DNA of 64,000 nt from Rheinheimera sp. 4Y26 (GTDB lineage Bacteria > Pseudomonadota > Gammaproteobacteria > Enterobacterales > Alteromonadaceae). Made by a program: the position numbers and the translations under genes. The notes below the pieces were generated by a model. That model saw nothing but the letters and a program-made list of their open reading frames with translations. It searched no databases and was not told where the DNA came from. The stretch's first letter is position 1. Each line of letters starts with the position of its first letter. Positions 1-64,000 of the stretch are shown here, one piece after another. The stretch is taken from positions 682,001 through 746,000 of the forward strand of contig NZ_JAOBWS010000001.1 in NCBI RefSeq assembly GCF_025245835.1. The letters run 5' to 3'.

Positions 1-1107
1 GCCTCACGTTCACACCGTTTTGGCTGGCAGGCGGAAGAGGCAGTTGAAATTGCCCGCAGCCATATTGCAGAGCTGGTGAACGCCGACCCGCGGGAAATTG
101 TGTTCACCTCAGGCGCAACTGAATCGAACAACCTGGCCATTAAAGGTGCAGCGCAGTTTTACCATAAAAAAGGTAAACATCTGATCACCTGCAAAACCGA
201 ACATAAAGCCGTGCTGGACACCATGCGCGCTTTAGAGCGTGAAGGTTATGAAGTAACTTATTTAGATGTGGAAAGTAACGGTCTGGTCGACCTTGCCAAG
301 TTGGAAGCCGCGATGCGCCCTGACACCACAGTGGTCAGCATTATGATGGTCAATAACGAAACCGGCGTAGTGCAGGATGTGGCTGCCATCGGTGAGTTGT
401 GCCGTGCCAAAGGCATTATTTTCCATGTGGACGCAGCTCAGGCTGCAGGTAAAGTTGAGATTGACCTGCAAACATTAAAAATTGATTTAATGTCGTTTTC
501 TGCCCACAAAATTTATGGCCCTAAAGGTATTGGTGCTTTATATGTGCGCCGTAAACCGCGTATTCGTTTAGAAGCCCAAACGCACGGTGGTGGCCATGAA
601 CGTGGTATGCGTTCAGGCACTTTACCAACCCACCAGATCGTCGGTATGGGTGAAGCTTTCCGTATTGCCAAACTGGAAATGGCTGCGGAAAACGAGCGTT
701 TTGCCAAGCTGCGTCAGCGGCTGTGGGACGGTATTCAGGACATTGAACAAGTGTTTTTAAATGGTGATGCCACGCACCGTGTACCTGGCATTACCAATAT
801 CAGCTTTAACTATGTGGAAGGTGAATCGCTGATTATGGCGCTGAAAGACATTGCGGTGTCGTCAGGTTCAGCCTGTACTTCAGCCAGTCTGGAGCCTTCT
901 TATGTGCTGCGCGCTTTAGGTTTAAGCGACGAGCTGGCACACAGCTCAATCCGTTTTAGCATTGGCCGTTTTACCACTGAAGAACAGATTGATCACACCA
1001 TTAAAATTGTGCACGAAGCCATTGAAAAACTCCGTGCCATGTCGCCGCTGTGGGATATGTACAAAGACGGCATTGATTTAAACACAGTGGCCTGGGTGGC
1101 ACACTGA
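1..1107 (+). CDS. iscS: cysteine desulfurase IscS (5' end cut by window edge)
   Basis: PLP-dependent cysteine desulfurase that takes sulfur from L-cysteine as a persulfide and hands it to IscU and other acceptors. The reading frame is open from base 1 and begins inside the protein ([10 protein letters not shown]), so roughly 36 N-terminal residues are missing; the remaining 368 residues fit a full length near 404, as in E. coli. The PLP lysine lies in [12 protein letters not shown] and the mobile-loop catalytic cysteine in [13 protein letters not shown]. First visible gene of the isc operon; iscU follows after 70 bp. The ATG at 76 is internal and is not the start. Confidence 0.97.
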
Positions 1108-1177
1108 TCCGCAGCTATAGCAGCTGCGTTCACCGGCAAGCAATTGCAGGTTATCCGGATTAATGAGGTAAAGTACC

Positions 1178-1561
1178 ATGGCATACAGCGAAAAAGTCAT
1201 AGATCACTACGAAAACCCACGTAACGTTGGCGCCTTTGCCAAAGACGACCCGACAGTGGCCACCGGTATGGTTGGCGCTCCTGCTTGTGGTGACGTGATG
1301 AAACTGCAAATCAAAGTGAACGAGCAGGGCATTATTGAAGATGCCAAGTTCAAAACTTATGGTTGTGGCAGCGCCATCGCATCCAGCTCGCTGGTGACCG
1401 AGTGGGTCAAAGGCAAAAGCCTGGACGAAGCGGCACAAATCAAAAACACCGACATAGCGCAGGAACTGGCGTTACCGCCGGTTAAAATTCACTGCTCTAT
1501 TCTGGCTGAAGATGCCATTAAAGCAGCCATTGCTGATTATAAAACCCGGCACGGGAGCTAA
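1178..1561 (+). CDS. iscU: Fe-S cluster assembly scaffold IscU
   Basis: Scaffold on which [2Fe-2S] clusters are built from IscS-derived sulfur before transfer with HscA/HscB help. The three cluster-ligand cysteines are visible in GAPACGDVMKL, YGCGSAIAS and KIHCSILAEDA, and the HscA recognition motif LPPVK directly precedes the last one. Its 127 residues match the family (E. coli 128). The ATG sits after AATGAGGTAAAG, a usable ribosome site. iscA follows after 6 bp, so the two are translated from one transcript. Confidence 0.98.
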   Translation: MAYSEKVIDHYENPRNVGAFAKDDPTVATGMVGAPACGDVMKLQIKVNEQGIIEDAKFKTYGCGSAIASSSLVTEWVKGKSLDEAAQIKNTDIAQELALPPVKIHCSILAEDAIKAAIADYKTRHGS

Positions 1562-1567
1562 GTTGTT

Positions 1568-1891
1568 ATGGCAATTTCAATGACGGCAGCAGCAGCAGAA
1601 CGTGTTCGCAGTTTTTTAGCGAACCGCGGCAAAGGTCTGGGTTTGCGGGTAGGTGTAAAAACCACCGGCTGCTCTGGTCTGGCTTATGTGCTGGAATTTG
1701 TTGACGAGCTGAATGACGACGATCAGGTGTTTGAACAGGACGATCTGAAACTGATCGTTGATGGCAAAAGCCTGGTCTATATCGATGGCACCCAGCTTGA
1801 TTTTGTCAAAGAAGGCCTGAACGAAGGGTTTCAGTTTAATAACCCAAACGTCAACGGCGAATGTGGTTGTGGCGAAAGTTTCACAGTATAA
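1568..1891 (+). CDS. iscA: A-type Fe-S carrier protein IscA
   Basis: A-type carrier that receives Fe-S clusters or iron and passes them to apoproteins. The three conserved cysteines are present: one in TTGCSGLAY and two in the C-terminal [10 protein letters not shown]. Length 107 residues is normal. It lies 6 bp after iscU and 12 bp before hscB in the standard iscSUA-hscBA-fdx order, which separates it from the related ErpA and SufA. Confidence 0.97.
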
Positions 1892-1903
1892 GCTGGCGGT
1901 CTG

Positions 1904-2428
1904 ATGAATTATTTCCAGCTGTTTCAGGTGCCTGCTCAGTTTGATCTTGATTTAACTGAGCTGGGCACCCGCTATTTAGAACTGCAACGGAATTTTCATC
2001 CGGATAATTTTGCCGCTGCCTCTGAACGCGACAGGTTATTAGCGGTGCAACAAGCCGCCAATATCAATGATGCTTATCACAGCCTGAAACAACCGCTGCT
2101 CAGAGCCGAACATTTGCTGGCGCTGCGTGGGGTGAAAATCAGCCATGAACAACGCAGTTTTACCGACACGGCGTTTTTAATGCAGCAGATGGAGCTGCGT
2201 GAGCTGCTGGCTGACATTCTGCATTCCACAGACCCCTACGCGCTGATAGATGAGGCTGAACAACAAATTCAGCAGCAGAAAAAGTTATTACTCAAGCAGT
2301 TAGCCAGTGCACTTGATGCCAATCAGCCCGAGCAGGATCTGCTGGCGGCTGATATAATCCGCAAACTCAAATTTTTCTTTAAACTGCAGCATGAGCTGGA
2401 GTTAATCGAACAGCAACTACAAGACTAA
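1904..2428 (+). CDS. hscB: Fe-S cluster co-chaperone HscB (Hsc20)
   Basis: J-domain co-chaperone that delivers IscU to the Hsp70 HscA and stimulates its ATPase. The J domain occupies about residues 1-75 with the essential HPD tripeptide in [12 protein letters not shown]; the C-terminal helical half, rich in Glu and Gln, corresponds to the IscU-binding bundle. 174 residues, as in E. coli (171). It is 8 bp upstream of hscA, its partner. Confidence 0.96.
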
Positions 2429-2436
2429 ATCCTATT

Positions 2437-4293
2437 ATGGCTTTATTACAAATCGCTGAACCTGGCCAAAGTGCCGCTCCCCACCAACATAAACTGGCTG
2501 CAGGTATTGACCTTGGCACCACCAATTCACTGGTGGCCACAGTGCGCAGCGGTGAAGCCAAAACGCTGAAAAACAGTGCCGGCGACGATATGGTGCCTTC
2601 GGTGGTGCGTTATACCGCTGATGCAGTGCAGGTGGGCAAAGTGGCACAGCAGGCAGCAGTCAGCGACCCGTACAATACCATCAGCTCGGTGAAACGTCTG
2701 ATGGGGCGTGGTTTTGCTGAAATCATGGCGCAGGACCATAAGCTGCCGTATCAGCTGGTTGATCAGCAGGGATTAGTTGCAATAGAAACAGCTCAGGGCA
2801 TTAAAAACCCGGTGGAAGTGTCGGCAGAAATTCTGGCGACGCTGGCTGATACCGCCAGTCAAACCTTAGGTGGTGAGCTGACGGGCGTGGTTATTACAGT
2901 ACCGGCTTATTTTGATGACGCCCAGCGTCAGGCCACTAAAGATGCCGCCAAACTCGCCGGTTTAACAGTGCTGCGTTTATTAAACGAACCTACGGCAGCG
3001 GCGTTGGCTTATGGTCTGGATTCAGGCCAGGAAGGTGTTATTGCCGTTTACGATTTAGGCGGCGGTACCTTTGATATCTCCATTTTGCGCTTAAAGCGTG
3101 GTGTGTTTGAAGTACTGGCAACAGGTGGTGATTCTGCCCTGGGTGGTGATGATTTTGACCATGTGATTGTTGATTGGCTGCAACAACAAAGTGGTGAAAC
3201 TGAGTTGTCGCACCAAAGTCTGCGTCAATACCTGCAGCTGGCCCGTCAAATTAAAGAGCAGTTAAGTTCGCTGGATAGTTTTCATTTTGTGTTGCCAACA
3301 GCCAAAGGTGAGCTGAGTTTGAGCTTGAACCGTGAAGAGCTCGACAGCCTGATTTTACCTCTGGTGCGCCGCACTATCCGCGCCTGTAAACAAACCCTGC
3401 GCGATGCCGGTGTGGACACCGACGAAGTAGCCCAGGTGGTGATGGTGGGCGGTTCGACCCGGGTGCCGCTGGTGCGAAGCCTCGTGGCTGAGTTTTTCCA
3501 GGCTGAACCTTTAACCTCGATTGACCCGGATAAAGTGGTGGCAATAGGCGCTGCAATTCAGGCCAATGTGTTGGTTGGCAATAAATCAGATGCCGATACT
3601 TTATTACTGGATGTGATTCCGCTGTCGCTTGGTTTAGAAACCATGGGCGGTTTAGTGGAAAAAATTATTCCGCGTAACACTATTATTCCGGTGGCACGGG
3701 CTCAGGAATTTACCACTTTTAAAGATGGTCAGACCGCGATGTCGCTGCATGTACTGCAGGGCGAGCGTGAACTGGTGGCCGACTGCCGCTCTTTGGCCAA
3801 GTTTAACCTGACCAATATACCGCCGATGGCAGCGGGTGGTGCTCATATCCGTGTCACTTTCCAGGTGGACGCCGATGGCTTATTGAGTGTTACAGCCCAG
3901 GAAAAATCCAGTGGCGTCAGCGCCAGTATTCAGGTGAAACCTTCATACGGTTTAACCGACGATCAGGTGGCCACCATGATCCAAAGTTCGATGCAATATG
4001 CCAAACATGATATGCAACTACGGCTGTTACGCGAGCAGCAGGTAGAAGCCAGCAGAGTGTGGGAAGCGGTCAGCGCTGCTTTGGCTGCTGATGCACATTT
4101 GCTTGGCGCAGCCGAACTGTTAGAAATTGAACAGGCGCTGTCTGAGTTAAAACAACTGAGCCAAAGCGACGATACCGCAGCCATTAAAGCTGCTATCGAT
4201 AAAACCAATCATATTACCGATGATTTTGCCGCCCGTCGGATGGACAATTCAATCCGGCTGGCCCTGCAGGGTCACAAAGTAGACGAGGTGTAA
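2437..4293 (+). CDS. hscA: Fe-S biogenesis Hsp70 chaperone HscA
   Basis: Specialised Hsp70 that binds the LPPVK motif of IscU and drives cluster release with ATP. The nucleotide-binding domain starts at [12 protein letters not shown] and shows the Hsp70 signatures [12 protein letters not shown] and [13 protein letters not shown]; the substrate-binding domain and a shorter C-terminal lid follow. 618 residues, matching HscA (616 in E. coli) and shorter than DnaK, and the operon position confirms HscA. Its stop lies 1 bp before the fdx GTG start. Confidence 0.97.
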
Positions 4294-4294
4294 C

Positions 4295-4633
4295 GTGCCA
4301 CAGATTATCTTTTTACCCCATGCCGAACTCTGCCCTGAAGGCGCCGCATTAACAGCGGAAAAAGGCGAGACAGTGCTGGATGTGGCTTTGCGTAACGGTA
4401 TTGCCATTGAACATGCCTGTGAAAAATCCTGCGCCTGTACCACTTGTCATGTAATAGTTCGCGAGGGTTTTTACAGCCTGAACGAAAGTGATGAGCTCGA
4501 AGAAGACATGCTGGATAAAGCCTGGGGTTTAGAGCCTGAGTCGCGTCTGGGTTGTCAGGCCCGTATTGCCGATGAAGACTTAGTGGTGGAAATTCCAAAA
4601 TACACCATCAATATGGTCAGCGAAGGCCATTAA
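4295..4633 (+). CDS. fdx: ISC-type [2Fe-2S] ferredoxin Fdx
   Basis: Adrenodoxin-like [2Fe-2S] ferredoxin that supplies electrons for cluster assembly. Cluster cysteines are arranged as HACEKSCACTTCHV plus the distal LGCQARI. 112 residues (E. coli 111). GTG is the likely start, 1 bp after hscA. It is the last gene of the operon here: a strong terminator follows within 50 bp, and no iscX gene is present between the two. Confidence 0.96.
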   Translation: MPQIIFLPHAELCPEGAALTAEKGETVLDVALRNGIAIEHACEKSCACTTCHVIVREGFYSLNESDELEEDMLDKAWGLEPESRLGCQARIADEDLVVEIPKYTINMVSEGH

Positions 4634-4681
4634 TGCCAATGTGGCACTGAATTATATACCTCTGTTTTTATTCATATTTTT

Positions 4682-4707
4682 AAGCCAGCTTTGATGCTGG
4701 CTTTTTT
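4682..4707 (+). terminator. Rho-independent terminator of the isc operon
   Basis: An 8-bp perfect stem (AAGCCAGC / GCTGGCTT) with a TTTGAT loop, followed by a T run. It lies 48 bp after fdx and closes the isc operon. Confidence 0.88.
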
Positions 4708-4878
4708 CTGGTCAAAATCCGGCGTTTTCTTGTAAATGCTTGAAAATTAATATAAATTCACGCCGATTTTATTTTTATCCGTCGGGAACTAAAATTTATA
4801 GTTCTGAATTTTCTGGTTTTTTTAGCTTCGTTGTCTAGGCTAGACATAGTTGTAAGCATTCTGCTCGGAGATCTGTAC

Positions 4879-6000
4879 ATGAAAAAAACTTGGTTAGCGG
4901 CATGTGTCGCAATGGCTTGTTGTACGACAACAGCCACAGCGGAAGTGAATATCAATGGATTTGCTTCAATTAAGGCAGGCAAAGCGTCAAGTGGTGACAC
5001 TTTATACGGCTATACCGACGAAATCGACTTTAAAAATGAAAGTCTGTTTGCGCTGCAGGTGCAGTCTGACCTGGGCGAGAAGTTGTCGGTCACAGCTCAG
5101 ATTATGGCGCGTGGCCGCAATGACTTTGATGCGGAATTTGAATGGGCTTTTTTAACTTATCAGCTGACGGACGAATGGCGGTTAAATGCCGGTCGTCTGC
5201 GTACCCCTTTTTATAAATATTCTGATTTCCGTGATGTAGGCTACGCCTACGACTGGCTGCGTACACCACAAAGTGTGTATGACCTGGGGTTTGACACCAT
5301 TGAAGGGGTGTCTTTGTATCACAGCACCAGTTTAAGTGACATGCAATCCAATCTGCAGCTGGTGTTTGGTGCTTATGATGGTGAAGTGGCGGTGGTAGGT
5401 ACTGAAGCGCCGGCACAAATTAATAATATTGTTGGTGCGACCTGGGAGCTGAGTCAGGATTGGTTATCGCTGCGCATGGCTTATCTGATGGGGGATGTCA
5501 GTATTGAAGCCAGTTCACTGAACCCCTTATTGCTGGCGCTGACCAATGTTGGTTTAAGGTCAGTAGCACAAGAGATTGATTTTAATGAAGATGAAGGCAG
5601 CTTTTTTGGCGTTGGCCTGAACTATGACCGCAACGACTGGCTGATGGTCGCGGAATATACCCATGTGAAAGTTGAAGACAGCTTTTACGCCAATCAGGAT
5701 TCTTATTATTTGTCGTTAGGGCGCAGATTTGGTGCTTTCACCCCTTATGTTTCTTATGAAAAAGATGAGGATGATGCCAAGCCGGAGATTTATGCCGCTT
5801 TGCCGGCGAATTTCCCGTTACAGCCAACCATCGCCACTATTGTCAACAGCCAGTGGTTTGACAATACCACCTGGAATCTGGGGCTGAGGTACGATTTTCA
5901 CCCGGCAGCCGCTTTTAAAGTGCAATTCAGCTCGGCCAAAGACAAGCTGACAGACAGCAAAGACAGTCTGATGGCACTCGGGGTTGATCTGGTCTTTTAA
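4879..6000 (+). CDS. outer-membrane porin, first of a paralogous pair
   Basis: Predicted trimeric-type beta-barrel porin of 373 residues. The start at 4879 gives a signal peptide (MKKTWLAACVAMACCTTTATA, cleaved before EVNINGF); an upstream in-frame start at 4831 would bury it. The mature chain is full of alternating aromatic and polar strands and ends in LGVDLVF, the terminal aromatic signal for BAM-dependent insertion. The next gene is a paralogue sharing the FD-x-x-FEWA and YSDF segments. No substrate can be deduced from the sequence; the adjacent PstS-like protein makes an anion a reasonable guess only. Confidence 0.85.
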   Translation: MKKTWLAACVAMACCTTTATAEVNINGFASIKAGKASSGDTLYGYTDEIDFKNESLFALQVQSDLGEKLSVTAQIMARGRNDFDAEFEWAFLTYQLTDEWRLNAGRLRTPFYKYSDFRDVGYAYDWLRTPQSVYDLGFDTIEGVSLYHSTSLSDMQSNLQLVFGAYDGEVAVVGTEAPAQINNIVGATWELSQDWLSLRMAYLMGDVSIEASSLNPLLLALTNVGLRSVAQEIDFNEDEGSFFGVGLNYDRNDWLMVAEYTHVKVEDSFYANQDSYYLSLGRRFGAFTPYVSYEKDEDDAKPEIYAALPANFPLQPTIATIVNSQWFDNTTWNLGLRYDFHPAAAFKVQFSSAKDKLTDSKDSLMALGVDLVF

Positions 6001-6046
6001 TGCTGCCTGATTGAACTTGCAGCACATCAATAATGAAGGAGTAGGC

Positions 6047-7117
6047 ATGAAAAAGCTCTTACTTGCAACTGCGGTGGCGGCTATCTGCAGTTATCCGGTT
6101 CAGGCAGAAGTTGATATTTCTGGTTTTGCTTCTGTGATGGGAGGCAAGTTAACCAGCGGTAGTGGTGTGGCGCTGTTTGGCCTTGAACCAACATTTTTGG
6201 CCAATTATCCGACAGTCGGGGTTTACGAAGAAGACTGGACCTTTAAACCGGATTCTAAATTTGGTTTGCAGATGACAGCGGAATTAACCGAAGGATTAAC
6301 AGCAACTGCACAATTAGTCGGGCGGGGCGCAGACGATTTTGACGCCGGTTTTGAATGGGCTTATTTGTCTTATGTGCTGAATGAGCACTGGACATTGCAG
6401 GCCGGTAAAAAACGTTTGCCGCTCTATTATTATTCCGACTTTTTTGACGTCAGTTACGCCTACCTTTGGATCCGGCCACCGGCAGACAACTACACCTGGC
6501 AGATTTTTAACTATACCGGTGTGAATGCCCAGTTTAACTATCAGCTCAGTGACTGGTCGGTATCCGGTAATATCTACACCGGGCGTGAGGATGATGCCGA
6601 AAACAAACTGTTATCGGAATTTTTTGGCACTGAACCGGTGCGGGAGATCTGGAAAGATATTGTCGGTGGTGTGCTCAGTTTAAACCGAGATTGGCTGGAC
6701 TTACGTCTGACCTATATGACCTATCAGAACGAAAGATACAGCGGCGGACAACGGGTATTCTGGGATGGTGAAGACAGCCGCAGAGGGAATTTCGCCGGTC
6801 TGTCTGTCAATATCGACTACAACAACTGGCTGTTATTGTCAGAAGTGAACCGTCTGGCGCTGGATGGCGATGACTTTGACACTTATCTGCTGTCAGCCGG
6901 TTATCGGATACAACAATTTACCCCTTATGTTTCTTATGCGGATTTTGATTCTGACGGCGAAAAACACAACACCACCAGTCTGGGCGTGCGCTGGGATTTT
7001 CATAATTCCGCCGCCTTTAAATTTCAGTTTGATGACGTGAATGATAAAGGCATAGGAAGCAATCAGGTGGCCGGTGACAGCAAAGCTATCACCATGGGCG
7101 TTGATTTAGTTTTTTAA
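6047..7117 (+). CDS. outer-membrane porin, second of a paralogous pair
   Basis: Second beta-barrel porin, 356 residues, 46 bp after the first. The ATG at 6047 follows GAAGGAG and gives a signal peptide ending ...SYPVQA before EVDISGF; the ORF can be extended 12 codons upstream but without a ribosome site. The C-terminus MGVDLVF is nearly the same as in the upstream paralogue, and segments such as FDAGFEWAYLSYVL, YYYSDFFDVSYAY and FTPYVSY align between the two. It looks like an old tandem duplication that has diverged strongly in the loops. Confidence 0.85.
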   Translation: MKKLLLATAVAAICSYPVQAEVDISGFASVMGGKLTSGSGVALFGLEPTFLANYPTVGVYEEDWTFKPDSKFGLQMTAELTEGLTATAQLVGRGADDFDAGFEWAYLSYVLNEHWTLQAGKKRLPLYYYSDFFDVSYAYLWIRPPADNYTWQIFNYTGVNAQFNYQLSDWSVSGNIYTGREDDAENKLLSEFFGTEPVREIWKDIVGGVLSLNRDWLDLRLTYMTYQNERYSGGQRVFWDGEDSRRGNFAGLSVNIDYNNWLLLSEVNRLALDGDDFDTYLLSAGYRIQQFTPYVSYADFDSDGEKHNTTSLGVRWDFHNSAAFKFQFDDVNDKGIGSNQVAGDSKAITMGVDLVF

Positions 7118-7132
7118 GTATTGGAGAAAACC

Positions 7133-7546
7133 ATGAACTGGTTCAAAGTGATAACGCTGACTGCGGCACTGACTGCCAACACAGCATTTGCCGAAGTAGC
7201 GGTGATTGTACATCCATCAAATGCCGCAACCCTTGATCAGGCTGAAATTACCCGCCTGTTTACTGGCCGTGGCGCTACTTTTAATAACGGCAATAAAGCC
7301 ACTCCGCTTAATTTATCGGAGTCTGCAGCTGCGCGTGCCGATTTTGACAGCAAGGTGCTGGGCAAATCTTCCAGCCAGATGAAAGCTTATTGGTCAAAAC
7401 TGGTATTCACCGGTAAAGGCACGCCACCAAAAGAGTTAAATTCTGACGCTGAGATGAAAGCGGCTGTGGCCGCAGATGCCAACGCCATTGGTTATATTGA
7501 CGCCGCCGCAGTGGATGCAACAGTCAAAGTGGTGGCGAAGTTTTAA
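7133..7546 (+). CDS. small periplasmic PstS-like substrate-binding protein
   Basis: 137-residue secreted protein with signal peptide MNWFKVITLTAALTANTAFA. The mature part resembles the short, single-domain phosphate-binding-like family: it keeps the VIVHPSN opening, TRLFTGRGATF, a central FWSKL-like segment (YWSKLVFTG) and the AIGYIDAAAVD ending. It is about half the length of a true PstS and no ABC permease is encoded nearby. The ATG at 7133 is preceded by TTGGAGAAAA; a TTG at 7121 lies before that site. Cotranscribed with the two porins (15 bp gap); a terminator follows. Confidence 0.75.
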   Translation: MNWFKVITLTAALTANTAFAEVAVIVHPSNAATLDQAEITRLFTGRGATFNNGNKATPLNLSESAAARADFDSKVLGKSSSQMKAYWSKLVFTGKGTPPKELNSDAEMKAAVAADANAIGYIDAAAVDATVKVVAKF

Positions 7547-7566
7547 CGCCATCCAGCGACTTAATA

Positions 7567-7594
7567 AAAAAACCGGCAAAAGCCGGTTTTTTTT
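7567..7594 (+). terminator. Rho-independent terminator of the porin operon
   Basis: Stem AAAACCGGC / GCCGGTTTT around an AAAA loop, followed by more T residues, about 20 bp after the PstS-like gene. Confidence 0.88.
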
Positions 7595-7658
7595 ATGGTG
7601 TTTTTGCCGGGAGCGGCATTTTTTTAATGCACAAATAGGCATTTGATAAGCAATAGCG

Positions 7659-7664
7659 TATAAT
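7659..7664 (+). promoter_or_regulatory. candidate -10 box of ndk promoter
   Basis: Perfect TATAAT 55 bp before the ndk ATG, followed by a GC-rich stretch. No good -35 hexamer sits 16-18 bp upstream, so the call rests on the -10 box and its position. Confidence 0.45.
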
Positions 7665-7718
7665 TCGCGGCCGCTAATTTTTAACCAGTTATTTAATCAG
7701 ATATTCAGGGAGTCTTCG

Positions 7719-8150
7719 ATGGCCTTAGAACGTACTTTTTCAATCGTAAAACCAGATGCAGTTGCTAAAAACCACATCGGTGCAATCTACCACCGTTTTG
7801 AAACTGCCGGTTTACGTATTGTTGCCGCTAAAATGTTACACCTGAGCCGCGAACAGGCTGAAGGTTTCTACGCTGAGCACAAAGAGCGTCCATTTTTCAA
7901 CGCTTTAGTATCTTTCATGACTTCTGGCCCTGTGATGGTTCAGGTGTTAGAAGGTGAAGACGCAGTGCGTAAAAACCGCGAAATCATGGGTGCAACTAAC
8001 CCGAAAGACGCTGCTGCCGGTACTCTGCGTGCTGACTACGCTGCCAGCATCGACGAAAACGCTGTTCACGGTTCTGACGCTGTTGCTTCAGCTGCCCGTG
8101 AAATCGCGTTTTTCTTCACTGACGCTGAGCTGTGTGCCCGCACTCGCTAA
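7719..8150 (+). CDS. ndk: nucleoside diphosphate kinase Ndk
   Basis: Transfers the gamma phosphate of ATP to nucleoside diphosphates by a phosphohistidine ping-pong mechanism. The opening [12 protein letters not shown] and the active-site histidine in [12 protein letters not shown] are diagnostic. 143 residues, as in E. coli. Monocistronic: own -10 box upstream and a strong inverted repeat downstream. Confidence 0.98.
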
Positions 8151-8185
8151 GTTAAAGTGAATTCAGCCCGGGATTGGGTTGAATA

Positions 8186-8214
8186 ACAGAAAGGGGGCAT
8201 GGCCCCCTTTCTGT
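8186..8214 (+). terminator. long inverted repeat downstream of ndk
   Basis: A 13-bp perfect stem (ACAGAAAGGGGGC / GCCCCCTTTCTGT) with an ATG loop. There is no long T run after it, so it may act as a weak terminator or protect the 3' end of the ndk mRNA. Confidence 0.6.
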
Positions 8215-8334
8215 CTATCTGTTGTACAGTTTTTAAAGAAGTGAACCCGGTTGTATTTTATCTGTCTCAACTCGTTGATGGCACAGACAAAATCCAACCG
8301 CCAGACCCCTAAGTCAGACCAGGAGTAACCCCAC

Positions 8335-9459
8335 ATGAGCGCAGTTGAAAACAAAGTCAATCTGTTAGATTTAACCCGCGAGCAGATGAAAGAGTTTCTG
8401 GTGTCTCTGGGCGAAAAACCATTCCGCGCCGATCAGCTGATGAAATGGATTTACCATTTCTGTATTGATGATTTTGACAAAATGACCAACATCAACAAAG
8501 ACTTGCGTGAGAAACTCAAACGCAGTTGTGTCATTGAAGCGCCAGTGGTCGTGACACGTCAGGACAGCGCTGATGGCACTATCAAGTTTGTGATGGGACT
8601 GAAAGGCGGCCAGGAAGTGGAAACTGTCTGGATCCCGGAAAAAGACCGCCGTACTTTGTGTGTTTCATCTCAGGTAGGCTGTGCGCTGGACTGCTCGTTC
8701 TGCTCTACAGCTCAACAGGGGTTTAACCGTAATTTAAGCGTGTCGGAAATTATCGGTCAGGTGTGGCGCGTCAGCCAAATTATCGGCTCTTACGGTGATA
8801 CCGACGTGAAACCTGTCACCAACGTGGTGATGATGGGCATGGGCGAACCTTTGCTGAACCTCAATAACGTGGTGCCGGCGATGGAGCTGATGCTGGAAGA
8901 TTATGGTTTTGGCTTGTCCAAACGCCGGGTGACCTTAAGTACTTCTGGTGTAGTACCGGCTTTAGACTTATTAAAAGATAAAATTGATGTGGCTTTGGCC
9001 ATTTCGTTGCATGCGCCGAATAACGAGCTGCGTGATCAGCTGGTGCCTGTGAATAAAAAGTACCCGATGGAAGAATTTCTGGCATCGGCAAAACGATATG
9101 TGCAAGATTCGAGAGCCAATGATAAAGTGACAGTCGAATATGTGATGCTTGAGGGCATCAACGACAGTATGGAACAGGCGCACGAGCTGGCAAAAGCGTT
9201 AAAAGATACGCCGTCAAAAATTAACCTGATTCCATTTAACCCTTATCCGGGGTCGCCTTATAAAAGATCAAGCAATTCACGCATTGACCGTTTTAACAAA
9301 GTGCTGCAGGAACACGGTTTTACCGTGATGGTCCGTAAAACAAGAGGTGATGACATCGATGCCGCTTGTGGTCAGCTGGTGGGTGATGTGATTGATCGCA
9401 CTAAACGTCTGGCAAAAAAACAGATGAAAGGTGAGGCGATTTCCGTAAAAATAGTGTGA
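8335..9459 (+). CDS. rlmN: dual-specificity RNA methyltransferase RlmN
   Basis: Radical SAM enzyme that methylates C2 of adenine in 23S rRNA A2503 and in a subset of tRNAs (A37). The radical SAM cysteines are in [11 protein letters not shown]; the second methyl-carrying cysteine is near the C-terminus in [12 protein letters not shown]-binding GEP and STSG motifs are present ([17 protein letters not shown]). 374 residues. Start ATG after AGGAGTAACCCC. Followed after 25 bp by pilF, as in many gammaproteobacteria. Confidence 0.97.
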
Positions 9460-9484
9460 TAACTACAAGGATTAGTGCACCAAG

Positions 9485-11269
9485 ATGCGAAAAATTTCGG
9501 TTGCTGGTTGTGTTTTCCTGCTGCTGTTAAGCGGCTGTGTGTCTGAATCTACCATTGTTGGCAATGACAGGCCGGGGCAACCCCGCACGGACATGAAAGA
9601 AGCCGCCCGCACCCGGATGTCGCTTGGTTTGAACTATTTGCAGCGTGGTGACAACACCCAGGCTAAATACAATCTGGAAAAAGCCAAACAGCTGGCACCG
9701 GATCTGGCCGAAATTGACAATGCGCTGGCCTACTATTACCAACAGGTTGGCGAACTGAAACAAGCCGAAGATGCCTACCGCAGTGCCTTACGTAAAGACA
9801 GCAACAACGCCGACACCTATAACAACTTTGGTGCTTTTTTATGTCAGCACCAAAAATACCAGCAAGCGGAAGAATTATTGCTGGCCGCTATTAAAAGACC
9901 GGGTTATATCCGGGTTGCCGACAGTTATGAAAACCTGGCTTTATGTGAGCTTGAGCAAAAAAACTATATCCAGTATCACCAGTATCTGAAGCAGTCGTTA
10001 CAGCACAACAGCAACCGCAGCTCTGCTTTGTACAATATGGCGGTGATGGAATATGCCATGGGCAATCTGGCGGAAGCAAAAAAATGGCAAAGCCGTTTGC
10101 ATCAGTTAGGGCAGGTTTCTCCTGAAGCCACTTTATTACGTTACATAGTTGCTTATTACAGCGGTGATGTTGCCGAACAACAAATTGCGGAAAAATTCCT
10201 GTTGTCTGTGTATCCCGGCAGCACCGAAGCCGCCATGTTACTGGCAAGCGATTTTAGCCAGAGCAAACCGGAACAAATGCGTAAGGCGTATAAAAGCTCG
10301 TTAATGCAGGATGACGCTGCTGCGGCAACAGTGACCAGCAACGACAAACCCAAAATGAAAATTGTCAAACGTAAATCTGCAGCTGCGGCCAAAACCGCTT
10401 CGGTACCTGCAGTAGCAGCTGCTTTACCTGACGCTCAGCTGCCTGCTGAAACACCGGACACCGAAGCATTCACCAGCACGGACAGTGCAATTGCAGCACA
10501 GAACTCTGAAGCTGTGTCCGCTGAACCCGCTGCAGAAACAATAGCGCAAGCGCCTGAGCAAAACATCAATCCAACAGTGACAGAAACAGTTGCAGGCACA
10601 GAGCAGGTCGAGGCGGATAGCAGCCTCAGCAGCAACCCAGCTCAGAGTACCAGCACAGAAGCTGAAGAGCTGGCCGCGCTGGCTGCGCCTGAGCCAATGC
10701 CAGCGGAAACCCTGACTACACAGCAGCCGGCAGTGGTATCCGCTGAAGCAAATACCATTACAAGTGCTGAACCCGATGCGGCCATCATGGCGCAGGAACA
10801 GCAGCCAGAGCAGCAGGCTGCGCAGCCGGTCGCTGAAGTTGAAGTGGCGCAGTCAGAACCGCAGCAGCAGACCACCTCAGACAATGCAGCAGAAATGGCG
10901 GCCCAGACCCATAAAGTCGCAGCCGGTGAAACGCTGTACAGTATCGCCAGCAGATATCGTTTATCGGTATCTGAGCTACAGGCGATGAATAACCTGAGTA
11001 ATGCAGCGCTGATTAAAACAGGCCAGGTATTAAAATTAACCGCAACTGCGGTTGCTCCTTCGGCAGCGCCAAAACCTGCGATGGAACAAGTGAGCGGGGA
11101 AATCCCGGCCACCTATCAGGTAAAAGATGGTGAGTCGATGTTCAGCATCTCTTATAAATACAACATCAAACTTGATACCTTATTAAAATGGAACAATATG
11201 ACGGTGGATCAGCCACTGTCGATCGGTCAAACGATTTATCTTCGGGATCCTGCCACTTCGTCATTATGA
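9485..11269 (+). CDS. pilF: type IV pilus assembly lipoprotein PilF with C-terminal tandem LysM domains
   Basis: Outer-membrane lipoprotein that promotes PilQ secretin assembly (called PilW in some species). Lipobox LLSGC with the lipidated Cys at residue 18. Residues about 35-265 are TPR repeats matching the usual PilF. Unlike the normal 250-residue protein, this one has 594 residues: about 200 residues of Ala/Glu/Gln/Thr-rich linker (roughly 275-470) and then two LysM peptidoglycan-binding modules (about 476-519, GETLYSIASRYRLS, and 542-588, GESMFSISYKYNIK). The frame is continuous with no sign of a frameshift. Its stop overlaps the rodZ ATG by 4 bp. Confidence 0.9.
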   Translation: MRKISVAGCVFLLLLSGCVSESTIVGNDRPGQPRTDMKEAARTRMSLGLNYLQRGDNTQAKYNLEKAKQLAPDLAEIDNALAYYYQQVGELKQAEDAYRSALRKDSNNADTYNNFGAFLCQHQKYQQAEELLLAAIKRPGYIRVADSYENLALCELEQKNYIQYHQYLKQSLQHNSNRSSALYNMAVMEYAMGNLAEAKKWQSRLHQLGQVSPEATLLRYIVAYYSGDVAEQQIAEKFLLSVYPGSTEAAMLLASDFSQSKPEQMRKAYKSSLMQDDAAAATVTSNDKPKMKIVKRKSAAAAKTASVPAVAAALPDAQLPAETPDTEAFTSTDSAIAAQNSEAVSAEPAAETIAQAPEQNINPTVTETVAGTEQVEADSSLSSNPAQSTSTEAEELAALAAPEPMPAETLTTQQPAVVSAEANTITSAEPDAAIMAQEQQPEQQAAQPVAEVEVAQSEPQQQTTSDNAAEMAAQTHKVAAGETLYSIASRYRLSVSELQAMNNLSNAALIKTGQVLKLTATAVAPSAAPKPAMEQVSGEIPATYQVKDGESMFSISYKYNIKLDTLLKWNNMTVDQPLSIGQTIYLRDPATSSL

Positions 11270-12390
11270 GTACTCAAGCGCAATCACAACAGGGCGGCGT
11301 TGGCGCCCTACTGAAACAAAGCCGCGAACAACGCGGCCTGACCACAGCTGAAGTTGCCAGTCAATTGCGGCTGAAAGTCAGTCAGATTGAACAGATTGAA
11401 GCAGAACAGTGGGATCCTTCAGTCTCAGCTACTTTTATCCGTGGTTATCTGCGGGCTTATGCCAAATTAATGAAATTGCCGGAAAAAGAAATTCTGGCCA
11501 ACTTTGAATTGCAGGCGGCTTATTTACGCAATCAGGCCAGGCCGATGCACAGCTTTTCCAACAAAGCGAGCCTGGACGCTGTGGATAACAGATTTATGCT
11601 GGCTAGTTATTTGCTGGTGGTGTTATTGATAGGGTTGTTTTTGGTCTGGTTCTGGCAAACCCATTTGCTTGATTCTAAGCCGGTGACTGCATTACCGGAA
11701 CTGACCTCGGCTGAACTGACACCTGCTGAATTAGCAGGCTCTGTGGCTGCAAAACCTGTTGAAACTAACACAGGCGCCGAGCAGACGGACTTAAACCCAA
11801 CACAAGATACTGCTGCAACTGCAGCCCAAAACGCCGCCTTAGCCGCAGATGCCGTTAATGCAGCTGCTGACAGTGAAAGCCAGCCGCAACAAGCCGCTGA
11901 TGCAGACACTGGCACTGAAGCAACAGTTGCTGGCCAGAGTCAGGCAGTACAACAAAAACCTGTAGCTGATGTTTCCATGGAAACTAACCCGGCAGCGGCC
12001 AATTCATCAGCGCAGCTCAGCGATACTCCAATACAAACGCAGCAGGATCTTGCCGCCGGCTCGCCAGCACAACCTTTACAAAACGAGGTTGCTGCCACTG
12101 CAACTACAGCGGCCACTGCAGCAGAGCACAACAGCGCTGCAGGCACGGCCCGTTTAAAGTTGCAGTTTAGCGCCGAATGCTGGCTGGAAGTGACAGATGC
12201 TACCGGCAAAAGACTGGCTTATGGCATCCGTCAGGCCGGTCAAAATGACGTTTTAACCGGCACTGCGCCTTTTAAAGTGCTGCTTGGCAATGCCGCAGCG
12301 GCCACAGTGCAATTGAATGATGTTGCTGTTGATTTGTCTGGTTATGCTGCCGGACGGGTCGCACGTTTAACCTTAGGTGGACAGCCTTAA
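11266..12390 (+). CDS. rodZ: cytoskeleton protein RodZ
   Basis: Inner-membrane protein linking MreB filaments to the elongation machinery. N-terminal helix-turn-helix domain (about residues 15-85, [20 protein letters not shown]), one transmembrane helix near residues 110-132 ([20 protein letters not shown]), a long Ala/Gln/Thr-rich periplasmic linker, and a C-terminal DUF4115 beta domain ([20 protein letters not shown]). The start at 11266 overlaps the pilF stop as ATGA; an in-frame ATG at 11188 would lie deep inside pilF. 374 residues; E. coli 337, the excess being linker. Confidence 0.94.
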
Positions 12391-12391
12391 T

Positions 12392-13504
12392 ATGTTTGCA
12401 GAAAGTCCTATTATCCGCCGCAAATCAAAACAAATCCGTGTTGGCAATGTGCTGATTGGCGGTGATGCACCTATTGCAGTGCAGTCGATGACCAACACCA
12501 GAACCACAGATGTAGACGCCACAGTGGCGCAAATTCAGGCCATCGCCAAGGCAGGTGCTGATTTAGTGCGGGTCTCAGTGCCCACCATGGAAGCGGCTGA
12601 AGCTTTTAAACTGATTAAACAGCAGTCGCCCATTCCGCTGGTGGCAGATATTCACTTTGATTACCGTATTGCGCTTAAAGTGGCGGAATATGGTGTGGAC
12701 TGTTTGCGCATTAACCCTGGCAATATTGGCCGGGAAGACCGTATCCGTGCTGTGGTGGAATCGGCTCGGGATCACAACATCCCCATCCGTATTGGTGTGA
12801 ATGGTGGTTCGCTGGAAGCCGACATTCAGGAAAAATACCGTGAGCCAACACCAGAAGCCTTGGTGGAATCGGCCATGCGCCATGTCGAGATTTTAGACCG
12901 GCTGAACTTTGATAATTTTAAAGTCAGTGTCAAAGCGTCCGACGTGTTTTTGGCTGTTGGTGCTTACCGATTACTGGCAAAACAAATTGAACAACCGCTG
13001 CATCTGGGCATTACCGAAGCTGGTGGCGCCCGTGCCGGCGCTGTGAAATCGGCTATCGGCCTCGGCATGTTACTGGCCGAAGGCATTGGCGACACTTTAC
13101 GTATTTCGCTGGCAGCAGACCCTGTTGAAGAAGTGAAAGTGGCTTTTGATATTTTAAAGTCCCTGCGTATCCGCTCGCGTGGCATTAACTTTATCGCCTG
13201 CCCAAGTTGTTCACGGCAGGAATTTGACGTGATCAAAACCATGAACGAGCTGGAGCAGCGGCTGGAAGATGTCATCGACCCTTTAACTGTCTCTGTGATA
13301 GGGTGCGTGGTGAATGGCCCTGGCGAAGCGCTTATTTCCGATTTGGGCGTGGCCGGAGCCAACCGCAAAAGTGGTTTTTACCTCAAAGGTGAAAGGCAAA
13401 AGTTACGCATCGATAACGACAGCGTAGCTGAGCAGCTGGAACAACAGATCCGCGCTTATCTGGCGCAGCAAAAACAGCTGATTGATATCAAAGCTGTAGA
13501 TTAA
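12392..13504 (+). CDS. ispG: (E)-4-hydroxy-3-methylbut-2-enyl-diphosphate synthase IspG
   Basis: [4Fe-4S] enzyme of the MEP isoprenoid pathway making HMBPP from methylerythritol cyclodiphosphate. TIM-barrel opening [20 protein letters not shown] and cluster cysteines in [12 protein letters not shown] and [10 protein letters not shown]. 370 residues from the ATG at 12392; a GTG at 12377 overlaps the ribosome site AGGTGG and the end of rodZ, so it is not chosen. Its Fe-S cluster depends on the isc system at the start of the window, and its product is used by IspH (48065). Confidence 0.96.
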
Positions 13505-13572
13505 CCAATTTCCGAATTTGAATTGAAGGCAGCCTGCATCTGCGGGCATGCCGTTTATAGTCAGGGTTAAAA

Positions 13573-14853
13573 GTGTCTAAAGATATCCAAGCAATTCGCG
13601 GCATGAATGATTGCCTGCCGCAGGATACGCCGGTGTGGCAGTATCTGGAACAAATGATCAGAAGCACCGTCAGCAGCTACGGTTACGATGAAATCCGTTT
13701 TCCTATTGTGGAAATGACCGAGCTTTTTAAACGTTCTATCGGTGAAGTCACTGATATCGTTGAAAAAGAAATGTATACCTTCGAAGATCGCAATGGCGAC
13801 AGCCTGACGCTGCGCCCTGAAGGTACCGCCTGTTGTGTGCGTGCCGGTAATCAGCATGGCCTGCTCTATAACCAGGAACAACGGTTGTGGTATATGGGCC
13901 CGATGTTCCGCCATGAAAGGCCACAAAAAGGCCGTTATCGCCAGTTCCACCAGTTTGGTCTGGAAGCATTTGGTATGCAGGGCCCGGATATTGATGCTGA
14001 AGTCATTATTCTGACCGCCCGTTTATGGCAGCAGCTGGGCCTTGCGCCTTATGTCAAGCTGGAGCTGAACTCCCTGGGTTCGAATGCCGCTCGTGCAGCT
14101 TATCGCGACAAGCTGGTGGCGTACCTTGAGCAGCACCAGGAACTGCTGGACGAAGACAGCCAACGCCGTTTGCACAGCAACCCACTGCGGGTTCTGGACA
14201 GCAAAAACCCGGCCATGGCTGAGATGTTGTCTAAAGCACCCCAATTACTTGATCATCTGGATGAAGAATCTGCTGCTCACCTCGAAGGTTTAAAACAACG
14301 TTTAACAGCAGCTGGCATTAGTTTTGAGATCAACCCGCGCCTGGTTCGTGGCCTGGATTATTACAACCGTACCGTATTTGAGTGGGTCACCACCAATTTA
14401 GGTTCACAAGGCACTGTCTGTGCCGGTGGCCGTTATGATGGTCTGGTAGAGCAACTGGGTGGCAAAGCCACACCGGCTGTTGGTTTTGCCATGGGTATGG
14501 AGCGGCTGGTGTTGTTGCTGCAAAGTCTGGACTTAGTGCCGGCGGTCAGTAACAATGCAGACCTTTATTTAATGCCACTGGGTGAAGCGGCGGAACTTGC
14601 CGCAGTTTCGGTTGCCGAACAGCTTCGCAACGCCTTACCGGGCAAGCGTATTGTGATGCACTGCGGTGGTGGAAACCTGAAAAAACAATTAAAACGGGCT
14701 GATAAGTCAGGTGCAGCTGTGGGTTTATTATTGGGTGACGACGAACTGGCTTCAGGTCAGGTTACCTTAAAATGGCTCAGAGCCGAGAAACCACAACAAA
14801 CAGTCGCAATAACTGAGCTGGCCACAGTGCTCAATGCAGTCGTAACGGAGTGA
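13573..14853 (+). CDS. hisS: histidine--tRNA ligase HisS
   Basis: Class II aminoacyl-tRNA synthetase. Opening [16 protein letters not shown], motif 2 around [19 protein letters not shown], the histidine-specific [15 protein letters not shown], and motif 3 [15 protein letters not shown], followed by the C-terminal anticodon-binding domain. 426 residues (E. coli 424). GTG start; no closer ATG gives a complete N-terminus. yfgM begins 3 bp after the stop. Confidence 0.96.
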
Positions 14854-14856
14854 TGG

Positions 14857-15495
14857 ATGGAAATTTACAACACCGAAGAACAACAGGTTGAAGCGATCAA
14901 GCGTTTCTGGAAAAACAACGGCACTTCAATTCTGGCCGGTATCGCTATTGGTTTAGCCGGTCTTTATGGTTTTCGTTATTACCAGGCGCAACAACTGGGC
15001 GCCATTGAGGCTCAGTCTGGTCAATATGCTGCGTTAATTGAGCAGGTGAGTGCTGAAGGTACTGATAAAGCCAGCTGGCTGATTGAAACCCAAAAGTTTA
15101 TTGATGCCAACAAAGGCAGTAGTTACAGCGTACTGGCCGCTTTACTGGCCGCCAAAGAAGCCGCTTTTCTGAAAGATTATGCCGCAGCTGAAAAACAACT
15201 GGCTTTTGTCATTGCCACCAGCAAAGCACCTGAAGTGATTGCACTGGCTACCTTGCGTCAGGCTCGTCTGCAGCTGGAACAGGCCAATTATGAAGCTGCG
15301 TTAAAAACACTGGACACCACAATGCCACAGAGTTTTGTTGCTCAGCAGCAAGAACTCAAAGGTGATGTGTTATTAAGATCCGGTGACGAAAGCAAGGCCA
15401 AAGCTGCGTATCAGGCTGCTTTAACAGCGTCTGAAGCGGGAAAAAATCCGCTGTTACAAGTTAAATTAAATGAGCTGGCCCACGTCGCCGGTTAA
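14857..15495 (+). CDS. yfgM: ancillary SecYEG translocon subunit YfgM
   Basis: Single-pass inner-membrane protein with a periplasmic TPR-like domain that works at the Sec translocon with PpiD. Short cytosolic N-terminus (MEIYNTEEQQVEAIKRFWKN), one transmembrane helix near residues 23-42 (SILAGIAIGLAGLYGFRYY), then helical repeats rich in Ala. 212 residues, family length about 206. It lies 3 bp after hisS and 9 bp before bamB, the usual order. Confidence 0.92.
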   Translation: MEIYNTEEQQVEAIKRFWKNNGTSILAGIAIGLAGLYGFRYYQAQQLGAIEAQSGQYAALIEQVSAEGTDKASWLIETQKFIDANKGSSYSVLAALLAAKEAAFLKDYAAAEKQLAFVIATSKAPEVIALATLRQARLQLEQANYEAALKTLDTTMPQSFVAQQQELKGDVLLRSGDESKAKAAYQAALTASEAGKNPLLQVKLNELAHVAG

Positions 15496-15504
15496 GAGGT
15501 CGCA

Positions 15505-16701
15505 GTGAAGTTATCGGTAAAAACCTGGGCGCCGTTGGTGCTGGTGCTGGCGTTAACCGCTTGTTCATCCAATGATGAAGAAGAGCTGGTACTGCCTGAG
15601 ATCAGCAACAAGGTAGAGCCAAATGAAGTGTGGAGCAGTTCGGTAGGTAATGGCATTGAGCATTACGACTCCAGACTTAAACCCGCCATTTTTGACAACA
15701 AAGTGTATGCTGCCAGCCGTGATGGTAAGGTCTCAGCTTTTGACCTGGCATCAGGCGACAGTCTCTGGTCTGTTGATTTACGCGACGGCGACGATGCACC
15801 TTTGTTTGGTGGCATCAGCCACTGGTGGAATGAACGTTCTGTAAAAGTCGGTGGTGGTGTTTCCGTTGGTTTTGACAAAGTTTTTGTTGGCACCGAAGAC
15901 GGCCTGGTGATTGCACTGAACCCACAAACCGGTGAGAAACTCTGGTCGGTCAATGTCAAAGGTGAAGTGTTAGCAGCACCTGTTGCCGCTGAAGGTTTAG
16001 TGCTGGTTAGCACCGGTGGTGGCCGTATTTTTGCGTTGCAACCAGACACAGGTGAACAGCGCTGGATGCACGAAACTGAAAACGCCATTTTAACTTTACG
16101 TGGCATCAGCCAGGTATCGGCACAAAGTGGTGGTGTAATTTATGGCACCGGCAATGGCAAAGTTGGCGCTTTAATCGCTGCCAAAGGAGTTCCTGCCTGG
16201 GAAGAAGCCATTACTGTTGCCAAAGGTGCCACTGATTTAGCCAGGATCATCGACGTAGACGCGACACCTATAGTGGACAATGGTACAATTTACGCCATTG
16301 CCTACAACGGTCAGCTGGTGGCGATGGAATTACGCAGTGGCCGTGTGTTGTGGAAGCGTGAATATGCCAGTTTCCGCGACATGGTGTTAGAGAACAATGT
16401 TCTTTATCTGGTTGATTCTGTTGGTAAGTTGTACGCCGTTGATGCCCGCACCGGTCTGGAAACCTGGGCTCAGCTGACCTTACATAAGCACTTTGTCACA
16501 GCCCCTGCTGTGTATAAAAATTATGTGGTAGTTGGTGACAACGAAGGCAATCTGCACTGGTTTGATAAAAGCAGTGGTGAATACCTGGCACGGCACGAGT
16601 TTGACAGTTCAGGCTTTTACGCTGAAGCTGTTACCACCAGCGAGTATTTATTATTGCAAAGCCGTAACGGTGAAATCACCTTACTGAACGTGCCTGAATA
16701 A
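15505..16701 (+). CDS. bamB: outer-membrane assembly lipoprotein BamB
   Basis: Eight-bladed beta-propeller lipoprotein of the BAM complex, which inserts beta-barrels such as the porins and OmpW of this window. Signal peptide with lipobox ALTAC, lipidated Cys at about residue 20. Repeated PQQ-type blade motifs are visible (FDLASGDSLWSVDL, LNPQTGEKLWSVNV, LQPDTGEQRWMHET, MELRSGRVLWKREY). 398 residues (E. coli 392). GTG start after AAGAGGT. A strong terminator follows. Confidence 0.95.
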   Translation: MKLSVKTWAPLVLVLALTACSSNDEEELVLPEISNKVEPNEVWSSSVGNGIEHYDSRLKPAIFDNKVYAASRDGKVSAFDLASGDSLWSVDLRDGDDAPLFGGISHWWNERSVKVGGGVSVGFDKVFVGTEDGLVIALNPQTGEKLWSVNVKGEVLAAPVAAEGLVLVSTGGGRIFALQPDTGEQRWMHETENAILTLRGISQVSAQSGGVIYGTGNGKVGALIAAKGVPAWEEAITVAKGATDLARIIDVDATPIVDNGTIYAIAYNGQLVAMELRSGRVLWKREYASFRDMVLENNVLYLVDSVGKLYAVDARTGLETWAQLTLHKHFVTAPAVYKNYVVVGDNEGNLHWFDKSSGEYLARHEFDSSGFYAEAVTTSEYLLLQSRNGEITLLNVPE

Positions 16702-16721
16702 ACGCAAAAACAGATTTGCAG

Positions 16722-16751
16722 AAACAGGCCTGCTTGCAGGCCTGTTTTTTT
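16722..16751 (+). terminator. Rho-independent terminator after bamB
   Basis: A 12-bp perfect stem (AAACAGGCCTGC / GCAGGCCTGTTT) with a two-base TT loop and a T tail. It separates the rlmN-bamB block from der. Confidence 0.9.
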
Positions 16752-16791
16752 GTTGTTAAAGACCCAGATTTTACTGATGAAAGCGCCAGAC

Positions 16792-16863
16792 GCCTGACAT
16801 CAGGCAGCATGCTGCTGCACTTTACCCAAGCGGGTAAAAATCCAGCTACCTGAAACAGGTAGC
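16792..16863 (+). promoter_or_regulatory. run of four hairpins in the der leader
   Basis: Four short inverted repeats follow each other in 72 bases, ending 21 bp before the der ATG: GCCTGA/TCAGGC (16792-16805), the palindrome GCAGCATGCTGC (16804-16815), TTTACCC/GGGTAAA (16821-16838) and the perfect 8-bp GCTACCTG/CAGGTAGC (16845-16863). None has a T run. It looks like a structured 5' untranslated leader; the function is unknown. Confidence 0.5.
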
Positions 16864-16884
16864 CCTGAGTATTGAGGAATTTAC

Positions 16885-18363
16885 ATGTTACCGGTAGTCG
16901 CCCTGGTTGGCCGTCCTAATGTCGGCAAATCTACATTATTTAACCGTCTCACCCGCACCCGCGATGCTTTAGTGGCGGATTTTCCGGGGTTGACGCGGGA
17001 TCGTAAGTACGGCTCAGTTGATTACGAAGGCCTGGAGTTTATTGTGGTGGATACCGGTGGTATCGACGGCAGTGAAGAAGGCATTGAACTGGAGATGGCC
17101 GAGCAGTCACTGCGTGCCATCGATGAAGCCGATATTGTGTTGTTTATGGTAGACGCCCGTACCGGCGTCAATGGTGCTGACAGCGCTATTGCCAATCACA
17201 TTCGCAAAATCAATAAAACCGTGTTTTTGGTGGCCAATAAAACCGATGGTTTAGACGCCGACACTGCTATTGCTGATTTTTATAGCCTGGGCATTGGTGA
17301 AGTCTACCCAATTGCCGCAGCACATGGCCGTGGTGTTACCAACTTACTGCAACGGGCTTTGGTGCCTTTGCTGACAGAACAACAAGCTGCCCGTCTGGCT
17401 GCTTTTGAAGCAGGTGAAGAGCTGGAGCCTGTTGATGAAGAAGCCGAAAAACTGGCGCGGGATCAACATATTAAACTGGCTATTGTGGGCCGGCCTAATG
17501 TGGGTAAATCCACTTTAACCAACCGTATTCTCGGTGAAGATCGGGTCATTGTTTATGATATGCCCGGCACCACCCGCGATTCGATTTATATTCCGATGGA
17601 AAGAGGCGATCGCAAATACACCCTGATTGATACTGCCGGTGTGCGTCGTCGTGGCAAAATTGATGATGTTGTTGAGAAGTTCTCAGTGGTTAAAACGTTG
17701 CAGGCCATTGAAGATGCCAACGTGGTGATCCTGGTGCTGGATGCACAACAGGGTATTTCTGATCAGGATTTAAGCATTTTAGGTTTTGTGCTGAATGCCG
17801 GCCGTTCTCTGGTGATTGCCGTGAATAAATGGGACGGTTTAAATGATGGCATCAAAGATGAAGTGAAACGCGAACTGGACCGTCGTTTAGGTTTTATCGA
17901 TTTTGCCCGTTTGCACTTTATCTCGGCGCTGCACGGTTCTGGTGTGGGTAATTTATTTGAATCAGTGGAAGAAGCTTTTGACTCAGCCACCCGCCGGGTC
18001 AGCACAGCGCTTCTTACCAAAATTATGATGATGGCGCAGGAAGATCACCAACCGCCATTGGTGAAAGGCCGCCGGGTTAAGCTGAAATACGCCCACGCCG
18101 GTGGTTACAACCCACCGCTGATTGTTATTCACGGTAACCAGGTGGAAGATTTACCGGATTCGTACAAACGTTATCTGATGAACTATTTCCGCAAGTCGCT
18201 GCAAATGATGGGTACACCGGTGCGGGTAGAGTTCCGCGGTGGTGACAACCCATTTGCGGAGCGTCGCAACACCTTAACGCCAAACCAGCAGTACAAACGC
18301 GAGCGTATTTTAAAAGCGCGGGCGAATCTGGCGAATAAGAAAAAACCTGGCCAGCCAGGCTAA
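16885..18363 (+). CDS. der: ribosome-associated GTPase Der (EngA)
   Basis: Essential GTPase for 50S subunit maturation with two consecutive G domains. P-loops [12 protein letters not shown] (about residue 8) and [12 protein letters not shown] (about residue 207) are each followed by DTGG or DTAG and by NKTD or NKWD, plus a C-terminal KH-like domain and a basic tail. 492 residues (E. coli 490). The leader contains a run of hairpins and a terminator follows. Confidence 0.98.
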
Positions 18364-18389
18364 TCTTCGTTGCTGTTGCTGATAAAAAG

Positions 18390-18410
18390 ACCGCCTGCTG
18401 GCGGTTTTTT
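18390..18410 (+). terminator. Rho-independent terminator after der
   Basis: Stem ACCGCC / GGCGGT around TGCT with a T run. The same 16-base hairpin core recurs in the terminator at 33173-33206. Confidence 0.85.
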
Positions 18411-18498
18411 GTTGCCAATTGATGTCCGGCTTTTATGCTGACAAGTCAGCGACAGAGCAACCCAGCCTGATAAAATGTCTTTTGCCGGAGCCATCTTC

Positions 18499-19008
18499 AT
18501 GAGCAGAACACCTTTTACCCTGACGGTGCAAACTGACCCGGCAACTTTGCAGTTGTTGCAGCAAAGTGCCCCTTTTCAGTTGGCACAGCAATTACAACCG
18601 AGTCTTAATGGCATCACTTTTGCTATTGGCGGCAGTTTATTATTGCTGGAGTTAGGCTTACTCAACAAAGCGCGTGATCTTGATTTGGTCTGCAGTCTGG
18701 CTGACTTTCCGCAGCTGAAAGCGGCCCTTGCCGCGAGCCTGAGTCCGGTGGCGGTGCCACCACATCCACAGTATCAGACGGAAGCTTTTGCCCGTTTTGT
18801 AAGTAAAGAAGGGGTTGAAGTGGATGTTATGGCCGGAATTAGAGTGCAACAATCTCAGCAACTGCGCTGCTGGCAATTTAGGCCAGAGCGCCTTGAGTGG
18901 CGCCATCAGTTGCCCTGGATGCTGGCGGAGGATTGGCTTGAACTTTATCAATTGTTTCAGCGCCCTAAGCGGGTGCAGTTGTTACAGCGTTTTTTAGCGC
19001 AGCGTTAA
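18499..19008 (+). CDS. putative nucleotidyltransferase-fold protein
   Basis: 169-residue protein of unknown role. Residues about 35-60 carry a pol-beta-type nucleotidyltransferase pattern: AIGGSLLLLELGLL followed by ARDLDLVC, with a further acidic pair in EVDVMAGI about 50 residues later, as expected for the metal-binding aspartates. The ATG at 18499 has GGAG 8 bp upstream, better than the in-frame ATG at 18475. Such small stand-alone proteins include toxin-like and tRNA-type transferases; neither function can be assigned. Convergent with xseA, no antitoxin-like neighbour. Confidence 0.65.
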   Translation: MSRTPFTLTVQTDPATLQLLQQSAPFQLAQQLQPSLNGITFAIGGSLLLLELGLLNKARDLDLVCSLADFPQLKAALAASLSPVAVPPHPQYQTEAFARFVSKEGVEVDVMAGIRVQQSQQLRCWQFRPERLEWRHQLPWMLAEDWLELYQLFQRPKRVQLLQRFLAQR

Positions 19009-19063
19009 AGCATAGCTGCAGCCATTGCTGCTGCTGCAGTGAGAGCTGCCGCGATTGGGTTGA

Positions 19064-20410
19064 TTACTGAGATGGCGCTATGCTGACCGCTGTCACTTCG
19101 GCGGCAATATCACCGTCGGCCAATTTCAGCCGGACTTTATCACCAGACTGCAGTTGTGATGCCGATTTCACCACAGTGCTATTGGCATCAAACACTATGC
19201 TGTAACCACGCTGTAGAGTCGCCAGCGGGCTCACAGTGTGCAATTCACGGCTGAGCGCCTGCCATTGTTGCTGTTTTTTCTGCAGCTGCTGCTTCAGGCT
19301 TCGTTCCAGCCTTTGTTGCAGCTGTTGCAGTTTTAAGTGCTGGCGTTTCAGTTGCTGCTCTGGCGATAACAACCACAGCGCTTTTTGTTGCAGCAGTAAC
19401 TGTTGCCGCTGCCGTTGCAGCTTGTGCTGTATCGCCTGCTGCAGGCGGATCTGTAATTCATCCAGCCGCTGTTGCTGTTGTTGTAGTCTTCTGGCCGGGT
19501 GCAACAGTTGCAACTTAGCGTGCTGATGTAAAAACAGCTGCGCTTTTTGCCCCAGTTGCTGGCGTATGCTTTGCATCAGGCGCTGTTTTAATTGCAGCAA
19601 AGTCCTCAACTGATGCTGTTGATCCGGCGACACCAGCTCGGCTGCAGCTGAAGGTGTGGCGGCACGCACATCAGCAACAAAATCACTGATGGAAAAATCA
19701 ATTTCATGGCCAACAGCACTGACAATAGCAATAGGGCAGTTGGCTATAGTGCGGGCCAGGGTTTCGTCGTTAAAACACCACATATCTTCTAATGAACCGC
19801 CACCGCGGCCGATGATTAATACATCACATTCGTTGCGGCGAATGGCATGCTGTAGTGCTGCTGTTAAATCGCTGGCGGCTTGTGCGCCTTGCACTAATGA
19901 TGGGTAAATAATCACTTCAAGCGCCGGAGCGCGGCGTTGTAACACAGTTAAAATGTCGCGGATAGCAGCGCCTGTTGGTGACGTGATCACGCCAATTTTC
20001 TGGGCATTTTGTGGCAGGGCTTTTTTCCGCTCCGGGGCAAACAGGCCTTCAGCGGCCAGTTTGGCTTTAAGCTGCTCGTATTGTTGTCGTAATAAACCAT
20101 CACCGGCCGGTTCGATAAAATCGGCCAGCAGCTGATATTCACCGCGCGGTTCATACACACTGATACGGGCGCGCACCATCACCTGCTGACCATTACGCGG
20201 CGTAAAAACGGCATTGCGGTTGCTGGTTTTAAACATCGCCACTTTGACCTGAGCCGCTTGATCTTTCAGCGAAAAATACCAATGCCCTGAACTTGCCGCG
20301 ACAAAATTTGACACTTCACCCACCAGCCATAACTGACGGAATTGCAGCTCTAAGGTGAGGCGAACTTCGGAGTTTAACCGGGAAACTGTGTAGATATCGG
20401 CTTGTTGCAT
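19064..20410 (-). CDS. xseA: exodeoxyribonuclease VII large subunit XseA
   Basis: Catalytic subunit of ExoVII, which degrades single-stranded DNA. N-terminal OB fold (LWLVGEVSNFVAASSGHWYF), the catalytic region with GVITSPTGAAIRDIL, IIGRGGGSLEDMWCFND and ISAVGHE-like VSAVGHEIDFSISDFVAD, then a very Gln-rich coiled coil (about residues 265-390) and a short C-terminal beta segment. 448 residues (E. coli 456). xseB is not in this window. Divergent from guaB. Confidence 0.95.
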   Translation of the reverse strand: MQQADIYTVSRLNSEVRLTLELQFRQLWLVGEVSNFVAASSGHWYFSLKDQAAQVKVAMFKTSNRNAVFTPRNGQQVMVRARISVYEPRGEYQLLADFIEPAGDGLLRQQYEQLKAKLAAEGLFAPERKKALPQNAQKIGVITSPTGAAIRDILTVLQRRAPALEVIIYPSLVQGAQAASDLTAALQHAIRRNECDVLIIGRGGGSLEDMWCFNDETLARTIANCPIAIVSAVGHEIDFSISDFVADVRAATPSAAAELVSPDQQHQLRTLLQLKQRLMQSIRQQLGQKAQLFLHQHAKLQLLHPARRLQQQQQRLDELQIRLQQAIQHKLQRQRQQLLLQQKALWLLSPEQQLKRQHLKLQQLQQRLERSLKQQLQKKQQQWQALSRELHTVSPLATLQRGYSIVFDANSTVVKSASQLQSGDKVRLKLADGDIAAEVTAVSIAPSQ

Positions 20411-20477
20411 AACTTGGGTTCTGGCAAAGCGCTGTAGCGGAAACTTGGCTTAATCTACCACAAAAGTAAAAAATGCG

Positions 20478-22025
<1,548 letters not shown>

Positions 22026-22045
22026 TGATATCCCCAAAATCATTG

Positions 22046-22215
22046 ATGATGCGGGTAGGTGGCAATTGAACGAGTCCCTCTGAGCATAGTGAACTATGTG
22101 AAGAGGGTGAGTGAAAGCGGCCAACAACCCCGCGGCTTCAAGGATGACGGGGGCTGGTGTGGTTTTTATCGCTGGTGCTTGCCGGCGTAGTTTTTCCGGC
22201 TGGTGCAAACCAGCC
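22046..22215 (+). repeat. guaB-guaA spacer with perfect hairpin, repeat-like
   Basis: The 211-bp spacer contains CCCTCT-gag-CATAGT-ga-ACTATG-tga-AGAGGG (22076-22107): two perfect 6-bp arms on each side with matched 3-base internal loops. It is followed by GC-rich CGCGGCTTCAAGGATGACGG. It does not look coding: the in-frame extension of guaA from 22111 has no ribosome site. The shape suggests a dispersed intergenic repeat; only one copy is present in this window, so the repeat nature is inference. Confidence 0.4.
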
Positions 22216-22236
22216 CGCTACCAACACAAGGTTGAT

Positions 22237-23814
22237 ATGAGCAAAAATATCCATTTCCACCGTATTCTGATCCTCGACTTTGGTTCGCAATATACCCAGC
22301 TGATCGCGCGTCGTGTCCGCGAAATTGGTGTGTACTGTGAGCTGTGGGCCTGGGATGTTACTGCTGAACAAATCGCTGAATTTAACCCAACAGGTATTAT
22401 TTTATCCGGTGGCCCTGAAAGTGTGACTGAAGCAGGTTCACCACGGGCGCCACAATATGTGTTTGAAGCCAATGTGCCGGTATTAGGTGTGTGTTATGGC
22501 ATGCAAACCATGGCAGAGCAGTTAGGCGGTAAAGTGGCCAGTTCAGACAAACGTGAATTTGGTTATGCTCAGGTGGAAGTCATTGCTTCGAACCCGATGT
22601 TTGCCGGTATTGAAGATCACGTCAATGACAAAGGCCACGGTTTATTAGACGTGTGGATGAGTCATGGCGATAAAGTTGTGGAAATTCCAGCAGGTTTTGT
22701 TACCACTGCGCAAACGCCAACCTGTCCGCATGCCGCTATGGCCAACGAAGCCAAACAGTTTTACGGTGTGCAGTTCCACCCTGAAGTGACGCATACCCGT
22801 CAGGGCCTGCGCATGCTGGAACAGTTTATTGTTGATATCTGCGGTTGTGAAAAACTCTGGACGCCGGCCACTATCATTGATGACGCTATTGTGAACATCA
22901 AACAACAAGTGGGCGATGATCAGGTGATTTTAGGTTTATCCGGCGGCGTGGACTCTTCAGTAGTGGCTATGTTGCTGCACCGTGCCATTGGCAAAAACCT
23001 GACCTGTGTGTTTGTCGATAACGGCCTGTTACGCCTGAACGAAGGCCAGCAGGTGATGGATATGTTCGGTGACCATTTTGGTCTGAACATTATCCATGTA
23101 AAAGCGGAAGATCGTTTCCTCGACGCGCTCAAAGGTGTGGACGAGCCAGAAGCCAAACGCAAAATTATTGGTCGTGTGTTTGTGGAAGTTTTTGACGAAG
23201 AAGCAAAAAAATTAACCAACGCCAAATGGTTAGCACAGGGCACTATTTACCCTGATGTGATTGAATCTGCTGCTTCTAAAACCGGCAAAGCCCACGTAAT
23301 TAAGTCGCACCATAACGTCGGTGGTTTGCCGGCCGAAATGAAAATGGGTCTGGTTGAGCCTCTGCGTGAACTCTTTAAAGACGAAGTGCGCAAAGTGGGT
23401 CTGGCTTTAGGGCTGCCTTACGACATGCTGTACCGTCATCCGTTCCCTGGCCCAGGTTTAGGGGTGCGGGTACTGGGTGAAGTGAAAAAAGAATATTGTG
23501 ATTTACTGCGTAAAGCCGATGCAATTTTTATTGAAGAGCTGCATAAATCCGGTTGGTACGAGCAGGTCAGTCAGGCCTTTACTGTATTCCTGCCGGTAAA
23601 ATCAGTAGGTGTGATGGGCGATGGCCGTAAATACGACTGGGTTGTTTCACTGCGTGCGGTACAAACCGTTGATTTTATGACAGCACACTGGGCGCATCTG
23701 CCGTACGAGCTGTTGGGTCATGTGTCGAACCGCATTATTAATGAAGTGAACGGCATTTCCCGCGTGGTATACGACGTATCTGGTAAACCACCAGCCACTA
23801 TTGAGTGGGAATAA
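22237..23814 (+). CDS. guaA: GMP synthase (glutamine-hydrolysing) GuaA
   Basis: Converts XMP to GMP. N-terminal class I glutamine amidotransferase with nucleophile in [10 protein letters not shown] and the HxE pair in FHPEVTHT; then the ATP pyrophosphatase domain with [11 protein letters not shown] and the C-terminal dimerisation domain ending in PPATIEWE. 525 residues from the ATG at 22237, exactly the E. coli length; the 42-codon upstream extension reads through the repeat-like spacer and is rejected. Confidence 0.98.
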
Positions 23815-23848
23815 GCCGCGCAGGCCGGTAGTTAACAGCTACGCAAAA

Positions 23849-23879
23849 ACAAAAGGAGCCGTGAGGCTCCTTTTGTTTT
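23849..23879 (+). terminator. Rho-independent terminator after guaA
   Basis: A 12-bp perfect stem (ACAAAAGGAGCC / GGCTCCTTTTGT) with a GTGA loop and T tail. The A-rich left arm lets it also serve the convergent gene at 23920. Confidence 0.88.
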
Positions 23880-23919
23880 ATCCGCGGTACAACCCTTTCT
23901 GCTTTGTTTCAGCTTCGTT

Positions 23920-24138
23920 TTACAGCTGATTAATTTGTTGTTTCAGGGTGTAAGACTTGTCAGTCACTATGGCTTCCAGCGTCGCCACTCGTTGTTTTAA
24001 ATCTGCAATTTCTTGCTGTAAGGCTTCACTGCCGGCACCGGCATTTTGTAACTTTACTTTTGTTTTATTGCGCTGTTCGTAAAAAGCGTAAGCAAAAGCC
24101 AAAACCACAGCGACAAAACCAATATCAAATATACCCAT
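23920..24138 (-). CDS. small membrane-anchored coiled-coil protein, unknown
   Basis: 72-residue protein: an N-terminal hydrophobic helix (residues 3-20, IFDIGFVAVVLAFAYAFY), a short basic turn, then a heptad-like helix (about 36-70, ADLKQRVATLEAIVTDKSYTLKQQ). The layout recalls PspB, which also pairs one transmembrane helix with a C-terminal coiled coil, but pspA/pspC are not nearby and I cannot assign that function. AAGGGAAACATC precedes the ATG, and an extended -10 with a palindrome lies upstream. Confidence 0.7.
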   Translation of the reverse strand: MGIFDIGFVAVVLAFAYAFYEQRNKTKVKLQNAGAGSEALQQEIADLKQRVATLEAIVTDKSYTLKQQINQL

Positions 24139-24180
24139 GATGTTTCCCTTATTGTTGAAATGATAGGAGGAAAGGCAATT

Positions 24181-24209
24181 GTTATACCAAAGTTATAACT
24201 TAATAAAAA
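24181..24209 (-). promoter_or_regulatory. candidate extended -10 promoter with palindromic operator
   Basis: On the minus strand TGGTATAAC (extended -10, TATAAC at 24186-24181) lies about 45 bp upstream of the ATG at 24138. Between the -10 and the weak -35 (TTTTTA) sits the perfect 12-bp palindrome AAGTTATAACTT (24190-24201), placed where a repressor would block RNA polymerase. Confidence 0.4.
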
Positions 24210-24263
24210 CAACAAGTTGTAAATACAGTTTTTGCGGGCTTTAGCAACTTCACCAGAAAATAG

Positions 24264-25044
<781 letters not shown>

Positions 25045-25148
25045 GCAGCACTCCAGCTGAGGGTAAAACAGAGCGCCACTATAAACAGCGTGAGGGTTGA
25101 TCTCAAGCTAAGCAGAGGGCGCACTGAGGACGACTGATGCAAAGCGGC

Positions 25149-26639
25149 TTAGCTTTTGCGATCTGTACCGGTTTTATTGTTGGCTTTTTTAGTCTCTTTG
25201 GCCGCAGGTTTATTGGCTGCCGCTTCCAGTTGTTCGCTGTATTCTTCAGCCAGCTTTTGTTTTTGTTGCTGAATTTTTAATTCGGCCTGTTTTTTCTCAT
25301 CAACCCAGAGCAGGGTATCAAAATAACGGCGGATATTTTCCACGTAATACACCGCATGGTCGCCACGGGCGTAACCGGTGCGGGTCTGGCTGTAATATTT
25401 CCGCTGGCGCAATAATGATAAACGTTGTTTAACTTCGGCCCATTTATCCGGATCAGCACCGTCTTTTTCGGTCAGCATCCGGGCACTTTCCACATGGTTA
25501 TAACCAATGTTGTAGCCGGCCAGGGCAAACCAGAGCCGGTCCGGCATTTTTACCCGCTCCGGCATCCGATCGAGCAGTTTTTGCAGATATTTACTGCCAC
25601 CTCTGATGCTTTGTGCTGCATCCACCCGGCTGGTGACTTTCATCGAGTTGGCGGTATTGACGGTCAGCATCATCATACCCACTACGCCTTGCGGACTCCG
25701 GGCTTTAGGGTCCCAGCGCGATTCCTGATAGGCAATAGCAGCCAGCAAACGCCAGTCTAAATTGCCGGAATGCTGCTCGAACAGCGCGCGGTAACGCGGC
25801 AACACTTTATCTATGGCTTCAATATAATCCAGCGTATCGGCGTAATTAAAACGCCGGACATGGCCAAAATATTTATCTTCCAGACTTAATAATTCAGCAC
25901 CTTCGTAACTGCGGCCAAAAAATTCGACCAGCACACTCATCAGCGAGTCGTCATTATTTTTTGCCAATAACCAGGCCACCGGTTGCTGGCTTTTCAGCAC
26001 CATGGCAACACCAAGATTTGGATAAAAACGTTGATTAATCGCCAGTAAATGCGAATCGGCCACCGTATATTTTATTTTGCCCTCGGCCACTTGTTGCAAT
26101 AATTCAGTGGCGTCATCAGTTTCGTTCAGACTGAGTGAGAGCTCCGGCAATTCTGCCTGCTTTTGCAGCATAGTTTCTGCCTGACTGGAGCCTTTTAACA
26201 CCACAACAGGGGCGCTTAGTTCAGCCAGTGATTTGGGCTTTTTTTCAGTTTGACGAAATACCAGTACTTCGTCGCTCCACTGATAAGCCGGCGCTAAACG
26301 GTACTGCGCGCGCAGGCTTTCAGACACTGTCGAGCCGGATGCAATCACATCGACCTGGCCGGTGCGCAGTTTTTCCAGCAATTCTTCTAAGTGGAAACTT
26401 GGCACCAGATCTAATTTCACACCCAGTTTGTCAGCCAGCGCCACCGCCAGTTCATATTCGTAACCTGTGGCGCCATCGGCGGTAACATAATAACTGGTGG
26501 GGCCGTTTAAAATACCTACTCTGATGCTATCGCGTTGATAAATCTGATGTAAATGCATAGGCTCAGGCGCTGGCGTACAAGCAGCCAGGCTCAGCATCAG
26601 CACTACCATCAGTACTTGCAACAGCACTTTCAAATGCAT
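25149..26639 (-). CDS. mltF: membrane-bound lytic murein transglycosylase F (MltF)
   Basis: Two-domain cell-wall enzyme: an SBP_bac_3-like periplasmic domain (about residues 35-265, starting IRVGILNGPTSYY) and a C-terminal SLT transglycosylase domain (about 285-450) with the catalytic Glu in AIAYQESRWDPKARSPQG and the GYNIGYNH motif. The N-terminus shows a lipobox (SLAAC, Cys at residue 21). The last 40 residues are a Lys/Gln/Glu-rich tail. 496 residues (E. coli 518). Divergent from purL. Confidence 0.94.
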   Translation of the reverse strand: MHLKVLLQVLMVVLMLSLAACTPAPEPMHLHQIYQRDSIRVGILNGPTSYYVTADGATGYEYELAVALADKLGVKLDLVPSFHLEELLEKLRTGQVDVIASGSTVSESLRAQYRLAPAYQWSDEVLVFRQTEKKPKSLAELSAPVVVLKGSSQAETMLQKQAELPELSLSLNETDDATELLQQVAEGKIKYTVADSHLLAINQRFYPNLGVAMVLKSQQPVAWLLAKNNDDSLMSVLVEFFGRSYEGAELLSLEDKYFGHVRRFNYADTLDYIEAIDKVLPRYRALFEQHSGNLDWRLLAAIAYQESRWDPKARSPQGVVGMMMLTVNTANSMKVTSRVDAAQSIRGGSKYLQKLLDRMPERVKMPDRLWFALAGYNIGYNHVESARMLTEKDGADPDKWAEVKQRLSLLRQRKYYSQTRTGYARGDHAVYYVENIRRYFDTLLWVDEKKQAELKIQQQKQKLAEEYSEQLEAAANKPAAKETKKANNKTGTDRKS

Positions 26640-26733
26640 TCTTTCAGGCCTTTTAAAAAATTGAGCCGCCAGTTATATCAAAATTCCGCCTTGTCGTCAG
26701 TTTTTACTCATACCCTTTGTGCTGGTTCTTCTA

Positions 26734-26739
26734 TATAAT
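26734..26739 (+). promoter_or_regulatory. candidate -10 box of purL promoter
   Basis: Perfect TATAAT 52 bp before the purL ATG, downstream of the divergent mltF start. The -35 region is weak and no clear PurR operator is visible. Confidence 0.4.
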
Positions 26740-26791
26740 GCAGCGCCTGATTTGAGGTTCCATCGACGTTCAACCCACGGGAAAAAAGCCT

Positions 26792-29700
26792 ATGTTGATC
26801 CTGCGTGGTGCACCAGCACTGTCCGAGTTCAGAATTCAAAAGTTCATCGATCAATGCGCCAAAGCGGCGTTACCTGTCACCGAAATTTATGCCGAATTTG
26901 TCCATTTTGCTGATGTGTCCGGCGATTTAACCGCCGAACAGCAGCATGTGTTGGACAAATTATTGACCTACGGACCAACCATCACCAGCCATCAACCAAC
27001 AGGACTTTTACTGTTGGTGACACCAAGACCCGGCACTATTTCGCCCTGGTCGTCTAAAGCCACCGACATTGCGCACAACTGTGGTTTAAATCAAATCAAA
27101 CGTTTAGAACGTGGTCTGGCTTATTATGTTGCTACCAGCCGCACTTTAACGGCCGATGAGCACAAACAACTGGCCGCTTTATTACATGACCGCATGATGG
27201 AGTCGGTGTTTACTGAACTCAATCAGGCACAGGCGCTGTTCCGCAAAGCTGAACCAGCTCCTTTAGCTTCAGTCGATATTTTAGCCGGTGGCCGTGACGC
27301 CCTGGTTGAAGCCAATATCCGCATGGGTTTAGCGCTCGCTGAAGATGAAATTGATTATCTGGTCAGCAACTTTAACGCGCTGGGCCGCAATCCAAATGAC
27401 ATCGAACTTTATATGTTCGCGCAGGCTAACTCTGAGCATTGCCGTCACAAAATTTTTAACGCCGACTGGACCATAGACGGCGAAAAACAGCCAAAGTCGC
27501 TGTTTAAAATGATTAAAAACACTTTTGAAAAAACACCGGATTATGTGTTGTCAGCTTATAAAGACAACGCCGCCGTCATGGTTGGTTCTAAAGCCGGTCG
27601 TTTTTTCCCAACGCCTGATTCACAAGAGTATCAGTATCACCATGAAGACATTCATGTGCTGATGAAAGTGGAAACTCACAACCACCCAACGGCTATTTCG
27701 CCATTCCCTGGTGCTGCCACTGGTTCTGGTGGTGAAATCCGCGACGAAGGCGCAACGGGTGTTGGCTCTAAACCAAAAGCCGGTCTGGTTGGTTTTTCAG
27801 TGTCCAACTTACGGATCCCGGGTTTTGAACAACCGTGGGAAAGCGACTTTGGCAAACCAGACCGTATTGTCAACGCGCTGGATATTATGATTGAAGGCCC
27901 GCTGGGTGGCGCTGCATTTAACAACGAATTTGGCCGGCCGAATATTTTAGGTTATTTCCGTACTTACGAAGAAAAAGTGCCAAGCCACAACGGTGAAGAA
28001 GTACGTGGTTACCACAAGCCAATTATGCTGGCCGGTGGTTTAGGCAATATACGCGCTGAACACGTACAAAAAGGTGATTTACCTGTAGGCGCCAAACTGG
28101 TGGTGCTGGGTGGCCCGGCGATGAATATCGGCTTGGGCGGTGGAGCTGCTTCGTCGATGGCTTCAGGCCAGTCGGCGGAAGATTTAGATTTTGCTTCAGT
28201 ACAGCGGGAAAACCCGGAAATTGAACGCCGTTGTCAGGAAGTAATTGACCGTTGCTGGCAGCTGGGCGCCGATAACCCAATCGTCTTTATCCACGACGTG
28301 GGCGCCGGTGGTTTATCCAACGCTTTCCCTGAATTGGTGAACGACGGTGGTGTGGGCGGTAAATTTGAACTGCGCAACGTGCCCAACGATGAACCAGGTA
28401 TGTCGCCGCTGGAGATCTGGTGTAACGAATCACAAGAACGTTACGTGATGGCCATCCCGGCCGACAAAATGCCGGTGTTTGAGCAAATCTGTAAACGTGA
28501 ACGTGCACCTTATGCCGTAGTGGGTGAAGCTACGGCCGAGCAGCATTTAACGCTGTCAGACAAACATTTTGGCAATACGCCAATTGATCTGCCGTTGTCA
28601 GTATTGCTGGGCAAAGCACCAAAAATGCACCGTGACGTGACCAGTGCCAAAGGTGCCGGTAAAAAGCTGGATTTCGCCGGTGTTAGCATCAAAGATGCCA
28701 CTGAGCGGTTATTGCGTTTACCGACCATTGCCGAAAAAACCTTTTTAATCAGCATTGGTGACCGTTCAGTGACGGGTATGGTTGCGCGCGACCAAATGGT
28801 CGGCCCATGGCAGGTGCCTGTTGCCAACTGCGCTGTAACCACAGCGGCACTCGACACCTATCATGGTGAAGCCATGTCGATGGGTGAACGGACACCTGTG
28901 GCACTGTTAGATTTTGCCGCTTCTGCCCGTCTGGCAGTAGCTGAAGCCATTACCAACATTGCAGCCACTGATATTGGTGAGCTCAAACGCATTAAACTGT
29001 CTGCCAACTGGATGTCCGCTGCAGGTCACCCTGGTGAGGACGCCGGTTTATATGCTGCGGTGAAAGCCATCGGCGAAGAGTTATGCCCGGCGTTGGAAGT
29101 CACTATTCCTGTTGGTAAAGACTCGATGTCGATGAAAACCAAGTGGCAACAAAACGGTGAAGACAAAGCGGTCACTTCGCCATTGTCTTTGGTGATCACC
29201 GCTTTTGCCCGGGTTGAAGATGTGCGTAAAACAGTGACACCACAACTGCGCACTGACAAAGGCGCATCGTCGTTATTGCTGATTGACTTAGGCCTGGGTG
29301 AAAACCGCTTAGGTGCTTCTTGTTTAGCGCAGGTGTACAAACAGCTGGGCGAAACCACACCGGATTTAGCCACACCAGATTTGTTAATCAACTTCTTTAA
29401 TGCCATTCAAAAGCTGACGACTGAGCAAAAACTGCTGGCTTACCATGACCGTTCAGACGGCGGTGTGTTGTTAACGCTGGCTGAAATGGCTTTTGCCGGT
29501 AAAGCCGGTTGGACAGTGGATGTCGCGGCTTTAGGCCAAAACAGTCAAAGCGACTTAGCGCTGTTGTTTAGCGAAGAGTTAGGTGCTGTGATTCAGGTGG
29601 CTGACACTGACCTTGCTTATGTACAACAAGTGCTGGCGGGCTTTAACCTGCAGGCCAACAGCCACTTATTAGGCGCGGTAAACAGCAGCGACGAGCTGGT

Positions 29701-30694
29701 GGTCAAACGTGCCGGCAACGTCATTTTCAGCGATTCACGTACTCGTTTACGTTCTATCTGGGCTGAAACCACCTATCAGATGCAGGCGCTGCGCGATAAC
29801 CCGGATTGTGCCAAACAAGAGTTTGTCGCTAAGTCAGATAAAAACGACCCAGGCCTCAACGTAAAATTAAGCTTTGATTTAAATGAAGATGTGGCTGCGC
29901 CTTATATTCTTAAAGGTGCCAAACCACGTATTGCCGTATTGCGCGAGCAAGGCGTGAACTCGCACGTTGAAATGGCAGCTGCTTTTAACCGCGCTGGTTT
30001 TACTGCGGTTGACGTGCATATGTCGGATATTCTGTCAGGTCGCAGAGGCCTCGGGGAATTTAACGGTTTAGTGGCTTGTGGTGGTTTCTCTTACGGTGAC
30101 GTATTAGGTGCCGGTGAAGGCTGGGCCAAGTCCATTCTGTTTAACGACAAAGCGCGCAGCGAGTTTGCCCGTTTCTTTGAACGTGACAGCACCTTTACCT
30201 TAGGTGTCTGTAACGGTTGTCAGATGGTGTCAAACCTGAAGTCGCTTATTCCGGGTGCTGAGTTGTGGCCACGTTTTGTGCGCAATAAGTCAGACCGTTT
30301 TGAAGCGCGTTTCAGCTTAGTCCAGGTGCAGCAAAGCCCGTCTGTGTTAATGGCGGGTATGGCTGGCTCACAGATGCCAATTGCGGTGTCACATGGTGAA
30401 GGTCATGCTGAATTTGCCAATAGCGCCGCTTTAGCAGCCGCTGAGCAGCAAGGCATAGTGGCGCTGCGTTTTGTCGACAACTATGGTCAGGTCACTCAAC
30501 AATACCCGAACAACCCGAATGGTTCGCCAAACGGTATTACGGCGCTCACCACCACAGATGGCCGTGCAACTATTATGATGCCACACCCTGAGCGGGTATT
30601 CCGCGCCGTCAGCAACAGCTGGCATCCGGATGAATGGCAGGAAGACAGCCCGTGGATGCGGATGTTCCGTAACGCGCGGGTTTGGCTGGGTTAA
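26792..30694 (+). CDS. purL: phosphoribosylformylglycinamidine synthase PurL
   Basis: Single-chain FGAM synthase of purine biosynthesis: N-terminal PurS-like domain, linker, two AIRS-type ATP domains ([54 protein letters not shown]) and a C-terminal glutamine amidotransferase with the nucleophile in [12 protein letters not shown] and the final PHPERVFRA. 1300 residues (E. coli 1295). Monocistronic, followed by a terminator. Feeds GuaB/GuaA with IMP. Confidence 0.98.
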
Positions 30695-30741
30695 TATCAG
30701 CCAGGTGTAATTTGCTGCGGCAATAACGCCTGTTATTTTTA

Positions 30742-30768
30742 AAAAACCAGCTGCGGCTGGTTTTTTTA
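30742..30768 (+). terminator. Rho-independent terminator after purL
   Basis: 10-bp stem AAAAACCAGC / GCTGGTTTTT with a TGCG loop and T tail. Confidence 0.88.
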
Positions 30769-30800
30769 TTGGGTTTGGTTTGGGTTGTTGTCACAGATAA

Positions 30801-30828
30801 AAAAACAGCGGCATCAGCCGCTGTTTTT
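30801..30828 (-). terminator. terminator of ompW (usable in both directions)
   Basis: 12-bp perfect stem AAAAACAGCGGC / GCCGCTGTTTTT with a four-base loop, 25 bp beyond the ompW stop on the minus strand; T runs are present on both sides. Confidence 0.85.
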
Positions 30829-30852
30829 CTTTGTGTGGTTGTTGAATGCGCT

Positions 30853-31554
30853 TTACATTGTCCAGCGTACGCCAACCATCACCACCAGCGGGTCAATTTG
30901 TACGTCAACGCTTTGAATAGTGTTGCCGTTCACTTTCACTTCACCTGTGGTGTCGATGTCCATTTTGCTGACCATCAGGTGAGCACCCCAGTTGCTATTG
31001 ATCTGATAATTCACACCGGCTTGCAAAGCTAAACCAAAACTGTCATCCAGCTTCAGATCAACTTCATCAGCGGCTGTTGTAACTTTCAGCGCCTGCAGTG
31101 TGCTTTTTAAGGTACCAGATGCCGATGAATCAAAAAATTTGGTGTAGTTCAGGCCAACACCAACAAAAGGGTCAAACTTGCTGTCGCCCAAGTCAAAATG
31201 ATATTGCGCCAGCAGAGTTGGAGGCAGATGTTTGGTATTACCGATATCTAAACCGTCGATGGCCGAACCTTTTACTTCCACATCATGGCTGAACGGCGTG
31301 GCGGCAATCAGCTCCACAGTCCAGTTTTTGTTGATGGCATAATCCAGTGTTAAACCCAGCTGAGTGTTGTTATTGACGGAGACCGCAGTAGAGCCTGCCG
31401 GTAAACCAGCCACTTGCTCCACCACATTCAGCGAGCTGCTGCTGTCGTTTGGGGCCACCGTAATAGCGCCAACATTCACTGACAAACCGGCCAAAGCCGG
31501 GGCTGCAGACAGAGTTCCAATAGCCAGAACCAGAGCGCTGATAGCTGTTTTCAT
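30853..31554 (-). CDS. ompW: OmpW family outer-membrane protein
   Basis: Eight-stranded beta-barrel of the OmpW/AlkL family, thought to admit small hydrophobic molecules. Signal peptide MKTAISALVLAIGTLSAAPA with AxA cleavage after ALA. Typical OmpW features: LGLTLDYAINKNWTVELIAA, TKHLPPTLLAQYHFD, FDPFVGVGLNYTKFF and the C-terminal MVGVRWTM. 233 residues from the ATG at 31554, which has AAGGA upstream; the 45-codon extension lacks a signal peptide. Two FNR-like boxes lie upstream, consistent with the oxygen control known for ompW in enterics. Confidence 0.93.
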   Translation of the reverse strand: MKTAISALVLAIGTLSAAPALAGLSVNVGAITVAPNDSSSSLNVVEQVAGLPAGSTAVSVNNNTQLGLTLDYAINKNWTVELIAATPFSHDVEVKGSAIDGLDIGNTKHLPPTLLAQYHFDLGDSKFDPFVGVGLNYTKFFDSSASGTLKSTLQALKVTTAADEVDLKLDDSFGLALQAGVNYQINSNWGAHLMVSKMDIDTTGEVKVNGNTIQSVDVQIDPLVVMVGVRWTM

Positions 31555-31624
31555 CTTTGTTTTCCTTAGGATTTTGTGCGTTTTTGCAACTGCAGGCATT
31601 GTGCGCTTTGCCGGATGAAAAACT

Positions 31625-31638
31625 TTGGGCTGGATCAA
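31625..31638. promoter_or_regulatory. FNR-like box (weaker), ompW upstream region
   Basis: TTGGG-CTGG-ATCAA matches 8 of 10 informative positions of TTGAT-N4-ATCAA, about 71-84 bp upstream of the ompW ATG. Confidence 0.35.
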
Positions 31639-31675
31639 AGAACAATAGAGGTAACTCCAATTTTCCGGCCAGAAT

Positions 31676-31689
31676 TTGATGTAAAACAA
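31676..31689. promoter_or_regulatory. FNR-like box (stronger), ompW upstream region
   Basis: TTGAT-GTAA-AACAA matches 9 of 10 informative positions of the FNR/EtrA consensus. It lies 122-135 bp upstream of the ompW ATG and about 210 bp before the divergent permease gene. Confidence 0.45.
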
Positions 31690-31729
31690 AGTTTGGTGTT
31701 GTGTCGATCAGACTCACTTTGTTGAAAAA

Positions 31730-31745
31730 TTACATACGTATGCAA
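31730..31745 (+). promoter_or_regulatory. near-perfect 16-bp palindrome upstream of the sugar permease
   Basis: TTACATACGTATGCAA is symmetric at 7 of 8 base pairs around the central ACGT. Its length and CG-centred symmetry resemble LacI-type operators; the regulator is not encoded in this window. The 345 bp between ompW and the permease otherwise hold the FNR-like boxes and no gene. Confidence 0.35.
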
Positions 31746-31899
31746 GGGTGGGTGCTTTGCATTCCGGTTGCCTGCGCGTATAGTACAAACAGTCTGATAT
31801 GCGTGCAGGCCTTGGCAGTCAAGCCTGGCGGGGGAGAGAACTGCAAAAGCGCACATCGGGTACATCACAGGATAGACAGACCATAACAAGAGAAATTGT

Positions 31900-33159
31900 A
31901 TGTCAGTAACCACACCGACCAGCGCAAGCGCAGCGCAGGGCGAAGCCGGGCAAAATTATCATTTTGCTCTGACCAGCCTGACTTTTTTGTTTTTTATCTG
32001 GGGTTTTATTACCTGTTTAAACGATATTTTAATCCCGCATCTGAAAAACGTGTTTGACCTGAACTACACCCAGGCCATGTTGATCCAGTTCTGTTTTTTT
32101 GGTGCTTATTTTCTGGTCTCCATTCCGGCCGGTTTCCTGGTGAAAAAAGCCGGATACCAGCGCGGTATTGTGATAGGGCTGATTATTGCCGCTATCGGCT
32201 GTTTATTGTTTTATCCGGCCGCTTCGTTGCAGCAATATCCGTTATTTCTGGGCGCACTTTTTGTGCTGGCATCCGGTATCACTATTTTACAGGTCGCCGC
32301 CAACCCTTATGTCACTGCCCTTGGCAAAGCAGAAACGGCTTCCAGCCGCTTAACCATGACGCAGGCTTTTAACTCTTTAGGCACCACTATTGCCCCCTGG
32401 TTTGGTGGTTTACTGATCCTGGCTGCAGCCACTGCAGAAGTAGGCACAGCTGAATTTAAAGCGCAGGAAGCCGCCGCAGTGCAGGTACCTTACCTGATGC
32501 TTGCAACAGCTTTATTGGTGCTGGCGGTTATTTTTGCCGTACTTAAACTGCCAAAAGTCACAGAACATCACCAAACTGAAGTGGCCGATGCCAATCCGGG
32601 TTCTGCCTGGCAATACAGCCACCTGATGCTCGGTGCTCTGGGTATTTTTGTCTATGTTGGCGGTGAGGTGGCCATCGGTAGTTTTTTGGTAAATTTCCTC
32701 GGTGAGCCTGATATTGCCGGTTTAGCTGAAGCGGATGCCGCCAAATACATCAGCTATTACTGGGGCGGAGCTTTAGTTGGCCGTGTGATTGGGGCTTTAG
32801 TGATGCAAAAAATTGCAGCAGGTAAAGTGCTGGCCTTTAATGCGGTTGCTGCTGCGGTGTTGGTATTGCTGGCTATCACAGGCTCCGGCGCATTGGCCAT
32901 GTGGGCTATTCTGGCGGTAGGTTTATTTAACTCTATTATGTTCCCGACCATTTTTAGTCTGGCGGTGACAGGTTTAGGTAAATACACCAGTCAGGGCAGC
33001 GGTGTGCTGTGTCTGGCTATTGTCGGTGGTGCTATAGTGCCGCTGCTGCAAGGTGTGCTGGCCGATAACATTGGTTTACAGTTGTCCTTTATTCTGCCGG
33101 TGCTGTGTTATGCCTATATCTGTTTTTATGGTTTAAAAGGGTCAGTGCCAAAACAATAA
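31900..33159 (+). CDS. FucP/GluP-family sugar:proton symporter (MFS)
   Basis: Twelve-helix MFS permease of the fucose/glucose-galactose/GlcNAc symporter family. Hallmarks: [19 protein letters not shown] in helix 1, [32 protein letters not shown] and [18 protein letters not shown]. 419 residues (FucP 438). The exact sugar cannot be read from sequence: GluP- and NagP-type members look alike and no sugar catabolic gene is adjacent. A palindromic candidate operator lies upstream, a strong terminator downstream. Confidence 0.85.
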
Positions 33160-33172
33160 GGCTTGACCTGAT

Positions 33173-33206
33173 AATAAAAAAACCGCCTGCTGGCGGTTTT
33201 TTTATT
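33173..33206. terminator. bidirectional terminator between permease and acyltransferase genes
   Basis: 15-bp perfect stem (AATAAAAAAACCGCC and its complement) with a TGCT loop; A and T runs on both sides serve both convergent genes. The core ACCGCCTGCTGGCGGT also forms the der terminator. Confidence 0.9.
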
Positions 33207-33242
33207 ATCTGCATTGCCGCAAGCGACAATGTGTTTTCGCTA

Positions 33243-34988
33243 TCAGACATCAGCAGCTGTTGGCTCTGTCTCTTGTGCTGTTTCGCCAAGATAACGTTGT
33301 TTTTTGGCACTTTTCAGCATAGTTAAATCCACCAGCACCAAACCGTCTACACAATCGGCAAAGTCCGGATCCACACCAAAAGCCAGAAACTTCACGCCGC
33401 CGGGTTCAGCAATTTCACTGTATTGTTTATATAAAGTGGGCACACTGAGGCCCATATGCGCCAGCAGGTGTTTGAGCTGGGTAAAATCAGCCTGATAGTT
33501 ATTGCCGCTAAAATGCTGTTGCAACTGCTCCAGAGTGGCAAAAGGCAACTGATAGGGTAGATTCGGCACTGCACTGTCGTTTTCTTCCGAAAAATATAAA
33601 GTGTAAAAATACACCAGCAAATCGCGGGCGGCTTTGGGGTAAGCATTGGACAAGCTGACTCCGCCAAACAAATACCTCAGCTGGGGCTGACGTGTTAAAT
33701 AAGCACCAATGCCGTACCACAGATAGTCCAGGCTGCGTTTGCCCCAGTATTTGGGCTGGACAAAACTGCGGCCAAGTTCCAGCCCCTGCGCCAGATAAGG
33801 CGTCATCTGTTCACTAAAACGGAATAAAGAAGCGGTGTACAATCCGTCGATGCCATGCTCTGCAATCACTTTGGCGGTATTGGCAAAACGATAAGCACCA
33901 ACAATCTCCAGCTCGTCGTTGTCCCATAAAATCAGCTGCTCGTAATAACTGTCAAAACGGTCAATGTCGCGGCGCATGCCACTGCCTTCGCCTACAGCAC
34001 GGAAGGATATTTCCCTGAGCCGGCCAATTTCGCGCAATATCGGCGAGCTTAAAGCCGACTGATACAGATAAATTTGTTTGCCATCCGAGGTTTCGCCTAA
34101 CAGCTCACAGGCTGCTATGGCTTTTTTCAGCTCTTGCCGGTCTTCAGGGTGGGCAATGGCGGTTTGGGTTTTAAACAGCGGTGCTTTGTTTTTGCCAAGC
34201 CGGTATAAGTGTTTTTTAAACAGTTTGACACAAGCCTTGGTTTCCAGCGGCAGCTGCGCAAAGCTGTCGTAAGGAATAAGCTCTCCGATCCGAATGCCAA
34301 TGCTTTTATGTTTTTGTTTAAACATTTCCTGCACCAGCAACATGGTGGCCAGAGGTTTGTACAGCATGGATGCACCGTAAAACAGCGCCGAGTTACGGGC
34401 GTCGATATAGACCGGCAGCACCGGCGCTTTAGCTGCTTTGGCAAAACGTAAAAAACCTGCATGCCATTTGCCATCGCGAATGCCGTTCGGTTTCAGGCGT
34501 GACACTTCACCGGCCGGAAAGACAATCACCGCACCTTCAGCGGCCAGATGCTGACTGATGCGATCCAGACAACGCCTCTCGGTGCCGCCCTGCATATTAT
34601 TCACCGGCAACAACAGTTGATGCAGTGGCGTGACCGCGCTTAGCAGCTGATTGGCCACCACTTTTACATCAGGGCGCACTTCGTGCACTAATTTGACCAG
34701 CGCCAGCCCATCGAGTGAACCAATAGGGTGGTTGGCAATAATCACCAGCCGCCCCTGCGTCGGAATACGCTCCAGCTCATTGTCACGCACGGCATAACTA
34801 AAGTGAAAATACTGCAGCACCTGCTCAATAAATTCGATGCCCTGTAGATGTGGGTAACGCGCGGCAAAGGTGCTGAATTCCTGCTCATGTAGCAGATGTT
34901 TGAGCGCGCCTTTTACCGGTTTTTCCAGCCAGGGTTTTTGCTGCAACTGTGGCAGATGTTGTGCCACCACCTGATCAACATTAATCAT
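33243..34988 (-). CDS. bifunctional acyltransferase, OlsF-like ornithine-lipid synthase candidate
   Basis: 581 residues in two parts. Residues about 65-270 form a lysophospholipid-type acyltransferase: NHPIGSLDG (His87, Asp93) as motif I, QGGTERR and VIVFPAGEVSRL as motifs II-III. Residues about 295-560 resemble the GNAT-related hemolysin/OlsB acyl-ACP N-acyltransferases (LREISFRAVGEGSGMRRDID, ELGRSFVQPKYWG, YLFGGVSLSNAYP). This domain order, O-acyltransferase then N-acyltransferase, is that of OlsF, which makes ornithine lipids in some gammaproteobacteria. The amino acid acceptor is not proven by sequence. Monocistronic, minus strand. Confidence 0.75.
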   Translation of the reverse strand: MINVDQVVAQHLPQLQQKPWLEKPVKGALKHLLHEQEFSTFAARYPHLQGIEFIEQVLQYFHFSYAVRDNELERIPTQGRLVIIANHPIGSLDGLALVKLVHEVRPDVKVVANQLLSAVTPLHQLLLPVNNMQGGTERRCLDRISQHLAAEGAVIVFPAGEVSRLKPNGIRDGKWHAGFLRFAKAAKAPVLPVYIDARNSALFYGASMLYKPLATMLLVQEMFKQKHKSIGIRIGELIPYDSFAQLPLETKACVKLFKKHLYRLGKNKAPLFKTQTAIAHPEDRQELKKAIAACELLGETSDGKQIYLYQSALSSPILREIGRLREISFRAVGEGSGMRRDIDRFDSYYEQLILWDNDELEIVGAYRFANTAKVIAEHGIDGLYTASLFRFSEQMTPYLAQGLELGRSFVQPKYWGKRSLDYLWYGIGAYLTRQPQLRYLFGGVSLSNAYPKAARDLLVYFYTLYFSEENDSAVPNLPYQLPFATLEQLQQHFSGNNYQADFTQLKHLLAHMGLSVPTLYKQYSEIAEPGGVKFLAFGVDPDFADCVDGLVLVDLTMLKSAKKQRYLGETAQETEPTAADV

Positions 34989-35187
34989 TGTCCAGACTCC
35001 GCTTTGCCTGTATTTGCTTCAGGCTAAGCATCTGGTATGACATTCAGGTCACAGATTTATGGCAATTTGCTGAATATTGAATGCTGCGTTCGCTTTAGCC
35101 CTGCGTTTGCTTTAGATGGGCGGGTGATAACAGGCTGGACGCACAGGCTTGCTTTGTTAGAATGCGGTATTGGCCGAAGGAGTATCT

Positions 35188-36108
35188 ATGTCTATTGCCC
35201 TGGTGATCCCGGATCGCAAGCTCGATCAGTTACAACAAAAATTACAACAACAATTACCCGGCGTCAGCATTGAAATCTGGCCTGAGATCAATAAGCCCGA
35301 GGCCGTTGATTTTGCGGTGGTATGGCGTCAGCCTGCCAATAGCCTGACGGCTTTTCCCAACTTAAAAGCTTTGCAGTCCTTTGGTGCCGGCGTCGACAGT
35401 ATTCTAGTCGACCCTGCGCTGCCTGATGTGCCGCTCGCCCGTATTGTCGACCCGGATTTGACCCGCTCTATGCTGAATTATCTGCATGGTGTGTTGCTGC
35501 ATTATCAGCTGCGTTTTGATCAGTTTGCCGCGCAGCAGCAAAAGCAGCAGTGGAAAGCCCGTAGCCCGAGGAAAATTCAGCAGCTGTGTGTGCTGGGGTT
35601 GGGCGAGCTTGGCAAAGCGGCTGTTTTGTATTTTCAGGCTTTGGGTTATCAGCTCAGTGGCTGGTCAGCCAGCGCTAAGCAAATTGCCGGTGTTGCCTGT
35701 TATGCCGGTCTGAACGAATTTGCCAAGGCTGTGGCAGAGGCTGATTTAGTGATTTGTTTATTGCCACTCACAGCCCAAACAGAAAATCTGCTGAATGATC
35801 AAAGGTTATCGCAGTTTAAACCCGGCGCTATTCTGGTGAATGTGGCCAGAGGCGCTATAGTAGATGACCTGGCATTATTACAACATCTTGACAGTGGTCA
35901 GCTTGGCGCTGCTTGTCTGGATGTGTTTCGCACTGAACCTTTACCGGCAGAACATCCGTTCTGGCAGCACAGTGCTGTGCTGCTGACTCCCCATATTTCA
36001 GCGGTCACCAATGCCGATACTGCAGTGTTACAAATTGCAGAAAATTACCGCAGAGTGCAGGCTGCTTTGCCCATGTTCAATCTGGTCGACAAACAACGAG
36101 GTTATTAA
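35188..36108 (+). CDS. ghrA: glyoxylate/hydroxypyruvate reductase A (GhrA-type)
   Basis: D-2-hydroxyacid dehydrogenase of the GhrA subfamily, reducing glyoxylate or hydroxypyruvate with NADPH. Rossmann motif VLGLGELGKAA, catalytic Arg in VNVARGAIVDD, Glu in DVFRTEPLP and His in LTPHISAVT. 306 residues from the ATG at 35188, which has AAGGAG 5 bp upstream; the ORF can be extended by 6 codons without support. Its stop overlaps the next ATG by 1 bp, so it is translationally coupled to the crotonase. Confidence 0.87.
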   Translation: MSIALVIPDRKLDQLQQKLQQQLPGVSIEIWPEINKPEAVDFAVVWRQPANSLTAFPNLKALQSFGAGVDSILVDPALPDVPLARIVDPDLTRSMLNYLHGVLLHYQLRFDQFAAQQQKQQWKARSPRKIQQLCVLGLGELGKAAVLYFQALGYQLSGWSASAKQIAGVACYAGLNEFAKAVAEADLVICLLPLTAQTENLLNDQRLSQFKPGAILVNVARGAIVDDLALLQHLDSGQLGAACLDVFRTEPLPAEHPFWQHSAVLLTPHISAVTNADTAVLQIAENYRRVQAALPMFNLVDKQRGY

Positions 36109-36872
36109 TGGCGGCGTTTCAACTGGAAAAATACGATCATCTGGCGGTGTTAACGTTAAATAGCGCGGAAAAACGCAATTTACTGACGCCACAAAGTGCG
36201 CTGGCTATTGCAGAGGCGGTCAATGCATTACCGGATGATCCAGCCATTAAAGCGCTGGCTGTGACAGGCCGCGATGACTCTTTTTGTTCAGGCGCCGACT
36301 TAGCCGCTTTACAACAAGCTGCCTTTGGGGATGGCGAAGAGCTGCAACAGATTTATGCTGCTTTCACTTCTGTGGCACATAGCCCTTTACTCACTATTGC
36401 TTTATTAAATGGTCCGGCCCTTGGCGCCGGTATGAATCTGGCGATGGCCTGTGATATTCGCCTTGCCAGCGAACAAGCCTGGTTTGAAAGCCGGTTTTTT
36501 CAGCTTGCTATTCATCCGGGCGGTGGTCACACCTGGTTATTGCCACAACTGGTCGGCTGGCAGCAGGCGGCTGCTATGGTGTTTTGTGCTGAACGTTTAT
36601 CGGCGCAGCAAGCGCTGGAAACCGGTTTTGTCAAAGAGTTATGGCCGGAAGAGCAACTATTAACCCGTGCGAAACAACTGACTGCCGGGCTAAAATCTCT
36701 GCCCACCGAATTAGTGCGCCAAACCAAAAATACCATGCTGGCGATGCGCCACTGCAGCCGGCAGGATGACGCTGTGGCTTTTGAATTCCGGCAGCAATTT
36801 CACAGTTTACAGCAGCCGGAAGCACAGCAGCATATTGCTGCTCTGATTGAAAAAATCAAAAGGAAGTTCTGA
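36108..36872 (+). CDS. crotonase-family protein lacking both usual catalytic glutamates
   Basis: 254-residue enoyl-CoA hydratase/isomerase fold. The oxyanion-hole segments are intact (DDSFCSGADLAAL and NGPALGAGMNLAMACDIRLAS). By alignment from memory with rat mitochondrial hydratase, the positions of Glu144 and Glu164 are Asn110 and Phe130 here, so ordinary hydration of enoyl-CoA is unlikely. Another crotonase chemistry (thioesterase, isomerase, decarboxylase) or a regulatory role remains possible. Coupled to ghrA and 5 bp before a GNAT gene. Confidence 0.8.
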   Translation: MAAFQLEKYDHLAVLTLNSAEKRNLLTPQSALAIAEAVNALPDDPAIKALAVTGRDDSFCSGADLAALQQAAFGDGEELQQIYAAFTSVAHSPLLTIALLNGPALGAGMNLAMACDIRLASEQAWFESRFFQLAIHPGGGHTWLLPQLVGWQQAAAMVFCAERLSAQQALETGFVKELWPEEQLLTRAKQLTAGLKSLPTELVRQTKNTMLAMRHCSRQDDAVAFEFRQQFHSLQQPEAQQHIAALIEKIKRKF

Positions 36873-36877
36873 GTTTT

Positions 36878-37453
36878 ATGGCAAGTGTTGAAGTGACGAC
36901 CTGGTATCTGGATTACCAGGGGCCGCAGCTGCAATTACCGCAGTGGCCACAACAGGTTGAGCTGATTGAGGCTTGCCTGCCAAGCCCTGAGTTCAGTCAG
37001 TTTTTATTTTGTGCTGTTGGCCACCACTGGCGCTGGTTCAGCCGGCTGAGCTGGGACTATCAGCAGTGGCTGGATTATTTATCGTCAGACAAAGTGCGAA
37101 CCTTTGTGTTGTATAAAAAGGGCACGCCGGCTGGTTTTGTCGAATTGCGTCAGCATGACGATTTGACTGTGGAGCTGAAGTTTTTTGGTTTATTGCCTGC
37201 TTTTATCGGCCAGGGCCTTGGCAAAATGCTGGCACAGGCTGCTATAGCGCTGGCGCAGCAGTGGCACGCCAGCCGGGTCTGGTTGCATACCTGCTCTGAA
37301 GATCATCCATCGGCTCTAAAAACCTATCAACAAGCTGGCTTTAGTGTGGTGAATACTGAAGTGCAGCAGGAACAGATGCCGGATGATTATGCTGAAGCTG
37401 CCTTAGCAAGACCTTATGTCTGGTCGCGGCTAAATTATTTTCAGTCTCAATAA
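36878..37453 (+). CDS. GNAT family N-acetyltransferase
   Basis: 191 residues. The acetyl-CoA motif A is clear (FIGQGLGKMLAQAAIALA, about residues 109-126), followed by VWLHTCSEDHPSALKTYQQAGF, the usual motif B. The N-terminal 60 residues are Trp- and Gln-rich (HHWRWFSRLSWDYQQW) and appear specific to this subgroup. The substrate is unknown. Third gene of the ghrA transcription unit. Confidence 0.82.
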   Translation: MASVEVTTWYLDYQGPQLQLPQWPQQVELIEACLPSPEFSQFLFCAVGHHWRWFSRLSWDYQQWLDYLSSDKVRTFVLYKKGTPAGFVELRQHDDLTVELKFFGLLPAFIGQGLGKMLAQAAIALAQQWHASRVWLHTCSEDHPSALKTYQQAGFSVVNTEVQQEQMPDDYAEAALARPYVWSRLNYFQSQ

Positions 37454-37608
37454 GCAACGTCTAAAAAACTTAGCAGATGAAGCACTTAGTCGTGTTTCTT
37501 AGTTGTATACACCGAAAAAACTGTCTACACTGCTTGACGTTAGTGCTGACTTGGTTTAGCCGCCACATACAAAGAACATAAAAAAATAAAAATGCAGAGG
37601 TTTATTTT

Positions 37609-37719
37609 ATGAGTAAAGCGTCCAGTCGGGGTTTTGGCTTTACCGCAATCGCTATCCTGGTGATTTTGATGGCGTTATCGGCAGTATTGACCACAGCCGA
37701 GGCTTGCAGCCTATTCTGA
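37609..37719 (+). CDS. 36-residue single-pass membrane peptide, unknown
   Basis: Small open frame MSKASSRGFGFTAIAILVIL continuing MALSAVLTTAEACSLF: a short polar N-terminus, one hydrophobic helix of about 20 residues and a Cys near the end. AGAGG lies 9 bp before the ATG and a strong terminator 27 bp after the stop, giving it the layout of an independent transcription unit. It could be a very short exported peptide. No family recognised; it could be chance in a 346-bp intergenic space. Confidence 0.45.
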   Translation: MSKASSRGFGFTAIAILVILMALSAVLTTAEACSLF

Positions 37720-37746
37720 AGCGGTACATTTTGTACTTCGCGGATA

Positions 37747-37776
37747 AAAAAATACCCTCAACTGAGGGTATTTTTT
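37747..37776. terminator. bidirectional terminator between small peptide gene and smrA
   Basis: 14-bp perfect stem AAAAAATACCCTCA / TGAGGGTATTTTTT with a two-base AC loop; serves both convergent genes. Confidence 0.88.
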
Positions 37777-37799
37777 ATGGTGCAGGTCACCTGTGATGA

Positions 37800-38378
37800 T
37801 CAGCGTTTTTGATGACGTTCACGGTTTTCCCGTTTTTGTTCGGCATTTTTTTGCAACAGCACATAGGTTGCAGCGCTGCTGCCATGAATCTTTTGTGCAC
37901 TGTGGCAGGCCAACACTTCCGGAATTTGCTGTAACCACTTAAAACAATAACTTTTCAGGATGGCTGGGTGAGGTTTGCTATCTCTGCCCATGCCGTGATG
38001 GATCAACAGGGTGCGGATACCACGCTGATGGCAGTCGGCGACAAACTCAAATAAAGAGCGTCGTGCGTCGGTCAGATTTTTGCCAAGCAGCATCAGGGTG
38101 GCATCAACCTGATATTTACCCAGCCGCAAATTTTTATATACCCCTTCCTGCACGCCGTCTTTTTTATACGCCAGTACTTCATCCGGCGCGACTAAATCCA
38201 CATATTCCATGCTGAGATAGTTGGCGTCATATTCAGGTTCAAGCTCTGCCGCTTTGCGTCTTGCCAGCTGGGCCATGGTCGGTGCATGTTCACCATTAAC
38301 ATCACTCAGTACATCGGCTTTGAGCGGTTTTACGTCGGCCATTTCCTGTAAAAACAACTCAAGATCTTCATTGGCCAT
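37800..38378 (-). CDS. smrA: Smr-domain DNA endonuclease SmrA
   Basis: 192 residues with a C-terminal Smr (MutS2-type) nicking-endonuclease domain: LLLGKNLTDARRSLFEFV, the LIHHGMGR motif (about residues 128-135) and KIHGSSAATYVLL. The N-terminal half (EDLELFLQEMADVKPLK, LARRKAAELE) matches the SmrA subgroup of gammaproteobacteria. The C-terminus is basic. Minus strand, single gene. Confidence 0.88.
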   Translation of the reverse strand: MANEDLELFLQEMADVKPLKADVLSDVNGEHAPTMAQLARRKAAELEPEYDANYLSMEYVDLVAPDEVLAYKKDGVQEGVYKNLRLGKYQVDATLMLLGKNLTDARRSLFEFVADCHQRGIRTLLIHHGMGRDSKPHPAILKSYCFKWLQQIPEVLACHSAQKIHGSSAATYVLLQKNAEQKRENRERHQKR

Positions 38379-38568
38379 ACATTGTTATTCCAAATCTTTG
38401 TCGGGTTTAAATTATAACTTCAGCCGTTCGACAAACATAGCCGTTGGCTTCGGGCTTTGCAGCCAGAAATGCCAAAGCACAGTTTGGACTTAAATCAATG
38501 TTGTACTGGCATTGGTTGTTTTTTGCTCTACACTGAAATTTGTACGACTGCTGAATCAGGAGTTTTCG

Positions 38569-38958
38569 ATGTTACCAAATTATTTGTATGAAACCCTGCC
38601 ATATGGCTATATGACAGCAGGCGCAGCCGCTGTAGTCTTCACTCCAGGTTATATTGCAGCTTTGTCGGGAGCTTTATTGATCCTGGCTGGCGCTTTAGTC
38701 TGGATACTTCGTTCTGAACACCGTCGTGGTGACAGGCATAAACTTCAGCAGAAAGCGGGTGTATTACCGTTCTGGGTTTATGAGATACAGCCTTTTGCTT
38801 ATGTGATTGCCGGCTTATTATGCTGGCAGCTTAGTCACAACCAGTTTGTATATCCGTTTGCACTGATCTTTATCGTAGTAGGCGCTCAGGTTTTTGTGAT
38901 GCGATCCAGCCAACGCAAGCATCAGTTGCCCCAGGCTCAGCGTATGTCGCATATGTAG
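38569..38958 (+). CDS. internally duplicated four-helix membrane protein, unknown
   Basis: 129 residues made of two similar halves, each with two hydrophobic helices. LPNYLYETLPYGYMTAG (residues 2-18) matches LPFWVYEIQPFAYVIAG (66-82) and GALVWILRSEHRR (41-53) matches GAQVFVMRSSQRK (105-117), with an exact period of 64 residues. The start at 38569 has CAGGAG 6 bp upstream. A terminator follows. Function unknown; the duplication implies a pseudo-symmetric membrane unit. Confidence 0.72.
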   Translation: MLPNYLYETLPYGYMTAGAAAVVFTPGYIAALSGALLILAGALVWILRSEHRRGDRHKLQQKAGVLPFWVYEIQPFAYVIAGLLCWQLSHNQFVYPFALIFIVVGAQVFVMRSSQRKHQLPQAQRMSHM

Positions 38959-38973
38959 TTTCAGTGCTCAAAT

Positions 38974-39008
38974 AAACAAAAGGCCCGGTTTGTTCGGGCC
39001 TTTTGTTT
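38974..39008. terminator. bidirectional terminator after the duplicated membrane protein
   Basis: 14-bp stem AAACAAAAGGCCCG / CGGGCCTTTTGTTT with a 7-base loop, between convergent genes. Confidence 0.88.
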
Positions 39009-39013
39009 TTTAG

Positions 39014-40345
39014 CTATTTGCGAAAATCAGTTGCCGAATCCGCCACAGCTCTGGTCATCAACAGCCAGGCTTGCAGATTTTGCTCCAAATCCGCCGGATT
39101 AATTTTGTCCAGGGTATCGTTTGGCGTATGGTGGTAATCAAAATAATCGGTGCCATCCTGTTCCAGCGAAACCACCGGTACGCCTAAAGCGGCCAATACT
39201 GACACATCAGGACCGCCGTAAGCTTTATTACCGCCCAAGGCGATACCCAAAGGTGCCAGCTGCTGCTGGATTTGTGTAGCTGTTGCTAAAGATTCAGCAC
39301 CAAACTTAGTCTCAAACTGCCAGATTTTGCCGGCGCCAAAATCAGATTCGCTCGCTAGCACATGGTTTTTCAGCTCTGCAGCATGCTTTGCTGCATAAGC
39401 CCGTGCCCCAACCAAGCCACCTTCTTCATTGCCAAAAAGCACAACCCGAACCGTACGTTTTGGCCGGCCTTGTTGTTTCAGCAAAGCACCGGTTGCCATC
39501 ACTATACCTACACCAGCACCGTCATCCAGAGCACCTGTGCCCTGATCCCAGGAATCTAAGTGGGCGCTTATCAGTACAATTTCTTCAGGCCGCTCTGAAC
39601 CGGTAATCTCAGCAATCACGTTATGACTGATGGCGTCCTGACTTTCTGTTTGCATAGTGAGTCTGAGTCTGGCTTCAGGAGCGCGGCTTAAAATCTTGCT
39701 GAGCTGAATCGCATCCGGCACTGAAATAGCCGCGGCAGGAATTTTAGCAACACCTTCTTCGTAACTCATTTTACCGGTGTGAGCAAATCTGTTGCTGCTG
39801 GTGCCGACAGAGCGGATCAGCAAAGCTTTGGCGCCAAGCCGCGCCGCTTCAACGGCTCCCTTAGAGCGGGCACCGACCACAGTGCCATACTGTGAACCCA
39901 GTTTGTCTTTTTGCATTGCTTTGTTAATAAAGACGATTTTGCCCCGAACCTGCTCGGGTTTGGCCATCATCAGTTCATCAAGACTGTTAAACATCACAAC
40001 ACCGGCATCAATACCATTGGCATCAGTGCCGACAGAGCCACCAAGTGCTGTTAATACCAGCGACTGTGGAAAAGGCGAGGTGACTTCCAACCGTGCCATG
40101 CCTCTTTGCCAAAAAGGTGTTTTGAACTCCTCTGCCCATACTTTGTCGTAACCCAGTAATTTAAACTTGTTGCTGGCCCATGCCACTGCTTTGGCATCTG
40201 CCGGACTGCCAGCCAGCCGGGGGCCAATCTCCACGGTAAGCTCTTCAACCAGTTGATACGCGAGCTGATTGTCTGTAGCTGCTATGGTAGGTAACGCAGT
40301 GAGCCAGAGTGCGGCTGCGGTTATTAATAATTTTTGCTGCTTCAT
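39014..40345 (-). CDS. M28 family zinc aminopeptidase, exported
   Basis: 443 residues with signal peptide (MKQQKLLITAAALWLTALPT, cleavage near TIAA). A PA-type insert (about residues 115-230, AVEAARLGAKALLIR) precedes the catalytic M28 domain. Zinc and catalytic residues: HLDSWDQGTGALDDGAG, GNEEGGLVGARAYA, SEsDFGAGK region and YHHTPNDTLDKI. The closest described family is carboxypeptidase Q-like/M28 peptidases of marine gammaproteobacteria. Probably periplasmic or secreted peptide degradation. Confidence 0.87.
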   Translation of the reverse strand: MKQQKLLITAAALWLTALPTIAATDNQLAYQLVEELTVEIGPRLAGSPADAKAVAWASNKFKLLGYDKVWAEEFKTPFWQRGMARLEVTSPFPQSLVLTALGGSVGTDANGIDAGVVMFNSLDELMMAKPEQVRGKIVFINKAMQKDKLGSQYGTVVGARSKGAVEAARLGAKALLIRSVGTSSNRFAHTGKMSYEEGVAKIPAAAISVPDAIQLSKILSRAPEARLRLTMQTESQDAISHNVIAEITGSERPEEIVLISAHLDSWDQGTGALDDGAGVGIVMATGALLKQQGRPKRTVRVVLFGNEEGGLVGARAYAAKHAAELKNHVLASESDFGAGKIWQFETKFGAESLATATQIQQQLAPLGIALGGNKAYGGPDVSVLAALGVPVVSLEQDGTDYFDYHHTPNDTLDKINPADLEQNLQAWLLMTRAVADSATDFRK

Positions 40346-40720
40346 TCCAGTAACCTGTTGTTCTTATGCTCAGTGATGACTGACTTTATCACGATGACCG
40401 GATTTGCCGACAGTAAAGCTGTCGGTGTATTTGTGCTTCTGAACTCATTTGCGCCAGGGCATTGGATAGAAGTTGGGACTGTCTGAAGAGAACAGAAACA
40501 AAAGTTAACAAAACGTAGGTGTGTTTTTGCTGTATTAGCGGAGTATAATGGGCACATCTTCAGGCTGTCCGCAGACAGCATCTGGCTGAAGGCTATGGAA
40601 AGCCGGCAAGAACGCACTTAAAGCAGACTTAAATAAAAGTATCAGTAGTTTAGACTTTGTTGTTAATTTGTTATTTTATTTGGGTTAATGTGTTGTGTTT
40701 TTAATTGCTGCTAGTAGATA
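40346..40720. other. 375-bp gene-free stretch upstream of hlyU with candidate promoter and hairpins
   Basis: No credible coding frame. It holds a perfect TATAAT (40544-40549) and, immediately after, an extended hairpin: CTTCAG-GCTGTC-CGCA-GACAGC-atctgg-CTGAAG (40558-40591), then GGCT-ATGGAA-AGCC (about 40591-40604). The rest, to 40720, is AT-rich. It could be the long leader of hlyU or a small RNA gene; no known RNA family is recognised. Confidence 0.35.
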
Positions 40721-40753
40721 ATGAGACGTCTAGACATGCACGGTGTAACTGAA

Positions 40754-41059
40754 ATGAACTTACAAGATATGTTGAATAATTCAGCTAAAGCAGTAAAGCT
40801 GCTGAAAGCTGTTTCTAACGAACGTCGACTGCTGATCCTATGTCATTTGTTGGCAGGTGAGTTATCTGTTGGGGAGATGAATGATAAGCTCGGACTGAGT
40901 CAGTCGGCTTTATCACAGCATTTAGCGTTGTTACGTCGTAATAAGCTGGTAAAAACCCGTAAAGAAGCACAAACGGTGTTTTACAGTATGAACAGCAAAG
41001 AAGCAGAAGCGGTGATCGGTTTAATGCACCATCTTTATTGTGCAAAAATGCCGGTGTAG
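40754..41059 (+). CDS. hlyU: ArsR-family regulator HlyU
   Basis: Winged-helix ArsR/SmtB regulator closely resembling Vibrio HlyU: MNLQDMLNNSAKAVKLLKAV, NERRLLILCHLLAGELSVGE, LSQSALSQHLALLRR and VKTRKEAQTVFYSM. It has no metal-site motif ELxVCDLC; instead it keeps the two cysteines typical of the redox or persulfide-sensing HlyU/BigR/SqrR group, one in LLILC and one in HHLYCAKM. Start chosen at 40754 by family convention (101 residues); ATGs at 40721 and 40736 are in frame and possible. Monocistronic. Confidence 0.88.
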   Translation: MNLQDMLNNSAKAVKLLKAVSNERRLLILCHLLAGELSVGEMNDKLGLSQSALSQHLALLRRNKLVKTRKEAQTVFYSMNSKEAEAVIGLMHHLYCAKMPV

Positions 41060-41099
41060 TTGGAGCCGGTATCTTAACCAGGTAAAAAAACATCGATAA

Positions 41100-41125
41100 A
41101 AAAAGCCAGCAACAGCTGGCTTTTT
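41100..41125 (+). terminator. Rho-independent terminator after hlyU
   Basis: 11-bp stem AAAAAGCCAGC / GCTGGCTTTTT with an AACA loop. Confidence 0.87.
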
Positions 41126-41198
41126 GTATTTAGCGGCGACCAAACGGATATCAATAGCAGGGCTTATCGGTCTGAGTGGCTGCCATAAACTGCAGATA

Positions 41199-41226
41199 CA
41201 AAAAAACGCCTTTCGGCGTTTTTTTG
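41199..41226 (-). terminator. terminator of rpsT
   Basis: 12-bp perfect stem CAAAAAAACGCC / GGCGTTTTTTTG with a TTTC loop, 10 bp beyond the rpsT stop on the minus strand. Confidence 0.88.
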
Positions 41227-41236
41227 TTGGTGTCAA

Positions 41237-41509
41237 TTAAGCAGCTGTTACCAATGCCTTAACGTGGGCATTTAAACGTGACTTATGACGTGCAGCTTTG
41301 TTCTTATGGATCAGACCTTTGTCTGCCATACGGTCAATCACTGGAACCATTTTCTTGAACGCTTCTTGCGCAGCTACTGCATCAGAAGTTAACACTGCTG
41401 CGTAGGTTTTCTTGATGAAAGTACGCATCATTGAGCGCTGACTTGCGTTTTGCTGACGACGCTTTTCTGATTGAATAGCGCGTTTCTTAGCAGACTTAAT
41501 GTTAGCCAA
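41237..41509 (-). CDS. rpsT: 30S ribosomal protein S20, TTG start
   Basis: Small basic 30S protein that binds 16S rRNA. The family opening (M)[18 protein letters not shown] fixes the start at a TTG codon at 41509, with GGAG upstream; the frame can be extended 15 codons but not in agreement with the family. 90 residues. E. coli rpsT also uses UUG, where it limits translation and supports autoregulation. Divergent from murJ. Confidence 0.97.
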
Positions 41510-41552
41510 GGTAACACTCCTAAAAACTAAACCGGGACTCTTTAAAGGCCGC

Positions 41553-41583
41553 ATAATATGCCTATTTTGTAGGCCCTTGTCAA
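41553..41583 (-). promoter_or_regulatory. candidate rpsT promoter
   Basis: On the minus strand a perfect TTGACA (-35, 41583-41578) is followed by CATATT at 17 bp or TATTAT at 19 bp (-10, within 41560-41553), about 45 bp before the TTG start. Confidence 0.55.
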
Positions 41584-41682
41584 ATGATTTTACCAGCCTA
41601 AAGCAGAATTAAATCCTTGTTGCACTGGTATTCACAGAAGGCTCAGGCGACAATAGCGCGCAATGGGAAAAAGGAGAGTTTT

Positions 41683-43260
41683 GTGTCAGCTAAGTTATTA
41701 AAATCAGGCATGATTGTCAGTGTGATGACGCTCATTTCTCGGGTGCTTGGCCTGGTGCGTGATGTGGTCACAGCCAATGTGTTGGGTGCCGGCGCTATGG
41801 CTGATGTGTTTCTGATGGTGAATCGGATCCCTAACTTTTTGCGTCGTTTATTTGCCGAAGGTGCATTTTCCCAGGCATTTGTGCCTGTGTTGTCTGAAGT
41901 AAAAGCCAAACACGGTGATGACGCTGTGCGGGAGCTGATGGCTAAGGCCGCCGGTACCCTGGGTTTGATTGTGACTGGGGTGACTTTACTGGGCATGATC
42001 GGTTCACCTGTGCTGATGGCGTTATTTGGTATGGGCTGGTTCCAGGACTATCTGCAGGGCAATGCCGGAGGCGAAAAATATAGCCACGCCAGTTTTTTGT
42101 TAAAAATCACTTTTCCCTATTTATGGTTTATTACTTTTGTCGCCTTATCGGGCGCTATTCTGAACACTTATAACAAGTTTGCCGTTGCCGCATTTAGCCC
42201 GGTGTTTCTGAATATTGCCATGATAGCGGCGGCTTTGTTATTAACTCCTTATCTGGACGACGCTTCCACAGCACTGGCCTGGGGTGTGTTTTTAGGCGGT
42301 CTGCTGCAGTTTGTGTTTCAGCTACCTTTTCTGGCAAAAGCCGGTTTGTTGGTCAGGCCACGTTGGGCCTGGAAAGACGAACACGTCACCCGCATTCGTA
42401 CTCTGATGATCCCGGCTTTGTTTGGTGTGTCGGTCAGTCAGATTAATTTGTTGCTGGATGCTGTCATCGCCTCTTTTTTAATGACAGGCTCTGTTGCCTG
42501 GTTGTATTACTCAGACCGTCTGCTGGAGTTTCCGCTTGGCATCTTTGGTATCGCCATCGCCACTGTGATTTTGCCTAATTTGTCGCGGCAGTTTGCCACC
42601 GATGACCAGCATGAATTTAAGCGCACTCTGGACTGGTCATTCAGCCTGATTTGTTTGCTTGGATTGCCTTCGATGGCTGGTTTAATAGTGCTGGCTGAAC
42701 CCATTTTACTGACGGTATTTGCGCACGGTAAATTTTCCGCTTTTGATGCCAGCCAGGCCAGTTTAAGCCTGATTGCTTATGCCTCAGGCCTGGTGCCCTT
42801 AATGCTGATTAAGGTACTGGCACCGGCTTTTTATGCCCGGCAGGACATTAAAACCCCGGTGCGTATTGGTATTATTGCGATGGTGGCCAATATGGCGTTT
42901 AACCTGATGTTGGCACCTTTTATCAGCTATGTTGGGTTGGCGCTGGCAACAGCCTTGTCGGGCTCGCTGAATGCCTGGTTGTTGTACCATGGCTTGGTCA
43001 AGCGGGATATTTACCGTCTGAACAGTAACACTTTGTGGCTGCTTGGCAAAGCCGTGCTGGCGGCGGCTTTGATGGCTGCGCTGATGTTCTGGTGTTCGCC
43101 CAATGTTGCAGGTTGGCTCAGTATGGCTTTTGCTGTTAAAGCCTGGACCTTGTTGTGGCTGGTTGCCATGGCCGTGCCGGTCTATTTTGGCCTGCTTTGG
43201 CTCTTTGGCGTGCGTATCAGTCAGCTGAAAAGACAGACAATTGCTGAAACTAAAAGCTGA
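41683..43260 (+). CDS. murJ: lipid II flippase MurJ
   Basis: MOP-superfamily flippase moving lipid II to the periplasmic face. About 14 transmembrane helices; opening KSGMIVSVMTLISRVLGLVRD and the conserved RIPNFLRRLFAEGAFSQAFVP are characteristic. 525 residues from a GTG at 41683 placed 4 bp after AAGGAGAG; the ORF can start 22 codons earlier (ATG 41617) but without a ribosome site. E. coli has 511. Followed by ribF, the common order. Confidence 0.95.
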   Translation: MSAKLLKSGMIVSVMTLISRVLGLVRDVVTANVLGAGAMADVFLMVNRIPNFLRRLFAEGAFSQAFVPVLSEVKAKHGDDAVRELMAKAAGTLGLIVTGVTLLGMIGSPVLMALFGMGWFQDYLQGNAGGEKYSHASFLLKITFPYLWFITFVALSGAILNTYNKFAVAAFSPVFLNIAMIAAALLLTPYLDDASTALAWGVFLGGLLQFVFQLPFLAKAGLLVRPRWAWKDEHVTRIRTLMIPALFGVSVSQINLLLDAVIASFLMTGSVAWLYYSDRLLEFPLGIFGIAIATVILPNLSRQFATDDQHEFKRTLDWSFSLICLLGLPSMAGLIVLAEPILLTVFAHGKFSAFDASQASLSLIAYASGLVPLMLIKVLAPAFYARQDIKTPVRIGIIAMVANMAFNLMLAPFISYVGLALATALSGSLNAWLLYHGLVKRDIYRLNSNTLWLLGKAVLAAALMAALMFWCSPNVAGWLSMAFAVKAWTLLWLVAMAVPVYFGLLWLFGVRISQLKRQTIAETKS

Positions 43261-43310
43261 TGCAGTTATAATCGGCCGTTTAGACAGCAACTCAGAGTAG
43301 TTTATCCGGC

Positions 43311-44240
43311 ATGGAGCTTATTCGCGGCCTGCATAATATCAAACCTGGTCACCGTGATTGTGTGCTGACCATAGGTAATTTTGACGGTGTGCATCTGGGG
43401 CATCAGGCGGTGCTTGCGCAGGTGAAACAGATTGCCGCTGCGCTGGATTTACCTGCTGTGGTGATGGTGTTTGAGCCGCAGCCGCTAGAATTATTTAAAC
43501 CCGAAGCTGCACCGGCGCGGTTAACCCGGTTTCGGGAAAAATATCACTGGCTGGCCAGATTAGGTTTAGACCGGCTGCTTTGTGTGAATTTTAACGCTGA
43601 CTTTGCCGGTCAGGAGCCACAGGCTTTTATTGAGCAGTTATTGCTGGGCAAGCTCGGTGTGCGGCATCTGATTGTTGGTGATGATTTTTGTTTTGGTAAA
43701 AACCGTGCCGGTAACTTTGCTCTGTTGCAACAAGCCGCGGCAAAGTACGGTTTTGGCCTGACCAGCACCGCCAGCTTAAAACAGGATGACCAGCGGGTAT
43801 CCAGTACTTTGATCAGGCAAGCGCTGGAGCAGAATGACCTTACTCAGGCAGAGCAAATGTTAGGCCGGCCCTTTTCGCTGATGGGGCGGGTGCGCCATGG
43901 TGAAAAAGTCGGGCGTCAGCTTGGGTTCCCTACTGCCAACGTCTGGTTATACCGCAATAAATTGCCGGTACGGGGTGTGTACGCTATTGAAGCTTTTACC
44001 GCCCATGGCCATTTTCATGGTGTAGCCAATATTGGCGCCAGGCCAACTTTGCAGGGCAAACAAGAGCAACTGGAAGCGCATTTTTTTGATTTCCAGGGTG
44101 ATTTATACGGCCAGCAGATTGAAGTGCTGTTGCGCCATAAGCTCAGAGCTGAGCGCAAATTTGCCTCGCTTGCTGAGTTACAACAACAAATTCAGCTGGA
44201 TGCTGCCGCGGCGCGGCAGTTTTTCGGCAATATCAATTAA
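43311..44240 (+). CDS. ribF: bifunctional riboflavin kinase/FAD synthetase RibF
   Basis: Makes FMN and FAD. N-terminal adenylyltransferase domain with TIGNFDGVHLGHQAVL and the ISSTLIR-like VSSTLIRQAL; C-terminal kinase domain with GRQLGFPTANVWL and GVANIGARPT. 309 residues (E. coli 313). Between murJ and ileS. Confidence 0.97.
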   Translation: MELIRGLHNIKPGHRDCVLTIGNFDGVHLGHQAVLAQVKQIAAALDLPAVVMVFEPQPLELFKPEAAPARLTRFREKYHWLARLGLDRLLCVNFNADFAGQEPQAFIEQLLLGKLGVRHLIVGDDFCFGKNRAGNFALLQQAAAKYGFGLTSTASLKQDDQRVSSTLIRQALEQNDLTQAEQMLGRPFSLMGRVRHGEKVGRQLGFPTANVWLYRNKLPVRGVYAIEAFTAHGHFHGVANIGARPTLQGKQEQLEAHFFDFQGDLYGQQIEVLLRHKLRAERKFASLAELQQQIQLDAAAARQFFGNIN

Positions 44241-44294
44241 AATTTGCAGGCACGCCAAAGCGGGTCAACACAGAACTAACACGGAAATAATCGG

Positions 44295-47123
44295 ATGACA
44301 GACTATAAAGCAACGCTGAATTTGCCGGATACGGCTTTTGCCATGCGCGCCAACCTGGCGCAACGTGAACCGCAAATGCTGGCAAACTGGACCAAGGCTG
44401 ACTTATACGGCCAGATCCGTGCTGCTAAAAAAGGCAAAAAAACCTTTATTCTGCATGATGGTCCTCCGTATGCAAACGGCAGTATTCACATTGGTCACGC
44501 CGTAAACAAAATTCTGAAAGACATTATTGTTAAAGCCAAAACGCTGGACGATTTTGACGCACCTTATGTGCCGGGCTGGGACTGTCACGGCTTGCCTATT
44601 GAGCTGGTGGTCGAGAAAAAATACGGCAAACCAGGTGTGAAGTTATCTGCGGCCGAATTTCGGGAAAAATGCCGTGAATATGCTTTAACGCAAATTGAAG
44701 CGCAAAAAACCGATTTTATCCGCTTAGGCGTTTTGGGGGACTGGAATAACCCATACCGTACTATGGATTTTGCGTTTGAAGCCAATATTATCCGCTCTTT
44801 ATCACGTATTATCGAAAATGGTCATTTACAACAAGGCTTTAAACCGGTGCATTGGTGTACCGACTGTGGTTCGGCTTTAGCGGAAGCTGAAGTGGAATAT
44901 CAGGACAAAGTCTCTCCTGCCATTGACGTGCGTTTTGCTTTTGTTGATGAAGCCGTTGCCGACAAATTTGACCATCCACAAGGTCATAATGGTCATGGCC
45001 CGGTGTCCGTGGTGATTTGGACCACCACCCCCTGGACTATTCCGGCCAACCGCGCAGTTGCAGTGAATGCCGAGTTAAATTACAGCCTGGTGCAGGTCGA
45101 AGAAGGCCCTAACGGCGCTGAGCGTCTGGTGCTGGCGACAGATTTAGTCAAAGACGTGATGGCGCGTGCCGGTATCGAAAAATACCATGCTTTGGGTTTT
45201 TGCAAAGGCGCCGCACTTGAGCTTTCACAGTTAAAACACCCGCTCTATGACTTTAACGTACCTGTAGTGCTGGGCACTCATGTCACTACCGACTCTGGTA
45301 CTGGCGCTGTGCACACTGCACCTGGCCATGGTCAGGAAGACTTTGTGGTAGGTCAGCAATATGGCCTGGAAGTGGCGAACCCTGTCGGCGCCAATGGGGT
45401 ATATTTACCGGACACGCCGCTTTTTGCCGGTCAGCATGTATTTAAAGCCAACGACTCAGTGGTTGAAGCGTTAAAGGCGGCCGGTGCGCTGTTGGTGCAT
45501 AAAGCTTATAACCACAGTTACCCGCATTGCTGGCGCCATAAAACGCCGATTATTTTCCGTGCCACACCTCAGTGGTTTGTCAGCATGGAGCAGGCTGGTT
45601 TACGTGCCAAGTCATTAAGTGAAATTGACAATACCCGCTGGATCCCGGACTGGGGTCAGCAGCGTATTGAAAAAATGGTGGCAGGTCGTCCGGACTGGTG
45701 TATTTCCCGTCAGCGCACCTGGGGCGTGCCTATTGCACTTTTTGTCGACAAAGACACAGGTGCTTTACATCCAAACAGCAAAGATCTGATGGAGCAAGTG
45801 GCAAAACTGGTTGAGCAGCAGGGCATTCAGGCCTGGTTTGATTTAGATGCCGCTACTTTGTTAGGCGCCGAAGCTGCGCAGTACGTGAAAGTGACCGACA
45901 CCCTGGATGTGTGGTTTGACTCTGGGGTAACCCATGCTTGTGTCATTGACCCGCGCCCTGAATTTGGCGGCGCTACTCAGGCCGACTTGTATTTAGAAGG
46001 TTCGGATCAGCACCGCGGCTGGTTTATGTCCTCGTTAATGACCGGCGTTTCTATTAAGAACCACGCACCGTACAAACAAGTGTTAACCCACGGTTTTACT
46101 GTTGACGGTGAAGGCCGCAAGATGTCGAAGTCTTTGGGCAACGTGGTGTCGCCGCAGGATGTGATGAACAAACTGGGTGCCGATATTCTGCGGTTATGGG
46201 TGGCCACCACTGACTACACCTCAGAAATGACAGTGTCGGATGAAATTTTAAACCGCGCTGCCGATAAATACCGCCGTATCCGCAATACCGCCCGCTTTAT
46301 TCTGGCCAACCTCAATGGTTTTAACCCGGCGACCGATTTAGTGCCGCTCAATGAGCTGGTGGAGCTGGATTTATGGATGGTGCAACGTGCTGCGGCGCTG
46401 CAGCAGGAAATTATTGCTGATTATGACGATTACCAGTTCCATCAGGTCAGTCAGAAGCTGATGAATTTCTGTACTGTTGAGCTGGGTAGTTTTTATCTGG
46501 ATGTGATTAAAGATCGGCAGTACACGGCAAAAACCGATGGCCATGCCCGTCGTTCTTGCCAGACGGCGCTTTATCATATTATTGAGGCCATGGTGCGCTG
46601 GATGGCACCAGTGATGAGCTTTACCGCCCAGGAAATCTGGGAGAGCCTGCCACAGCGCAGCGAGCCATTTGTGTTTACCGGCGTCTGGTATCAGGGTTTT
46701 GCCAAGGTGCCAGAGGGCAAAGTTGACAATACCTTCTGGCAGCAGCTGCTTGAGGTACGCGACGAAGTGAACCGCGTGATTGAAACTGTGCGTAAGGAAG
46801 GCCGCATCGGCGCTTCATTACAGGCCGAAGTGACCTTATATGCGGATGCAACTCTGGCACAGGCGCTGCGTCAGCTGGGTGATGAGCTGCGTTTTGTCCT
46901 AATCACCTCAACAGCCACAGTGGCTGAAGGTGCAGCACCAGCTGATGCGATTGCCACTGCTATCGCCGGTTTACAGGTGCAGGTGCACACCTCAACTGCA
47001 GCCAAGTGTGATCGCTGCTGGCACCACCGTCACGATGTCGGCGCCAACGCTGCTCATCCGCTGATTTGTCTGCGTTGTGTTGACAACGTCGAAGGTGCCG
47101 GTGAAACAAGGATTTTTGCATAA
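44295..47123 (+). CDS. ileS: isoleucine--tRNA ligase IleS
   Basis: Class Ia synthetase with editing domain. HIGH motif in [18 protein letters not shown] in [10 protein letters not shown], the editing-domain region around [13 protein letters not shown], and a C-terminal zinc site with paired cysteines ([12 protein letters not shown] ... CLRCVDNV). 942 residues (E. coli 938). Its TAA overlaps the lspA ATG by one base. Confidence 0.98.
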
Positions 47124-47617
47124 TGACGTTGTTTAAAGAGTCGGGCTGGCGCTTCTGGTGGCTGGCCCTGTTAGTGTTAGTGGTCGACCAGCTGACCAAA
47201 ATCTGGGTATTACAGCGTTTTGAACTGGGTGAATCTATTCAGTTGTTGCCGGTATTTAACTTTACCTATGCCCGTAACTATGGCGCTGCCTTTTCGTTTT
47301 TAGGTGACGCCGGTGGTTGGCAGCGCTGGTTGTTTACGCTGATCGCCGTGGTGGTGTCTGTCGTACTCAGTGTCTGGTTATCGCGGTTACAACGCGCTGA
47401 ATGGAAATTGTCGCTGGCGCTGGTGCTGATTGTATCAGGTGCCATCGGCAATTTGATTGACCGTAGTTTGTACGGTTATGTTGTTGATTTTTTACACGTT
47501 TATTATCAGGAATGGCATTACCCTGTGTTTAATATTGCCGACTGCGCCATCACTATTGGTGCAGCCTTGTTAATTTGGGACAGCTTTTCACCCGATGTGG
47601 TGGAGAAAACGAAATAA
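47123..47617 (+). CDS. lspA: lipoprotein signal peptidase LspA
   Basis: Aspartyl protease with four transmembrane helices that cleaves prolipoprotein signal peptides; clients here include PilF, BamB and MltF. Catalytic aspartates in SGAIGNLIDRS and FNIADCAITIG. 164 residues, as in E. coli. Translationally coupled to ileS. Confidence 0.97.
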   Translation: MTLFKESGWRFWWLALLVLVVDQLTKIWVLQRFELGESIQLLPVFNFTYARNYGAAFSFLGDAGGWQRWLFTLIAVVVSVVLSVWLSRLQRAEWKLSLALVLIVSGAIGNLIDRSLYGYVVDFLHVYYQEWHYPVFNIADCAITIGAALLIWDSFSPDVVEKTK

Positions 47618-47630
47618 GAGTGGTTGAGTT

Positions 47631-48062
47631 ATGTTGATTGGAGCTGGCAGTACTGTCATTTTTCACTTTGATATTAAACTGGCGGATGGCAGTGCCGCAG
47701 AAAGTACAAGGGTGCATAACAAACCGGCGCGGCTGCAAATGGGTGATGGTTCTTTGTCACCGGCTTTTGAAGCCCAGTTAACCGGCATGCAGGCCGGTGA
47801 TAAAAAGACTTTTACGCTGGCGCCGGAAGATGCTTATGGCATGCCAAACCCAGACAACATTTATTATGTTGACCGCAGTAAGTTTTCGCTGGAAGCGCCG
47901 GCACAGGTGGGCATGATTGTTGGTTTTGCCATGCCGGATGGTTCTGAATTACCGGGCCTGATCCGCGAAGTGGTGGGCGATTCAGTGACTGTCGATTTTA
48001 ACCATCCACTGGCCGGTCAGACGCTGACCTTTAATGTAGAAATTGTGCAGGTAACCAACTAA
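47631..48062 (+). CDS. fkpB: FKBP-type peptidyl-prolyl isomerase FkpB (SlpA)
   Basis: Small SlyD-like FKBP isomerase with an inserted-flap domain: [31 protein letters not shown] and [17 protein letters not shown]. 143 residues (E. coli 149). Sits between lspA and ispH, its usual place; ispH follows after 2 bp. The exact client proteins are unknown. Confidence 0.93.
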
Positions 48063-48064
48063 AG

Positions 48065-48994
48065 ATGGATATTTTTCTCGCCAACCCCCGTGGTTTTTGT
48101 GCCGGTGTTGACCGTGCCATCAGTATTGTGTCCCGTGCTTTAGAGCTGTACGAGCCGCCGATTTATGTGCGCCACGAAGTGGTACATAACAAATTTGTGG
48201 TGGACGGCCTGCGCCGCAGTGGTGCAGTCTTTGTGGATGAGCTGGACGAAGTGCCGGATGGCAATATTGTGATTTTTTCAGCGCATGGTGTATCACAGGC
48301 GGTGCGGGAAAATGCCAGACAACGGGGTTTAAAAGTCTTTGACGCCACCTGTCCGCTGGTCACCAAAGTGCATATGGAAGTGACCCGCGCCAGCCGCAAA
48401 GGCGTGGAGTGTATTCTGATTGGTCATGCCGGTCACCCTGAAGTGGAAGGCACTATGGGCCAGTACGACAATGAAGCCGGTGGCATTTATCTGGTGGAAT
48501 CGGTGGAAGATGTCGAGCGGCTGGTGGTGAAAAACCCAGCTGAGCTGTGTTTCTCCAGCCAAACCACTTTATCGGTGGACGACACCGCTGATGTGATTGA
48601 TGCGCTGCGCAAAAAATTCCCGGACATTGAAGGCCCGCGTAAAGACGATATTTGTTATGCCACGCAAAACCGCCAGGATGCGGTGCGCGAGCTGGCGGCT
48701 AAAGTGCAGTTGTTATTGGTGGTTGGCGCCAAAAACAGTAGTAACTCCAATCGCTTACGTGAACTGGCCGAAAAAATGGGCTGCACAGCTTATTTAATTG
48801 ATACCGCTGCTGATATTCAGCAAAGCTGGTTAGCCAATGTGACTGCGGTGGGCGTTACTGCAGGGGCTTCAGCACCTGAGGTGTTAGTGCAGCAAGTGGT
48901 GCAACAGTTAAGCGTCTGGGGTGGCAAACAAGTGATTGAACACCCGGGCCGTGAAGAAAACGTGGTATTTGCCGTACCGGCAGAACTGCGTTAA
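48065..48994 (+). CDS. ispH: HMBPP reductase IspH
   Basis: [4Fe-4S] enzyme of the last MEP-pathway step, reducing HMBPP to IPP and DMAPP. Cluster cysteines appear in [13 protein letters not shown] and [11 protein letters not shown], with the third in [11 protein letters not shown] downstream region; substrate motifs SQTTLS and NSNRLRELA are intact. 309 residues (E. coli 316). Followed by the AlgZ-like kinase. Confidence 0.97.
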
Positions 48995-49004
48995 GGCCAC
49001 AACC

Positions 49005-50072
49005 ATGGCAGCTCAGCCGGCATCCAGTTTGCAGTTTGAGCAGTTATTGCCGGCCTTTTGTCAGGGCCGTATTGTCATCCGCGTGTTGGTGCTGGCTCAG
49101 GCATTAGCAATTTTGCTGGCACTGGCGCCTACATTGGATCACGACTTCTGGGCCCGGCTGGGCCTGATGTCGCTGTTTGTGCACTGGGTTGCGTTGTTAA
49201 CAGTGGCGCTGTTGTGTCAGTTTAAAAAACCTTTATTGCATCTGAAACCGCGTCAGCTCAGCAGTGTGGCGCTGCTGCTGCTGCTGTTGATCACCTGGCT
49301 GGTCAGTACTGCCGCTTTTGGCTTACTGAGTCATCATGGCTGGCAAAGCCGCGCCGACTATTTTGCCTTTTTATTACAAACCATGCTGATCGCGCTATTG
49401 GTCGGTGGCATGGGTATTCAGTTATTTGCCCTTTATATTGAACACAGTTGGCGGTTGCAGGCACAGTCGCGCTCTGAGCTGGATGCACTGCAGGCCAGAA
49501 TTCAACCACATTTTTTATTTAACAGCTTAAATACAGTGGCCGAGCTGACACAGCAGGATCCAGCTGCGGCTGAAACCGCTTTGCTGGATTTAGCCAGTTT
49601 ATTCCGGGCAGCTCTGAATGCCGGCGCTGTGGCCGAACTTACCGAAGAGCTGACGCTTGCTAAAAGATATCTGGCGCTGGAGCAGTGGCGCCTGGGGGAC
49701 AGGCTCAAGTTACAATGGCAAGTGCCGGACGAGTTACCCAAAGCACAACTTCCTTGTCTGACATTACAACCTTTGCTGGAAAACGCCGTGCATCATGGCG
49801 TGGAGCCTTGCCCGCAAGGGGGGCTCATCCGTGTTGAGCTGCAGCTTTCTGCCACTTCTATCACCATCATGATCAGCAATCCTATTCCCAATGCTCCTGC
49901 GCAGGGCGGCAATGGCATGGCGCTTGAAAATATCAGGCGACGGCTGGAGCTGCAGTTTGGTGATGCCGCCAGACTCAGCACCCACAGCCGTGCGCAAAGC
50001 GGCGATGAACCGGCTGAGTTCAGGGTCAAGCTGGTGATCCCGCTGGCTGGGCGTAGCGGGAGCCTGCGATGA
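49005..50072 (+). CDS. AlgZ/FimS-like sensor histidine kinase
   Basis: 355 residues. Four hydrophobic helices in the first 150 residues (ALAILLALA, VHWVALLTVALLCQF, VALLLLLLITWLVSTAAFG, LQTMLIALLVGGMGIQLFAL), then the His_kinase domain of the LytS/AlgZ class with the phospho-acceptor His169 in IQPHFLFNSLN and a C-terminal ATPase domain (PLLENAVHHGVEP, GNGMALENIRRRLEL). Start 49005 follows ispH; an upstream in-frame start lies inside ispH. It overlaps the response regulator by 4 bp. In Pseudomonas this pair controls type IV pilus and fimU operon genes. Confidence 0.9.
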   Translation: MAAQPASSLQFEQLLPAFCQGRIVIRVLVLAQALAILLALAPTLDHDFWARLGLMSLFVHWVALLTVALLCQFKKPLLHLKPRQLSSVALLLLLLITWLVSTAAFGLLSHHGWQSRADYFAFLLQTMLIALLVGGMGIQLFALYIEHSWRLQAQSRSELDALQARIQPHFLFNSLNTVAELTQQDPAAAETALLDLASLFRAALNAGAVAELTEELTLAKRYLALEQWRLGDRLKLQWQVPDELPKAQLPCLTLQPLLENAVHHGVEPCPQGGLIRVELQLSATSITIMISNPIPNAPAQGGNGMALENIRRRLELQFGDAARLSTHSRAQSGDEPAEFRVKLVIPLAGRSGSLR

Positions 50073-50779
50073 ACATTTTGCTGGTGGATGATGAACCTCT
50101 GGCCCGCGCCAGATTAAAACGTTTGCTGCAGGCATTTGCCGGACATCAGGTGGTGGGCGAGGCCAGTGACGGTGACACTGCACTGGCGCTGGCCGGCAGT
50201 TTGCAACCTGATCTGGTGTTTCTGGATATTCAAATGCCGGGCCGTGATGGTTTAAGTGTGGCGGGCGAATTGTTACATCTGCCACTGCCGCCTGCAGTGG
50301 TGTTTTTAACCGCCCACCCGCAACATGCGCTGGAAGCCTATCAGGTGGCGCCGGCCGGTTATCTGCTTAAACCCGTCAGTCCTGAACAACTGGCGGCTAC
50401 ATTGCAACGGATAGGCCTGACCACCAAAGCTCATCTGCAAAAACAGCAGGCGCAGCAATGGCTCAGTTATAAAAGTGGCAACAGCTTGCAGCGGGTTGAA
50501 CTGCAACAGATGTTTTATCTGCAGGCCGAAGACAAGTATGTGCGTTTTGTGTTTGCCGGCGGTGAGGCCTTGAGCGATCTCAGCCTGAAACAACTGGAAG
50601 AACAGTTTCCGCAGGATTTAATCCGTATTCACCGCAATACCCTGGTGCTCAAACGCCGCATCAAGGCACTGCATCTGCAGGAAGGTAGACATTTGCTGGA
50701 ACTCTGGCAGTGTGCTCAGCGCCTTGAAGTGAGCCGGCGCGAGCTGCCGAAAATCCGCCAGTTGCTCGGTGCTGGCTAA
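50069..50779 (+). CDS. AlgR-like LytTR response regulator
   Basis: 236 residues: receiver domain with acidic pocket (VDDEPLARARLKRLL) and phospho-Asp53 in FLDIQMPGRDG, and a LytTR DNA-binding domain from about residue 135 (SLQRVELQQMFYLQAEDKYV, LIRIHRNTLVLKRRI). This architecture binds direct repeats at target promoters. Coupled to the sensor kinase by an ATGA overlap. The minor-pilin operon begins 205 bp downstream, a strong contextual hint to its target. Confidence 0.9.
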   Translation: MNILLVDDEPLARARLKRLLQAFAGHQVVGEASDGDTALALAGSLQPDLVFLDIQMPGRDGLSVAGELLHLPLPPAVVFLTAHPQHALEAYQVAPAGYLLKPVSPEQLAATLQRIGLTTKAHLQKQQAQQWLSYKSGNSLQRVELQQMFYLQAEDKYVRFVFAGGEALSDLSLKQLEEQFPQDLIRIHRNTLVLKRRIKALHLQEGRHLLELWQCAQRLEVSRRELPKIRQLLGAG

Positions 50780-50858
50780 GCCCTGGTTTTACCGCCGCTG
50801 TTACAACTTCAGTGTTCATCGATTCAGTCGCCACAGCAGTGGCATGAAAGCTGATTGA

Positions 50859-50867
50859 CCGTTTATC
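50859..50867 (+). promoter_or_regulatory. AlgR-box-like sequence upstream of fimT
   Basis: CCGTTTATC differs at two positions from the AlgR box CCGTTCGTC known in Pseudomonas. It lies 117-125 bp before the fimT ATG. A 9-base partial match is weak evidence and only the context with the neighbouring AlgR-like regulator raises it. Confidence 0.25.
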
Positions 50868-50872
50868 GGCTG

Positions 50873-50891
50873 TTCTGACCTTTGGTCAGAA
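50873..50891 (+). other. hairpin upstream of the minor-pilin operon
   Basis: 8-bp perfect stem TTCTGACC / GGTCAGAA with a TTT loop and no T run. It is either a weak terminator of the regulator operon or part of the pilin promoter region. Confidence 0.4.
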
Positions 50892-50983
50892 AAGGCTGTT
50901 ATTTCACCAATGTTTGCCATTAGATTACGATTCGGCAACAACTTAGTTGCCTGTCGTTATCTTGTGGTAGGTGGGAGGCAACA

Positions 50984-51556
50984 ATGCCGGTACAAAAATA
51001 TCATTCTCAGTTTGGTGTCACCCTGATTGAATTACTGGTGGCAATGACCATTCTGGCCATCAGTCTCAGCATTATGCTGCCATCATTTGGCTCTTTAATC
51101 GGGAACAATAAACTCCTGGGTCAGGCTGACGAAATCCGTACTGCGCTGGTATATGCCCGTAGTGAAGCTATCCGGCTGAATGAAGCTGTGGTGTTTTGCC
51201 ACTCCAATAACAATATGACCTGCACAGTGCCAGGAGCCAATGGCTGGGAAGGCTGGATAGTGCAAACCGCAGCTGTTGCGCTGGCTGCTCCGGCTGTACC
51301 TGCCTTGCGCGCCGGCTTTTTCCCATCAGCACCGATGAAAGTGACGTCAGATGCCAATCTGACCGCTGCCGGTCATATTGTCCGTTTTACCCCTCAGGGT
51401 CTGGCCAGAATGCCGGCCAATAACACGCCGTTATCGGCGCAAATCCGTTTTTGTATTGCACAGGCTCAAACCAAGCCAAATATCCGTGACCTGCAGTTCG
51501 ATTCCGGTGGTCGCATTGTGCTTCGTTCATCCGATGCTTCGGGTGTATGCGCTTAA
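50984..51556 (+). CDS. fimT: minor pseudopilin FimT/FimU (GspH family), cluster A
   Basis: 190 residues with a class III prepilin leader: G11/V12, then VTLIELLVAMTILAISLSIM with Glu at +5. The GspH/FimT-like C-terminal domain includes ARSEAIRLNEAVVFCHSN and a disulfide-suited Cys pair. Processed by PilD and incorporated at the pilus tip complex. First gene of the minor-pilin operon; pilV follows after 29 bp. Confidence 0.9.
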   Translation: MPVQKYHSQFGVTLIELLVAMTILAISLSIMLPSFGSLIGNNKLLGQADEIRTALVYARSEAIRLNEAVVFCHSNNNMTCTVPGANGWEGWIVQTAAVALAAPAVPALRAGFFPSAPMKVTSDANLTAAGHIVRFTPQGLARMPANNTPLSAQIRFCIAQAQTKPNIRDLQFDSGGRIVLRSSDASGVCA

Positions 51557-51585
51557 GCGCAACATGAATAATGGAGGAACAGTTG

Positions 51586-52068
51586 ATGAAATTCGCTTCC
51601 CGCCGGCCGAAAATGGGCCATCAACCCGGGCTGAAACAGCAACGAGGTGTGTCCTTGCTGGAAGTGCTGATTGCGGTACTGGTGCTGTCGCTTGGTTTAT
51701 TGGGTGTGGCCGGTTTACAAACCGCCAATATCCGGAACACCCAAAGTGCTCATCAGCGCACTATGGCTGTGCTGCTGGCCAGCAGTATGGCTGAACGTAT
51801 CCGCGCGAACGCCGCAGCTGCAGTTAATGGCAGTTTTGTGTTGCCGCTGCGTTGCAGCGCTATGTCGCCCGGTGCGTCTATACAGAGTGTGGAGCAAGCC
51901 AGTTGGCTGACAGAAATCATGACCGCATTTGGCAACTCAGGCACCAGCTGTGGCGGCGTGACTTATAACGCCGCCACCCGAACTTATATTGTGACTGTGC
52001 AGTGGGACGACTCCAGAGCCTTGGGCGGCAGTACCACTATGACTATTACTCACGTGGCAAGGATTTAA
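51586..52068 (+). CDS. pilV: minor pilin PilV, cluster A
   Basis: 160 residues. The ATG at 51586 has GGAGG 8 bp upstream; the ATG at 51571 contains that site in its own frame and is unlikely. Prepilin cleavage after G21 (KQQRG / VSLLEVLIAVLVLSLGLLGV) with Glu+5. Typical PilV features: AGLQTANIRNTQSAHQRTMA and the Cys-bearing C-terminal region. Overlaps the region just before pilW. Confidence 0.9.
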   Translation: MKFASRRPKMGHQPGLKQQRGVSLLEVLIAVLVLSLGLLGVAGLQTANIRNTQSAHQRTMAVLLASSMAERIRANAAAAVNGSFVLPLRCSAMSPGASIQSVEQASWLTEIMTAFGNSGTSCGGVTYNAATRTYIVTVQWDDSRALGGSTTMTITHVARI

Positions 52069-52070
52069 TG

Positions 52071-53036
52071 ATGAGGTTGTGCAGTAAAAAAGCAGCGCGG
52101 GGGTTTTCACTGACCGAACTGATGGTGGCCTTGCTACTGGGCTCTTTTTTAGTGGCTGGTGTCATTGGTGTGTATCTGTCGAATGTTAGTACCAACAGGG
52201 TGAATCAGCAGATCAGTGAGTTACAGCAAGCCAGTCAGGTAAGTTTTCAGCTGCTGAGTCAGGATGTACAGCATGCCGGTTACGCCGGTTGTGGCAATGT
52301 GATGGCGGCTCATGTGTTTAATGCGCTGAATCCGCCGTTGGCCTGGTGGAATAGCTGGACCGGCGGTATACAGGGTTTTGACTCTGGTGGTTTTCCGGAT
52401 TTCAGTAATGGTGCTGTGGTGCCGCTGCCCAATACGGACGCACTGCAGGTGATGTATGGCCGTGGTGTCAGTGCTTCAGTCGTTGCGCATAATGCTGCCG
52501 GCAACCCGGCTATGGTCATTAATCAGAATCTGGCTGGCATAGTGGCCAACGATATTGTGATGTCTTGTGATTCGAAATGGGGACTGATTTTTCAGGTGAC
52601 CGCGGTCAACGGCACAGACCTGACCCACGCTGTTGGCGCAGGTGCGCCCGGTAACCGAACCCTGCAATTTGGTGTAGCCCCCAATGGAGTAGCTTATCAG
52701 CGCAATATCAGTAGTGACGCCGGCTTTGTCATGCCAATGGAGTCATCTGCCTGGTTTGTGGGGACCCGCAACAACCTCAACTCGTTATACCGGGTGGTGG
52801 TGGTGGCAGGCCAGGTCAGGGTGGAAGAAATTGTACCCAATGTTACCAATCTGCAGTTGCAGTATTTGCAAAGAGGCACTGCCAACTATGTGGATGCCCC
52901 TGCGGTGGCGGACTGGGAAACAGTGGTGTCAGTGCGTGCTGTGTTAACGCTGGCTGATAACCCAAGTGCTCCTGTGGCCCTTGCGCTAAGGGAAATCAGT
53001 CAGGTGGTAAATTTACGCAACAGAAGGGAGCTGTAA
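52071..53036 (+). CDS. pilW: minor pilin PilW, cluster A
   Basis: 321 residues. Prepilin leader MRLCSKKAARG / FSLTELMVALLLGSFLVAGV with Glu+5, then the PilW body (QISELQQASQVSFQLLSQDV, QHAGYAGCGN). The ATG at 52071 has AGGA 7 bp upstream; the adjacent in-frame ATG at 52068 overlaps the pilV stop and cannot be excluded. Followed by pilX after 1 bp. Part of the minor-pilin complex that primes pilus assembly and carries PilY1. Confidence 0.88.
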   Translation: MRLCSKKAARGFSLTELMVALLLGSFLVAGVIGVYLSNVSTNRVNQQISELQQASQVSFQLLSQDVQHAGYAGCGNVMAAHVFNALNPPLAWWNSWTGGIQGFDSGGFPDFSNGAVVPLPNTDALQVMYGRGVSASVVAHNAAGNPAMVINQNLAGIVANDIVMSCDSKWGLIFQVTAVNGTDLTHAVGAGAPGNRTLQFGVAPNGVAYQRNISSDAGFVMPMESSAWFVGTRNNLNSLYRVVVVAGQVRVEEIVPNVTNLQLQYLQRGTANYVDAPAVADWETVVSVRAVLTLADNPSAPVALALREISQVVNLRNRREL

Positions 53037-53037
53037 G

Positions 53038-53538
53038 ATGAAATATCCGATATCTCAGAACCGTGGTATGGCGCTGGTGGTGAGCCTGTTATTGCTGGTG
53101 GCTATGACCTTGCTGGCGGTGAGCGCCATGCGAAGCACTACCTTACAGGAAAAAATGGCCGCTAATTTTAATGACAGGGAAATTGCCAAACAGGTGGCTG
53201 AGGCCACAGTGCGGCAGGTTGGGACTAATTTATTGCCGCCGGCACCCGGCGCTGGCTGGTACAGAGCTGCGCTGCCAGCACCTGTCGCGGGAGCGCCGGA
53301 TTTATGGCAAGACCCTTTGGCCTGGGCCAACCGGGGTCAGGTTGCTGTGGCGGTGAATGGCACCAATTACACCGGCGAATTTATGGTGGAGAACCTCGGC
53401 ATGTGGCCGGATCCACAAAATCCAACCTGTAAAGTGACCGATCCTCTGTGTGAAAAACAAACCTACAGAGTGACGGCAAGAACGGCGCCTCAGGCAGGGC
53501 GGGCCAGTGTAACCATTCAGGCTATCTGGCGGATTTAA
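53038..53538 (+). CDS. pilX: minor pilin PilX, cluster A
   Basis: 166 residues. Leader ends QNRG, mature chain starts MALVVSLLLLVAMTLLAV without Glu at +5, as usual for PilX/GspK-type tip pilins. STTLQEKMAANFNDREIAKQ is the conserved PilX helix and the C-terminus carries Cys residues. The PilX name follows operon position and this helix. pilY1 starts 22 bp later. Confidence 0.88.
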   Translation: MKYPISQNRGMALVVSLLLLVAMTLLAVSAMRSTTLQEKMAANFNDREIAKQVAEATVRQVGTNLLPPAPGAGWYRAALPAPVAGAPDLWQDPLAWANRGQVAVAVNGTNYTGEFMVENLGMWPDPQNPTCKVTDPLCEKQTYRVTARTAPQAGRASVTIQAIWRI

Positions 53539-53560
53539 GCAGTATGATGGCGGGAGAACC

Positions 53561-56500
53561 ATGATGTCATTTGCAACAAAACCTTTTGCTATTCACGGTA
53601 GCTGGCTGCTGGTTAGTGCTCTGTTTGCGGCCAGCACAGTACAAGCGGCCATCAATATTGCACAGGCGCCGCTGGAAACCGGCACGGCTGTTGACCCGAA
53701 TATTTTATTTGTGCTGGATGATTCAGGTTCAATGCGCTGGGGTTTTATGCCGGACGAATTATCCGACAACTTTAACCTTGGCAGCGGTTGTGATGATGAG
53801 GTGACTTTTGCCGGCGTGAAGGTCAAACGTTGTAATGCTGAAGGTCGTAAGTATCTGGCTTCCAGCCATTTGAATACTGTTTATTTTGACCCGACCGAAA
53901 ACTATCCGGTACCGCTGAAACCGGATGGCGTGAGTTATTACCCAACCCCTTCTTTTACCAATGCACCCCATAATGGCTATGATTCGTCGTCATCCAAAGT
54001 GGATTTAAGCAGCCAATACCGGGCTTTAATTGCTGATTATTACTGGCCCGGATTTTCTATCACGTCCAGCACCAGTAGTTATAGTGCCGGGCCGGCGTTT
54101 TATTTTAAATACCGCACGGGATGTACTTCCAATCCACGCAGTGACGCTTGTTATGACCTGGTCAAAGTAACGGATTTGTCAGCAGCAGAAAAACAAAAGT
54201 TTGCTAATTGGTTTTCGTTTTACCGTACCAGGCTGATGCTTGCCAAAGCTGGTGTTTCTGCAGCTTTTCATAGTCAGTTGCAGTCGATGCGGGTGGGTTA
54301 TGGGGCTATTAACAGTGGGGTGATCAGGGCGGACGTAGCCCCCTTTGGTGGCGGCAACCGTACCGGCTTTTTCAGTTGGTTACATGATAAAGAAGCTACG
54401 GGTGGGACACCTTTGCTGACGGCTTTGGACACTGCAGGTAAGTATTATCAAAGTGATAAACCCTGGCTGACGGTGCCCTCTGATCCGGATTCCGCCATGC
54501 TGGAATGCCGGCAGAGCTTTACCATTCTGATGACAGACGGTTATTACGATGGTTCGGTCAGTGCAGGCGGTAACCAGGATGGTAGCGACGGCAGCACTAT
54601 CACAGGGCCAAATAACCCGGATTACACCTATAAAGCCAGCGATCCGTTTCGTGACGGTGAGAGCAATACCCTGGCTGATGTGGCGATGAAATACTGGAAA
54701 ACCGATTTACGCCCGGATCTTGCCAATACAGTGCCTGTGCCTTTGCCCAATTTAAACCCGGCGTTCTGGCAGCATATGGTCACTTTTGGTGTTGGCTTAG
54801 GGGTGACAGGTTCGGTCACAGCACAGCAGGGTTTTGATGCTGTAACCAGCAAAAGTGCCGTCAATTGGTGGGGCGGCTCTGAAAAGCAAAACAAAATTAA
54901 CGATTTATTGCACGCCAGTGTCAATGGTCGTGGTGGTTTTTTCAGTGCCAACAAACCCAGTACTTTTGCTTCTGGCCTGGCCAATACCTTAGCCAATATT
55001 TCCGCCCGCGCTGGTTCAGCGTCGAATATTGCCGCCACCGCTATTAACTCATTACAAACTGAGTCCAATGTGTATCAGGCGCGTTTTATTGCCGGTGAAT
55101 GGGCTGGCGATTTATGGTCATACAAAGTGGATGATGTCAGTACTCCGGTATGGAAAGCCAGTGAACAACTACCGGCACCTGCTGCACGCAATATCTGGTT
55201 TGGCAGCAGCGGCAGTACCGGCAATGCCAAGGCTTTTGTCTGGAGCGAAATGAACGCTGCCGAGCAAAAAGCTTTTAATAACGATGCGGCCGTGGTGGAT
55301 TACATCCGTGGCGATCGCAGTAAAGAAAAGAAAAACGGTGGCCTGTATCGTGACAGAACCAGTCTGCTCGGTGATTTGGTGAACTCATCGCCGGAGCTGG
55401 TTTCTGCCCCTGTGGATATGAGTTATCACAGATATAGCTGGTCTGGTGCCAGCTCTTATCGCAGCTTTTTGGAAAGCAACGTCAAAAACCGCCCTGCGGT
55501 GATTTACGTCGGTGGCAACGACGGCATGCTGCACGGTTTTAATGCCGACACAGGCCGGGAGTTGCTGGCCTTTATTCCGGCTGCTGTGATGGCGCCAATT
55601 GGTGGTCAAACGGTAAATGTGCTGAAAAAATATTCAGAGCAAAATTATCAGCATATGTTTTCTGTAGATGGTTCGCCGACAGTGGTGGACGTGTTTGACG
55701 GCAATAACTGGAAAAGTGTGCTGCTTGGCAGTCAGGGCCGCGGTGGTAATGCTTTGTTTGCGCTGGATGTCACCAATCCTGAACGTTTTGGTGGCAATAA
55801 CGTGCTGTGGGATAAAAGTTTTGCCGAGCTTGGGGTGTACCTGGGGGAACCTCAGGTGTTCCGCCTGAACAGTGGGCACTGGGCCTTAGTGGCTGGTTAT
55901 GGTTACAACAACAGCAGTGATCAGTCTGGTATTTTGCTGATTGATGTGCTGACCGGCAACATCATTAAAAAATTGCCTACCGGCAAAGGCAGTGCCAGCG
56001 ACTCGAACGGTATGTCTGAAATCAGTACTCTGGATATTAATAACGACGGCAATATCGACTGGGTGTATGGCGGCGACTTGCACGGCCATATCTGGAAGTT
56101 TGATTTGTCTGCAGCCAGTGAATCAGGCTGGGCTATTGCCAACAATGGTCAGCCTTTGTTTTCAGCAGTGAATGCACAAAATAAAAGGCAATCTGTGACC
56201 GGTGGTGTACTGGCGAATATTGACCCTAAAACCGGCAAAGCCTGGGTGTTTTTTGGTACCGGCCGTTATTTAAATCAGGACGACCCAGCCAATGCCGAAC
56301 AACAAACCATGTACGGCATTATTGATGGTCCAACCGTCAGCTCCAGAGCTGAACTGGATGCGCGCACTATTACCACTGTGGGTGATAAGCGGGTTGTCAG
56401 TTATGCAGCTCAGCTGAGCGCAGGTAAAAAAGGCTGGTACATGGATTTAGTCGACACCCATGAGCGTATTGTGGATATGCCTTCCATGCTGGGCGGCGAT

Positions 56501-56842
56501 CTGGTGCTGAACACCACCATTCCGGATACCAATGTCTGTAATCCAAGTGGTTCCGGTTACATTATGGCGGTATCGGCTTACAGCGGTAGCCGGCTGAAAA
56601 AGATCTTCTTTGACAGCTCAGGCGACAAAAACTTCGACAATAGCGACAAAGTACAGATTTCCGGCAAAGCCACCGATGTCAGTGGGATTCGGGTTGGTAG
56701 CTTGAACAGCGTGGTAACTTTTGCCAAAAATGGCAGCAATGTACTGGCGCTTGCCAACTGTGACGGCGTCAATATGTGTGGTACAGCTGTGAATGCTTCA
56801 GTGGCAAGACAGATGTTGTCCTGGCATGAAATCAGTAATTAG
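53561..56842 (+). CDS. pilY1: type IV pilus tip adhesin PilY1 with VWA and beta-propeller domains
   Basis: 1093 residues. Signal peptide to about residue 29 (FAASTVQA). The N-terminal von Willebrand A-like domain has a complete MIDAS motif, D53-x-S55-x-S57 in LDDSGSM, and a second segment FTILMTDGYYDG. The C-terminal half is the PilY1 beta-propeller (NRPAVIYVGGNDGMLHGFNA, SVLLGSQGRGGNALFALDV) with a calcium loop at D825-N827-D829-N831-D833. Acts with minor pilins at the pilus tip in adhesion, twitching and surface sensing. ATG at 53561 or 53564. Confidence 0.93.
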   Translation: MMSFATKPFAIHGSWLLVSALFAASTVQAAINIAQAPLETGTAVDPNILFVLDDSGSMRWGFMPDELSDNFNLGSGCDDEVTFAGVKVKRCNAEGRKYLASSHLNTVYFDPTENYPVPLKPDGVSYYPTPSFTNAPHNGYDSSSSKVDLSSQYRALIADYYWPGFSITSSTSSYSAGPAFYFKYRTGCTSNPRSDACYDLVKVTDLSAAEKQKFANWFSFYRTRLMLAKAGVSAAFHSQLQSMRVGYGAINSGVIRADVAPFGGGNRTGFFSWLHDKEATGGTPLLTALDTAGKYYQSDKPWLTVPSDPDSAMLECRQSFTILMTDGYYDGSVSAGGNQDGSDGSTITGPNNPDYTYKASDPFRDGESNTLADVAMKYWKTDLRPDLANTVPVPLPNLNPAFWQHMVTFGVGLGVTGSVTAQQGFDAVTSKSAVNWWGGSEKQNKINDLLHASVNGRGGFFSANKPSTFASGLANTLANISARAGSASNIAATAINSLQTESNVYQARFIAGEWAGDLWSYKVDDVSTPVWKASEQLPAPAARNIWFGSSGSTGNAKAFVWSEMNAAEQKAFNNDAAVVDYIRGDRSKEKKNGGLYRDRTSLLGDLVNSSPELVSAPVDMSYHRYSWSGASSYRSFLESNVKNRPAVIYVGGNDGMLHGFNADTGRELLAFIPAAVMAPIGGQTVNVLKKYSEQNYQHMFSVDGSPTVVDVFDGNNWKSVLLGSQGRGGNALFALDVTNPERFGGNNVLWDKSFAELGVYLGEPQVFRLNSGHWALVAGYGYNNSSDQSGILLIDVLTGNIIKKLPTGKGSASDSNGMSEISTLDINNDGNIDWVYGGDLHGHIWKFDLSAASESGWAIANNGQPLFSAVNAQNKRQSVTGGVLANIDPKTGKAWVFFGTGRYLNQDDPANAEQQTMYGIIDGPTVSSRAELDARTITTVGDKRVVSYAAQLSAGKKGWYMDLVDTHERIVDMPSMLGGDLVLNTTIPDTNVCNPSGSGYIMAVSAYSGSRLKKIFFDSSGDKNFDNSDKVQISGKATDVSGIRVGSLNSVVTFAKNGSNVLALANCDGVNMCGTAVNASVARQMLSWHEISN

Positions 56843-56856
56843 ATCAAGGAGTAATA

Positions 56857-57279
56857 ATGCATAAGCCGCGTGGGTTCAGTTTAATGGAAATGATGGTGGT
56901 GGTGGCAATTATTGGTATTGTCGCCGCTGTAGCAATGCCGGCCTACAGCAAATATGTGTTGGAAACCCGCAGGGCATCCGCGACGGCCTGCATGAATGAA
57001 CTGGCACAGTTTATGGAGCGGGTTTATACCGGTTCGATGGACTACAGCCAGTCCAATGGGGTGGCGACAATCTTGCCAGAAACCAGTTGTCGTATTGATT
57101 TGGCAGACTTTTATACTTTCAGCCTCAATGCTGCGCCCCAGACTTTTCTGCTGACCGCAGCGCCAAAGGGGCCGCAGCTCAAAGATACCAGTTGCGCCAC
57201 TTTAACTTTAAATCAGGCTGGCATTCGTACAGCTGCCGGTGCCAATACCGCAGCCATAGTACGCAAATGCTGGGGATAA
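56857..57279 (+). CDS. pilE: minor pilin PilE, cluster A
   Basis: 140 residues. Short leader MHKPRG / FSLMEMMVVVAIIGIVAAVA with Glu+5; PilE-type globular domain (TRRASATACMNELAQFMERVYT) and C-terminal Cys pair (DTSCATLTL, VRKCWG). Called minor pilin PilE by position after pilY1; it resembles the pilA family and could be a minor component. The following 77 bp are AT-rich and may hold a promoter for cluster B. Confidence 0.88.
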   Translation: MHKPRGFSLMEMMVVVAIIGIVAAVAMPAYSKYVLETRRASATACMNELAQFMERVYTGSMDYSQSNGVATILPETSCRIDLADFYTFSLNAAPQTFLLTAAPKGPQLKDTSCATLTLNQAGIRTAAGANTAAIVRKCWG

Positions 57280-57356
57280 AAATGCGCTGAAGTTTGATTT
57301 TTTGTTTTTAAGATGTAAATTTAAGGTAATCAAATCGGTGTAAGGATGCATCGCTT

Positions 57357-57836
57357 ATGAAAGGATTCACCTTATTTGAGTTGTTGATCTGTTGTCTGCT
57401 ATTCAGCCTTGGCATGCTTGGCGCTTTGAGTTGCCAGATTTATGCAAGACAGCAGGTGTTACAGGCGCAGCAGCGGCTTATGGCAGCTGCTGTGGCCGCC
57501 GATGTCATGTCCTCTTTGCAATCTGTGTCGGTCAGCGCACGGGGTTTTCAGGCCGATATACAGCAAAAACCGGCGACAGGTAGCTGCGATCAGCCCGGCC
57601 TTTGTAATGGCCAGCTGCTGTTGCAGGCGCAACTGGCCGCCAGTCTCAGTGGCGTGTTTCAGCCCTCAGCCATCTTACCTCAGGCACAACTTTGTATCCG
57701 TAGCAGTGCCGCAGGCCCGGCCATCAGCCTGAGCTGGCAACCGGTGCAAAAATCGTCTTTTCAAAGCAAGTCCAGCCTGTGCCCGCTCAAAACCGGTCAT
57801 TTTCAGCTGGAACTGGTGCCAGGCAGGGGGCTTTGA
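57357..57836 (+). CDS. PilV-like minor pilin, cluster B
   Basis: 159 residues. Very short leader MKG / FTLFELLICCLLFSLGMLGA with Glu+5, then a PilV-like helix (CQIYARQQVLQAQQRLMAAAV) and Cys pairs (GSCDQPGLCNG). Similar to cluster A PilV only in the leader and helix. First gene of the second minor-pilin set; the next gene starts 2 bp after its stop. No recognised adhesin domain. Confidence 0.75.
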   Translation: MKGFTLFELLICCLLFSLGMLGALSCQIYARQQVLQAQQRLMAAAVAADVMSSLQSVSVSARGFQADIQQKPATGSCDQPGLCNGQLLLQAQLAASLSGVFQPSAILPQAQLCIRSSAAGPAISLSWQPVQKSSFQSKSSLCPLKTGHFQLELVPGRGL

Positions 57837-57837
57837 G

Positions 57838-58776
57838 ATGAATTTCTGTCACGAGCGTGGCTGGACTCTCGTTGAAATGCTGATTGCGATGGCGCTCAGT
57901 TTATTACTGACCCTGTTGCTGGTGAACAGCTGGCAAGTGAATCAGCAAGCCTTCAAACAAACCAGTCAGCTGGCGGAAATGCAGCAGTCGGGTCAGTTTG
58001 TGCTTGGTTTTTTTCAGCAGGAACTGTTAAACCAGAATTTTTGGGCCGGTGCTGATCCGGGGTTATTGCGCCCTGTTGCGGGTCTTAGTGTGCAGGGGGA
58101 TTGCCGTAGTCTGTTCGATAGCGGCAGCTTTCCAAAAAACGCCACGGCCTTTGTGCCCATGCTGTCGGGGATTGTTGGCGCAGTCTATACCCCGGATTGC
58201 TTGAGCTCCGCCCACAAAGGCTCGGCTTTTTTACAGCTTAAACGGCTGGCAGGAGCACCCTTGACTGCCGCCACCGCTAAAAACAACAGAGTTTATCTGC
58301 AGCAACAAGGGCGCTCATATCGTTTTGTCAGTCAAGCTTCAGGTGCTGCAACTGCTACTTATTGGCCTTATTTACATCAGGTTTTTTATGTGGCACTGCA
58401 AACCCAGGGTCGGCAGCAGGTGCCGGTACTGATGCGCAAACGTCTGGTGCGTCAGGCCAGCGGCCAGCTGACGATGGATACAGACTCTGTGTTGGATGGC
58501 GTGGAGATGATGCATTTTGACGCTGGCATCGACAGTAATTTTGATGGTCAGGTTGATTATCTGCAAGACGTGGCGCAAGTCTCGGCCGATGTCTGGCAAC
58601 AACGCAGCGGTCAGGTATTACAACTGCGTTTTTATGTGCTGGTTCGCAGTGTGATGCCAGACAACACCTATACCAATGTGCAGCAGTACACCTTGGGACA
58701 ACGGCTGTTCCAGGCACCCGGCGACCATTACCGCCGTTTGTTGGTGTCCAGCGCAGTCACCTTTCATAACCATTAA
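57838..58776 (+). CDS. PilW-like minor pilin, cluster B
   Basis: 312 residues. Leader MNFCHERG / WTLVEMLIAMALSLLLTLLL: Glu+5 is kept but the +1 residue is Trp instead of Phe. PilW-type continuation QAFKQTSQLAEMQQSGQFVL and a calcium-like stretch DAGIDSNFDGQVDYLQDV near residues 223-240. Ends in the PilW-like helical tail. 18 bp before the next gene. Confidence 0.78.
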   Translation: MNFCHERGWTLVEMLIAMALSLLLTLLLVNSWQVNQQAFKQTSQLAEMQQSGQFVLGFFQQELLNQNFWAGADPGLLRPVAGLSVQGDCRSLFDSGSFPKNATAFVPMLSGIVGAVYTPDCLSSAHKGSAFLQLKRLAGAPLTAATAKNNRVYLQQQGRSYRFVSQASGAATATYWPYLHQVFYVALQTQGRQQVPVLMRKRLVRQASGQLTMDTDSVLDGVEMMHFDAGIDSNFDGQVDYLQDVAQVSADVWQQRSGQVLQLRFYVLVRSVMPDNTYTNVQQYTLGQRLFQAPGDHYRRLLVSSAVTFHNH

Positions 58777-58793
58777 CTGAAGGAGCAATCAAG

Positions 58794-59165
58794 ATGCAGG
58801 CCAAAGGATTTGTGCTTGTTGTCTGTTTGTGTTTTATCGTGATGGTCAGTGCCATGGCGTTCAGCGCTCTGACCATCAGCCAACTCAGCCAACGGATAGG
58901 TATGGCAGGGCAGCTGCAAACGCAGCGTTACCTGAGCATGAAATTAAAACATCTGCAGCAGTTGCAACAACTGTCAACTAAACCTCAAGCCGGTGCTGAT
59001 AGCATCAGCTGCCCGGCACAACTGGCGGTTTGGAGTGAGCCTCAGCTACAGTGCCAACTGTTACAGTTACAAAGTGTGGCCAGTGATCCCGATGACGCCG
59101 AGCCCTGGGGCACTTTGTTATGGCGCCCGGATTTCACTGCTGTTGTGGCTGGAGGTGTGTCATGA
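58794..59165 (+). CDS. PilX-like short minor pilin, cluster B
   Basis: 123 residues. Leader MQAKG / FVLVVCLCFIVMVSAMAFSA without Glu+5, matching the PilX/GspK pattern; then a helix QLSQRIGMAGQLQTQRYLSM and a short Cys-containing globular part. Shorter than cluster A PilX (166). It overlaps the following gene by 4 bp. Family assignment rests on operon position and the +5 feature. Confidence 0.68.
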   Translation: MQAKGFVLVVCLCFIVMVSAMAFSALTISQLSQRIGMAGQLQTQRYLSMKLKHLQQLQQLSTKPQAGADSISCPAQLAVWSEPQLQCQLLQLQSVASDPDDAEPWGTLLWRPDFTAVVAGGVS

Positions 59166-60727
59166 AGAGCCTGTTTTTGCTGATAAAGTTCAGTCTCTCT
59201 GTTTTGGTGCTGGGTGTTCCACTGCAGCTGATGGCGGCTAAAACGGCGACCGGGAATGCTACAGCTGCGACTGGATCCGGAGTGCCTGCTGTGACAACAA
59301 CAGAGCGCTATTATCAGTTGCAACCTGATTTAACGTACCGGCCGCTGAGCCAACCCTTTGCAACCAACCAGAGTTTTTGTCCCAAGCCGCGCCCTGACAC
59401 AGTACCACTGCGTTATCACGACAGCAGCGGTAAACCGCTTTGGTTGCAACTAAGCAATGAAAGTGGTCAGTTACGCTGGTTTGGTGACACAGATAGTGGT
59501 GTTTTAGTCTCTAATGCACCCCCGGCAGCTTTGCCTGAACCGGCCGTCGCTTCGCCTTTGCTGCTGACGGCAGCTGTTCCGGCTGGGGTCAACACAGGTG
59601 TTGCTGCTTCGCCTGAAGTTATTTGGCATGATTTGGCTGCTAATCAATATCAGCGGGCAGATTTAACCGATCTGCAGGCACCACGCTTAAGATGGCGCTG
59701 GTCAGTGCCTTTGGCACAGCAAATCCCCTGGTTACAAACGCCGGTGCTGCAGCGCTGGCAAAACCAGCAAGAAGTATTGCTGATCAATTCGGCCACAGCT
59801 GCCACACCACGACTTTGGTTGTTGCAGGCTGACAGCGGCAAAATGTTGGCGGAATTTGACCTGCAGCATTACGCCAGTGGGCAGCAACCTGTAGCTACGC
59901 TTGGGGCATTAAAAGCAGCACCAGCAGCGCTGGATTTGGACGGGGATGGTGCTTTCGACCGTGTTTATCAGATTGATGAACAAGGACAATTGTTGCGGCT
60001 TGATGTCAGCCCTGATTTGAGTTACCAGAGCGCGCTGGTCGCTGACTTGTCGGGGAAGAATGCTGTTTATGTCAGTCCCTTGTTGGCGGTAAGGGCTATA
60101 TTGCCGGGTAACCTGGCCACAGTGGCCAGCCGTCAGGCGGTTGATGTGTTGGTACTGCTGGCTAAAAGTCAGAGTCAATATCAGCTGCTAGTGTTATTTT
60201 TAGCGGATGACATCAGTTCCCCTTTATTAGTCAGTGATTTACAGCAAGCAGGATTTGCAGCACAGACACAAACACAGATACAGGTACAAGCAGCGCCTGC
60301 GGCTTCGCCAAGCCAGTTCATGCAACTGAAGCGGAGCGCGGGCTGGTTGTTGCCGTTATCTGGTCAGCCGGTTTGGCAACCCCAGCTGATAGCGGGTGTG
60401 TTGTACCTGCCGCTGCAAAGTGCCGCACAAAACAGCTTGTTATGTGCAGATGCGAGGCAGGCTGACTCGTTACTGGCGCTTCATTTGTATCAGGCCACAG
60501 CTGTTTACAGTGAGGCAGAGCTTGATATCAATATGCAATTGCCACTTCGGCTGACTGCTGCTGCGGATGGTAGTCTGCAGTTACAGCAAAGTAAGGATGG
60601 GGTTTTAATACTGGAGGGGTTGCATGGAGTCAGCGAGAGCTGTGCTGGCTGCACTGAAAAGCTGAATGTGGCGCAGTTATCACAATGGCGGCAGCTGGCG
60701 ATTTACCGTCAGGAAGAGGTGTACTAA
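59162..60727 (+). CDS. reduced PilY1-like protein lacking the VWA domain, cluster B
   Basis: 521 residues; signal peptide to about residue 22 (VLGVPLQLMAA). The middle resembles the PilY1 propeller: RLWLLQADSGKMLAEFDL and the calcium loop ALDLDGDGAFDRVYQIDEQG (Asp258, Asp260, Asp262, Asp266), equivalent to the loop at D825 in PilY1. No MIDAS motif and no VWA-like domain. About 45% the size of PilY1 and Gln/Leu/Ala-rich. Its position between pilX-like and pilE-like genes is that of pilY1, so I infer a second, minimal PilY. It overlaps the next ATG by 1 bp. Confidence 0.68.
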   Translation: MKSLFLLIKFSLSVLVLGVPLQLMAAKTATGNATAATGSGVPAVTTTERYYQLQPDLTYRPLSQPFATNQSFCPKPRPDTVPLRYHDSSGKPLWLQLSNESGQLRWFGDTDSGVLVSNAPPAALPEPAVASPLLLTAAVPAGVNTGVAASPEVIWHDLAANQYQRADLTDLQAPRLRWRWSVPLAQQIPWLQTPVLQRWQNQQEVLLINSATAATPRLWLLQADSGKMLAEFDLQHYASGQQPVATLGALKAAPAALDLDGDGAFDRVYQIDEQGQLLRLDVSPDLSYQSALVADLSGKNAVYVSPLLAVRAILPGNLATVASRQAVDVLVLLAKSQSQYQLLVLFLADDISSPLLVSDLQQAGFAAQTQTQIQVQAAPAASPSQFMQLKRSAGWLLPLSGQPVWQPQLIAGVLYLPLQSAAQNSLLCADARQADSLLALHLYQATAVYSEAELDINMQLPLRLTAAADGSLQLQQSKDGVLILEGLHGVSESCAGCTEKLNVAQLSQWRQLAIYRQEEVY

Positions 60728-61140
60728 TGGCCGCTGTGAAACCCGTTAGCCAGGGTTTTGTGCTAATTGAAATCATGGTGGTGGTGGCGCTGATTGGCAT
60801 TATTTTATCAGTGGCTTTGCCCGGTTATCAGCAGCATGTACTTGGCAGTTACCGGCGTGAAGCCTGTGCTGAGCTGCTCAAAGTGGCCAATATGCAGCAA
60901 TTATTATTGGCTGAGCAATACAGGTACAGCGCCGATCTCACCGAGTTTGGTTTTGCCCACAGCAGTTATCTGACCGAATCAGGGCGTTTTCGCATCTCGG
61001 CAGTGTTAACCAGTCAGGGTTATCAGCTCAATGCCATGGCTACCGGGGCTCAGCAAAAAGACAGCGATTGCCAGTTATTCCAGCTGGATCAGTATGGGGT
61101 GAAAAGTAGTCAGCCCGCTAGCGACTGCTGGTTGCCATAA
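60727..61140 (+). CDS. PilE-like minor pilin, cluster B
   Basis: 137 residues. Leader ending VSQG / FVLIEIMVVVALIGIILSVA with Glu+5, PilE-like globular domain (REACAELLKVANMQQLLLAEQYRY) and Cys pair (DSDCQLFQL, SDCWLP), parallel to cluster A PilE. Start at 60727 overlaps the preceding stop. Last gene of cluster B; a terminator follows. Confidence 0.85.
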   Translation: MAAVKPVSQGFVLIEIMVVVALIGIILSVALPGYQQHVLGSYRREACAELLKVANMQQLLLAEQYRYSADLTEFGFAHSSYLTESGRFRISAVLTSQGYQLNAMATGAQQKDSDCQLFQLDQYGVKSSQPASDCWLP

Positions 61141-61175
61141 CGCTATCAGTTTTTGAATTGCCCTTTGCTGCATTA

Positions 61176-61214
61176 AAAAATCCTCTGCGCTTAGGCGAAG
61201 CACGGAGGATTTTT
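61176..61214. terminator. terminator between cluster B and convergent fimT
   Basis: Outer stem AAAAATCCTC / GAGGATTTTT with a GC-rich inner arm; T run on the plus strand, A run on the left, so it can serve both convergent operons. Confidence 0.8.
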
Positions 61215-61242
61215 GTTATTTGCACGGGCAACAATGCGGAGG

Positions 61243-61791
61243 TTATTGCGGGCAGGGCGTGTCAACATAGTGCAGCTGGCTGCGACCAGCCTGGCTGATG
61301 CTTAGCTTGTAATGCCAGTGATATTGTTTAGCACAATAAATAAAGGTGCCGTTTTGCAGCACATTTAAACTGCCATCCCGGCGAAACTGCAGTTGCTCCC
61401 TGTTGTAATACAACCAATGTGAATTGATAGGTTTGTCCAGTTGTTGCAACATGGCCAGGGCACCTGAGCCCGGTGTCTGGCGCAGGATCTGAATAGGCAC
61501 CTGCCACCACTGATTGACACATTGATTGCCCTTAAGCGGGCAGAAAGTCACAGTACTGCCCGAACTAATGGCCTCGACTCTGGCATATTGCAGTTGTTGT
61601 TTTAATTGCCGTACATAACTTTCGGCCTGTTGCCTGGCCACCAGCTCCTGTAGCGATGGTAATCCCAGCATCAATAACAACAGCATCAGATTCAGTACTA
61701 TCATCAGTTCGAGCAGACTAAAACCTTGTTGTTGCAGTTGTTGGCACTGGCCTGAGGTGCGCTTTTTTATGGCAATAAAGGCGGGCATCAC
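61243..61791 (-). CDS. second FimT/GspH-like pseudopilin
   Basis: 182 residues, minus strand, convergent with cluster B. Leader ends QQQG / FSLLELMIVLNLMLLLLMLG with Glu+5; GspH-type body with ARQQAESYVRQLKQQLQYA, ARVEAISSGSTVTFCPL and a C-terminal Cys. Cluster B contains no fimT of its own, so this gene could complete that set although it is transcribed separately. Start is ATG at 61791 or the next codon. Confidence 0.82.
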   Translation of the reverse strand: MMPAFIAIKKRTSGQCQQLQQQGFSLLELMIVLNLMLLLLMLGLPSLQELVARQQAESYVRQLKQQLQYARVEAISSGSTVTFCPLKGNQCVNQWWQVPIQILRQTPGSGALAMLQQLDKPINSHWLYYNREQLQFRRDGSLNVLQNGTFIYCAKQYHWHYKLSISQAGRSQLHYVDTPCPQ

Positions 61792-61967
61792 AAAATCCTT
61801 TTTGTGTAGCGGGTTCTGATAACCATAGCGCAGTTTTTTGCGGCGGCAAATTTACCGGATGCCTTGCTTCACAAGGAGCTGCGGCGCAGAAGGCGCGATA
61901 TCGGGTTTGAGAATCCCCTGAAAAATCGCTACCATAGCGCGGAATTTTTCTGAACAGGTCAGGCCTT

Positions 61968-63596
61968 ATGTCGCAGTCTCTTTCAATCAGTCTGGTGCAG
62001 CAGCAGTTTCCGATAGGTGCAGTAAGGCAAAACGTGTTGCAGGTGATTGAACTGGCCAACACCGCAGGCACAGATCTGGTGGTATTTCCTGAACTGACAC
62101 TCACCGGTTATCCACCGGAAGACTTGTTATTCCGTGATGACTTATTCACTCTGGTGGAAACAGGGTTACAGGACATTCAGGCGGCAGCATACCCAGGTGT
62201 ATTGGTGGTGGGGCATCCATGGCGTCAGGATGGCCTGTTATACAATGCTGCTTCTGTCATTCAAAACGGCAAGCTGATTGGCCGCTATTTTAAGCAGGAA
62301 CTGCCAAACTACGGTGTGTTTGACGAAAAACGTTATTTTACACCAGGCAATGCCGAAGATATCTGCACTTTTACCATTAAAAATCAAACCTTTGCTGTGC
62401 TGATTTGTGAAGACGTCTGGCATGGCCATCCGGCAGCCGCCGCTAAAGCCGCAGGCGCGGACTGGGCTTTGGTGCTCAATGCGTCCCCTTATGAAACCGG
62501 CAAAATCGCCCAGCGCCAGCATCTGCTCTCCACACTGGCAGAACGTTTACATCTGGGTTTTGTTTATGTCAATCAGGCACAAGGCCAGGATGAGCTGGTG
62601 TTTGACGGCAGCTCAATGCTGGTCAACCCGGATGGCAAACTGGCACTGCAGGCGCCGGCCTTTGAACGCGATATTTACCGGGCAGAACTGCACAAAAATT
62701 CTGCCCATGTTTTTGCCAGTCACCAGCTGGTGCAGCCGTCACCTTTGTCCTTTGAAGCTGAGGTGTATCAGGCCTTAGTGATGGCCACCCGCGATTATAT
62801 TCAGCAAAACGGTTTTCCGGGCGCTGTACTTGGCCTGTCCGGCGGTATTGATTCGGCCTTAACCCTGGCTATTGCTGTGGATGCCATCGGCGCCGACAAA
62901 GTGCAGGCACTGATGTTGCCGTTCCGCTATACCTCGTCGATGAGTGTGGAAGACGCCACAGCCCAGGCCAACACCATGGGCGTAAAGTTTGACATAGTGT
63001 CGATTGAGCCTATGTACGACAGTTATATGCAGCAACTCACCCCACTTTTTGCCGGTAAAGGCGTGGATACCACAGAAGAAAACCTGCAAGCGCGTTTGCG
63101 CGGTGTGCTGCTGATGGCAATGTCGAATAAAACCGGCAAAATGCTGTTAACCACGGGCAATAAAAGCGAAGTGGCTGTGGGTTATTGCACCTTGTACGGT
63201 GATATGTGTGGTGGTTTTGCCGTCATTAAAGACGTGCCAAAAACCCTGGTGTTCCGTTTGGCGGCATATCGCAACAGCATATCGCCAGTGATCCCACAGC
63301 GGGTGATCGACAGACCCCCTTCAGCTGAGCTGGCACCTGGCCAGACCGATCAGGACAATCTGCCGCCTTATGATGAGCTGGACGCTATTATTGAGGCCTA
63401 TCTGGAGCAGGATAAATCGCTGTTGGAGATAACGGCGATGGGCTATGCTGAAGCAACAGTCAAACGTGTACTGAACCTGATTGATTTAAATGAATATAAA
63501 AGACGTCAGTCGGCGGTGGGGCCAAAAATCACCAGCCGGAACTTTGGTAAAGACAGACGCTATCCGATCACTTCGGCCATGCGCAAACAGCGGTAG
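61968..63596 (+). CDS. nadE: glutamine-dependent NAD+ synthetase NadE
   Basis: Two-domain enzyme making NAD from nicotinate adenine dinucleotide with glutamine as ammonia donor. N-terminal nitrilase-type glutaminase (Glu in ELTLTGYPPEDLL, catalytic Cys in VLICEDVWHG) and C-terminal synthetase with GLSGGIDSALTLA and TTGNKSEVAVGY. 542 residues, the bacterial two-domain form; E. coli has only the ammonia-dependent domain. glnB follows after 9 bp. Confidence 0.95.
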   Translation: MSQSLSISLVQQQFPIGAVRQNVLQVIELANTAGTDLVVFPELTLTGYPPEDLLFRDDLFTLVETGLQDIQAAAYPGVLVVGHPWRQDGLLYNAASVIQNGKLIGRYFKQELPNYGVFDEKRYFTPGNAEDICTFTIKNQTFAVLICEDVWHGHPAAAAKAAGADWALVLNASPYETGKIAQRQHLLSTLAERLHLGFVYVNQAQGQDELVFDGSSMLVNPDGKLALQAPAFERDIYRAELHKNSAHVFASHQLVQPSPLSFEAEVYQALVMATRDYIQQNGFPGAVLGLSGGIDSALTLAIAVDAIGADKVQALMLPFRYTSSMSVEDATAQANTMGVKFDIVSIEPMYDSYMQQLTPLFAGKGVDTTEENLQARLRGVLLMAMSNKTGKMLLTTGNKSEVAVGYCTLYGDMCGGFAVIKDVPKTLVFRLAAYRNSISPVIPQRVIDRPPSAELAPGQTDQDNLPPYDELDAIIEAYLEQDKSLLEITAMGYAEATVKRVLNLIDLNEYKRRQSAVGPKITSRNFGKDRRYPITSAMRKQR

Positions 63597-63944
<348 letters not shown>

Positions 63945-64000
63945 TCTGGTGTCAGAGATAGTCTCTGCCTCGCAGGCTTTAGTGCCTGAACCCCACAAAG
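63945..64000 (+). other. end-of-window spacer with two hairpins
   Basis: CAGAGA-TAG-TCTCTG (63953-63967) and CAGGC-TTTAGT-GCCTG (63973-63988), both perfect, in the last 56 bp. No T run is seen before the window ends; could be a terminator region or the edge of a repeat. Confidence 0.3.

Follow-up and report, generated by a model that had tools for sequence, protein, structure and literature searches.

Why should one bacterium carry two sets of minor pilin and PilY genes side by side, and does each set serve a pilus tip of its own? The question arises from a stretch of 64,000 nucleotides of Rheinheimera sp. 4Y26 (the window, numbered from its first base), in which cluster A (50984–57279) is followed, after a gap of 77 bp between pilE of A and pilV of B, by cluster B (57357–61140) and a convergent fimT-like gene (Table 1). 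A sequence-only reading of the window had described two divergent tip-type sets in tandem. All genes of both sets are open frames where that reading placed them, and the frames, the family models and the identities between the sets bear the description out. We think it on balance probable that B together with fimT is a resident set whose PilY1 has been trimmed, and that A is a second set with a full PilY1 in an exchangeable slot, the two sharing one machine and dividing the labour.

Two minor-pilin sets in tandem

Table 1. Features of the tandem minor-pilin locus, with positions in the window.
Feature	Position	Strand	Evidence
LytS-type sensor kinase, between ispH and cluster A	49005..50072	+	PF06580
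Response regulator with LytTR DNA-binding domain	50069..50779	+	PF00072, PF04397
fimU/fimT, cluster A	50984..51556	+	GspH 48 bits, N_methyl
pilV, cluster A	51586..52068	+	TIGR02523 73.6 bits (cut-off 52.2)
pilW, cluster A	52068..53036	+	N_methyl; PF16074 21.9 bits, under cut-off 26
pilX, cluster A	53038..53538	+	PilX_N 57 bits
pilY1, cluster A, full-length, 1093 aa	53561..56842	+	PF05567 169-171 bits
pilE, cluster A	56857..57279	+	ComP_DUS 69 bits
pilV-like, cluster B	57357..57836	+	N_methyl; partial TIGR02523 35 bits, under cut-off 52
pilW, cluster B	57838..58776	+	PF16074 60 bits (cut-off 26); PilW tree
pilX-like, cluster B, 123 aa	58794..59165	+	Place and leader (by eye)
pilY-like, cluster B, shortened PilY1, 521 aa	59162..60727	+	Profile comparison
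pilE, cluster B	60727..61140	+	ComP_DUS 55 bits (cut-off 27)
Hairpin between convergent pilE of B and fimT	61176..61214	.	-23.8 kcal/mol, z -4.6
Convergent fimT-like	61243..61788	-	GspH 55 bits (cut-off 21); same place in relatives

Cluster A has in full the fimU-pilV-pilW-pilX-pilY1-pilE order of a type IVa minor pilin/PilY1 operon, which is the order of the Pseudomonas aeruginosa operon (fimU-pilVWX-pilY1-pilE), although P. aeruginosa has one tip set and Rheinheimera two. FimU, PilV, PilX and PilE of A each pass specific family models (Pfam/NCBIfam, at the cut-offs of the models), and PilW of A passes a leader model only; some of the Pfam scans used frames opened one codon early (PilW of A, PilE of B) or a shortened kinase frame. 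The N_methyl leader model is over its cut-off in FimU, PilV, PilW and PilE of A and in PilV of B, PilX of A being recognized through PilX_N, and lies just under the cut-off of 21.2 bits in PilW of B (20.6), PilE of B (20.6) and the convergent FimT (18.6). With TIGR02532, PilV and PilE of B and the convergent FimT are over the cut-off, and PilW of B scores 16.1 against 16.3 bits. PilX of B has no family model over cut-off and no leader-model match, its leader being seen by eye only; it finds PilX of A by BLASTP (E 0.008), and a pilX-like gene recurs across the B loci of the genus and its sister genera.

The order in B is pilV-W-X-Y-E followed by the convergent fimT. The claim that B is a second complete set thus holds for pilV-W-X-Y-E, but the full FimU-V-W-X-Y-E complement requires the convergent fimT to be included, and its 'PilY' is half-length. 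The same order is found in all loci with the complete set, 20 in the genus and 16 of the 17 in the sister genera (in the remaining one pilW is truncated), a recurrence that excludes chance. Between A and B proteins, identity is 24–53% over the first 45 aligned residues and 20–27% over the remainder, so B is not a recent copy of A, as had been read from the sequence; these values, with the PilW and PilV trees described below, rule out recent duplication of A into B.

Could B be part of another system, for example type II secretion or MSHA pili? Its proteins do give weak, mostly leader-only matches to the GspG/H/I/J models, but every Gsp equivalog model is under cut-off on them, whereas the PilW and PilE family models are over it, and the pilV-W-X-Y-E order and the place by ispH are those of the minor-pilin operon of relatives. 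Type II secretion had been named as an outcome fatal to the sequence-only reading; its models stay under cut-off on all B proteins, the family models rule out type II secretion pseudopilins, and membership of any other system is barely credible.

The strong hairpin between the convergent genes is perhaps a two-way terminator; it is not called by the terminator pattern scan, which gives 21 sites against 15.0 in shuffles. The promoter scan gives 9 sites against 9.9 in shuffles, no excess. The kinase frame is open from 48936, with the ATG at 49005 as its likely start. Some genomes of the genus, and both sister genera, have a LytS-type kinase next to the slot that separates ispH from B.

A full-length and a shortened PilY

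PilY1 of A is the sole PF05567 match in the genome. It has an N-terminal DDSGS motif and a weak VWA_2 match (18.7 bits, under the cut-off of 27), and the group profile of A-type PilY1 proteins finds the Pseudomonas PilY1 structure, PDB 3hx6, with E 4e-115. The PilY protein of B (PilY-B) has 521 aa here and 352–413 and 276–297 aa in two sister genera; it has no Pfam or NCBIfam match over cut-off, PF05567 included, and BLASTP aligns it with PilY1 of A across 29 residues only (E 0.001).

Several features relate PilY-B to the C-terminal part of PilY1. First, its profile matches residues 746–1120 of 1187 in a family-type PilY1 (E 4e-16), and more weakly A-type PilY1 (E 9.6e-9), and it finds 3hx6 with E 9e-6. 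Second, the match to the C-terminal propeller region covers PilY-B residues 149–454, with a CxxC tail at 494–497. Third, a putative calcium-type loop, DLDGDGAFD (258–266), aligns with DNNSDGVAD of 3hx6, a loop that we take to have a calcium role; it is deleted in all six PilY-B rows of genus g43 and altered in some others. Finally, residues 1–150 have no VWA match, and the protein is too short for the N-terminal VWA-like adhesin region. As the Pfam VWA model is a poor discriminator (PilY1 of A itself is below its cut-off, and two family PilY1 proteins have no match), the D-x-S-G-S motif near the N-terminus is a second guide: it is present in 12/12 family PilY1 proteins and 27/31 A-type rows (L081 and L096 excluded), and in 0/39 PilY-B rows. 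Judged by these alignments, PilY-B is without the N-terminal half of PilY1 and retains part of the C-terminal propeller. The idea of a second, different full adhesin encoded in B is therefore not borne out. A structure prediction for PilY-B from three sequences has a mean pLDDT of 30.5.

A short, fast-changing protein might mark B as a decaying former operon that persists by chance only. PilY-B is 21–91% identical to the copy in this genome among 15 members of the genus, is even shorter in the sister genera, and has lost the calcium-type loop in g43. However, across 13 pairs (a few of them saturated at silent sites) dN/dS is 0.09–0.23 for PilY-B and 0–0.31 for the remaining B genes, apart from a single fimT value, 0.41, that comes from a pair of very close relatives. 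Every B gene is thus below 1, as expected under purifying selection and not under decay. Moreover, the B frames are open wherever a contig covers the set, and PilW of B is 44–82% identical to the copy in this genome in seven diverse members. Decay, which the earlier reading had also set against itself, is ruled out by dN/dS, and we regard it as highly improbable.

Shortened PilY proteins are not unique to these genera. Short frames picked from a search of the class gave 13 stretches in 12 genomes. Six of the frames are truncated where the contig stops (L143, L145, L150–L153), L147 seems to be a longer PilY1 with a broken frame, and L146 matches weakly (21 bits); L144, L148, L149, L154 and L155 are frames of 505–623 aa. 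Two of these, L148 (505 aa) and L149 (525 aa), begin with what looks by eye like a signal sequence and are surrounded by minor pilin genes.

In one member of the genus (G019), pilY1 of A is interrupted beside a run of G that most relatives compared do not have at this place. A sequencing error is possible, and phase variation of pilY1 is not claimed.

A constant set beside a changing slot

PilY-B is present in 22/22 genomes of the genus, and the five-gene B set in 21/22, the contig of the 22nd beginning at pilY. The slot between ispH and B is less uniform. It holds a PF05567 PilY1 in 19/22 genomes; in two (G003 and G020) a set without PilY1, the C set, takes the place of the PilY1 set, a third (G010) has both, and in one genome (G009) the slot holds no set, on an unbroken contig. 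The C set is also found in G253. The gap between A and B is 39–284 bp in 31 loci (measured in one to an extra pilV copy). Across 246 family genomes, A-type PilY1 (at least 697 bits) occurs in 22 and PilY-B (at least 91 bits) in 28, all in the same three genera (g1, g18 and g43); kin of A-type PilY1 are frequent in the class sample (201/369), two of them in the family.

In other genera of the family, 11 stretches have a single operon, ispH-pilV-W-X-PilY1-pilE, and profiles of A and B, from which C-set proteins were excluded, were scored against it. The B profile scores higher for PilV in 9/11, for PilW in 10/11 (one a near tie) and for PilE in 9/11. PilX gives the opposite result, the A profile scoring higher in 11/11, and whole PilY1 favors A in 8/11, which may reflect the shortness of the PilY-B profile and the extent to which PilX of B has changed. 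In two of the 11 stretches (L096 and L131), almost all genes fit A as well as B or better. In the PilW tree, the 37 B rows fall into one clade (100), which joins 9 of the 11 single-operon rows (99), apart from the 29 A rows, and the 37 B rows of the PilV tree likewise form one clade; these trees were built quickly, without bootstrap, on rows chosen by score thresholds, and gave long-branch warnings.

The view of A as the core set and B as the extra one is thus not upheld, since B is constant and the slot occupied by A may hold another set or nothing. By these comparisons B is the constant set, and in most of the other family members examined the single operon resembles it in PilV, PilW and PilE, in gene order and in position. 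No donor of A was found in the genomes compared; as an alternative to a later arrival of A, A-type PilY1 may have been lost in the rest of the family.

A probable single pilus machine and the proposed roles of the two sets

PilP is single copy in 22/22 genomes of the genus, and a PF00114 major-pilin match is present in 21/22, exactly one in 20/22. With one PilP and one PF00114 pilin, a single type IVa pilus probably uses both sets. In G009 no PF05567 PilY1 was found, yet PilP and a pilin gene were.

We therefore discuss the locus as a division of labour. Cluster B with the convergent fimT would be the lineage's resident operon for the minor pilins of its type IVa pilus; the PilY1 of this operon would have shed its N-terminal, von Willebrand-like adhesin half, and with it adhesion, and survive as a short piece of the propeller that begins with a signal-like sequence. 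Cluster A would be a second tip set that came later into the slot, and its full-length PilY1 is of a kind seldom seen elsewhere in the family. Acting on the single machine and major pilin, the B proteins would make up the constant complex for initiation, with the short, adhesin-poor PilY as its cap, and the A proteins an alternative complex placing the full PilY1 at the tip. When a Myxococcus xanthus PilY1 lacked the VWA domain, it bound minor pilins and PilO but no pili were made, in the experiments described in PMC7541494, so PilY-B may not prime pili alone.

Alternative or mixed tips, as proposed from the sequence, are both possible. In a mixed tip the two sets would join one complex, PilY-B holding a structural place and PilY1 of A acting as adhesin. 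The tandem place, the short gap between A and B, the 77-bp gap without a called terminator-like site, and the one PilP per genome all favor it, but B is retained in genomes that lack A or have a set without PilY1 in its place, and each set has its own copy of every subunit; we consider a mixed tip distinctly improbable. Somewhat less unlikely is that A serves adhesion and twitching and B, with its FimT, DNA uptake, under different conditions, a use that has been proposed for the Xylella paralogues. DNA-binding FimT orthologues have a C-terminal GRxR motif, according to the portions of PMC8897410 consulted, and this is present in 29/38 FimT proteins of B sets (L095 and L097 excluded) versus 11/29 FimU proteins of A sets (L096 excluded); the Xylella sets discussed below also have mostly opposite motility and competence phenotypes. 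However, the convergent FimT of this genome and those of eight relatives have GRSQ instead, the single-operon FimT rows L095 and L097 are without GRxR, and ComP_DUS is matched by PilE of both sets and so does not separate them.

Several tip sets per genome are already known; a constant set with a shortened PilY beside an exchangeable slot is a new variant. In M. xanthus, as here, several tip sets (clusters 1–3) accompany one major pilin and one machine, and the sections of PMC7541494 and PMC13190605 on these clusters describe a PilY1 in all three, with a conserved C-terminus and a differing N-terminus, one type being suggested to be horizontally acquired. Unlike Myxococcus, Rheinheimera has in its constant set a PilY1 cut to part of the C-terminal half, beside the changing slot. 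Xylella fastidiosa likewise has two minor pilin and PilY1 sets (pilEVWX/fimT/pilY1) whose effects on motility and competence differ and are often opposite, but, as outlined in the relevant parts of PMC9956873, these are mostly in two genome regions, with three PilY1 proteins as tip adhesins. In the Vibrio cholerae competence pilus fimT-pilW-pilX-pilV is the core set that starts the pilus, and the description of this operon in PMC13249403, so far as consulted, names no PilY1; the C set is likewise without one, whereas cluster B retains a PilY remnant.

More tentatively, and with somewhat more doubt than belief, the tip in Rheinheimera and two sister genera may be modular, a constant adhesin-free B standing beside a slot that swaps PilY1, PilY1-less, family-type or no set between lineages, with the surface specificity of one machine exchanged as a cassette. 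A second tip set may thus be the older one, and tip sets exchangeable as units. In Myxococcus, pili are blocked when the VWA domain is lost, which makes it difficult to tell a need for PilY1 in starting the pilus from a need for it in sticking alone; the A/B pair offers a natural experiment on the requirements of a pilus tip, and evolved PilY proteins without the N-terminal half beside full-length ones, together with G009, make the question testable in environmental bacteria. The LytS/LytTR pair next to A, which possibly adds surface sensing to the A tip, recalls FimS-AlgR of P. aeruginosa as presented in part of PMC5979040, a likeness by kind.

Layout of the locus and its variable slot

The window holds, in order, ispH, a LytS/LytTR pair, cluster A, cluster B, a convergent fimT, and two genes that we take from their sequence to be nadE and glnB. 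The tandem minor-pilin sets proposed in the sequence-only reading are borne out, with cluster B beginning 77 bp downstream of cluster A (39–284 bp across 31 loci) and the fimT following; the space separating pilE_B from fimT contains a strong hairpin. Protein-family models back most of the cluster A genes, together with PilW, PilE, and FimT of cluster B. The leader is present in PilV_B, whose match to the PilV model stays below the threshold; PilX_B and PilY_B match no Pfam or NCBIfam model over the cut-off, such that these last two assignments depend on place, leader, or profile homology. Past the first 45 aligned residues the cluster A and B proteins are 20–27% identical, and PilW_B of the window is 96% and 83% identical to its counterparts in two named Rheinheimera loci.

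Locations of features in the window and in compared loci (L)
Feature	Location	Strand	Remark
LytS-type kinase and LytTR regulator	window 49005-50779		immediately 5′ of cluster A
Cluster A	window 50984-57279		fimU-pilV-pilW-pilX-pilY1-pilE
Cluster B	window 57357-61140		pilV-pilW-pilX-pilY-pilE
PilY-B (short PilY of cluster B)	window 59162-60727		521 aa
PilY-B C-terminus	window 60641-60727		CxxC plus short conserved end
fimT	window 61243-61788	-	convergent
C set	L037:6443-9440		also L040, L044, L078
Extra convergent fimT	L082:8233-10497		also extra pilV_B-like gene
Extra convergent fimT	L081:8094-8594		
Broken cluster A pilY1	L035:8834-12288		G019, one-contig genome; beside G run, cluster B open
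Short PilY elsewhere	L149:3944-7121		G576; pilV-pilW-pilX-PilY

Cluster B is constant, and the slot between ispH and cluster B is variable. PilY-B is present in all 22 Rheinheimera genomes and the five-gene cluster is complete in 21 (the contig of the 22nd begins at pilY); PF05567 PilY1 is found in 19. A PilY1-less C set (pilE-fimT-pilV-pilW-pilX) replaces cluster A in G003 and G020, sets A and C occur together in G010, and G009 has neither, its ispH lying 627 bp upstream of pilV_B on the same contig. Since cluster B occurs where cluster A is absent, it presumably has another promoter in such genomes. In the sister genus g18 cluster B is present at 11 of 11 loci, with the slot occupied by cluster A in nine, the C set in one (G253), and in one (G182) an operon of the type seen in other family genera, encoding a PilY1 of 1155 aa. 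In the second sister genus, g43, cluster A is seen at four of six loci (the remaining two contigs are too short to judge), and all five cluster B genes at five, the sixth contig beginning within pilW. The C set, either replacing or adjoining cluster A, has a large PilX (a frame of ~390–430 aa). The extra fimT and pilV_B-like copies between the slot operon and cluster B in L081 and L082 are perhaps relics of former slot contents. The LytS/LytTR pair, in a layout reminiscent of Pseudomonas FimS-AlgR, adjoins the slot in part of Rheinheimera and in g18 and g43, and was not found beside it in G001, G002, G003, and G009.

For PilY-B dN/dS is 0.09–0.23 (13 pairs), and for the other cluster B genes 0–0.18, rising in very close pairs to 0.31 (PilX_B) and 0.41 (fimT); cluster A genes give values of similar order, and some values are undefined through saturation of silent sites. 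Two comparisons show exchange of cluster A. For the G200–G144 pair, identity is 45–53% in the A proteins, as against 60–80% for the B proteins and FimT and 95% for IspH, and between G004 and G007 the dS of pilY1 is 1.6, compared with 0.13–0.40 for other cluster A genes. Intact copies of the pilY1 interrupted in G019 exist in relatives, and the interruption may reflect either an error in sequencing or phase variation.

A shortened PilY1

The N-terminus of PilY-B is signal-like by eye. In profile comparison (16 genus members), its residues 149–454 align with residues 746–1120 of a 1187-aa PilY1 found in the family's other genera (98.7% probability, E 4e-16), the match to A-type PilY1, the full-length kind of cluster A, being poorer (95.7%, E 9.6e-9); P. 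aeruginosa PilY1 (PDB 3hx6) is also found (E 9e-6), across the loop DNNSDGVAD. These alignments to the C-terminal region indicate that PilY-B is a PilY1 without its N-terminal half. The missing half is putatively VWA-like, as judged by a D-x-S-G-S motif in the first ~70 residues of 12/12 family PilY1 and 27/31 A-type rows (of the four lacking it, three are cut frames); at a comparable place it occurs in none of 39 PilY-B rows. PilY1-A gives a weak score with the Pfam VWA model (18.7 bits against a cut-off of 27), and two family PilY1 examined have no match to it. The calcium-type loop is retained in Rheinheimera and g18, with some positions altered, and deleted in all six g43 members. All 39 PilY-B rows have a CxxC tail, a motif absent from the 12 family PilY1 and from the last 60 residues of the 31 A-type rows. 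Frame lengths, some including upstream extensions, are 445–587 aa (22 Rheinheimera), 352–413 aa (11 g18), and 276–297 aa (six g43).

Origin of the two clusters

Eleven stretches from genera elsewhere in the family (L095-L097, L131-L138) have ispH followed by a single operon, pilV-W-X-PilY1-pilE, with convergent fimT-type genes after it in six; four stop before that position, and L131 has other pilin-like genes there. The single-operon proteins score higher with the B than the A profile for PilV (9/11), PilW (10/11, one a near tie), and PilE (9/11). In the PilW tree, 37 B rows form one clade (SH-aLRT 100) that groups with nine of the 11 single-operon rows and the G182 slot row (99), separate from 29 A rows (86); the PilE and PilV trees likewise have single B (96, 97) and single A clades (98, 96). 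We infer that cluster B is the resident operon and cluster A a later arrival, although the A profile is the better one for PilX (11/11) and whole PilY1 (8/11) of the same stretches. A-type PilY1 scores at least 697 bits in 22 of 246 family genomes, all in the three genera with short PilY-B (9 of 11 sampled g1, nine g18, four g43); the next family scores are 421 (G143) and 190 (G208), the remainder among the matches listed reaching at most 58 bits. Instead of arriving late, the A-type may have been lost from the rest of the family. A-type PilY1 has matches in 201 of 369 genomes of the class, the best outside the genus at 594 bits.

Possible working of two tip sets

Each of the 22 genomes has a single PilP, and PF00114 matches one pilin in 20 of them, two in another, and none in the last (the count covers PF00114 only), which makes a second type IVa machine serving cluster B unlikely. 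According to PMC7541494, pili in relatives are started by a complex of minor pilins and PilY1, proposed to lie at the tip. Two such complexes might compete for one machine or take turns on it: that of cluster A would display full PilY1, and that of cluster B would end in the short PilY, which could cap PilX without adhesion. Against cluster B acting alone, Myxococcus PilY1 without VWA is described in the same text as binding minor pilins and PilO with no pili formed; in its favor, PMC13249403 gives four minor pilins as the Vibrio core, its available part naming no PilY1 there. The GRxR motif of DNA-binding FimT is present in 29 of 38 B-set FimT and absent from the window's own, and a role in DNA uptake thus stays a possible lead.

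In the open-licence paper library searched, Rheinheimera never appears together with PilY1 or with minor pilin, and no account of the locus was found there. Several tip sets per genome are already described for Myxococcus (PMC7541494, PMC13190605) and Xylella (PMC9956873), and we rate the locus as a fresh variant on this theme. Two of 13 stretches checked for a short PilY elsewhere appear complete and in context. The short PilY of L149, from another family of the class, is 525 aa, complete-looking, and with a signal-like start, and so a shortened PilY is present outside these genera too. Two PilY1 matches lie near each other in further genomes (L140 of G208, G422:C84, G453:C6, and G330:C21).
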